From Candidatus Fibrimonas termitidis (lineage in GTDB: Bacteria; Fibrobacterota; Fibrobacteria; Fibrobacterales; Fibrobacteraceae): a stretch of DNA of 38,676 nt. Under the pieces are notes generated by a model, which had not been told where the DNA came from, made no database searches, and saw nothing but the letters and a program-made list of their open reading frames with translations. The stretch covers positions 1 to 38,676 of the forward strand of contig LIUG01000162.1 of the NCBI GenBank assembly GCA_001462245.1. Reading direction: 5' to 3'. Of the stretch, positions 1 to 38,676 are shown piece after piece. Every line of letters begins with the position of its first letter. The stretch's first letter is position 1. A program made the position numbers and the translations under genes.

Positions 1-1283
1 TCCGCAGTTTTCAGGACAGGTGGAGCGGTGGCATTGAACATTACATAGCATGGCTCAAAGAACGTGTTGTAGAAATGCACCGTATATTAAAACCCACAGG
101 AAGTATTTTTTTACATTGCGACTGGCACGCCAATGCTTATATAAGAGTACAGATTTTGGACAGGGTTTTTGGGGAAAATAATTTTAGAAATGAAATTATT
201 TGGCATTATGGATCAAGATTAATGCACAATAATAGAAAAATCAATTGCAAGAAAGATAGTATTTTCTTTTATGCAAAAAGTGAAAAAACACTAATAAACT
301 CACTTGCAACTAAATGGACAAAAGAAGATTTTATCAAGACAAAAAGACAGGCTGTTCATATGGATGAAGATGGAAGAGAATTTATTTGGCAAGATGCAGG
401 AAAAGGAAAATCAAAAGCATATAAAAGATATATTGACGAAGTTTTAGAAAAAGGAAAAGCGGTTGATGATGTTTGGAATATACCGATATTAACAAGTTCA
501 GATAAAGAACGCATCGGATACCCAACCCAAAAACCCGAAGCCTTATTGGAACGAATAATCAAATGTGCCAGCAATGAAGGCGACATTATTCTTGACCCGT
601 TTGTTGGTGGCGGAACCACAATAGCCGTAGCGGACAGGATCAACCGCAGGTGGATAGGCATAGACCAATCACCAATGGCAGTAAAGGTAACCGAATTTCG
701 TTTGCAAAAACAGACCGATTTATTCACCGCTCCTTACACCGTGCAACTCCACAAATACGATTACGACACACTACGCTACAAAGACGCATTTGAATTTGAA
801 AGTTGGGTAATTCAGCAATTCGGTGGCATTCCACAAAACAGAAAAGGCGGCGATAAAGGCATTGATGGAAAAATAGGAGACGGAACTCCAATACAAGTAA
901 AACGCTCCGACAATGTGCCTCGTGATGTTATAGATAAATTCCCAACCGCAGTCCAGCGTTATGACAAAAGCTTATTTGAAAAAAACAAAAAAGCAGGAAA
1001 TCCAGTAGGCTACATCATAGCCTTTAGTTTTGGAAAAGGAGCTATTGAAGAAGTCGCTCGATTGAAGAATGAAGATAACACTATTGTGAAGTTGGTAAAA
1101 GTAGATGAAATTGTACCGATTGCAGTTAAACCAGTAATTGGAGTGTACATAAACGAACTTGAAAAAGACGGTAAAGGAAATAGGAAAATTGAATTCATAG
1201 CACAAGGCAAAAGTCCCGCTGGGATTGAATTTTACAGTTGGGATTTTGCTTTTGACAAAAAAAAGGGTTTAAACCTACAGTGA
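1..1283 (+). CDS. DNA methyltransferase (type III Mod-like, beta class) fused to Mrr-like nuclease domain, 5' partial
   Basis: This is the 3' part of an adenine/cytosine-N4 DNA methyltransferase (PF01555-like). The frame is open to the left edge, so the DPPY motif and N-terminus lie outside the window. Before the first ATG (75) the frame already reads FQDRWSGGIEHYIAWLKERV, a typical type III Mod segment, so that ATG is not the start. Motif I-like DPFVGGGTT and the IGID strand follow at about residues 175-195 counted from that ATG. About 50 residues later comes a second domain with FESWV, then GGDKGIDGK and IQVKRS, the D...QxK core of Mrr-type PD-(D/E)XK nucleases. Methylation and cleavage may therefore sit in one polypeptide, acting on foreign DNA in the cytoplasm. 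The frame stops at 1281-1283, but coding-like sequence continues in the -1 frame to 1423 (see next entry). Confidence 0.85.
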   Translation, partial: RSFQDRWSGGIEHYIAWLKERVVEMHRILKPTGSIFLHCDWHANAYIRVQILDRVFGENNFRNEIIWHYGSRLMHNNRKINCKKDSIFFYAKSEKTLINSLATKWTKEDFIKTKRQAVHMDEDGREFIWQDAGKGKSKAYKRYIDEVLEKGKAVDDVWNIPILTSSDKERIGYPTQKPEALLERIIKCASNEGDIILDPFVGGGTTIAVADRINRRWIGIDQSPMAVKVTEFRLQKQTDLFTAPYTVQLHKYDYDTLRYKDAFEFESWVIQQFGGIPQNRKGGDKGIDGKIGDGTPIQVKRSDNVPRDVIDKFPTAVQRYDKSLFEKNKKAGNPVGYIIAFSFGKGAIEEVARLKNEDNTIVKLVKVDEIVPIAVKPVIGVYINELEKDGKGNRKIEFIAQGKSPAGIEFYSWDFAFDKKKGLNLQ

Positions 1284-1423
1284 TAATTGACAAAGAGGGG
1301 AAGCAGACACTCCCCCTCAAAGCAGGAACGCACACCATAGCTGTAAAAGCAGTTGACAATGACGGATTGGAAAATACGGAAACAATAAAGCTAAAAATAA
1401 ACGGTATGGTGGAGCAATTATAG
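1257..1423 (+). other. A8 slippery run and -1 frame continuation of the methyltransferase-nuclease gene
   Basis: The methyltransferase frame crosses GAC AAA AAA AAG GGT, with an A8 run at 1257-1264, and ends after five more codons. In the -1 frame, reading GGG TTT AAA CCT from 1265, an open stretch of about 50 codons continues to TAG at 1421-1423. It encodes a plausible beta-rich tail (GFKPTVIIDKEGK, then HTIAVKAVDNDGLE). The run contains A AAA AAG in the phase needed for a -1 slip, the same heptamer as E. coli dnaX. An inserted A would also restore the frame. The options are a programmed frameshift, transcriptional slippage, phase variation, a real mutation or a sequencing error. Confidence 0.7.
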
Positions 1424-1454
1424 GGATATATTTTCGCTATTTCCGAAAAAAATG

Positions 1455-1460
1455 TATATT
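1455..1460 (+). promoter_or_regulatory. -10 element (TATATT) of lipoprotein gene, leaderless spacing
   Basis: TATATT lies 6 nt before the ATG at 1467, the same arrangement seen before several other genes in the window. It places the predicted transcript start at or next to the A of ATG. Confidence 0.5.
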
Positions 1461-1466
1461 ATTAGC

Positions 1467-1787
1467 ATGAAGTTTATTTTTCCTATTCTGCTTCTTTCAC
1501 TGCTTGGCTGTGTGGGTAGTAAGCCTGTCGTTGAGTGGGTGGCAGGAGATAGCCCTAAGTGTGGGGAATTAACGAAATTACATACAGAATTGCAAGAATC
1601 GGCTAAAGAATGGGTAAAAAACGTAAAAAACTATAAACAGCCCAACCGTGCCTATTGTATTGAAACGATAACTTGCAATAAGGTGGCTTATTGTGTCGTT
1701 GCATATTCGCCACCTATTGATATCAGTCCAGGTGATACTATAGACATACTTTCTATTTCGGTCTATAAGGGAAATAATTACCCTTAA
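1467..1787 (+). CDS. small lipoprotein of unknown function
   Basis: A 106-residue protein begins MKFIFPILLLSLLGC, a short signal peptide ending in a good lipobox (SLLGC), so it should be lipidated at Cys15 and anchored in the outer or inner membrane. The rest has four more cysteines (in PKCGE, YCIETI, TCNK, YCVVAY), which could form disulfides in the periplasm. No family was recognised. A start five codons upstream (1452) is possible, but the -10 element TATATT at 1455-1460 lies inside it, so the ATG at 1467 is preferred; it follows the -10 by 6 nt and has no Shine-Dalgarno. The 3' end overlaps the converging gene at 1753-2169 by 35 bp. Confidence 0.6.
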   Translation: MKFIFPILLLSLLGCVGSKPVVEWVAGDSPKCGELTKLHTELQESAKEWVKNVKNYKQPNRAYCIETITCNKVAYCVVAYSPPIDISPGDTIDILSISVYKGNNYP

Positions 1788-2169
1788 TATCACGACAAAT
1801 GCCCAATTTAGCATTACAATAGCTACGGTCTGGCATTAGTTTCCAATCAGAGTTCCGTATAGGCTTATCTGGTTGTTTTGGCGGTTCTTCCTGTTTTTCT
1901 CTTTCCTCATTCTCCATAAGATTCAACAAGAACGGATTTTTCCTATAGTCCTCAGAAGTTGCCTCCCTCTGAATTTCCGCTTCATCTTCCTCCGGTTCGT
2001 ATCTATACCCGCCCGTAGGCTTGAAAGCCGGGGAATAACGGGATTCTTGATTGTGCATTCTATGCGATGTGTGGCTTTGGGACATTGAAGGTTTTGGGTA
2101 ATGCCTTCCAGCCATCCCAGCAACTATCCAGTCCATAAGTTCCTTCTTTCTTGCGTATTCTTCATCCAT
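1753..2169 (-). CDS. small charged hypothetical protein
   Basis: A 138-residue protein begins MDEEYARKKELMDWIVAGMA. The frame is open further upstream, but the ATG at 2169 follows a strong Shine-Dalgarno (GGAGG at about 2174-2178), so the upstream 46 codons are rejected. It has a helical N-terminus, a Gln/Ser/His/Tyr-rich middle (QSHTSHRMHNQ, GGYRYEPEEDEAE) and a Lys/Pro-rich tail (EEPPKQPDKP) ending with two Cys (YCNAKLGIC). There is no signal peptide or membrane segment, and it looks largely disordered. No family was recognised. A TATATT element on the same strand at about 2215-2222 gives a leader of roughly 40 nt. It sits among restriction genes, so a mobile or phage origin is possible but unproven. 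Confidence 0.55.
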   Translation of the reverse strand: MDEEYARKKELMDWIVAGMAGRHYPKPSMSQSHTSHRMHNQESRYSPAFKPTGGYRYEPEEDEAEIQREATSEDYRKNPFLLNLMENEEREKQEEPPKQPDKPIRNSDWKLMPDRSYCNAKLGICRDIKGNYFPYRPK

Positions 2170-2478
2170 ATTTACCTCCTTTGAAAAGAAATAGCAAATT
2201 TTCCCATAAAAATAAATATACATTATTTTCCAAAAAAAAGCAAGGAAAAAATGCAACAGAACCGATAATTCTCGGCTTAAGTGTTCAAAGTATTCAGATA
2301 AACACAAGTAAATACAAGCAACAACTACAAACGCTGTTTAGTGTAGTCAAACATATCCCCCCTCCCCCCTATCTATGCTCTTTTTCTGCAAAAAACAGGC
2401 ATGAAAAGCAGACAAAACCACGGATATATACTATTTTTACTTAAAATATCCTATGCTATATCTGATTATGTGTATTCA
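2170..2478. other. 309-bp gap without a supported gene
   Basis: This AT-rich stretch holds the promoter (TATATT, minus strand, about 2215-2222) and ribosome binding site of the 1753-2169 gene. It also has a pyrimidine tract of two C6-type runs near 2357-2369. A plus-strand frame of 97 codons (2151-2444) has no ribosome binding site and low-complexity content, so it is not called. Confidence 0.5.
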
Positions 2479-2796
2479 CTACATTAAATTTCTCGCTTTT
2501 AACTCATCATTCAGTAATTTATCGTCTTTTAATAATTTGTGGTAAGGTTTTTTAGGAAATAAAAGCGGACTCCAAAAAAGCGTGTCTATGAAAAATTTGT
2601 CTTTTATATCTATATATTTTAGGTCGTGATTCAGTATATTGTGTCCGCAGATGAAATTTGCATTTTCTATAAACTTGTGAAATTTCGGCAAGGAATTTTC
2701 GTGGAATGTCGCTCCGTTGTCTGTTATTGCCCCTAAATCCAGAATATTGCCTGTTTCAGGATTGATTTCGGAATCTATAAAGGCGGTTAAAAGCAT
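2479..2796 (-). pseudogene. DEDDh 3'-5' exonuclease domain fragment (RecQ-fusion type?)
   Basis: This 105-residue frame begins MLLTAFIDSEINPETGNILD. FIDSE supplies the ExoI Asp-x-Glu. HNILNHDLKYI supplies the ExoII Asp, with DTLFWSPLLFP after it. This is the start of a DnaQ/RNase T-like exonuclease, but the HxAxxD ExoIII motif is absent and the frame ends soon after PYHKLLKDDKLLNDELKARN. From memory, that segment resembles exonuclease domains fused to RecQ-like helicases, where much more protein follows. It is therefore most likely a truncated remnant with an internal deletion near its end. The ATG at 2796 follows GAGGGTG at a normal distance. Without ExoIII it is unlikely to be an active nuclease. 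Confidence 0.55.
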
Positions 2797-2835
2797 ATTT
2801 ACACCCTCAGCTTGTGGTGTCAATTTGTTTGATTT

Positions 2836-3942
2836 TTATTCTTCATAATTAAATTCTACTTTACTTTGGGTTAATATTTCATTTAATATATCATTCAAAT
2901 AACCCATATTCTCCGCTTCTTTCAAAAATGATGCTAATTGAGGTATATTGATCACATCTTCTACAGATTCCATATATTTATTTACAATCTTTTCAATACA
3001 ATATTGTTCATAAGCTCTTTTTCGAATATGCTCATAAATTACATCTTTATTTTCATTTGTTTTTATAACAAAACGTATAGGATAATGTTCAAGTTTGTCA
3101 ATATCCAAAAAATATTTTCTTATATCAAGAGTTTCTGTTACTTGAAAGAAATAGCCTAATGGCCTCATAACAAAATCAATTCCACCATCATTTGCATTAG
3201 TTCTTCCTGTTTTATATAATTTCAAATTTTCTTCTTTCAAATCATCAATAGAATATCCCCAAAATATTTTTTTATCGTGGTAAAAATATTTTAATATTGA
3301 ATAACTCACAATTTCAAATAATCTAGCATCTACATTGTAATCAAGAAGTCCAATAATAAAATCAAAAACCTTCTCTTTATCTTGTTTTCCTATGGTCTGT
3401 AATTCTTCGCAAGTGCGTATAAATTTTTCAAACGCATTGCATTTTGCTTTTATATATAAATCAATTATTCGTACAATTGTTTTACTTAGGTCATATTTTT
3501 TCTTTTCATACTTAATTACAATAAGATTCTTGTTTATCCAATATCGGCTCGTAGGAATATCTCTTAAAACAATTTGTTCATCTAATGTTGGAAAATATTT
3601 ACGATATTCTTCATTTAAACGGTGATTTAATGCGTGGTTCTGCAATTTTGTTCCGAATGGAAGTTCACGTTGTCTTTTAAATAACTCTGAAAATATTGCT
3701 CCTTGATGTTTTGAATAATCATTATGTTCTTCAAAGACCACTTTTATATAATCTTCAAGTAAAACATAAATCGCATATAAATTAGCAAAACCACTTCTTG
3801 CTTTTGAACCTTTATTTGCTGATTTTGTTTTAATATTGATATATTCCAATATTGGAGTAACCTTGATTAATTCTTCTCCTTCAATATTAAAATCTTTTCT
3901 TATTTGTTCTATAATTGTATTAGTAAATTCATGCTTAATCAT
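2836..3942 (-). CDS. type II restriction endonuclease
   Basis: A 368-residue protein lies directly downstream of, and overlaps, a DNA methyltransferase. A PD-(D/E)XK core is visible: a helix with Glu (RLFEIVSYSILKYFY), then NDGGIDFVMRPLGYFFQVTE at about residues 251-271, giving Asp...Gln-x-Thr. The active-site Lys is replaced or shifted, as in several restriction enzymes. The rest is alpha-helical and Lys-rich. The ATG at 3942 (MIKHEF) follows AGAAGG with 6 nt spacing and overlaps the methyltransferase stop by 8 nt, a layout expected for translational coupling; a start six codons earlier lacks a site. It probably cleaves unmethylated DNA at the site its partner protects. The recognition sequence cannot be inferred. 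Confidence 0.75.
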   Translation of the reverse strand: MIKHEFTNTIIEQIRKDFNIEGEELIKVTPILEYINIKTKSANKGSKARSGFANLYAIYVLLEDYIKVVFEEHNDYSKHQGAIFSELFKRQRELPFGTKLQNHALNHRLNEEYRKYFPTLDEQIVLRDIPTSRYWINKNLIVIKYEKKKYDLSKTIVRIIDLYIKAKCNAFEKFIRTCEELQTIGKQDKEKVFDFIIGLLDYNVDARLFEIVSYSILKYFYHDKKIFWGYSIDDLKEENLKLYKTGRTNANDGGIDFVMRPLGYFFQVTETLDIRKYFLDIDKLEHYPIRFVIKTNENKDVIYEHIRKRAYEQYCIEKIVNKYMESVEDVINIPQLASFLKEAENMGYLNDILNEILTQSKVEFNYEE

Positions 3943-4801
3943 AATGTACCTTCTTTTCAAATAATCTCATTTGCCCATTAGCATTGACCGTTTCATAAAC
4001 TTTAAGTTCTTTTCTCGTAGATTTTCCTTCATATTCTTGCATGTTTAATACACGACGTAAACCTATAGTAAAATAACCATCATCAATTTCTATTCCGATT
4101 GATCTTCTTTCCAATTCTTTACAAACATACGAAGTTGTAAATGTCCCTGAAAATGGGTCTAAAATTAGATCGCCTTTGTTTGATGATGCTTTTATAATAC
4201 GCCTCAACAAGTTGATAGGTTTTTGCGATGGATGCGTTTCATATTCGTCCATTCTGTATCTAACACGAGGAAATTCCCAGACATTTCCTGGAATTTTTGT
4301 AGAATTATATTGGGTTGGAATTGATTTTCTATAGTCTATCAATCTTCTTTTTGCCCCTGTTTTTGCTTCCACGAGTATTTCTTTCGCATTAAAACAATAA
4401 TCATACTTATTTTTAACACAAAACAAAATTGGTTCATATAATGAACCAAAATATTTTTTTGCTTGTACACCAGAACTGTCATAATACCAAATAATTCTTG
4501 ATAAAATGCTCATTCTTTGTCTAATGTAAATATCAAAATATGGCATAAATTGAGTTGAAGTCATTATGTACATTATTCCATTGCTTTTTAATTTTCTTAT
4601 ACACGCATCTATCCATTCGTATGACCAATCCAAATAGGATTCCGCTGTCTTCCATTTATCTTTTGTGGTATTGAAATCTTTGCCTATATTGTAAGGAGGA
4701 TCAATAAAAATCAGATCAACACTACCTTCTTCGACAGTTTTTAAACCATCAAATACATCAGCATTTATTAATTTCTGCCCATTTTGCTCATAAATTTTCA
4801 T
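3935..4801 (-). CDS. type II adenine-specific DNA methyltransferase (beta class)
   Basis: A 288-residue enzyme. The catalytic DPPYNIGKDF is at residues 34-43, the target-recognition region is in the middle, and the SAM-binding motif comes late (LILDPFSGTFTT, then GIEIDDGYF). That order defines the beta class, as in M.HinfI or M.RsrI. DPPY indicates N6-adenine or N4-cytosine methylation. Motif I has FSGTFTT rather than FxGxGT. It is the first gene of an operon with the endonuclease (8-nt overlap), so host protection is made first. The longer frame (start 4849) is rejected because the likely -10 element TATATT (4828-4833) would lie inside it; the ATG at 4801 leaves a leader of about 20 nt with only a weak Shine-Dalgarno. 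Confidence 0.9.
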   Translation of the reverse strand: MKIYEQNGQKLINADVFDGLKTVEEGSVDLIFIDPPYNIGKDFNTTKDKWKTAESYLDWSYEWIDACIRKLKSNGIMYIMTSTQFMPYFDIYIRQRMSILSRIIWYYDSSGVQAKKYFGSLYEPILFCVKNKYDYCFNAKEILVEAKTGAKRRLIDYRKSIPTQYNSTKIPGNVWEFPRVRYRMDEYETHPSQKPINLLRRIIKASSNKGDLILDPFSGTFTTSYVCKELERRSIGIEIDDGYFTIGLRRVLNMQEYEGKSTRKELKVYETVNANGQMRLFEKKVHYD

Positions 4802-4827
4802 AAAAACATCCAAAGTTATCGAGGGTA

Positions 4828-4833
4828 AATATA
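4828..4833 (-). promoter_or_regulatory. -10 element of the restriction-modification operon
   Basis: The minus strand reads AAATCTATATTTACC, a match to the TCTATATT element found before other genes here. It lies 26 nt before the methyltransferase ATG. Confidence 0.45.
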
Positions 4834-4876
4834 GATTTTTAAATTGCAAAGAAATTTATGTATATAATTTCATTTT

Positions 4877-5446
4877 TTAGATATAGGAAGCTACATATGG
4901 AGGCTTGGTCGCTTCACCCCCAGGCACATACAAATAACTCACCTCCCCACCACAACACTTTACCGTTAAATCAACCAATTTTTTAGCAACATTAATTACG
5001 TAAGAATGTGAAGTATTCTTATTGCCCTGAACAATATAAAAGCAGCTTGTGGTATCTTCCGTAACTTTTGTTTTTTCAACTTGACGTACTTCCAGCCTGC
5101 ATAAAACATCATTCGCTTCATCAACGTAACAATATTCCCCCGATTTAATAGGCATAGTTTTTGGGGAGCCAAGCGGCCAGAATTTTTCTGTTCCTGTTGT
5201 TAATCGAAAATCGATGTTGCCACTGATGAATTGCATATCGTGCGCTCCGAGCGCAAGCTCTGAAAAAAACGAAACATAGTTATAAATATCAACAATTAAA
5301 TTTATTTTCAGTAAACTATTGTGAGCTAAAAAGAAATTATAGAGATTTTCAGGAGCAGACACAAATTTTTTACCGGAACAATTTACGGCATCATGAAGTT
5401 CTCTGAAACCGCAAAGTACATTGCTGAATTCCCAACGCTTTGACAT
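4877..5446 (-). CDS. B3/4 domain protein (PheRS beta-subunit-like editing domain)
   Basis: A 189-residue protein matches the free-standing B3/4 domain family, related to the editing domain of phenylalanyl-tRNA synthetase beta. Recognisable elements are the NLIVDIYNYVSF helix, GAHDMQFISGNIDFRLTTG, FWPLG, IKSGEYCYVDEANDVLCRL and the TEDTTSCFYIVQG strand. The family is thought to act on nucleic acid or mischarged tRNA, but free-standing members are uncharacterised. An ATG 8 codons earlier (5470) exists, but the -10 element TACATT (5454-5459) lies inside that stretch. The ATG at 5446 is 7 nt after it, so a leaderless start is preferred. The gene follows panC after a very short gap. Confidence 0.75.
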   Translation of the reverse strand: MSKRWEFSNVLCGFRELHDAVNCSGKKFVSAPENLYNFFLAHNSLLKINLIVDIYNYVSFFSELALGAHDMQFISGNIDFRLTTGTEKFWPLGSPKTMPIKSGEYCYVDEANDVLCRLEVRQVEKTKVTEDTTSCFYIVQGNKNTSHSYVINVAKKLVDLTVKCCGGEVSYLYVPGGEATKPPYVASYI

Positions 5447-5453
5447 CTGGAAA

Positions 5454-5459
5454 AATGTA
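5454..5459 (-). promoter_or_regulatory. -10 element (TACATT) of B3/4 gene, leaderless spacing
   Basis: The minus strand reads TTTTCTACATT, then 7 nt, then ATG (5446). Confidence 0.5.
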
Positions 5460-5476
5460 GAAAACCTCATTTTATT

Positions 5477-6337
5477 CTACAACTCAACATGATCTATTAA
5501 CCTGGTTTTCCCAAAATAGCAAGCGAGTAAAATAACCGCCTTTTGGGAAACTCTTGCCCCCACAGGCATCAAATCGTTTTTATCCACAATCTCAATATAC
5601 TGGATTTTTTCGCCTGCTTGCTTTATTTTTTTCTCAACAACACCCTTCAGTTTTGCAACGGAAACCTCGCCTTGCATATACAATTTTTTTGCCTCTAAAA
5701 GCCCCGCATAAATTGAACTCGCAGCGGCTCGCTCCCTTGGGCTTAAATATTCGTTGCGGCTAGACATGGCAAGCCCGCTTTTTTCCCTTATCGTTTTTGC
5801 CCCTATAACTTTTACGGGAAAATTCAAATCATCGGCCATTTTGCGAATTAAGTGGAGCTGCTGAAAATCCTTTTCGCCAAAATACGCTCTGCCGGGCAAT
5901 GCAATGTTGAAAAGCTTTGCCACCACACTCAAAACACCCGCAAAATGCGTGGGGCGATACTTGCCGCAATAAAAGGTTTCCAAAGCCGGATTGTGAACGA
6001 ATGTTTGCAAAGGCGATGGGTACATATCCTTGGGTTGCGGCGCAAAAACAATATCCGCTCCGGCTTCGCTGCAAAGTTTTGCGTCTGATTGCAAACGGCG
6101 AGGATATTTTGCAAAATCCTCGTTTGCTCCGAATTGCGTTGGGTTCACAAAAATGCTCACAATTGTTATATCGTTATTCTTTACAGACATTTCAACAAGG
6201 GAAATATGGCCTTTGTGCAAGGCTCCCATCGTTGGAACCAAACCGATGCTCTTTCCCTGAGCGAGCATTCTTTTTGAAAATTTTTGCAATGCAAGCGGGT
6301 TGCGGATTATCTTGATTTTTTCTGCATTGTTTCCCAT
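5477..6337 (-). CDS. panC: pantoate--beta-alanine ligase
   Basis: A 286-residue enzyme that joins pantoate and beta-alanine, using ATP via a pantoyl-adenylate, to make pantothenate for CoA in the cytoplasm. The HIGH-type motif PTMGALHKGH is followed by SIFVNPTQFGANEDFAKYPR, YFGEKDFQQ and the KMSKS-like region REKSGLAMSSRNEYLSP, all characteristic of PanC. Length is normal for the family. The ATG at 6337 (MGNNAEK) is chosen because upstream residues show no homology; it lies inside the 3' end of the preceding membrane-protein gene (31-bp overlap) behind GGAAAG. It is probably co-transcribed with aroD and the membrane protein. No panB or panD is in the window. Confidence 0.95.
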   Translation of the reverse strand: MGNNAEKIKIIRNPLALQKFSKRMLAQGKSIGLVPTMGALHKGHISLVEMSVKNNDITIVSIFVNPTQFGANEDFAKYPRRLQSDAKLCSEAGADIVFAPQPKDMYPSPLQTFVHNPALETFYCGKYRPTHFAGVLSVVAKLFNIALPGRAYFGEKDFQQLHLIRKMADDLNFPVKVIGAKTIREKSGLAMSSRNEYLSPRERAAASSIYAGLLEAKKLYMQGEVSVAKLKGVVEKKIKQAGEKIQYIEIVDKNDLMPVGARVSQKAVILLACYFGKTRLIDHVEL

Positions 6338-7161
6338 GTGCTTTCCAGAGGGCAAAATGAAAGAATGGCGGCGGCGAAAAACGGCATCCACAAGGCGTAG
6401 CATATATATATCGCCGCCGAAAGCCATAAATGCTCGGAAGCTAGTATCGGTAGCTTCATAAAATAAAAGACTATATCCAAAACGATTAGCAAAATAACGG
6501 AAAGCAAGCTAACGGGAATGGTTTTGCGAACTCCGCTCACTATGGCTCCGGCTAAAGTTTTTTTGTTCTTTGCGTCTTTGCGAATTTGATGGCCGATTAC
6601 AAAAATCAGGTGAAAGGTATCGGCAAAGAATAGGGAAATAAGCCCGAACCATGCCAAATTTGAGACCCCTAAAAACAATAGCCATGCGGAAAGGGAATAA
6701 GCCAAAAGGATAAGAGGCAACATAGCCTTTACAAGCAGGCTGCGGATAAAAAAGAAACACGTTATGGCTATTGTAAATATACAAGCCAAAAGAATTTGCA
6801 TTACGTTTCCGTATTCTCCGATGGCTATGAACAATAAGCAGTTAAAGAGCAAAAAGAAGAACCAAAGCAGGCCGCACCTGAAACCGAAGAACCCCCACCT
6901 GAAAACGAACAGGGCCAAAATCGCAAAAACAACCCCATAGTCCCCGGTAAGCGTATGGAAGTCGCATTGTATAAAAGCCACCATAACCTCTTCCACTTGC
7001 GCTGAAAGCGGCTGTATTGAGGTTAGAACGCCATCTATATTAGAGAGTGCTGCTATGCAAAGCAACCCCCACACGAAAATCTCTATAAGCCTGAAACGGA
7101 TAGAATATTCCGAAACCTTCTGCACCAACGATACTTTTTCTCTCAAATCCATTTGCGTCAT
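6307..7161 (-). CDS. multi-pass inner-membrane protein of unknown function
   Basis: A 284-residue protein with about six to eight hydrophobic segments (for example FVWGLLCIAALS, VVFAILALFVFRWGFF, LLWFFFLLFNCLLFIAI, ILLACIFTIAITCFFFI, LPLILLAYSLSAWLLFLG, ISLFFADTFHLIFVIG, VSLLSVILLIVLDIVFYF and a C-terminal segment). A short basic loop (GHQIRKDAKNKKT) is probably cytoplasmic. No family was recognised. It begins with an ATGA overlap on the aroD stop and runs into panC. A TTTTTTCTACATT element lies just before the ATG; if it initiates transcription, the next ATG (7152) would be used. It is likely part of an aroD-membrane protein-panC operon. Confidence 0.7.
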   Translation of the reverse strand: MTQMDLREKVSLVQKVSEYSIRFRLIEIFVWGLLCIAALSNIDGVLTSIQPLSAQVEEVMVAFIQCDFHTLTGDYGVVFAILALFVFRWGFFGFRCGLLWFFFLLFNCLLFIAIGEYGNVMQILLACIFTIAITCFFFIRSLLVKAMLPLILLAYSLSAWLLFLGVSNLAWFGLISLFFADTFHLIFVIGHQIRKDAKNKKTLAGAIVSGVRKTIPVSLLSVILLIVLDIVFYFMKLPILASEHLWLSAAIYICYALWMPFFAAAILSFCPLESTWETMQKKSR

Positions 7162-7838
7162 AAATGTAGAAAAAAATCAACGCTCAATTGCCCCGGAGCT
7201 AGTGCCTCGCCTATTGAGGCGTAGGTTAAATTTGCGCCCTCTTTCAAAGAGCGAACCCGGCTCTCTTTGCCATGCTCTCCCATTGCAAAGGCGGAGAACA
7301 ATTCAAAGCTTTTTCCGTATTTTTTCGCAAAGTCATACAAGGGCAGCGCATCGTCTTTTGAATGTGCCATAGCCGCAACCTTGCAGCCGCAAGCCCCTAG
7401 CTCCAAACATTCCTCAGCGAATTCGCAGAGTTCCTGTTCGCTCGGAACCCTGTCAAATAAATGCCATGAGCATATTATTTTTGAGCGTTTTTTTAACTCG
7501 GAAAAATCTGTTCCCCTTTCCATGTCTATCCAGTCCAAAATCCTGCCATTGCTCAAAATATTTTCAAACAATTCGCTCCGCTCGTTTGCTCGGCAGTTTT
7601 CCCATTTCCCGCCATCCTTTTCCAGACGAATTGTGCCAAGCCTTAGAGCTTGGGGGTTAAGTTCAAAAACTTTTTGCGAAAGCCCGTTCCATTCGGCAAT
7701 GTCTTTGAACAAATCATAACGAATTTCCAAAACTCCGCACTTTTTAATTGCAGAAGCCTCCACCCCAGCGTTATTTTCAAGAGCGTTTTTTAAAACTTCC
7801 GGGCTAATCAAGCCTGCTACAGAATATACTATATTCAT
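7158..7838 (-). CDS. aroD: type I 3-dehydroquinate dehydratase
   Basis: A 226-residue enzyme that dehydrates 3-dehydroquinate to 3-dehydroshikimate in the shikimate pathway through a Schiff-base lysine. Supporting motifs are VLEIRYDLF near the N-terminus, the IICSWHLFDRVPS strand with the catalytic His position, CGCKVAAMAHSKDDALPL with the Schiff-base Lys, and the C-terminal FAMGEHGKESRVRS...TYASIGEALAPGQLSVD. The start at 7838 (MNIVYSV) matches the family's N-terminus; the frame is open 21 codons further with no good site. The gene diverges from the TPR gene at 7843, with start codons about 5 nt apart. Its stop overlaps the next ORF's ATG by 4 nt. Confidence 0.85.
   Translation of the reverse strand: MNIVYSVAGLISPEVLKNALENNAGVEASAIKKCGVLEIRYDLFKDIAEWNGLSQKVFELNPQALRLGTIRLEKDGGKWENCRANERSELFENILSNGRILDWIDMERGTDFSELKKRSKIICSWHLFDRVPSEQELCEFAEECLELGACGCKVAAMAHSKDDALPLYDFAKKYGKSFELFSAFAMGEHGKESRVRSLKEGANLTYASIGEALAPGQLSVDFFLHL
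7830..7835 (+). promoter_or_regulatory. -10 element (TATATT) of TPR-HU operon, leaderless GTG start
   Basis: The plus strand reads ACTATATT, then 7 nt (CATCTTT), then GTG at 7843. The element lies inside the first codons of the divergent aroD. Confidence 0.5.
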
Positions 7839-7842
7839 CTTT

Positions 7843-9156
7843 GTGGCAAATCCTTTAGGCATATTTTTTTCACGGCTTGCTCCGGAAGATAAACGGTTCA
7901 TAAAGAAGATAGGAATTTCTTTATTAGCTTTGCTTATTTTGAGTGGATTGGGCTTTTATCTATTTATGTATTTCGGAAAAGGAAAGATAGAGATACCGAA
8001 TTTGACCGAACAAATTAAAACTCCAACGGATTCCAGCACAGCAGTTTTCGAATTACCGCCGGCTCCGGAAGAGGTTTCCGGCGGTGAGGAATTGTTTCAC
8101 TTTGCTGTGCAAGAACAGGAAGAAGCTCCCAGTGAAAATTTTGATAATTTCGACAGAGAGGCGCACCTACAGTTAATGAGGCAAAATGTAAGCAAGTACA
8201 ATTATAAAATAGCGTATAAACACGGAACTAGGATTGTAAGCTCCCTTCTTGCAAATCCGGAACTTAACGCAGAATGGGGGCATGTTTTGCTGGAAGCCGG
8301 CAAACCTCAGGAAGCGGTTTCTGCCTTGCAGAGAATAACCTCAAAAGATACCGTTAAAAGCGGGGCTGCCATAGATATGGCATTTGCAATGCTGCGTTCC
8401 GGCAATGCAGACGGCGCAATAGATTTTTTAGATGAAAAAATAAAAAACAGCAACGATGTGGATTTGCTCGCAGCAAAGGCTGCAATAATCGGAGAGCATC
8501 CGGACACAACGAGGCGTGTTGCCGCAGAGCCGATTTTTTTAAGATGCGTGAAAAGCAACCAGCCTTCGCCAGATGCAAATTATTGGTATGGAAGATTTTT
8601 AATGCAAAGAGGGGATTATCAAAATTCCAAAATCTATTTGGAGCGAGCGGCAAAGGCAAAGCCGAATGAGCCGCGCTACATAGCGAGACTTGGAATGGCG
8701 GAGTTTTATCTGAAACAGGATTCAAATGCCGAGACCCTTTACAAAAGGGCTTTGAAAATCAATCCTTACGACTACAACACATGGTTCAGTTTGGGTGAGC
8801 TTTATTTGAGCAAGGCAAACGAGAGCAGTTTTAGTCCGGATATTCGGCAAAAAACTCACCAAGCTTTGGAATCATATTTAAAAGCAATAGAAAACGATTC
8901 CCTGCACCCAATGGCGAACTATCGCATTGGGCTTATATTAAACGGAAACGGTATGAATAAGGAGGCTATTAAGCATTTACTCACAGCGTTGGAAAAGAAG
9001 CCCGGTTATATTCCCGCAATGCAACAACTGAGTTCCGCTTACATAAAAATCGGCGACACAACAAAATCCATGAGCTATTTAGAGACAATTTTGCAAATAG
9101 ACCCTTTTGATAAAGTAGCAGCGAATGAGTTTAACAGGATTAAAAAATTGAGATAG
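7843..9156 (+). CDS. membrane-anchored TPR protein
   Basis: A 437-residue protein. A single hydrophobic segment near the N-terminus (about residues 24-45, IGISLLALLILSGLGFYLFMYF) follows a basic stretch, so it is an inner-membrane anchor with a periplasmic body. A Pro/Glu-rich linker is followed by TPR-like helical repeats from about residue 95 to the end, for example SKIYLERAAKAKPNEPRYIA, ETLYKRALKINPYDYNTWFS, AIKHLLTALEKKPGYIPA and SMSYLETILQIDPFD. TPR arrays bind partner proteins; the partner is not evident. The start is GTG at 7843, 7 nt after TATATT, with no Shine-Dalgarno; no in-frame ATG precedes the membrane segment. The HU/IHF gene follows after 8 bp. Confidence 0.8.
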   Translation: MANPLGIFFSRLAPEDKRFIKKIGISLLALLILSGLGFYLFMYFGKGKIEIPNLTEQIKTPTDSSTAVFELPPAPEEVSGGEELFHFAVQEQEEAPSENFDNFDREAHLQLMRQNVSKYNYKIAYKHGTRIVSSLLANPELNAEWGHVLLEAGKPQEAVSALQRITSKDTVKSGAAIDMAFAMLRSGNADGAIDFLDEKIKNSNDVDLLAAKAAIIGEHPDTTRRVAAEPIFLRCVKSNQPSPDANYWYGRFLMQRGDYQNSKIYLERAAKAKPNEPRYIARLGMAEFYLKQDSNAETLYKRALKINPYDYNTWFSLGELYLSKANESSFSPDIRQKTHQALESYLKAIENDSLHPMANYRIGLILNGNGMNKEAIKHLLTALEKKPGYIPAMQQLSSAYIKIGDTTKSMSYLETILQIDPFDKVAANEFNRIKKLR

Positions 9157-9164
9157 GAGAATTT

Positions 9165-9461
9165 ATGAAAGGCATTGGCAATGTTACAAAAAGGGATTTG
9201 GTAAGCGAAATCTCGTCTAGGACCGGTTTGCCGCAAATTGAAACGAAAAAAATAGTGGAATGTTTTTTGGACTCGGTTGCCCGTTCTTTGATTGAAGGGA
9301 ATAACATTGAAATTCGCGGCTTTGGCCGTTTTAAAATTCGCAATAGAAATGGTTACAAGGCACGTAACCCCCGCACCGGTGAGCCGATAGAAGTGGAAGC
9401 CGGCAAAAAACCGGTATTTGAACCCAGCAAGGAATTGAAAAGGGTGTTGAATAGTCAATGA
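9165..9461 (+). CDS. HU/IHF-family DNA-binding protein
   Basis: A 98-residue nucleoid protein that dimerises and bends DNA. Typical sequence is VTKRDLVSEISSRTGLPQ at the N-terminal helices, NIEIRGFGRFKIR, and the DNA-binding arm KARNPRTGEPIEVEAGKKPVF with the intercalating Pro in NPRTGE. RGFGRFKIR favours the IHF-like branch, but HU versus IHF cannot be settled by eye. The ATG follows AGGAG at 6 nt, in contrast to the leaderless gene before it, so translation in the operon is Shine-Dalgarno driven here. Its stop is one base from the stop of the converging trxB. Confidence 0.93.
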   Translation: MKGIGNVTKRDLVSEISSRTGLPQIETKKIVECFLDSVARSLIEGNNIEIRGFGRFKIRNRNGYKARNPRTGEPIEVEAGKKPVFEPSKELKRVLNSQ

Positions 9462-9462
9462 T

Positions 9463-10401
9463 TTACAATCCGGACAGGTACTCTTCGCACTCAAGCGCAG
9501 CCAAACAGCCGGAACCTGCAGCTATCACGGCTTGCCTGTGGTGCGGATTTTGAACATCGCCGGCGGCAAAAACCCCCGGAATACCGGTTTTTGTGCTGCC
9601 CGCTTGCGTCATTATAAATCCCTGCTCGTCAAGTTTTAATTGACCGCCCAAGAATTCCGTGTTAGGGTTATGCCCTATGGCATAAAAAAAGCCGGAAATT
9701 TCGAGTTCTGTTTTTTCATTTGTTAAGGTATTTTGCAAGGTCACGGATTCCAAAAATTTGCTCCCTTTTAACTCCACAGGAATGCTGTTCCACATAACCT
9801 TTATTTTCGGGTTGCTTTTAATCCTTTCCTGCAAAATCGGGCTTGCCCTGAATTTATCCCTGCGATGAATTATCACAACCTCTTTTGCGAATTTTGCAAG
9901 ATGTTCCGCCTCGCCCATTGCGGTATCGCCACCACCGATAACGGCTATGATTTTATTCCTGAAAATCGGGAGTGCGCCATCGCATACCGCACACGCAGAA
10001 ACCCCTTTTTGCCAAAACTCTTTGCTGCCGGGAATGTCCAAGGTTTTTGCTGTTGCTCCCGTTGCAATTATAACGCTTTTCGCCTCCACCTTTTCATCGC
10101 TATCCAATGTCAACACAAACGGACGCTTTGAAAAATCCACTGAGCAAACCGTTTCCGTAACTATGCGAACCGAATTTTTCAATGACTGCTCACGCATTTG
10201 CGCCATAAGATCGTTACCGGTTATTCCATTTGCGAAGCCGGGAAAATTCTCTATGGTATCCGTGGTGGTGAGCTGCCCGCCTGCGGCAATGCCTCCGGCC
10301 ATAAATCCCTCAAACATAAGGGGATTTCTCTCTGCCCTGCCCAAATAAATAGCCGCAGTATGGCCCGCAGGCCCTGAACCTATAATTACTGCATCTTCCA
10401 T
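9463..10401 (-). CDS. trxB: thioredoxin reductase
   Basis: A 312-residue FAD/NADPH flavoenzyme that reduces thioredoxin in the cytoplasm. The FAD-binding [16 protein letters not shown] is at the N-terminus, the redox-active CAVCDGA is central, NADPH binding is at [10 protein letters not shown] followed by HRRDKFRA, and the C-terminal FAD motif is [15 protein letters not shown]. Length is normal for the low-Mr bacterial type. The ATG at 10401 follows GAGAGGTGG and overlaps the glyS 3' end by 16 bp, so it is probably translated by coupling; a GTG three codons upstream is less likely. No thioredoxin gene is adjacent. Confidence 0.95.
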
Positions 10402-11789
10402 TCCAGCCACCTCTCTACCTCTTCCAACTTCACAATATCCTGTTTCATGGAATCTCTCTCTCGGATTGTAACCAAACCCTTTTTATCCTCGCCGTCTTTC
10501 CCCACGGTTCCAAAGTCCACGGTGATGCAATACGGAGTTCCAATTTCATCTTGGCGACGGTAGCGCTTGCCTATGCTTTGGGTTTCATCGTATTCAACCG
10601 GCCATTTTTTGATGAGTTTTTTGTAAAGGTCTTCTGCCACCGCCATAAGCTCCTCGTCTTTTGAAAGAGGCAAAATTGCGGCTTTAACAGGGGCTATGCT
10701 CGGGTGAAAATGGAACACAATGCGGTCTTCGCCTGTCTCGGTTTTTTCAACATCGTAGGCATCGCAAAGCAGGGCCAAAAGCAACCTGTCTGCACCCAGC
10801 GCAGGTTCAATAACAAAGGGAACATATTTTTCGTTTGCAATTTTGTCGTGATAGCGCAAGTCAACCTTTGAATGTTCAATGTGCTGGGTTAAATCATAAT
10901 TTGTTCTGCTGGCTATACCCCACAGCTCTCCCCAGCCAAAGGGAAACTCGTATTCTATATCGCTTGTGCCGTTTGAATAATGCGAAAGTTCTTCTTTTGA
11001 GTGCTCCCTGATTCTCAACTTATCCTTGCGGAGTCCTATTTCGCCGAGCCATTCCATGCAGAAATTTTTCCAATAAGCATACCATTCCTGCTCGGTGCCC
11101 GGTTTGCAAAAGAATTCCATCTCCATCTGTTCAAACTCACGAGTTCGGAATATAAAGTTGCCCGGGGTTATTTCGTTTCTAAAGCTCTTGCCTATTTGCC
11201 CAACGCCAAACGGAATTTTTTGACGGCAATTATCGGCAATATTTTTGAAGTTTATAAAAATTCCCTGCGCAGTTTCCGGGCGCAAATACACCTGGTTTCC
11301 GGTTCCTTCTACAACGCCTATTTCCGTTTTGAACATCAAATTAAACGAGCGTGGCTCCGTCCAATCTTTGCTGCCGCATCTGGGGCATTGAATAGCATTA
11401 GCCTTCATCATCTCCGCAATTTCCGCAAAGTTTTTGCCGGCTGCTGCACCTGCGCCCAGTTTGTCTTCCAATAGATGGTCTGCTCTTGAGCGTTCTCGGC
11501 ACACCTTGCAATCCACCAACGGGTCGCTAAAGCTCTTGACGTGGCCGCTCGCTTCCCAAACCCTCGGGTTCAGCAAAATGGAAGAATCCAAACCCACGAT
11601 ATCTTCCCTGTTTGCAATAAATTTTTTCCACCACAAATCTTTTATATTTCGCTTTAACTCAACACCATAAGGACCGTAATCCCATGTATTTGCCAAGCCG
11701 TCATAAATCTCCGATCCCGGAAAAATAATCCCGCGTCTTTTGCAAAGCGAAACCAAATCTTTCAGCGCATCTTGAACTTTTTTTGCCAT
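10386..11789 (-). CDS. glyQS: glycyl-tRNA synthetase, single-chain (alpha2) type
   Basis: A 467-residue class II synthetase that charges tRNA-Gly. It matches the single-chain dimeric form: [31 protein letters not shown] at the N-terminus (in pieces), an insertion with CKVC and CPRCGSKD that may bind zinc, [46 protein letters not shown] (motif 2), and a C-terminal anticodon domain with [10 protein letters not shown] and TIRERDS. It is followed by trxB with a 16-bp overlap. The ATG at 11789 lies 6 nt after a TAGATT -10 element and has no Shine-Dalgarno, so the mRNA is probably leaderless. Confidence 0.95.
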
Positions 11790-11795
11790 GAGCGT

Positions 11796-11801
11796 AATCT
11801 A
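11796..11801 (-). promoter_or_regulatory. -10 element (TAGATT) of glyQS-trxB, leaderless spacing
   Basis: The minus strand reads TATCTAGATT, then 6 nt, then ATG (11789). It diverges from the chemoreceptor promoter about 25 bp away. Confidence 0.45.
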
Positions 11802-11825
11802 GATAATTGACGTGCCAAAATTTTC

Positions 11826-11831
11826 TATATT
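11826..11831 (+). promoter_or_regulatory. -10 element (TATATT) of chemoreceptor gene
   Basis: The plus strand reads TTTTCTATATT. It is followed by a 27-nt gap carrying AGGAGG (11845-11850) before ATG 11858, so this unit has a normal leader. Confidence 0.55.
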
Positions 11832-11857
11832 ATATCCTTCAAATAGGAGGATATTTT

Positions 11858-13618
11858 ATGAAAAACATTAAAGTTGGCGTCAAACTGATTGCTAGTTACG
11901 TATTTATAGCGACCATAGCCGTGTGCATAGGCTTTTACCTGACTTCCACTTTAGGAGAGATGGACGAAAAAGACACCATGATGTACGAGAATGCCGTAGA
12001 TCCGCTAGGTGATCTAGCAGACTTAACCAAGGTTCTGCAAAGGATACGTATCCAAGTTAGAGATATGGCACTTGCAAAAAGCACAGCCGAAGTGGATAAA
12101 TTAAGCGCGCAAACAATGACTTATCGAGATTCAATCAATGTATTGCTCGGACATCAAAGGAGCTCCATTATGAATCCCGCTAATTTAGCTCTATTGGATG
12201 CGATTTGGGAAAATGTGAAAAAATACGCATCCGGCGTCCAAGACTATTCAGAATTCGCTAAGAAAAATATAAACGACAAAGAGATTGTTTTAGCAAGCTT
12301 TGAAAAAACACTGGCAGATTTGAGAATATATTCCGATGCTTTTGAAGAAGCCAGCAGTAAATTCGCTGAAACCAAAATTAAACAAGCCAAAGAACTTAGC
12401 GATAGCAACACGATGTATGTCAGGAGGGCGCAGAGCATCTCAATAGTTCTTTTGATAATACTCTTCATCTTTTCCGTTTTGGCGGGCATTTACATGACCC
12501 TTGGGGTGACGAACCCCCTTAAGAAGGTAGTGGCTGCCGTCGAGAAAGGCGAGAAGGGTGACATGACCGCCCGCTCCGGCCTTGAGCAGAAAGACGAGCT
12601 AGGTGCCGTGGCTAAATCCCTTGATGCGTTTTTTGAGTATCTGCAAGGCATCATGAAAAACCTCCGTGCCAATTCCGAGACTTTGGCAGGAGCGAGCGAA
12701 GAGCTTTCCGCTGTTAGCAGGCAGCTTGCGAGCGGAGCCGAGGAAACCGTGAGCCAGAGCAACACCGTGGCGAGCACAGCGGAGGAGATGTCTGTGAACA
12801 TAAACGCCATGGCAAGCGGGGCCGAGCAAGCCAGCGTCAATGCTAACGAGGTAGCCGGCGCAGCGGAGCAGATGTCCACAAATATGAACACGGTCGCTGC
12901 TGCTATAGAGGAGATGAGCGCAAGCATCAACCAGATATCCACCAATGCAGGCGAGGCCCGCCAGGTAGCGATAGCAGCCACTGAAAAATCCAAGGATGCA
13001 ACCGACGCCATGAGCAAACTTGGCATAGCGGCAAAGGAAATCGGTCAGGTGACAGATGTAATCAAGAAGATAGCGGACAAAACGAATTTGCTAGCTCTTA
13101 ACGCAACCATTGAGGCTGCGAGCGCAGGCGAGGCAGGCAAAGGCTTTGCGGTAGTCGCAGGCGAAATCAAGGAACTTGCCAACCAGAGCGCCCAAAGCGC
13201 AGACGACATAGCCCGCCGCATAGAAGGGATTCAAAACGGCACGGGCGATGCTGTCAATGTTATCAACGATGTGAGCGACATCATAGTTAAGATAAACCAC
13301 AGCATAGAGGCGATAGCGGGCCATGTGAGCCAGCAGACCAAAGCCGCCAACGAGATAGCTAGCAATGTAGCGCAGGCTAACACCGGTTCCAAGCGTGTTG
13401 CGAGCGCCATCGGCGAAGTGGCGAGAGGGGCAAACGATGTGTCCCGCAATGCCGGCGAGGCAGCGAAGGGTGCATCCAATGTCAGCCAGAACATCGCTAG
13501 CGTGAGCAGCGTTGCGAAGGAATCCGCTCAGGGCGCAACGCAGGTGAACCAGTCCGCTGTGGATCTGAGCAAAATCGCCGGGGATTTGAAAAGCACGGTT
13601 AGCAAGTTTAAGGTGTAA
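11858..13618 (+). CDS. methyl-accepting chemotaxis protein
   Basis: A 586-residue transmembrane chemoreceptor. TM1 is at about residues 10-31; a periplasmic four-helix-type sensor domain (about 32-193) is followed by TM2 (about 195-216), a HAMP domain (about 217-270) and a long coiled coil. The signalling tip reads [20 protein letters not shown], then [20 protein letters not shown] and [12 protein letters not shown], the site that binds CheA/CheW. No CheR-tethering pentapeptide is at the C-terminus. The start is the ATG at 11858 after AGGAGG; 17 extra upstream codons overlap the promoter. From about base 12500 (HAMP onward) the DNA is visibly richer in G+C than the sensor half. It converges on radC with an 11-bp overlap. 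Confidence 0.95.
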
Positions 13619-14270
13619 CGAAATATTCCGCATAGCAGCTTTTTATGCTGGTGAAGCCGGAAGAACTTATTACCAGGTGATCCAGGACAGGTATTTGCAA
13701 AATACGCCCTGCTTCACTTAGCCTTTGGGTTAAAATAAGGTCTTCCATGCTAGGCTCGTGGTTGCCGGATGGGTGGTTATGGGCAAAGACAACAGCTACA
13801 GCCCTGTCCTCCAAGGCCGGGGCAAAAGCCTCCCTTGGGTGAGCCTGGGTTGAATTTGCCGTTCCAACTGTTATGCTATGGATTTTGATAACCTTATTGC
13901 CACCGTTTAAAGTGACCAAAATCATATTTTCTTGCTTAGAATGCTTTAAAAACGATAATTGAGGCATAAGCTCTGCTGGGCTGCAAACCGCTTTATCCTG
14001 TGTTCCCAGCATAAAACGCCCGGAAAGCTCCAAACAGGCCAAAATTTGAGCAGATTTTGCAGGCCCCAGGCCACGGATTTCCAAAAGCTCGTCCATTACA
14101 GGCATTCTGGACTTTTTCTCCAAAACTCCTGCAATTTCCTTTGCAAGCTCAAAAACGCTCTTTCCGGGCATTCCTCTTCCCAAAATGACGCAAAGCAGCT
14201 CTTCCACTGATAATTTTGCCAGTTCCCCGGCAAAAATTCTCTCTCTCGGCAATAAATTTTCACTTTTCAT
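13608..14270 (-). CDS. radC: RadC-family JAMM-domain protein
   Basis: A 220-residue protein of the RadC (UPF0758) family. The N-terminus carries [20 protein letters not shown] and a helix-hairpin-helix-like [15 protein letters not shown]. The C-terminal JAMM/MPN(+) core is [23 protein letters not shown] with HxHP and a distal Asp, followed by HLVIS. Despite the name, a direct role in repair is unproven for the family. The ATG at 14270 (MKSENLLP) matches the usual N-terminus; a longer frame to 14351 would cross the divergent gene's promoter. No clear Shine-Dalgarno is present. Its end overlaps the chemoreceptor end by 11 bp. Confidence 0.9.
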
Positions 14271-14379
14271 GCCTATTAGACGGAAAAAATGAGAAAAAAA
14301 ATATAAAAATATGCTTTTTTCAAAAAAAATATATACTTTTAGGTTTACCAACGAACATTTTGAGTTTTTAGAGGGCTAT

Positions 14380-14790
14380 ATGGAAACTTTGAGCAAAGAA
14401 GAACTGGACCGCTTCAAAGAGCGTATCACAAAAGAATACAATGCTCTTTTGGAAGAGCTTCGCTATCGCGAGCAATCTTCTATTATGGAAAACCAAAGGG
14501 AAACCGGCTCGGAGCTATCTTCTTATGCAAACCATCCGGCAGAGGCCGCTTCGGATTATGCAAATCTAACCATGAATCTGAATCTTGCGGAGCGCAATAC
14601 CAAGTATCTCAAACAGCTAGAAGACGCTTTGGATCGCATAGAAAAAGGGACTTACGGAGTATGCATAGTTTGCAAGACCCTTATACCCATGGTTCGTTTG
14701 GAAGCCGTTCCAACTGCGAACAAGTGCGCGGAATGCAAAAACGAGGTAAAGAGGCGTGAGCAAGAAGAAGCGCGGCGTGCTGCCGGGTGA
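14380..14790 (+). CDS. DksA/TraR-family zinc-finger protein
   Basis: A 136-residue protein beginning METLSKEELDRFKERI. A helical coiled-coil (RITKEYNALLEELRYREQSS) is followed by SDYANLTMNLNLAERNTKYLKQLEDALDRIEKGTYGVC and a four-Cys zinc finger (CIVCKTLIPMVRLEAVPTANKCAEC, quoted by its CxxC pairs). This is the DksA/TraR type that binds the RNA polymerase secondary channel. The acidic DxxDxA coiled-coil tip of true DksA is not evident, so which branch it belongs to is uncertain. The ATG at 14380 follows AGAGGG; an upstream start at 14311 is rejected because the likely promoter (TATACT near 14330) lies inside it. Confidence 0.88.
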   Translation: METLSKEELDRFKERITKEYNALLEELRYREQSSIMENQRETGSELSSYANHPAEAASDYANLTMNLNLAERNTKYLKQLEDALDRIEKGTYGVCIVCKTLIPMVRLEAVPTANKCAECKNEVKRREQEEARRAAG

Positions 14791-14795
14791 TTTGC

Positions 14796-14801
14796 TATAT
14801 T
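14796..14801 (+). promoter_or_regulatory. -10 element (TATATT) of tRNA-Arg
   Basis: TATATT ends 9 nt before the first base of the tRNA. Its position before a tRNA supports reading this element as a promoter rather than a translation signal. Confidence 0.5.
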
Positions 14802-14810
14802 CCCCCAAAA

Positions 14811-14884
14811 GCGTTTGTAGCTCAGCTGGATAGAGTGTTGGCCTCCGAAGCCGAAGGTCGCGCGTTCGAATCGCGCCAGACGCA
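14811..14884 (+). tRNA. tRNA-Arg (anticodon CCG)
   Basis: A 74-nt cloverleaf. The acceptor GCGTTTG pairs with CAGACGC (one G-T), followed by discriminator A. The D arm is GCTCAGCTGGATAGAGT. The anticodon stem TTGGC/GCCGA encloses loop CTCCGAA with anticodon CCG, reading CGG. The T arm is GCGCG-TTCGAAT-CGCGC. No CCA is encoded. It follows the DksA-like gene after about 20 bp and has its own -10 element. Confidence 0.93.
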
Positions 14885-14976
14885 TTACATATCCCGCCGT
14901 AGATGGCGGCGGTGGGCAGCAAATCTTTCTATTTTATCAGGGAAGTTCAATTTTATAACATAAAGGAGATTTTATT

Positions 14977-15211
14977 ATGTTGGCATATCAAGGTTATTTT
15001 GAAAAACGGACAATTTGTTTCGCTTGATGCTGTGAAGGTTCCAGATCAGCGGCGTGTTATTTTAACTGTGCTTGATGAATTTGTACAAAAACCTTCGGAG
15101 AATAAACAAGCCGGAGCATTGCGGGAATTTTTTGATGCTATTAATTCCAGTGACGAGGAAGTTCCTGAAACATTTGAGCGTGTGAAATTTTCACGAGAAA
15201 TTGATATATGA
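14977..15211 (+). pseudogene. antitoxin-like gene with frameshift
   Basis: A strong Shine-Dalgarno (AAAGGAG, 14962-14968) precedes ATG 14977. That frame reads MLAYQGYFEK and stops at 15025-15027. If one A is removed from the A5 run at 15002-15006, it becomes MLAYQGYFENGQFVSLDAVK and continues in the second frame to TGA at 15209-15211, ending FERVKFSREIDI. The restored 77-residue protein looks like a small antitoxin of the kind that precedes PIN-domain toxins (short beta N-terminus, acidic middle, FxRxxxxREID tail). No toxin follows: the next frame (from ATG 15208) runs only 26 codons and enters an inverted repeat. It is probably a broken remnant, unless the extra A is a sequencing error. Confidence 0.6.
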
Positions 15212-15228
15212 GTTCAGCACTTAGACCT

Positions 15229-15337
15229 GGGCAAGGCTCGCCTTGCCCCTACAGATATTGTGATATGCACAAAATGTGTATAAAATGACGATGATGTTCA
15301 TTGAATTTCGAATTCATATTCGTATTTGTAGGGGCAA
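15229..15337. repeat. inverted-repeat element (MITE/REP-like)
   Basis: A perfect 9-bp palindrome with a 2-nt loop (GGGCAAGGC TC GCCTTGCCC, 15229-15248) overlaps TTGCCCCTACA at 15243-15253. Its exact reverse complement, TGTAGGGGCAA, is at 15327-15337. The ~75 bp between the outer arms is AT-rich and non-coding. It sits where a toxin gene would be expected after the antitoxin remnant. Confidence 0.6.
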
Positions 15338-15504
15338 TGGCGTGTGTAACTTTACCACACCTGAACATCATAAAAATCAATATCCAGCTGTAGATGATTT
15401 GGCGTGTGTTGGGGGAGGTGGGGTAGCAGACCACCATGAAATGCACCATATTTCGTCACAAAATCAGGGTAAGAAAAGATGGCTCCCAGTCATCTACGAG
15501 AATG
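15338..15504. other. gap without a supported gene
   Basis: Short frames exist on both strands (for example 15276-15551 plus and 15249-15449 minus) but none has a ribosome binding site, a promoter element or recognisable protein. Together with the inverted repeat this makes nearly 300 bp without a gene. Confidence 0.5.
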
Positions 15505-16659
15505 TTATTTGCTTTGATTCTCCTCAGATTTATTTTTTTCTTCAGGTATAATAAAGCCGCTATGCTTCAATTCTTTTTTTATCTCTTTAGAAACTTCTTT
15601 TAGCTGTTTATTGAAATTAATAGTTATTATTCCACTAAGATCAGAAGGAACATATGCGCCTTTTTGCTTAAGAATCCTTACTCTACCTCGTCCATATCTG
15701 CCACAAAACCAGCCTAACTCAAAAAAGACGTTTGGCCTTCCTTGATAGTAAAGTTCTTTTTGTACAATATCATATTTATAAGATTCGTCCTCTTTTTGTA
15801 CAAGATCATCTCTAGTCATAATTACAAATACAAAGCCTGAAGATATTGCATCATCTTCATATTTCTCTATGATAGTTCTTCCTTCATCAGGCGCTCTATA
15901 TAAAACAACAGGCTTTATGTCGCATGAATCTTCCAAAAATTCTTTTAATTCGTCTAAAATTGCATAATTATGCCCATGAACAATGAACACTTTATTGCTT
16001 GTCGGTTTCATAAATTTTATCTGCTCATCAATTTCATGAGCATTAGCTCTATACAGATCAACTATTCTTTTGTCAAGAGTACTAATACTATCAAGATATT
16101 CATTAAATTTTTTATTATTAGTACGAACAAGAGTAGTATGCATCTTTCTAAACCATCCTGCTAAATTTCTAAACTTTTCTACTTGATTTTTCTTGGACTC
16201 CAATGTATTAGACGCATCTTCTTTTAAGATAGATGTTATTGAATGACAACATTCTAAAAAATCAATTATAGGAAAAATTGAAATAAACTCTTTATACGTT
16301 GTATCTTTATCTTTTTTAAATCCTTCCAAAGCAACATTACAAAAATTTTCAGCTTCTTTGTAATTGTCGAATGAGCTTTCTAATTTGTTAATCAAATTAC
16401 AGTGTAATCCTTTTGCTACGTGGAATGGTATTTTTGCAAGGTACCGCAAAAACCTACTAAACTCATTATCTTTGTCGTAGTTCTTTGCGCATATCTGTGC
16501 AACTTCATTGTGCAATTTCCCTATACTATCTATATCCTGCAATGGTATCAAACTCCATGCATTTAGGATCTTTTTAAGTACAGTGTTAAGGTCATCAATA
16601 ATTTCTGGTGAAACTATTGCATTTGCCTTTTTCATGCTTTTTGGCTGACTTTTTGTCAT
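15505..16659 (-). CDS. TIR-domain protein, PF10137 (CAP12/Pycsar-effector) type
   Basis: A 384-residue protein in two parts. Residues 1 to about 215 are alpha-helical and unrecognised. The C-terminal domain has the hallmarks of predicted nucleotide-binding TIR-like proteins: KVFIVHGHN (223-231), VVLYRAPDEGRTIIEKYE (251-268) with the candidate catalytic Glu, VFVIMTRDD (277-285), RPNVFFELGWFCGRYGRGRV (308-327) and VPSDLSGI (337-344). Members of this family act as NAD-depleting effectors in antiphage systems, some switched on by cyclic nucleotides. No cyclase is adjacent, so the trigger may be the N-terminal domain; this is inference. The ATG at 16659 follows TGGAGG; the longer frame to 16755 is rejected. 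Confidence 0.8.
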   Translation of the reverse strand: MTKSQPKSMKKANAIVSPEIIDDLNTVLKKILNAWSLIPLQDIDSIGKLHNEVAQICAKNYDKDNEFSRFLRYLAKIPFHVAKGLHCNLINKLESSFDNYKEAENFCNVALEGFKKDKDTTYKEFISIFPIIDFLECCHSITSILKEDASNTLESKKNQVEKFRNLAGWFRKMHTTLVRTNNKKFNEYLDSISTLDKRIVDLYRANAHEIDEQIKFMKPTSNKVFIVHGHNYAILDELKEFLEDSCDIKPVVLYRAPDEGRTIIEKYEDDAISSGFVFVIMTRDDLVQKEDESYKYDIVQKELYYQGRPNVFFELGWFCGRYGRGRVRILKQKGAYVPSDLSGIITINFNKQLKEVSKEIKKELKHSGFIIPEEKNKSEENQSK

Positions 16660-16800
16660 AAAAACCTCCATTTTCCCCTGATCCAGTTTACCCTGCCAAA
16701 CCGGGGGAAATTTGGGTCTGGCTGGTTCGTGCCACCATGGCACAATTCTTTGCATTCACCGCTTGCTCCGTTTCACTTCGCTAGCGGCGGCACTCCGTGC

Positions 16801-17814
16801 TCAGTCCTTGAGACAACGAACTGAAAACAACCAACTCTTATTGCTGGTGTCCCTGCCCACGTAGCTGCCGTAGTAGTACATGCCCCGGTACCAAACGTAG
16901 CTGCTATTGTCCTCCGTGGAACTCCACCAGTTGCCGGCGTCGCCGGCATAGTTGAAATTGCCATCAGAGTAGCCGCGGCCGCCCGGCAGGGTCGAAAAAC
17001 CATACTCGTCCGTGCCATTGCCGTTGTTATTCCAGCCTGTCGTTGCCTTCAATTTAGTTCCTGCTGTACTGGTACCGCCAACGTAATTCGTCAATGTTGT
17101 CCATTCCGCATTGCTTGGCAAATGCCAACCAGCGGGGCAAATGCCCTGATGCTTTACATCGCTTCCGTTCCATGAAGAACTATTGTAACTTGTACTTATA
17201 CTCATCGCCGTTGACCAATCATACAAACGACCGTATTGAGCACAGTTGGATGAGTTGTTGTCATAGCAAGCGGAATTGCCCGGGCCGGGGTCGTAATTCA
17301 AATTCTCAGCCATCCAAGTTTGAGTGCCTATGACAATGGTTTTGTATGTCTGACCGCCGTGGGTCACGGAACCATATGGACCGCTATAGCCAACGGAAGA
17401 ACTGGAACTTGATGTTTCAGAAGATGAAGATGGGATAATTTCCGATGAAGATGACGGCAGTATTTGGCGCAGATTTATCTCCTGCACCGGCGTACTCCCC
17501 CGCCCCGTCTCAGGAAAAAACGCATAAGAGGTATCCAAATACCCCTCAGCCGAAACAGTAATGGTCCAATTCCCAGCAATCGCTTTCTCCAGCAACGAAC
17601 CGGAATTCCCATTCCCAAACCCAACATCAATACTCAGCCCCCCGCCGCTATGGGCAAAGCGGGCAGTAAAAACACTCCCATTCCTTCCCCTCACCGAAAG
17701 CAAATAAACACCCATAGCAAGGTTAGGGTGTTCACCGCTGCCACGCAAAACCTGCTTACCGTTCAGCGAATACAAAGCAATATCCGCACTCCTAAACTGC
17801 TGGGACAACTCCAA
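16801..17814 (-). CDS. FISUMP-domain surface protein, downstream part of an interrupted gene
   Basis: A 337-codon frame. Residues 10-50 (ALYSLNGKQVLRG then MGVYLLSVRG) resemble a sorting/adhesion-type beta domain. A Ser-rich linker (PSSSSEIIPSSSSETSSSS) follows. The rest is the Fibrobacter succinogenes major paralogous domain: GGQTYKTIVIGTQTWMAENL, RLYDWSTAM, GICPAGWHLPSNAEW, LPGGRGY, GNWWSSTE and SVRCLKD at the end. FISUMP proteins are thought to be exported surface proteins of unknown function. The TTG at 17814 lacks a Shine-Dalgarno. The frame is the same as that of the signal-peptide ORF ending in TGA at 17827-17829, so the two are almost certainly one gene (16801-18093) with a premature stop. 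Confidence 0.8.
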   Translation of the reverse strand: MELSQQFRSADIALYSLNGKQVLRGSGEHPNLAMGVYLLSVRGRNGSVFTARFAHSGGGLSIDVGFGNGNSGSLLEKAIAGNWTITVSAEGYLDTSYAFFPETGRGSTPVQEINLRQILPSSSSEIIPSSSSETSSSSSSVGYSGPYGSVTHGGQTYKTIVIGTQTWMAENLNYDPGPGNSACYDNNSSNCAQYGRLYDWSTAMSISTSYNSSSWNGSDVKHQGICPAGWHLPSNAEWTTLTNYVGGTSTAGTKLKATTGWNNNGNGTDEYGFSTLPGGRGYSDGNFNYAGDAGNWWSSTEDNSSYVWYRGMYYYGSYVGRDTSNKSWLFSVRCLKD

Positions 17815-17826
17815 TGATATTCTCCC

Positions 17827-17829
17827 TCA
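17827..17829 (-). other. in-frame TGA interrupting the FISUMP gene
   Basis: The codon series AGC TCC TGA GGG AGA keeps one frame open for 88 codons before and about 340 after. TGA is a normal stop for other genes here (aroD, HU, DksA-like), so genome-wide reassignment is excluded. A nonsense mutation or base error from TCA or CGA is the simplest reading. Confidence 0.7.
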
Positions 17830-18093
17830 GGAGCTATGCATCATCACCGCCCCTTGCGTCTTGCCCGGCCTAGCCAAAAGGGGATCCCCCTCAACAATAA
17901 TGTGCAGGGTATCCGTATAACTCGCCCTCACCAACTTTTCAAACTTGTCAACGCCGTCAAGCTGTGCCGTGGCAACGGCGTCAACGTTAACCGTGAACGG
18001 CACAAATGCCGTATCCTTGTCCTCTGCAAATGCGCTTATGACAAAAGTCGAGGCTAGGAAAATGCTTTTAAGCATTATTCTGAACTTGTTCAT
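17827..18093 (-). CDS. signal-peptide N-terminal part of the FISUMP gene
   Basis: An 88-codon frame starting at an ATG preceded by AAGGAG. MNKFRIMLKSIFLASTFVISAFA is a Sec signal peptide with AFA cleavage (quoted here only for its features: basic start, hydrophobic core, Ala-x-Ala end). The mature part reads TAFVPFTVNVDAVATAQLDG and HIIVEGDPLLA, typical of the N-terminal beta domain of Fibrobacter surface proteins. It stops at TGA 17827-17829, and the same frame then continues GRISLELSQQFRSADIALYS into the FISUMP part. As it stands, only a short secreted fragment would be made unless the UGA is read through. Confidence 0.75.
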   Translation of the reverse strand: MNKFRIMLKSIFLASTFVISAFAEDKDTAFVPFTVNVDAVATAQLDGVDKFEKLVRASYTDTLHIIVEGDPLLARPGKTQGAVMMHSS

Positions 18094-18259
18094 AATGAAC
18101 TCCTTGATTTAATTGGGAATTTTGGACTTATGTATGGAAAAAACGGGACAGAATATACATTTAATTTGATGACATTGTTAACTTTTATGTCATAAGCAAC
18201 AGGCATAGCCTGCACCGCAAGCTCCTGTATTTCGGGTATTGTACATCATCATGAGTATA

Positions 18260-18265
18260 AATATA
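18260..18265 (-). promoter_or_regulatory. -10 element (TATATT) for the FISUMP gene
   Basis: The minus strand reads AAAAATCTATATTTATAC, about 165 nt before the ATG at 18093. The implied leader of roughly 160 nt is the longest in the window; no known riboswitch was recognised in it. Confidence 0.4.
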
Positions 18266-18315
18266 GATTTTTTTTGAGAAAAAGTCAAGGAAAAAATATT
18301 TGGGTATAAGGTAAC

Positions 18316-18588
18316 CTACACCGCCAAGCAATCCAAAAATTTCTTTTTCCCTTTTCTCACCCACTTTGCGCTGGGTTTCTTTGCCCTACGCTTGCGGAAG
18401 TCAAAGGTCAGCAGGTAGCCCTCATTCTTGTTTTTGGAGTTCAGATATTCTATAAGCTGCTCGTGGGCCTTTTAGTGCTTCTGCTCGCCTTTCCAAAGTT
18501 TCAATTCAACTATGAACTGCTCACTGCCGTAATCTATAATCAAATCCGTCCTCATTAAATTTGCGCATACAAAGAATGTAGTAAACAC
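18316..18588 (-). pseudogene. relic of AAA-ATPase-like/PD-(D/E)XK nuclease-superfamily protein (C-terminal end)
   Basis: Translating the minus strand gives FVCANLMRTDLIIDYGSEQF, then IVELKLWKGEQKH, a stop (TAA), then KAHEQLIEYLNSKNKNEGYL, LTFDFRKRRAKK and KKKFLDCLAV before TAG at 18316-18318. The D...ELK core and tail match the C-terminal nuclease domain of the large DUF1703/AAA-ATPase-like family (PF08011), common in gut bacteria. The N-terminal ATPase part (several hundred residues) is missing and the domain has an in-frame stop, so this is a decayed remnant. Its 5' end abuts the flagellin stop, which marks a deletion or insertion boundary. Confidence 0.7.
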
Positions 18589-19512
18589 CTACCTAGGCCC
18601 CAACATCTCCAAAACCCTGTTCACACTTGAATTGCTTTGAGCGAGTATTGAAGCGGCGGCCTGTTGCTGGATTTGCGCAGTGAGCAGGGTAGTGGATTCC
18701 CTTGCATAGTCCGCATCCTTGATTTTGCTTATATGATCGTTTACGGTTATGCTTCTTTCCTCTAAATGCTCAATTTGCATATCCATTCTATTTACCAAAG
18801 AACCCATATAAGAACGAACAGTGCCAATAGAGCCTATCGCAGCATCCAAATCATCTATGGCTTTGCTTGCGCCATTCTGATAAGTCAGGCTAAGGGTGTC
18901 TAGGCCAAGATGTTTTGCGGAAAGTTCCGGAATGGAAACCTTAACCTCGTTTACATCGTGGTATTTGCCGGGACTTGCGCTTGGGCCTATATGCAAAATT
19001 CCCGCTCTTACTTCATTCCCGTTCGCATCTCTCTCTCTTATAAACGGATTCCAGTTTTTTAAATCTCTCGACTCGTCGGAAAAAGAATCCCCTTGGTTGC
19101 CGAAAACCTGTTTTTTGTTATATGTTGTGCCGGCTGTGATGCGATCTATTTCCTTTAGAAGACCATTGGCTTCTATGTTCAAAAAATTCCGCTCCGAGCT
19201 TGATAAAGTATCGTTTGCGCTTTGAATGGAGAGTTCTCTAATGCGCTGTAAAATGTTCTGCACTTCGCCGCACGTTCCCTCTGCAATTTGCAAAAAAGCA
19301 AAACCTTCGGATGAATTTTGCTTTGCTTTCCCGCTAGTCCCCAATTCGCTGGCCGCATTTTCTGCCTCGTAATTCCCAAAGGGGCTGTCTTTTGCATTGT
19401 TTATGCGACTTCCCGTGGCAAGCCTTTCGGTTGTGCGAGTTAAAGTCTTATTATGCAAACTCAGTTTGCTTTGGAGTATCATAGACGAAACACTGAACAG
19501 AGTATTTGGCAT
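18589..19512 (-). CDS. flagellin
   Basis: A 307-residue filament protein. The N-terminal D0/D1 region reads LSLHNKTLTRTTERLATGSR, then INNAKDSPFGNYEAENAAS and SSEGFAFLQIAEGTCGEVQN, with RIRELSIQSANDTLSSSER. The C-terminal D1/D0 region reads DDLDAAIGSIGTVRSYMGSL, then ADYARESTTLLTAQIQQQAA and ASILAQSNSSVNRVLEML. The variable middle is short (about 100 residues). Flagellins are exported by the flagellar type III system, so no signal peptide is expected. The ATG follows GAGGTGAG. It is 13 bp downstream of flgL, so the two form an operon. AKD-SPF in place of the usual AKDD-AAG is a small deviation. Confidence 0.93.
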   Translation of the reverse strand: MPNTLFSVSSMILQSKLSLHNKTLTRTTERLATGSRINNAKDSPFGNYEAENAASELGTSGKAKQNSSEGFAFLQIAEGTCGEVQNILQRIRELSIQSANDTLSSSERNFLNIEANGLLKEIDRITAGTTYNKKQVFGNQGDSFSDESRDLKNWNPFIRERDANGNEVRAGILHIGPSASPGKYHDVNEVKVSIPELSAKHLGLDTLSLTYQNGASKAIDDLDAAIGSIGTVRSYMGSLVNRMDMQIEHLEERSITVNDHISKIKDADYARESTTLLTAQIQQQAAASILAQSNSSVNRVLEMLGPR

Positions 19513-19525
19513 AACTCACCTCACT

Positions 19526-20782
19526 TTATAAATAGTCCATCAAATTTCTTTGCATCAAACTTGCCGCCGCCTGCAAACTCGCATTGTAAACCGCATCTGC
19601 CATAGTCCACTGCGTAAGAATTTCCGCTAAATCAACATCTTCTATCCTGGCTCTAGCATCGGTATTGTCAATGTTGAGCTGATCATTGCGGTCGTAAGCC
19701 ATTGAAAGCCGGCTTTGCCTTGCGCCTTCAATAGCCTGCTGTTCCAAATTTCTTTCACGAGCATTGTCCAATCGTTCTATGCTCCGATTGATTTGCGGCT
19801 GGTCATTATACCAAAGTCCCTGCATAAGCGATATTATTTCCTTGAAAGAATCGGTTTGCCCGTCTATTCCGAACAGATCATCCGGGTTGGAATTTATTTT
19901 CATGGTTATGCCGGTTTCTATTTCCCTGTAAATCTCTCCGCTCATATCTATTGAATTGCGGTATATGTAATCAAAATCAATATTTGGTTCGGTGTTCAAC
20001 CGAGCGCCTGTCGCAGGGTCGTAAAAAGCCTCTTTTGCTCTTTCGCTAAGCAGCGTAATAGTGCCGTTCGCATAATCCACTTCGTAATCAGGCTCGGTGC
20101 CTTCGGGGCTATGGCTTTTCTCATACCAACCCGGTATATTAACAGAACCCGGTATAATGCGCTGAACCATGGGATTATTATTAGGCTCCGGTAAATTGGG
20201 GTCCAAGTATGCGCCATCGAAAAGCTGTATTGTAACAGGATTGGTATTTTCAAAAGGCCTTGGGTCATCCGGGAGAACCGCCGGCAGATTTACGGGAACG
20301 GTGGCTGGGGCCATTCTATAGTCCGCAGCGCCGTTTTTAATTTCATATGGAGGCTGATTTGTCCATTTGCCGCTGAATACATAGTCATCTTTATGCTTTG
20401 TTTGCGCAAGGGCAACCATTTGCTCCAAAAGTTCACGAACTTCCATATTTGTAAATAATCTGTCTTGATGTTTTTCAGGGTCATTTGCAGATTGAACCGC
20501 CAGGTCCTGGCTGCGCTGAAAGATATTATTCATGCTTTTATGAGTTGTTTCCAGGATGTTCATGTAAATTTCGCCATCATCCATATTGGTTTTCTGCTGC
20601 CCAAGCGAATTGAGGATATTCCTGTAAGTTAGGGCGTTGGAAAAGCCAACAGGGTTATCTGAGGGGCGGTTTATCTGCCGCTGGCTGGCAATCTGCTCTT
20701 TGAGCTTATTGAGGCTACCCGCGTTGCGTTGCATATAGCGCATCGTGGTATCATACATAGTTGAAAACGTGACTCTAGACAT
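19526..20782 (-). CDS. flgL: flagellar hook-associated protein 3
   Basis: A 418-residue hook-filament junction protein. The N-terminus reads MSRVTFSTMYDTTMRYMQRN, then LNKLKEQIASQRQINRPSDN (the flagellin-like INRPSDNP variant typical of FlgL), with RSQDLAVQSAND and a KDDYVFSG segment. The C-terminus reads ARIEDVDLAEILTQWTMADA and ends with an ASLQAAASLMQRNLMDYL helix. A large central domain of about 180 residues is rich in Pro and acidic residues. It is the first gene of flgL-flagellin. There is no Shine-Dalgarno; a sigma-54-type promoter ends 11 nt before the ATG. Confidence 0.92.
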   Translation of the reverse strand: MSRVTFSTMYDTTMRYMQRNAGSLNKLKEQIASQRQINRPSDNPVGFSNALTYRNILNSLGQQKTNMDDGEIYMNILETTHKSMNNIFQRSQDLAVQSANDPEKHQDRLFTNMEVRELLEQMVALAQTKHKDDYVFSGKWTNQPPYEIKNGAADYRMAPATVPVNLPAVLPDDPRPFENTNPVTIQLFDGAYLDPNLPEPNNNPMVQRIIPGSVNIPGWYEKSHSPEGTEPDYEVDYANGTITLLSERAKEAFYDPATGARLNTEPNIDFDYIYRNSIDMSGEIYREIETGITMKINSNPDDLFGIDGQTDSFKEIISLMQGLWYNDQPQINRSIERLDNARERNLEQQAIEGARQSRLSMAYDRNDQLNIDNTDARARIEDVDLAEILTQWTMADAVYNASLQAAASLMQRNLMDYL

Positions 20783-20793
20783 ACTTATGAGAA

Positions 20794-20809
20794 TGCAAAA
20801 ACCATGCCA
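20794..20809 (-). promoter_or_regulatory. sigma-54 promoter for flgL-flagellin
   Basis: The minus strand reads TGGCATGGTTTTTGCA, matching the -24/-12 consensus TGGCAC...TTGC with exactly 10 nt between the GG and the GC. Taking the C as -12 puts the transcript start at about 20783, next to the ATG at 20782. Confidence 0.7.
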
Positions 20810-20837
20810 TTTGTTTTTTTTGCCGGTTAATCAGCGT

Positions 20838-21569
20838 TTATTTACCGCCTATCAAACCCAGCATTTCCTTCACCGCTCTTTCCATTCCTACCAAGGCGGC
20901 GCGGGCTATTATGCTGTGCCCGATATTTAATTCCTCTATTCCGCTGAGTTCGGCAATACGCCTTATATTGCGGTAATTCAAGCCGTGCCCCGCATTCACT
21001 TTTAAACCGCTCTTGAGCGCAAAGTTGATTTGCTCCTGCAATTTCGAAAGCTCCAGCTCCATTTCGCTTTCATCGCGACGTTCAAAAGCATCCGCATAAT
21101 GCCCGGTGTGAAACTCCACATAATCTGCCCCTGCCTTGCGTGCGGCCTTTACCTGCTCCGCTTTAGGCTCTATGAACAAACTGACCAAAATACCGGAACT
21201 GCGCAAATTTTGAACAGCAGATGTGACCTCTATAATTTTGGCTTCAACATTTAAACCACCCTCGGTTGTAAGCTCGTTTGGACCTTCCGGAACCAAAGTC
21301 ACCATATTGGGAAGCACGGTTTTGGCAAACTGCACCATCTCTGCCGAAGGTGCCATTTCCAAATTCAGGGAACCGCTAACGGTGTGCCGCAACAGATGCA
21401 CATCTCCGTCATTTATATGGCGGCGGTCTTGCCTTAAATGCACCGTTATACCGCTGCAACCCGCAAGTTCCGCCAGCATTGCCGCAGCAACAGGCACCGG
21501 TTCGTGTACCTTTCGCGCTTCCCTAATTGTCGCAATGTGGTCTATGTTTACGCATAAATATTTAGCCAT
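20838..21569 (-). CDS. pdxJ: pyridoxine 5'-phosphate synthase
   Basis: A 243-residue TIM-barrel enzyme that condenses 1-deoxy-xylulose 5-phosphate with 3-amino-2-oxopropyl phosphate to make pyridoxine 5'-phosphate (DXP-dependent vitamin B6 route). Motifs are VNIDHIATIREARKVHEPVP near the N-terminus, GITVHLRQDRRHINDGDV, NLEMAPSAEM, VTLVPEGPNELTTEGGL, ADYVEFHTGHYADAF, VNAGHGLNYRN and ELNIGHSIIARA. The ATG at 21569 (MAKYLCVNID) gives the standard N-terminus and lies 7 nt after a TACATT -10 element; the frame to 21599 would overlap sprA. It is read in the same direction as sprA, from its own promoter. Confidence 0.95.
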   Translation of the reverse strand: MAKYLCVNIDHIATIREARKVHEPVPVAAAMLAELAGCSGITVHLRQDRRHINDGDVHLLRHTVSGSLNLEMAPSAEMVQFAKTVLPNMVTLVPEGPNELTTEGGLNVEAKIIEVTSAVQNLRSSGILVSLFIEPKAEQVKAARKAGADYVEFHTGHYADAFERRDESEMELELSKLQEQINFALKSGLKVNAGHGLNYRNIRRIAELSGIEELNIGHSIIARAALVGMERAVKEMLGLIGGK

Positions 21570-21576
21570 GCCGAGA

Positions 21577-21582
21577 AATGTA
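21577..21582 (-). promoter_or_regulatory. -10 element (TACATT) of pdxJ, leaderless spacing
   Basis: The minus strand reads AATTTCTACATT, then TCTCGGC, then ATG. It occupies the 22-bp gap between the sprA stop and pdxJ. Confidence 0.55.
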
Positions 21583-21591
21583 GAAATTTGG

Positions 21592-24500
21592 CTAATCAAA
21601 CCTCAGCATCACCGCTATCTCAAAAGAAAGAATTTCACGGGTGTGGGTATAACCGTCACTGAGTTGCTCAATCAATCTGCGATATTCTATATAAGCGCCT
21701 GCGCTTGCGACTTTGTTAAATGTATAACCCGCACTCGGACGTACATACCATTCATGGGCGCGATTAGGGATATAGCGGGCAATTTTTTCAAGAGTCGGAG
21801 TGTAGCTGGTTACCAGTCCATCGCGCCCGGGAAACTGCAACTCATAATGCACACCATCCGAGCCTTCCGAACTATAGGGATCAAAACTAGCACCCGATAC
21901 CGGAGCATAATTTTCCTGTATTATTTTTCTATAACTATAACCGCCTGTGAGTTTTAAGTCTATGTCGTTATCCAATTTTACATACCAACGCCAAAACTGA
22001 AAACCTCTTTTGGTTTTAAGAGCATAGGCTATTGAAAGCTCATCGCCAAAGGCATAACCTCTATCCACAGTCAAGTCCATATGCAGCCAGGGAACTTTTA
22101 TGTATTCCTCTTCTTCCCATTCTTCCGTTCCGGGCAATTCCATTTTAGCGCGCCTCCTCCTCTCCTCTATTTTAAACCTTACGCTGTTATCTATGTTTAC
22201 ATTGCTCTGCGTCAACATGGTTGTGCGAATTATCGGGTTAAAATCTATTGATGTTAGCCATTCGTCTTCTGCGGTTTGATACGGGCGAACAGTACGCTGT
22301 TCCTGATAATCAAAACGATGCGAGGTTGAGAAACTGCGAAACAATCCGTTTAAAAAGTCAAAGCGTTTTGCGAAATTCGGTATATTTACCCCGATTCCTA
22401 TTTTCGGCCATGTTATGGTTGTGTCTATGAAAAGAGGATTTTCCCTTGTTTGCCTGAAAGTTTGAGTCCATGTTAATTCGCCCTTAATACCTATATCCCA
22501 CCAAGGCAAGGTCAATGCGGTGCTATTTGTTAAATTGCGCCTAACAGCATGTTCAAAACGGCCCTGATACACCATTGAATCCATTCTTTGGTTCCTGTAC
22601 TCCGCAAAACTTTCATAATCATTCCGCGAATCCAAACCCATATCGCCGGTAACCAAATTCCAAAAACCCCTATTGCGGTACCCGTTGCCCAAACCAAGCC
22701 CAAACAGATAATACTGAAGCGGTTTCACATCCTGTTCCTCATATAATTGCCACAGAGTAAAATCTTCGCCGGTTGTTTGCAAATCAACGCTCCATATACT
22801 GCGAATTTCCCGCCATTTCCATTTTTCAAAAAATTCGCTAACGGCGTTTTTGCCCGCTATGCCCGCAAGCTGCGGCAACCTAAGGCTCGGAGAAAATTCA
22901 AAACGATTATTCTGCTGAATTGTCCAAAAATTTTTTGAGAGCATATCTTCATCATAAAAATCAAAATTATCGGGAATGGACTTATCCTGCGTAAACCCGC
23001 TGTTGAAAGAAAATCTCATAGGCAAAAACGGAATCCATTCGGGTGAAAAATTTATTCTAAAATCTTGCTGGCGGTTGCGTTCATTGCGCAAAATTCCATA
23101 AGTCTTGCCGTATTCCCTTGAACCAATGCTGTCTATCCTGTATGAACGAGCAGTTTGATTTTCAAAAGAATAATCGGTTGAATCGTCATACGGGTTCTCA
23201 ATTTGGTACTCATATGCTGTAACATAAACTTTTCTATCGGAGTGGTCATGGTCGAACATGAAATTTTTGGCAAACAAGCCGCCTTGCCCATCCGGGCTGA
23301 AAAAATCCTCTTTTGTGAAGGCTTGCCTATCGCCGCCGCCGTACATATCGCGATTGATAGATAACATATAGTTAACGCTCAAAAACGGAAGAAGGTTCCA
23401 GCGGACATCTGCCTTGTGCCGCAAATCTGTTGTGAAGTTTTTAATTTTTTCTACCTGTGGTTCCAAAAAGTTCGGGTCTCGCTCCTGATAGATGTTTCTG
23501 CTGTAAGCCAAATCCATCAAAGTTAAATCAAAAGTACTGGGCCATAGCTCAATCGGTAAATCTTTATTTCCGAACAGGTGAACGTTGCTCCGTTCAAAAG
23601 TTCCCAGTTTGTATTCAAAAACCGTGTTGTATTGGTAAGTGCTGTCTGCAATTGTTGAAGCACGCCGCTCGGTTTCGCTATAGGAATAATTTAAAGCCGG
23701 GCGTTCCAAAAATATTTGGCTGAAAACTTCCTGAAGAATATTATCGTCTTTTGTATAACCCTTGCTGAAACCCATTGATAATGTTCTTGTTCGTGAAAAA
23801 CTCTGGTATCCTTTTGATTCCAAAGCCAGCCGCAACGAATCTTCTTCCTCTAAATTATTCATCTCCAAATCAACGGTGGCCATATCTCCGAATAGGTCAA
23901 AAGCGTTATCGTGGCTGAGATTTATATCGTCTCCGGGTTTTAAATATGGGCGAAGCGTGGTGGAACTATAGCTAACTCCAAAGGGTAAGTGCAAACCGTA
24001 GTCATCCTTGAAAAATTTATTTACATTCAAACTTGCGGTTCCGTTTATATCCAGCCTTGTATTAGCTTCGCTGGGTGTTGGCTTGGGGCTTTTCTCATCG
24101 CTTTTGAGAGTTGCAAAATTTCCATCCTGGTAGCGCAATTCGCCGGAAACCGAAAATACATCCGAAAAATCGAGTTGGCCGTGCAGCCTTGTGGCATAGC
24201 CCCACGCATTGTTTATGCCGGCCAGCCGCAAATCGTTTATCCAAAAAATTCCTTCCAAATCTTCTAAAGCCGCATCGTTATCTGCTATAACAACCAAACG
24301 CATCCAGTTAACACTGCTGTTTGAGGGATTTCCGACTATCTTTATTTTTTCTTCCCTGGTGCCTCCCAAATTTCTTTCAATAGGTTTCAAGAACGGAGGG
24401 CTTCTGCCGATTTTTAAATTTGAAAATTCGGCAAGCGGCAATGCAAACTCATTCGCCTTCCAATTTCTTTCATGGCAATCCTGCATTCTTTCTGATGCCT

Positions 24501-27500
24501 TGCACTCAATTTTAACCGGCTTAAAAGACCATTCATAATAATCCTGGCTGCCATCCAATCCGCCGCGCCCAAACTGCAATGCGAATCTAATAGGCGTTTT
24601 TGGGGCTTTGGTTTCGTAGTGTATTTCCAGCTTAATGTTGTTATAAGCGGTAAAGTCTTTAACCTCAGTGTCAAAAAATTTGGTTGCGCTCACTTCCTGC
24701 CCCGGATGCAAACCGCCATATTCCAGCAACAGGCTCTGTTCTTTTAAAACCGCATTTGTTTCCGAATCCCTTTCTGTTGGAGTATTGGGAGAGGTGAAAT
24801 AAAAACCGGCATTATCGCGGTTGTTTATCACATGGATTCTCATGTAATTGCTATCGGGTTGAACCACTGAACCGGGCGCATAAATTTCTCCGTTCACCCC
24901 ACCGGTTACGTTTTCAGTAATTGGATTGGAGATGATGCCGAATTCATTGCTGCCGGGGCTTTCCAGCCACTCGTTTCCCACAATCTTAAAATCCGCTATT
25001 TGCGTTCTGCCTTCTGCTATGCCATTGCCTAAATTTCCATACCAAAGCTTTGTGAATATGGCTTCTGCTAAAATATTGCTCAAAGTTGCCCCTGTGCTTG
25101 AAACTATGGTATCAAACTGGTCCAGAGGAATGCGAAATCTGCGCCATCCGTTTTGCAGTTTTTCAAATTTAGTCGGGTCTTCCGTGGATAGATCTATTTT
25201 GTAGCGTACAAAACGAACATCCGTATCCAACTGTCCGTTGCGGTTTATGTCTTCGGTGTCAAATTCCCTTTCGCCAGCATTGCCTCTTGTTCCGTTTATT
25301 TGGGGAGGCGGGTCGTTTAAATCGAGCAAATTAGGGTCAAATCTGTCCCTTGATATATCCGTATTTCTACCGGAAACGCTTGAACTATTTACAATAGTTG
25401 AGCGACACTCGGCATAACGGCAATCCCAAACCTGCAACCTTCCGTCCACTCCGGCTGCATAACTCAAACCGAGATCGTTAAGAGGAGTTGTTGTCCCCGG
25501 GTCGGCTTCGGAATCCAATCTATAGTTCGGCTCAAAACCGTTTATGCTTATATCTTCGCTTACGGAACCGAGGTCCACATACAAAGACCCGACATTTCCC
25601 CTCACAACCATTTCTATATATCTTTTTTGCGATAAATCCTGATAATAAATACCGTTTGGCCGCATAACTCCACCCCAGCTTTTTCCTGTTAAATTATCAT
25701 TGGGTCGCAAGCGGAAACTCAGAATTGAGATTTCACTGTTATCCACATCGCTGTTTCCAATCGGCGTATATATTTGGCGGTAAAGCATGGTGGTATTGCT
25801 ATGCCAAACAAATTCCCCGGCATGTTTGTAGTCTTGCTGTTCTATATATGTGTTCCTATTGGTTTCAATACCGCCGGGCGGGCTTGCTCTGAACCACATA
25901 AGCCTGTAAAGCGGATATTGCAAATTCACAGTGCTCGATTCGAAATCGTCTATTAAAGCGGATTTTCTGTTGCTTGTATTTATGTTGTGATAACTTGCGG
26001 CAAATTCACCCTCAAAACTCCATCTTGATTTTTCTTTGGAATCTATAAAAGGCACCGCATTTATGATTTTATCCATTGTTTTGGAACTATCCACCAAGCG
26101 TAAATTTGTTCCTAGCAAAAGCCCGGAAAAAGGCTCTCCGCCAAGCCTTGGGTTTTCCGTGCTAACGCTTTGGTTTTTGTAAAGAACGGTTAAACCGAAA
26201 AGCGAACCTTCGGTGAATCTTTTTAAGGGATACTCCGCTCTAGCTCCCAAAAGCAATTTGCTCTGGAGCTGAAAAAGAGGTTCACATTCAAAATTAACCG
26301 TAATTTCTTTGTTCGGGTCCAAAGCGCGATCGCTTATCAACTCGATTTGCCCAAGCTCATAATTCACTTGATAATCAACATCTCTTACCAATACCTCCGA
26401 GCCTGCCTTTAGTTTTTCCGAATCCGGAGCAATGTCCAAACATCCGCCGCCGCTCACCGAATAACTGCTGTTTGGATCCCTAACGCTTATGCTTGAACGC
26501 CTGCGTTTTCCCATTGCTTCAAAATAATAACGATACTGATAAAGACTTCTTAAATTATTGATAGACATTGTATAAAGCGAAGCCATTGCCGAAGAAGAAT
26601 CCACATTCCTAAAAGGTTCCAAGCAACGCTCCCTTGCTACGGCTTCAGGATTTGAAAACCCGTTTCGCCTGTACCAGTTTACATCCCGGCAAGGCAAGCG
26701 CATATCTCCGATATATTCGCTGCCGTCTTTCAGAAAGATAGATACATCGTTTGTTAGAATAACTCCTGTTGAAGAATCCGCAACTCCTAAAGTTTTTAAA
26801 AAATCAACGGCGTTTCTCGAACGATCTTTCATTTTCAAAACAAAATCACCGGAGTTTTCCGAAGAAACCCCAACGCTGTAAGTATTTCTAAGCATCAATT
26901 TTTCAATGTCTTTTAAATTATCGGTAGAACCGTCATATTGAATCAGCACAACCTCATCTCCGTTTCTAACCGCAGATGTGGGGCGGTTTGTACCGTAAGC
27001 ATTGTCTCCGCTCCAAGATACCGCTACAAGCATTCCGGGAACCCCGCTTTTGAACCGCAAAATTCCGGTATTCGCATCAAAAACATAATCGGTTCCGCTT
27101 TGCATTTCCGTGAGCGGCAAGCCCTGGATTTTTACGGGAGTTCTGCTGCCGGGAGGCAAATACACTCCGACTGCGTTTTGTATTGTGGTGCTTTTATTGT
27201 TGAGCGGGCTTCTTTTATAAACTTTTAAGCCCGTCAAATTCAGGCGAGGCGGCGCACGGTTATATATTTTGGCATTTATATAAGCGCTTCTCATATTTTG
27301 CGTTAAAAAATAATATCTGTAATCGGTGAAGTTTTTATCCTGAATTTGAAATTCCGTACTTTCGTCTTTGCCTTTTATGGTATAGCTTTCTTGGCTGCCG
27401 GCATCCTGCGAGGCTATTGTGGTTAATCGCCAGTTGCCGAATTTCCAATCCGCTTTTATACCGAATAAACCTTGGTGCTGTTCCGCATAGCCTGTAAGCT

Positions 27501-28284
27501 CTGTGCCGCTCAAACTCAAAGAGGTGTTTCCGGCTTCCAATCTTTGCAAAATGTAATCTTCAAATTCTCCGGGTGTTTCTTCTGCGTAAATTACGCGAAT
27601 TTTATTTCTCACGCCAAGCCCGCCCTCGGTGTAATTCAATTCAACCGTAATGTTCCTGCCTATTTTTCCCTGCACAATAAAGCTTGGAATATAAGAGAGA
27701 GACGGCGATGGCCACAAGCTGTTTTCCATGCTGCCGGGAGCATCGTCCACAACGCCTATGCCGTGAAAGCGAATATCCATTGTACCTTGCAATAGCAACT
27801 GTGGGCGGTCAAAACCGTAATCTTTCATCCAGGCCGGAATTTTCATGGGGAGCGCTATGTTATAGAGAGTTCCTTCTGCCAAGTCGCCCGCTCCGCCGTC
27901 TCCTTGCCCTATAAGGGAATTCAGCCAAAGCCTGTTAAATCCTATGTCAAACATATCCATTGAATAATCGGCAAGTTCCGTGTAGTGAGCATTCCAAAGC
28001 GGTAAGGTATCTTTGCTTAGACTATTTGCAACTCCGGCTTGCACAACGCTGGCTCTGCTTTCAAAATCTATTCCGTGTTCATACACAAGCACAGGCTTGG
28101 AAGCCTTCAATGGCGTTCCGTCTGAAATTCCTTTTTGCGGGAGCAAGCCTTTAAGCGGTTCTGTTTGCGGCGGCAGAGGGATGTATTGAATCTGGCTTTT
28201 TACAATGGAATCACCGGGCTGCTCTGCAAAGCAAAAGCCAGCCAACAGCAGAAGCACTGCTACCATCGGCATCCGGGGAAACAT
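21592..28284 (-). CDS. sprA: SprA-family outer-membrane translocon protein (type IX secretion)
   Basis: A 2,230-residue protein, in the size range of SprA/Sov (about 2,300-2,500). A signal peptide ends near FCFAEQPGDS (residues 17-26). The body shows alternating beta-strands with many Tyr/Trp/Asn residues, repeated RxxYxxxxN and ERNLGGTREEKIK-type segments, and a barrel-like C-terminus ending IAVMLRFD. SprA forms the giant 36-strand pore through which type IX cargo crosses the outer membrane, and it is also needed for gliding in Bacteroidota. Identification rests on size, composition, signal peptide and recalled SprA-like segments (for example LIDDFESSTVNLQYPL and the fused DLNGNGQLDT-like DINRNGQLDTDVRF). 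No other type IX gene is in the window. The start lies 9 nt after TAAATT without a Shine-Dalgarno. Confidence 0.85.
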   Translation of the reverse strand: MFPRMPMVAVLLLLAGFCFAEQPGDSIVKSQIQYIPLPPQTEPLKGLLPQKGISDGTPLKASKPVLVYEHGIDFESRASVVQAGVANSLSKDTLPLWNAHYTELADYSMDMFDIGFNRLWLNSLIGQGDGGAGDLAEGTLYNIALPMKIPAWMKDYGFDRPQLLLQGTMDIRFHGIGVVDDAPGSMENSLWPSPSLSYIPSFIVQGKIGRNITVELNYTEGGLGVRNKIRVIYAEETPGEFEDYILQRLEAGNTSLSLSGTELTGYAEQHQGLFGIKADWKFGNWRLTTIASQDAGSQESYTIKGKDESTEFQIQDKNFTDYRYYFLTQNMRSAYINAKIYNRAPPRLNLTGLKVYKRSPLNNKSTTIQNAVGVYLPPGSRTPVKIQGLPLTEMQSGTDYVFDANTGILRFKSGVPGMLVAVSWSGDNAYGTNRPTSAVRNGDEVVLIQYDGSTDNLKDIEKLMLRNTYSVGVSSENSGDFVLKMKDRSRNAVDFLKTLGVADSSTGVILTNDVSIFLKDGSEYIGDMRLPCRDVNWYRRNGFSNPEAVARERCLEPFRNVDSSSAMASLYTMSINNLRSLYQYRYYFEAMGKRRRSSISVRDPNSSYSVSGGGCLDIAPDSEKLKAGSEVLVRDVDYQVNYELGQIELISDRALDPNKEITVNFECEPLFQLQSKLLLGARAEYPLKRFTEGSLFGLTVLYKNQSVSTENPRLGGEPFSGLLLGTNLRLVDSSKTMDKIINAVPFIDSKEKSRWSFEGEFAASYHNINTSNRKSALIDDFESSTVNLQYPLYRLMWFRASPPGGIETNRNTYIEQQDYKHAGEFVWHSNTTMLYRQIYTPIGNSDVDNSEISILSFRLRPNDNLTGKSWGGVMRPNGIYYQDLSQKRYIEMVVRGNVGSLYVDLGSVSEDISINGFEPNYRLDSEADPGTTTPLNDLGLSYAAGVDGRLQVWDCRYAECRSTIVNSSSVSGRNTDISRDRFDPNLLDLNDPPPQINGTRGNAGEREFDTEDINRNGQLDTDVRFVRYKIDLSTEDPTKFEKLQNGWRRFRIPLDQFDTIVSSTGATLSNILAEAIFTKLWYGNLGNGIAEGRTQIADFKIVGNEWLESPGSNEFGIISNPITENVTGGVNGEIYAPGSVVQPDSNYMRIHVINNRDNAGFYFTSPNTPTERDSETNAVLKEQSLLLEYGGLHPGQEVSATKFFDTEVKDFTAYNNIKLEIHYETKAPKTPIRFALQFGRGGLDGSQDYYEWSFKPVKIECKASERMQDCHERNWKANEFALPLAEFSNLKIGRSPPFLKPIERNLGGTREEKIKIVGNPSNSSVNWMRLVVIADNDAALEDLEGIFWINDLRLAGINNAWGYATRLHGQLDFSDVFSVSGELRYQDGNFATLKSDEKSPKPTPSEANTRLDINGTASLNVNKFFKDDYGLHLPFGVSYSSTTLRPYLKPGDDINLSHDNAFDLFGDMATVDLEMNNLEEEDSLRLALESKGYQSFSRTRTLSMGFSKGYTKDDNILQEVFSQIFLERPALNYSYSETERRASTIADSTYQYNTVFEYKLGTFERSNVHLFGNKDLPIELWPSTFDLTLMDLAYSRNIYQERDPNFLEPQVEKIKNFTTDLRHKADVRWNLLPFLSVNYMLSINRDMYGGGDRQAFTKEDFFSPDGQGGLFAKNFMFDHDHSDRKVYVTAYEYQIENPYDDSTDYSFENQTARSYRIDSIGSREYGKTYGILRNERNRQQDFRINFSPEWIPFLPMRFSFNSGFTQDKSIPDNFDFYDEDMLSKNFWTIQQNNRFEFSPSLRLPQLAGIAGKNAVSEFFEKWKWREIRSIWSVDLQTTGEDFTLWQLYEEQDVKPLQYYLFGLGLGNGYRNRGFWNLVTGDMGLDSRNDYESFAEYRNQRMDSMVYQGRFEHAVRRNLTNSTALTLPWWDIGIKGELTWTQTFRQTRENPLFIDTTITWPKIGIGVNIPNFAKRFDFLNGLFRSFSTSHRFDYQEQRTVRPYQTAEDEWLTSIDFNPIIRTTMLTQSNVNIDNSVRFKIEERRRRAKMELPGTEEWEEEEYIKVPWLHMDLTVDRGYAFGDELSIAYALKTKRGFQFWRWYVKLDNDIDLKLTGGYSYRKIIQENYAPVSGASFDPYSSEGSDGVHYELQFPGRDGLVTSYTPTLEKIARYIPNRAHEWYVRPSAGYTFNKVASAGAYIEYRRLIEQLSDGYTHTREILSFEIAVMLRFD

Positions 28285-28293
28285 TGTGGGGGG

Positions 28294-28299
28294 AATTTA
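28294..28299 (-). promoter_or_regulatory. -10 element (TAAATT) of sprA
   Basis: The minus strand reads AGATTTCTAAATT, then 9 nt (mostly C), then ATG. It is the most diverged -10 of the set. Confidence 0.4.
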
Positions 28300-28392
28300 G
28301 AAATCTGGTCATTACGCAATATCCATAAATAATTTTTGTAAACTATTTGTAAAATTTTTGTCTAATCATGTAATTTAATATAGGATACACAG

Positions 28393-28497
28393 AAAAAAGA
28401 GCCTTAGACACACTCTGCACATAAAAGCCCACAAGTCCGTTGCTGCTTTCGCCCTGGCGATTTGCCCGCAAACAATCATTGCAAAGGGTCTAAGACC
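28393..28497 (-). ncRNA. candidate structured small RNA, ~105 nt
   Basis: On the minus strand a TTTTCTATATT promoter element (28504-28509) precedes a predicted start at about 28497. The transcript's ends pair: GUCUUAGAC (28496-28488) with GUCUAAGGC (28409-28401), 9 bp. A second helix, CUUUGCA (28486-28480) with UGCAGAG (28419-28413), adds 7 bp, and UCGC-CAGG-GCGA forms an apical hairpin. A U6 run (28398-28393) follows the closing stem, as in an intrinsic terminator. No frame of useful length lies inside. Size and rod shape, and the CAGG...AGCA pattern, recall the bacterial small SRP RNA, but the canonical GGAA-capped domain IV is not present, so the family is unassigned. Confidence 0.55.
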
Positions 28498-28503
28498 AAT
28501 GTA

Positions 28504-28509
28504 AATATA
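28504..28509 (-). promoter_or_regulatory. -10 element (TATATT) of the small RNA
   Basis: The minus strand reads GAGTTTTCTATATT. It sits back-to-back with the plus-strand promoter of the lipoprotein gene at 28533-28538. Confidence 0.5.
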
Positions 28510-28532
28510 GAAAACTCAGGGCAAAAATTTCC

Positions 28533-28538
28533 TATATT
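28533..28538 (+). promoter_or_regulatory. -10 element (TATATT) of lipoprotein gene
   Basis: The plus strand reads ATTTCCTATATT. It is followed by a 30-nt leader with TAGGAG before the ATG at 28569. Confidence 0.5.
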
Positions 28539-28568
28539 TCCCAAAGTTTTTCAAAATAGGAGTCCTAT

Positions 28569-29069
28569 ATGTCCACTTTTAAAAAAATTGTTCTTTTAAT
28601 GATGACAGGTTTAGCTGTTATCGCAATTTCCTGTTCCAGCGATGATGAGGAGGATGTAAAAAAAGATGAGCCTAAAGATAAGATAATTCCGATTACTAAA
28701 AAAACATTAACTCCCGATATTGATATTGATGGCGATGGGGTACCAGACTTGGCTTATGACGGCTCTACAGTTTCTGCTGCCGGAACTTCACTTATTGCGC
28801 CTTTATCTGCTTTCGTTGATCGAACAACAGCAGATATGGCTGTGGCTTTAACAATGACGGACGAAGTTTCGGAAAAACAGTTGAAATCGGTTCTGCCTAC
28901 TATAGATTCTTTTAGGAATATTGGGCAAACGAATCCCGAAGCCTTTACTGCCGGTTCCATTGTTTTGGAAACAGATAAAACATTTGTAGTTCTTATAGGA
29001 ACTAGATGTTTTGTTGTTGCTATTAATGGTGAAACAGTTGGATATTTGGAGCCGTTTGCTACTCCATAG
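28569..29069 (+). CDS. lipoprotein with Asp-rich calcium-binding-like segment
   Basis: A 166-residue protein. The signal peptide (KKIVLLMMTGLAVIAISC) ends in a lipobox with Cys22, followed by an acidic, Lys-rich linker (SSDDEEDVKKDEPKDK), so it is a surface or periplasmic lipoprotein. The segment DIDIDGDGVPDLAYDG resembles the DxDxDGxxD calcium loops seen in dockerin and thrombospondin-type repeats. The C-terminal ~100 residues form a probable small alpha/beta domain (FVVLIGTRCFVVAINGETVG). No family was recognised. The ATG follows AGGAG. Its 3' end overlaps the converging gene by about 11 bp. Confidence 0.75.
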   Translation: MSTFKKIVLLMMTGLAVIAISCSSDDEEDVKKDEPKDKIIPITKKTLTPDIDIDGDGVPDLAYDGSTVSAAGTSLIAPLSAFVDRTTADMAVALTMTDEVSEKQLKSVLPTIDSFRNIGQTNPEAFTAGSIVLETDKTFVVLIGTRCFVVAINGETVGYLEPFATP

Positions 29070-29499
29070 CCGCTACAACTGTCAATTTGCAAGCATCCGC
29101 CTCATTGGATTCTTTTTCAAAAAGGGTCCAAAAGTCGGGTTGCCAGCCGTAAACGTCTTGGGTTAAGGCATCGCCAAAGGCGATTTCGGCTTTTTCGCAT
29201 TCCTGCCAGTCAAAATTCGGTGTGGACTCGTAATAGCGAAGCATACCCTTTGCGGCGGTGAGTTCGGGAAATTCATCCAATAGATTATATACGCATTCCT
29301 TAAATGTTTTTGCGCTTGTTTTACGCACCTCAAAGGTCTTGTTTTTCAAAAGTTCAATTAAATCGCGAATATCCGTTTTTATTAAGGCATTATCCGAGTA
29401 AAACTGCAAAATGGCCTCGTAAACAATGCGATTTTCCACAAGTTTCGGGCAAGCCTCTGCCACAAGCTCTTGGGCTTGCGAAATTTTATCAGAATACAA
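29059..29499 (-). CDS. hypothetical cytoplasmic protein
   Basis: A frame of about 146 residues, mostly helical and acidic, with Trp-containing motifs near the C-terminus (FDWQECEKAEIAFGDALTQD, YGWQPDFWTLFE). It has no signal peptide or membrane segment, and no family was recognised. The frame is open to 29562, but that part overlaps the outer-membrane gene at 29489-30160. A TTG at 29499 behind GGGGGA is the most economical start and leaves an 11-bp overlap with the upstream stop, suggesting coupling. The start is uncertain; the coding call rests on the long frame and its gene-like composition. Confidence 0.5.
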   Translation of the reverse strand: MYSDKISQAQELVAEACPKLVENRIVYEAILQFYSDNALIKTDIRDLIELLKNKTFEVRKTSAKTFKECVYNLLDEFPELTAAKGMLRYYESTPNFDWQECEKAEIAFGDALTQDVYGWQPDFWTLFEKESNEADACKLTVVAAME

Positions 29500-30160
29500 A
29501 CATCCCCCGGAACCCAAATTCTCCCATGCCCTGCCAAACCGAATCATCCAACTTAGACACATCTTCTTGCAAAGGCGTTGCCACTCGGTTCAAACGCAAC
29601 AAACGATAGCGAATTGCCCCTTCCACCGCGATATTCTCCGTGAAAAAATACTGCGCAGAAAGCACAGCATGAGGCCCATTGCCTGTAAAGTTCGCATGGC
29701 CCCACTTACCTTCCTTGCCACTGCCCGCCTCGCCTACAGAACCATTGGGAAACCGCATGGAAGAAAATTCATAGCCAAGACCGGTACCTATTCTAAAAGG
29801 CTCCGGCCACAAAAAATGATACTGGTACTCCAAGCCCAGCCTAAAATACCTCGCATCACCGCTTTGCTGTTTATGTTCGTATTCCGGGAAGCCAATCCCA
29901 AAATTGAATGCTATGGAAGAGGCATTTACAAGTGCCCTAGCGTCAAAAGCGTAAACTAAAAAGAACGGAACATCCGGCAATATAACGCTCTCGGGCACCA
30001 ACTTTTTATCGGAGCCTACCCTTGAAACGCCATCCAAATCACCTCTGGTTACGGCAATATCAATGCCTGCCGCAAAAGCATACTTTTTTATCCATTCCTC
30101 CTCAAAGTCAGCGTACAAATACGCTGCAAATAGGAGGGTTAGGAATACCGGCCGGAACAC
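29489..30160 (-). CDS. outer-membrane beta-barrel protein
   Basis: A 223-residue protein with a signal peptide (FRPVFLTLLFAAYLYA). Alternating strands rich in aromatic and Gly residues follow (FFLVYAFDARA, SIAFNFGIGFPEY, YFRLGLEYQYHFLW, FRIGTGLGYEFSS, HAVLSAQYFFTENI, VEGAIRYRLLRL), ending with FGFRGMFVF, a typical C-terminal barrel strand with terminal Phe. An 8-stranded barrel of the OmpA/OmpW type is likely, so the protein sits in the outer membrane. No specific family was recognised. The start is a GTG at 30160, 8 bp after the upstream gene's stop, without a clear Shine-Dalgarno, so coupling to the upstream gene is likely. Confidence 0.7.
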   Translation of the reverse strand: MFRPVFLTLLFAAYLYADFEEEWIKKYAFAAGIDIAVTRGDLDGVSRVGSDKKLVPESVILPDVPFFLVYAFDARALVNASSIAFNFGIGFPEYEHKQQSGDARYFRLGLEYQYHFLWPEPFRIGTGLGYEFSSMRFPNGSVGEAGSGKEGKWGHANFTGNGPHAVLSAQYFFTENIAVEGAIRYRLLRLNRVATPLQEDVSKLDDSVWQGMGEFGFRGMFVF

Positions 30161-30168
30161 GGTTTCGG

Positions 30169-30669
30169 TTAACCTTCAGCCGGAGGAGCCGGAGGAGTTC
30201 CCCCTTCTCCTTCTTTCGCAGCTTCTTCAGCAGCCTTTTTTTCCGCCTCGGCAGCGGCAATCTTATCTGCTATTTCTTTGAGCTGCGCGTCTTTTTCCGC
30301 TTTTGCCGTAGCTTCCCGTTCTGCGACACTCTTTTTCACCTCTGCAAGCACATCAAAGCGGGAGGGCTTTTTAGCTGTGGATGTAGCTTCAGTCTCTTTT
30401 TCTTCTTCTTTTCCATATTTAGAAGAATTGTTCGCAACGTTCATGCGTATAATCTGGTCGGTAATGCTCACTTTTGTAGCCGGACCAAATTTTGAAGCGG
30501 AGCTTGAAGCAGAACCGGAACTTTCACCGGATTCTTTGTCCGCTTCTTCCTGTTTTTTCTGCAGAGCGGCGCGAATCTGCGGAGTTATAGCCTTATTATC
30601 GTAGAATTGATACATCAAATCTGCGCTAATAGGCGAATTGCCACTTAAACCCGGTAAACTGATAGCCAT
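30169..30669 (-). CDS. Ala/Lys/Glu-rich coiled-coil protein
   Basis: A 166-residue soluble protein. The N-terminus reads MAISLPGLSGNSPISADLMY, then a Gln/Glu/Ser-rich segment (QKKQEEADKESGESSGSASS). From about residue 110 there is a long helix with heptad-like pattern (VKKSVAEREATAKAEKDAQL, then AAAEAEKKAAEEAAKEGE), and a Pro-rich end (GGTPPAPPAEG). There is no signal peptide. No family was recognised. The ATG at 30669 follows AGAGAGG. It heads a three-gene run with the beta-barrel and the hypothetical gene. A TTTTTCTATCTT element lies about 30 nt upstream. Confidence 0.65.
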   Translation of the reverse strand: MAISLPGLSGNSPISADLMYQFYDNKAITPQIRAALQKKQEEADKESGESSGSASSSASKFGPATKVSITDQIIRMNVANNSSKYGKEEEKETEATSTAKKPSRFDVLAEVKKSVAEREATAKAEKDAQLKEIADKIAAAEAEKKAAEEAAKEGEGGTPPAPPAEG

Positions 30670-30781
30670 AAAAATACCTCTCTTTATGAGTATATCGGTA
30701 TAAAGATAGAAAAACTTTAGCGGAATTGCATTAAACGCTGATAATATATATTTTCCCCTTATTTTTGCGGCGAATAATTTC

Positions 30782-30787
30782 TATATT
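30782..30787 (+). promoter_or_regulatory. -10 element (TATATT) of fic gene, leaderless spacing
   Basis: The plus strand reads AATTTCTATATT, then CTCCGC (6 nt), then ATG 30794. Confidence 0.55.
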
Positions 30788-30793
30788 CTCCGC

Positions 30794-31882
30794 ATGATTA
30801 AGAAATTAGCCATTCATAGCCGCAAAAATTGGACTGAGTTTTCGTGGAACGAAGATTTGGTTATTCCTTTGCTTAACGAAGTTATTCGTATGCAGGGCAA
30901 AATATCGGGGTTAATGCTTGCGCTTGGGTTTTCTAAAAAAGAAGAAGCCGTGCTGAATACCCTTACACTGAATGTTTTGAAATCATCTGAAATTGAAGGG
31001 GAAAATCTGGATTACGCTCAGGTTCGTTCTTCAATAGCTAGGCGTTTGGGTTTGGAAATAGCCGATTTGGTGAAATCCAGCAGGGCGGTGGATGGGGTTG
31101 TGGAAATTATGCTGGACGCAACTCAAAATTATACAAAGCCGTTAACCGAAACACGTCTGTTTGAATGGCATAAGGTTTTGTTCTCAAACGGATATGGCGG
31201 AAAATACAGAACAGAAAGAATGCAGATTGTTTCCGGTAGAATAGGGCATTTGAATGTTCATTACGAAGCACCGGAGCCGGACAAACTGCCTGAGGAAATG
31301 GCAAAATTTTTGGAATGGTTTAACGATGAAAATAAAATCAATCCGATTTTAAAATCAGCAATTGCGCATTTTTGGTTTGTCACAATTCATCCCTTTGATG
31401 ACGGCAACGGAAGAATTGGCCGTGCCATATCGGATATGCTGCTTGCTCGTTCAGATAACAGTTCACAGAGATTTTACAGCATGTCTGCACAGATTTTGAA
31501 GGAAAGAAAAAGATATTATGATGTTTTGGAAAAGGTTCAGCATGGCAGTGGAGATATAACATTGTGGCTTTTATGGTTTTTGGATTGTTTGAAGAAGGCT
31601 TTGCTTGAAGCGGAAAAAATAACGCACTGCGTGTTATTCAAGGCAAATTTTTGGGACAAGCACAAAGATACCCCGTTCAACAGCCGGCAAAGATTGATGT
31701 TGAACAAACTGCTGGACGGTTTTGAAGGAAAATTGAAATCTTCAAAATGGGCAAAAATTGCAAAATGCTCTTTAGACACCGCGCTCAGGGATATAAAAGA
31801 TTTGGTTGATAAAGGAATTTTAAAGCAGGCCGCACAAGGAGGCAGAAGCACGAGTTATGAAATTTTGCTTAACATGACGTAG
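30794..31882 (+). CDS. Fic-family protein (self-inhibited AMPylase type)
   Basis: A 362-residue protein. The N-terminus (NWTEFSWNEDLVIPLLNEVI) matches the DUF4172/Fic N-terminal domain. SSEIEG at residues 64-69 fits the (S/T)xxxE(G/N) inhibitory motif whose Glu blocks the active site, placed before the Fic core as in class II. The catalytic motif HPFDDGNGRIGR (199-210) is intact. Residues 290-360 look like a winged-helix domain (WAKIAKCSLDTALRDIKDLV then GILKQAAQGG). Such proteins transfer AMP to target proteins; some act as toxins or regulators. Target unknown. The start is leaderless, 6 nt after TATATT. It converges with the HD-GYP gene, 3 bp apart. Confidence 0.92.
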   Translation: MIKKLAIHSRKNWTEFSWNEDLVIPLLNEVIRMQGKISGLMLALGFSKKEEAVLNTLTLNVLKSSEIEGENLDYAQVRSSIARRLGLEIADLVKSSRAVDGVVEIMLDATQNYTKPLTETRLFEWHKVLFSNGYGGKYRTERMQIVSGRIGHLNVHYEAPEPDKLPEEMAKFLEWFNDENKINPILKSAIAHFWFVTIHPFDDGNGRIGRAISDMLLARSDNSSQRFYSMSAQILKERKRYYDVLEKVQHGSGDITLWLLWFLDCLKKALLEAEKITHCVLFKANFWDKHKDTPFNSRQRLMLNKLLDGFEGKLKSSKWAKIAKCSLDTALRDIKDLVDKGILKQAAQGGRSTSYEILLNMT

Positions 31883-31885
31883 AGG

Positions 31886-32911
31886 CTATATCCCCTTGCT
31901 ATCTTTCACCGTTTTGAATTTGTCTTTGATAGCGAGAAATACATCTACTATTTTAGGGTCGAACTGTTTTCCGGAGTCTTCTGTAATTACTTTTACAGCG
32001 TATTCGTGCGAAAATGCTTCTTTATAAGGACGCTCGGAAGTGATGGCGTCATATACATCCACTAAGGCCATGATGCGCCCCTGCAATGGGATATCCAAGC
32101 CCTTTAGACCTCGATGATAACCTTTGCCATCCCAGTGTTCGTGGTGGTAGCCGGCAAAATATTTCGCATGGCGCAAAAACATCCCTTCGCCCGTTCTAGC
32201 GATAATCTGCTGGATTATGCGTTCCCCTTCTTGGGAATGGAGCTTCATTATCTCGAACTCTTCTTTGGTCAGTTTGGACGGCTTGTTCAAAATCAAATCC
32301 GAAACGGAAATTTTGCCTATATCATGCAATCTGGCTGAAAAAACCAGCATATCCTTATTCCAACCATTCATCTCTTCCGTATATAAACTATGATCTTGCA
32401 TTCCCTCGATGAGAATCTTGATGTACTCGGAAGTGCGATCAACATGCCCGCTTGTGACCTTGTCGCGGTTTTCAATCATGTCGGCTAAAACAAATACAAC
32501 ATTGTTTTGCAGTTGTTCTATGCGCTCTGTGCGTTTCTTTATCAAATCGCTTACATGCAAATGATTTGCTATTCTGCGGAGCACTATAGGTACGGAAAAA
32601 GGTTTTGCTATAAAATCCACCGCACCCAGCTCCAAGCCGTGGGATTCCCTAGCCTCGTCGCTAAAGGCCGTTAAAAATATAACGGGGATCCTCGCTGTAA
32701 GTTCATCTTCCCTTAGCTTTTGCAAAGCGGCGAAACCATCCATTTCCGGCATTTCAATATCCATCAAAATAAGGTCAGGCGTAATTCTTTCAAGCAAGGC
32801 GAACATTTTAGCGGCAGAAAGCATTGTAAAAACGTCATAATGACCTTCCAAGGCCTGTTTAGCCTTAATAAGGTTAACCGCACTGTCATCCACCACAAAA
32901 ATAATTTTCAT
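31886..32911 (-). CDS. response regulator with HD-GYP domain (c-di-GMP phosphodiesterase, RpfG-like)
   Basis: A 341-residue two-domain protein. The N-terminal receiver has the acidic pair at VVDDS (residues 6-10), phospho-acceptor Asp51 in LILMDIEMPEMDG, Thr81 and Lys103 (FIAKPF). A coiled linker leads to HD-GYP: HDIGKI at 196-201, then HHE at 256-258, then DGKGYHRGLKGLDIP. The signature GYP is GYH here. HD-GYP enzymes hydrolyse c-di-GMP, linking phosphorylation to motility or adhesion, which fits the chemoreceptor and flagellar genes nearby. No sensor kinase is adjacent. A -10 TATATT (32925-32930) lies 13 nt upstream; no Shine-Dalgarno. Confidence 0.93.
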   Translation of the reverse strand: MKIIFVVDDSAVNLIKAKQALEGHYDVFTMLSAAKMFALLERITPDLILMDIEMPEMDGFAALQKLREDELTARIPVIFLTAFSDEARESHGLELGAVDFIAKPFSVPIVLRRIANHLHVSDLIKKRTERIEQLQNNVVFVLADMIENRDKVTSGHVDRTSEYIKILIEGMQDHSLYTEEMNGWNKDMLVFSARLHDIGKISVSDLILNKPSKLTKEEFEIMKLHSQEGERIIQQIIARTGEGMFLRHAKYFAGYHHEHWDGKGYHRGLKGLDIPLQGRIMALVDVYDAITSERPYKEAFSHEYAVKVITEDSGKQFDPKIVDVFLAIKDKFKTVKDSKGI

Positions 32912-32924
32912 TGTCTGTTTGGGT

Positions 32925-32930
32925 AATATA
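32925..32930 (-). promoter_or_regulatory. -10 element (TATATT) of the HD-GYP gene
   Basis: The minus strand reads TTTACTATATT, then 13 nt, then ATG (32911), giving a predicted leader of only 6-7 nt. Confidence 0.45.
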
Positions 32931-32944
32931 GTAAATGCGATTAA

Positions 32945-33007
32945 CTAGCAGTGGCTAGTGGCTAGTGGTTAGTGACTAGCCACTAATCACTGACCACTGA
33001 CCACTAG
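32945..33007. repeat. 7-bp-period palindromic repeat
   Basis: The plus strand runs CTAGTGG CTAGTGG TTAGTGA CTAGCCA CTAATCA CTGACCA CTGACCA CTAG: heptads of one pattern on the left turn into their near-reverse-complement on the right without loss of the 7-bp register. The halves can form an imperfect hairpin. It lies between leuB and the HD-GYP gene and could terminate leuB transcripts. Confidence 0.7.
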
Positions 33008-33014
33008 GAGCAAA

Positions 33015-36131
<3,117 letters not shown>

Positions 36132-36142
<11 letters not shown>

Positions 36143-37478
36143 GGCACAACCTTAAAATACATTCTTCCTTGCCAAGACATTCCAGAATTTCCCAAAGCCC
36201 CGGACCTGCGTTAACACCGCTGATCGCAAGCCTCACAGATTGCGCAAGTATTCTCAGCTTAATTTCGTGCTTCTCGCTAATTTCCACAAAAACTTTTTCA
36301 ATGCTCTTTGCACTAAAGTCATCGTTTGGAATTTTTTCAAGCTCGGGCACAATCAGATTTACATTTTCATCTTCAATTTTTTGAGGCCGTTCAAAAAAGT
36401 AATTGGACATCGCTTTGAGTTCTGTTATGAATTTTAAACGAGGTTTTAACAGAATAGCCACTTTCAAAAATTTGCTTTCATCCGTTTCGTTCGGATAAAG
36501 TTTTTTCAATTCGTCCGCAAAAAACAAATCAGGCAGCAATCTAATGTGCATACCGTTCATCCATTCCAGTTTTTTTTCGTCAAAGGCCACCGCTTTTGGG
36601 TGTATGCGTTCAAGAGAAAATGCCTCTATCATCTCTTTTAAGCTCATCACTTCTCTATCGTCTCCGGGGCTCCAGCCCAAAAGTGAAAGGAAGTTCACAA
36701 GGGCATGAGGCAAGTAACCCAAATCCCTGAAATCCCCTACGGATGCGGCTCCCTTGCGTTTGGAGAGCTTCCCCCCTCCGGGTGCCAAAATCACGGGCAG
36801 GTGACAAAAAAGCGGGGCTTCCCAGCCAAAGGCATTATAGAGCAAAATATGCTTGGGGGTGCTGCTTATCCATTCATCGCCCCTCAACACGTGGCTTGTT
36901 TGCATATAGTGGTCGTCCACAACGCTAGCCAAATGGTAGGTCGGGAATTTATCCCTTTTCAAGATTACAAGGTCATCCAAATCTTTGTTCGGGGTTTCAA
37001 TTTCCCCCCTGATTAAATCGCTGAACTTAGTTATGCCGTCCGGCGGGGATTTGAACCTTATCACAAATTTTTCCCCGGCTTCAATTCTTTTTTTCGCTTC
37101 GTCCAAGGGTAGATTTCTGCAATGGCGGTCATAGCCGTGTTCCAATGTTTGCAGGCGTTCTTCGGTGCAAAAGCAGTGGTAGGCATTTCCGCTATCTATG
37201 AGTTGTTGTGCTGCCTTGCCGTAAATTTCCAGCCGTTCGCTCTGAAAATACGGACCTTCGTCCCAAGCCAGACCTAGCCATTCAAGGTCTCGCAATAAAT
37301 CTTTTAAAGCGTCTTCGTTATATCTTTTGCGGTCGGTATCCTCTATCCTCAGGTAGAAGGTTCCTCCGGTGGCTTTTGCGAAAAGATAATTGTAAATAGC
37401 AGTACGGGCGCCCCCAACGTGCAAATAACCCGTTGGGCTTGGCGCAAAACGGACTCTAACAGGTTTTACCTCACTCAT
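36132..37478 (-). CDS. gltX: glutamyl-tRNA synthetase
   Basis: A 448-residue class I synthetase that charges tRNA-Glu (and possibly tRNA-Gln). The N-terminus reads VRVRFAPSPTGYLHVGGART, with the HIGH-type motif, then FYLRIEDTDRKRY. The KMSKS motif is KLSKRKG in PGGGKLSKRKGAASVGDFRD, and VLRGDEWISSTPKH precedes it. The C-terminal helical anticodon domain is slightly shorter than in E. coli (471). Its ATG at 37478 is only 4 nt after the 3' end of tRNA-Leu(GAG), so there is no Shine-Dalgarno outside the tRNA, and tRNA 3' processing would leave a nearly leaderless mRNA. The zinc-ribbon gene follows with an overlap. Confidence 0.96.
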
Positions 37479-37482
37479 TCTA

Positions 37483-37566
37483 TGCGGTTGAAAGGACTTG
37501 AACCTTCATTCCCTTGCAGGAGTCAGCACCTCAAGCTGATGCGTCTACCAATTCCGCCACAACCGC
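37483..37566 (-). tRNA. tRNA-Leu (anticodon GAG)
   Basis: An 84-nt class II tRNA. The acceptor GCGGTTG pairs with CAACCGC, followed by discriminator A. The D arm is TGGCGGAATTGGTAGACGCA. The anticodon stem TCAGC/GCTGA encloses TTGAGGT with anticodon GAG, reading CUC and CUU. A long variable arm (CTCCTGCAAGGGAAT) and a GGTTCAAGTCC T-arm region follow. No CCA is encoded. gltX begins 4 nt downstream. Confidence 0.95.
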
Positions 37567-37704
37567 TAATAGCCCAAATATACAATCTTCACCAAGTGTG
37601 GCGGGCAACTTAGTCCGCCACAACCGCTAATAGCCCAAATATACAATCTTTACCAAGTGTGGCGGGCAACTTAGTCCGCCACAACCGCTAATAGCCTGAA
37701 TATA
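37553..37704 (-). repeat. 61-bp tandem repeat carrying tRNA promoter and tRNA 5' end
   Basis: Period is 61 bp: TCCGCCAC begins at 37553, 37614 and 37675. The first and second copies are almost identical (one base in the middle, C/T at 37590/37651); the third is partial. In minus orientation each unit has a -10 TATATT (37577-37582, 37638-37643, 37699-37704), 10 nt, then GCGGTTGTGGCGGA or GCGGTTGTGGCGGAC, that is the first 13 nt of tRNA-Leu. Only the innermost continues into the tRNA. In the outer two, GTGGCGG pairs with CCGCCAC to form a hairpin. Confidence 0.9.
37577..37582 (-). promoter_or_regulatory. -10 element (TATATT) of tRNA-Leu-gltX, innermost of three
   Basis: TATATT ends 10 nt before the first base of the tRNA. 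Two identical elements lie 61 and 122 bp upstream, giving three tandem promoters. Confidence 0.55.
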
Positions 37705-37731
37705 GTAAACTTTCTCCAATGCTTTTTTGAT

Positions 37732-37804
37732 TGTCTGAACTCCGATACCCCCGATTTTTAGGATTTTTCCCATCCTTTCCTTCGAAGGTATCGGGGTTCA
37801 GACA
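37732..37804. repeat. inverted-repeat element, copy 1
   Basis: The 18-bp arms TGTCTGAACTCCGATACC (37732-37749) and GGTATCGGGGTTCAGACA (37787-37804) are reverse complements with one mismatch. Smaller palindromes lie inside (AGGAT...ATCCT and CCTTCGAAGG). A stretch from 37772 to 37800 recurs at 38612-38640 with two differences in 29. It lies just 3' of the GNAT gene and could act as its terminator. Confidence 0.75.
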
Positions 37805-37814
37805 CCGTATTATA

Positions 37815-38375
37815 TCAAGAATAAATATCCTTTCGCATACTTATAGTTTTACGGTTTTTGTTGTACAATTCTTCATTTACAAGAAATCCGTTCTTTTTAT
37901 AAAAATCCAAAACACTTGCGTTATGCTCAACATCGGCATCTACGGTAAGAAAACGGCAAGCCATGTATTTTTTATTGCATTCGCGAGCCATGGCACAAGC
38001 GGAATAAATCATAAAGGAGCCTATGCCTTTATATTTTTCTTGAAATTCGCTGTTCGTAGCAAGTTTGGCAACTTTCATTGCAGGAATGGTTTTAAATGGA
38101 TAATCCAAAAGATGCAAAGATTTTTCCGTAACAGATAATTTTATTGCATCTGCTATCAAAGACATATAAGCGATAATCCTGTTAGTTTCTTTTTCTCGCA
38201 ACAATAGTGTAAATGCTATATGGTCTTTTTGTGAACGTAAAGCGTCAATTTTTAAATATTCGTTATATTCCGCCACTGAGCAATCAAATTTTGATAGTTG
38301 GTTTAATTCAAATAATCTTTCAAAAAAGAAAAATGTAAGTCCATTTTCGGGTGTAATTAAAGCGTGGCTATTCAT
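37815..38375 (-). CDS. GNAT-family acetyltransferase, possible toxin of a toxin-antitoxin pair
   Basis: A 186-residue protein. The GNAT core is visible: IAFTLLLREKETNRIIAYMS (beta2-beta4), TIPAMKVAKLATNSEFQEKY, the acetyl-CoA loop KGIGSFMIYSACAMA (Q/RxxGxG/A type, here KYKGIG), then FLTVDADVEHNASVLDFYKK and NGF. The PAMKVAKLA strand and FYKKNGF ending are usual for the TacT-like GNAT toxins that acetylate aminoacyl-tRNA, but many other GNATs share them. A 50-residue gene lies 1 nt upstream, consistent with an antitoxin-toxin operon. There is no Shine-Dalgarno at the ATG beyond what overlaps that gene. Confidence 0.75.
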   Translation of the reverse strand: MNSHALITPENGLTFFFFERLFELNQLSKFDCSVAEYNEYLKIDALRSQKDHIAFTLLLREKETNRIIAYMSLIADAIKLSVTEKSLHLLDYPFKTIPAMKVAKLATNSEFQEKYKGIGSFMIYSACAMARECNKKYMACRFLTVDADVEHNASVLDFYKKNGFLVNEELYNKNRKTISMRKDIYS

Positions 38376-38376
38376 A

Positions 38377-38529
38377 CTATCTAATCATACTCAAAATAAG
38401 TTTATCGTTTTTTTCAAACTCGGCTAATTTTTCTGGGCGTGGAGAGCTACGGACCTCGGCTATGACCTGCCGAATTATATTCTTGTCCCGAATAACAGTT
38501 GCCTGTACAGGTTTGACTTTGATTGCCAT
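38377..38529 (-). CDS. 50-residue antitoxin-like protein upstream of GNAT gene
   Basis: MAIKVKPVQATVIRDKNIIR is followed by QVIAEVRSSPRPEKLAEFEK and NDKLILSMIR, 50 residues ending in TAG at 38377-38379. The ATG at 38529 follows TTGGAGG at 6 nt. The sequence fits a short beta-strand (IKVKPVQATVI) then helices, as in ribbon-helix-helix proteins, though no exact family was recognised. One base separates its stop from the GNAT ATG, so the pair is co-translated. TacA-type antitoxins are longer (about 90), so this would be a smaller kind. Confidence 0.65.
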   Translation of the reverse strand: MAIKVKPVQATVIRDKNIIRQVIAEVRSSPRPEKLAEFEKNDKLILSMIR

Positions 38530-38556
38530 AAATACCTCCAACTAAAATCTATTATA

Positions 38557-38562
38557 AATATA
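38557..38562 (-). promoter_or_regulatory. -10 element (TATATT) of the 50-residue gene-GNAT operon
   Basis: The minus strand reads TTTACTATATT, about 27 nt before ATG 38529, with GGAGG in between. Confidence 0.45.
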
Positions 38563-38582
38563 GTAAACGAAATCTCCTTTGC

Positions 38583-38646
38583 GTGCCTCACCCCGTTTCC
38601 CCATCGGGAAAATCCTTTCCTTCGGAGGTATCGGGGTTCGGGCGAA
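38583..38646. repeat. dispersed repeat, copy 2
   Basis: It shares ATCCTTTCCTTCG(A/G)AGGTATC and GGGGTTC(A/G)G with copy 1 at 37732-37804, in the same orientation. The outer bases (GCCTCACCCCG... and CGGGGTTCGGGC) form poorer arms than in copy 1. It lies just upstream of the GNAT operon promoter, so the two copies bracket the cassette. Confidence 0.6.
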
Positions 38647-38676
38647 AGCAACTGTATAGACAAGGGAGAAGGTTTA

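Follow-up and report, generated by a model that had tools for sequence, protein, structure and literature searches.

A tandem array upstream of tRNA-Leu(GAG) consists of copies of a ~60-bp, probably mobile hairpin repeat of termite-gut Fibrobacterota

Related small repeats and tRNA-gene elements

Genes for tRNA are classic integration sites, and in the known integrative elements that use them a copied segment restores the 3' end of the tRNA. Rickettsia palindromic elements are small repeats inserted in host genes; we know of no regenerated tRNA 5' end for them. REP and REPIN sequences, which are associated with RAYT (TnpA_REP), are small dispersed intergenic palindromic repeats that occur in clusters and have the potential to form RNA hairpins (PMC3733652, PMC3116915). 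REPs of the GTAG/CGTC type are palindromes tagged at one end by GTAG or CGTC and have stems of 5-13 bp with loops of 2-20 (GTAG) or 4-5 (CGTC) nucleotides (PMC3733652).

The array described here is located in a 38,676-nucleotide stretch of contig LIUG01000162.1 of Candidatus Fibrimonas termitidis, which was analysed as a whole (the window), and is composed of copies of a family of ~60-bp mobile hairpin repeats of termite-gut Fibrobacterota. Like REP/REPIN sequences the unit is small, dispersed, intergenic, clustered, hairpin-capable and possibly mobilised by Y1. It differs from them in its length of ~60 bp, the ~36-nt loop between its arms X' and X2, its head-to-tail arrays and its docking at tRNA 5' ends. 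Moreover, no GTAG/CGTC tag is common to all copies (GTAG stands before the stem in G010 and in some G017 copies but is missing in the window and in most copies), and no RAYT gene flanked by units on both sides was found in the incomplete assemblies. MITEs are likewise short, non-autonomous insertions with demonstrable filled and empty sites, but the unit has no terminal inverted repeats: its 5' end (AATAAGTAT) does not complement its 3' end, its arms are internal (X') and 3'-terminal (X), and the target repeat at ordinary sites is 0-3 nt. A subterminal hairpin, a short A/T-rich target and little or no target duplication are shared with single-strand elements of the IS200/IS605 type; in contrast to these, the arms of the unit vary between copies and follow the host sequence at tRNAs, and the link to a Y1 gene is a candidate one. 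As with tRNA-gene integrative elements, insertion takes place inside the tRNA gene and a copied segment (14-16 nt, four tRNAs) keeps the tRNA whole. However, it is the 5' end that is restored, the unit is a geneless 60-bp sequence encoding no integrase, and one family serves several tRNA species. Rickettsia palindromic elements resemble the unit in that they, too, are small repeats in host genes.

A literature search did not find an earlier description of the family. That a 60-bp geneless repeat repeatedly occupies the 5' part of different tRNAs, leaves each of them intact and has an arm matched to each poses the testable question how a non-coding unit acquires target-specific sequence. Cells must also cope with a 5' tRNA decoy ahead of single-copy tRNAs.

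The array and the architecture of the unit

A tandem array with a period of 61, 2.5 copies and 96% match was identified by TRF at 37553-37704. The direct repeats 37553-37613 and 37614-37674 differ in 1 base and are followed by a 30-nt third copy (37675-37704). The array is on the minus strand, immediately 5' of tRNA-Leu(GAG), which is followed by gltX (Table 1). Read 5' to 3' on this strand, a 5'-truncated remnant, whose segment resembles the 3' half of a unit in a by-eye alignment, precedes two full extra units and the tRNA gene. Each full unit starts with nt 1-14 of tRNA-Leu(GAG), and the third copy of this 5' end is the tRNA itself. An earlier note on this DNA had described a 61-bp unit, carrying the first 13 nt of the tRNA, in three tandem copies. 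TRF and the direct repeats agree on tandem 61-bp units upstream of the tRNA, but there are two full extra units and a remnant, the third 5' end being that of the tRNA, and the tRNA part common to the units is 14 nt (GCGGTTGTGGCGGA), not 13. The hairpin of GUGGCGG with CCGCCAC, also claimed there, was found in both extra units (GTGGCGG/CCGCCAC). Comparison with related genomes, which had been suggested as a check, bore out the architecture: the congeners G003 and G005 have one full unit before tRNA-Leu(GAG) in the same arrangement as the window. Since both show it, the unit architecture is not an assembly artefact, whereas the exact number of units in the window was read from one metagenome assembly of 211 contigs.

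Table 1. Positions of the array, its parts and neighbouring features in the window
Feature	Position	Strand	Remarks
gltX, glutamyl-tRNA synthetase, 3' of tRNA	36132..37478	-	Pfam PF00749 (1.2e-102), PF19269
tRNA-Leu(GAG)	37483..37566	-	ARAGORN; Rfam RF00005, 56.7 bits
tRNA-Leu(GAG) nt 7-13, 3' arm X2 of inner unit	37554-37560	-	
Inner 61-bp unit	37567..37627	-	covariance model matches R1 86.7 bits, R2 67.3 bits; core ends at 37567; loop CTAAGTTGC
Inner unit, copy of tRNA nt 1-14	37614-37627	-	
Inner unit, X'	37598-37604	-	
Inner unit, TATATT (-10-like)	37577..37582	-	no -35 at 16-18 nt
Outer 61-bp unit	37628..37688	-	covariance model matches R1 86.7 bits, R2 46.6 bits
Outer unit, copy of tRNA nt 1-14	37675-37688	-	
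Outer unit, X'	37659-37665	-	
Outer unit, TATATT (-10-like)	37638..37643	-	no -35 at 16-18 nt
Third unit (5'-truncated) or native leader	37689..37715	-	by-eye alignment; TATATT 37699-37704; TRF array to 37704
Dispersed palindromic repeat (TGTCTGAAC...GTTCAGACA)	37732-37804	.	inverted repeat; separate family beside the array

The unit consists of AATAAGTAT, the arm X' (6-7 nt), a core of ~36 nt (CACTTGGTAAAGCATTTGTAGATGGGCTTTTA...) and the 3' arm X2, followed by AA. In head-to-tail arrays X2 of one unit doubles as the 5' flank (X1) of the next. X' and X2 covary: in alignment A3, which was fitted to the X'-X2 structure, 89% of the cells were paired and 90 were double-change cells, against at most 46% pairing in slid controls; in the MAFFT alignment A2 of a smaller set, taken as comparison, 86% were paired (slid controls at most 43%). 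G-U pairs were included in the covariation. X1 and X', separated by a 10-nt loop as against the loop of ~36 nt between X' and X2, paired in 61% of the cells. Because RNAalifold did not find a stable consensus fold on alignments A2 and A3, arm pairing may count at the DNA level as much as at the RNA level. In the Rfam scan only the tRNA reached threshold and no known structured RNA was matched; identity with a known Rfam RNA was rejected, and a sub-threshold manA match over the tRNA regions of L010 and L002 was probably caused by the tRNAs.

Dispersal, mobility and docking at tRNA genes

Matches to covariance model R1 were present in 9 of the 12 congeners. With model R2, 9 congeners had 2-38 copies each and this genome had 8. 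Most copies are intergenic repeats far from tRNAs. The sister genera G017 and G018 contain 40+ weaker, diverged matches each, often in tandem with a ~60-bp period; genera beyond these and the congeners gave no repeated matches, G058 having a single weak one. The hosts are Candidatus Fibrimonadaceae / Fibrimonadales / Fibrobacteria MAGs, and GUT307 and similar genomes are of termite-gut origin. Phage origin was rejected, the core pattern having 0 matches among viral contigs. With crude ORF calls, genes downstream of the units were co-oriented 38 versus 15 while upstream genes were even, a weak signal. Loci L254, L256, L262, L264 and L270 of G018 contain a diverged unit (GGCGGC-AATAAGTATA-GCCGCC, period ~60) in long head-to-tail arrays, and a further array (L274) shares its contig with a 16S rRNA gene.

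When units were excised in silico, the joined flanks matched unit-free copies of the same host repeat in 3 contexts. The join at L228 (...AAATCCCCT/AAATCC) was exactly that of the empty sites L108 and L160 (CCCCT/AAATCC). The joins at L205 (empty L200/L088) and L243 (empty L241/L214) were off by one to three A. Insertion occurs directly before AA(A/T), and the target repeat at dispersed sites is just 0-3 nt, at most a short A repeat. The match to empty sites after excision indicates that the unit is mobile, and the comparison of filled and empty sites defines the inserted piece as the unit including X2. The unit is probably a small non-autonomous mobile element, this degree of confidence covering the explanation as a whole, i.e. 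mobile repeat, docking at tRNAs and masking as described below.

Genes of the Y1/RAYT type were found in 6 of the 12 congeners and were absent from assemblies rich in copies. Since a unit was near such a gene at 1 of 18 Y1 loci, in assemblies that are incomplete, RAYT was dropped as a proven mobiliser. The sole case is L287 (G010:C145), with a unit ~120 nt downstream of a RAYT-like Y1 gene.

In this genome 4 of the 7 places occupied by units adjoin tRNA 5' ends (chance ~1e-16). A search upstream of other tRNAs, proposed in the earlier note, was successful: besides Leu(GAG), units were found at Leu(CAG), Leu(UAG) and Arg(ACG), the last being added by a scan of 43 tRNA genes. Together with Leu(GAG) in G003 and G005 these make up the six docked loci. 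The insertion is in the D-arm, after nt ~14 (...GG/AAT; GTGGCGG/AAT). The first 14-16 nt of the tRNA are duplicated exactly upstream and an intact tRNA gene lies downstream; X2 and the bases preceding it correspond to the 5' end of the tRNA itself (these 14-16 nt) together with a few bases of the leader. The register is uniform at 18-19 nt, counted from GGGC to the GG that precedes AA; G005 deviates. X' is complementary to nt 7-13 of the tRNA at which it is docked: CCGCCAC for GTGGCGG, CCACCAC for GTGGTGG and GGCCGCC for the Arg gene. A longer complementarity, extending past the 7-nt X' into the acceptor, was rejected, the own tRNA scoring no better than swapped tRNAs. Docking adds 47-52 bp beyond the tRNA copy, with no coding capacity.

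The same tRNAs are present in congeners without the unit, whose occurrence is sporadic. At Leu(UAG) the sequence 5' of the first copy resembles the native leader in G002, indicating that the first copy is the original tRNA start and that the unit entered downstream of it. In G010 just GCGAAAGTGGCAGACTAAGTA is left before tRNA-Leu(UAG), and in G003 a core fragment; both are probably remnants of units. Before tRNA-Thr(TGT) a leader (L033, G000:C179; CCCCGCATAAATTGGTAAAAAAGCT) resembles the unit core and is a possible remnant at a fifth tRNA.

The tRNA remains intact after insertion because a fresh copy of its front end is left, and regeneration of the 5' end would explain why an insertion in the D-arm is tolerated. 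Since dispersed insertions have a target repeat of 0-3 nt, the tRNA copy of 14-20 nt needs another mechanism. As ordinary insertions lack a long target repeat, our guess is that the copy is made by template switching or by a later duplication kept by selection. We consider it unlikely that the unit takes its 3' arm and a guide-like X' from the target and thereby inserts in tRNA D-arms, rebuilding the tRNA 5' end at each insertion, or that the unit is an intron-like D-arm insert.

Folding of docked loci and rival explanations

The earlier note's suggestion that the truncated tRNA 5' ends of the leader could mimic a tRNA was supported by folding: the upstream copy competed for the tRNA 3' half at all six docked loci. 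In these folds the probability of the native acceptor stem was 0.79-0.99 without and 0.00-0.12 with the unit, the upstream copy captured the tRNA 3' half at a probability of 0.72-0.99, and the decoy fold was more stable than the native tRNA by 2.4-10.6 kcal/mol. The nascent hairpin of X1 with X', with energies of -9.8 to -12.9 kcal/mol at 6/6 docked loci, is transcribed in full before the tRNA. Because thermodynamics alone favour the decoy fold, a masking role must rest on kinetics. From these models we infer that X' masks the truncated tRNA 5' copy: the X1-X' hairpin would form first in the nascent RNA and hide the upstream decoy, which would let the real tRNA fold and RNase P cut at the true 5' end.

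The match between X' and the tRNA could have arisen by selection for masking or by quasi-palindrome correction of DNA during replication. This template-switching process acts on inverted repeats that have a 10-nt loop, as X1-X' does, and X is common to the copies of a tandem array; a functionless match produced by it together with conversion between tandem copies is possible, if doubtful. In dispersed copies, however, pairing of X' is much commoner with the distant X2 (86%) than with the neighbouring X1 (61%), a contrast that concerns the origin of X', not the identity of the element. The lowest-energy folds also fit an intron- or switch-like RNA insert, in which the upstream copy is exon 1 and the D-arm is freed of the unit by looping out or removal, or in which the RNA toggles between the two 5' halves to control maturation. 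In these folds the upstream copy is joined with the 3' half of the tRNA at 6/6 docked loci, most of which fold X'-core-X2 as an inserted hairpin; the order from promoter to copy stays native at Leu(CAG) and Leu(UAG), and the G-U pairs point the same way. But both 5' halves yield the same tRNA, which makes splicing unnecessary, no intron or ribozyme family was matched, and RNAalifold gave no consensus RNA fold. Units are also sporadic in congeners, with dispersed copies in arbitrary repeat contexts, and we regard such an insert as quite improbable.

TATATT occurs three times in the array, and a similar TATATT is present in the G003 unit, in line with the earlier note's triplicated promoter, a tandem duplication that would raise tRNA-Leu supply or regulate gltX. 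The sigma-70 promoter scan, however, gave 0 sites in the array (shuffles 0.9), with no -35 at sigma-70 spacing. Among docked units TATATT was found only at the related Leu(GAG) loci of G000 and G003, the others having TAGAT, GATTAT or CAAATG in its place. No promoter is recognisable at the Arg(ACG) unit, which comes after 5S rRNA; the Arg gene has 5S rRNA before it here and in most congeners. The native -10 of Leu(CAG) and Leu(UAG) is upstream of the unit, in the position that it has in unit-free congeners. Since the Arg copy follows 5S rRNA, TATATT is not shared and no sigma-70 promoter was found, promoter supply is not a shared feature; TATATT in the window units is a local feature outside the conserved content of the element. 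Promoter triplication was rejected in view of the dispersed copies, most of them away from tRNAs, the variable -10 place, the 5S rRNA context and the empty scan, the unit being one copy of a dispersed family; a promoter duplication of any such function is very unlikely. Local slippage by chance or misassembly, which a metagenome assembly of 211 contigs might suggest, is refuted for the architecture, which recurs at four tRNAs here and in G003 and G005, two independent assemblies; this explanation is hardly credible.

The palindromic repeat beside the array is of a type (TGTCTGAACYCCGAT...ATCGGGGTTCAGACA) that the genome carries in dozens of partial copies, another lying near 38605-38640. Its arms vary together (CCGAT/ATCGG or AGAAT/ATTCT), and in congeners the mobile units often sit inside repeats of this type. 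A 186-aa ORF at 37815-38375 (minus strand) is GNAT acetyltransferase-like by eye, with no Pfam match. On the other side, TRF found the 7-bp sequence AACTCTC repeated perfectly in tandem, 4.6 times (34923-34954), at the end of a 397-aa ORF 3' of gltX.
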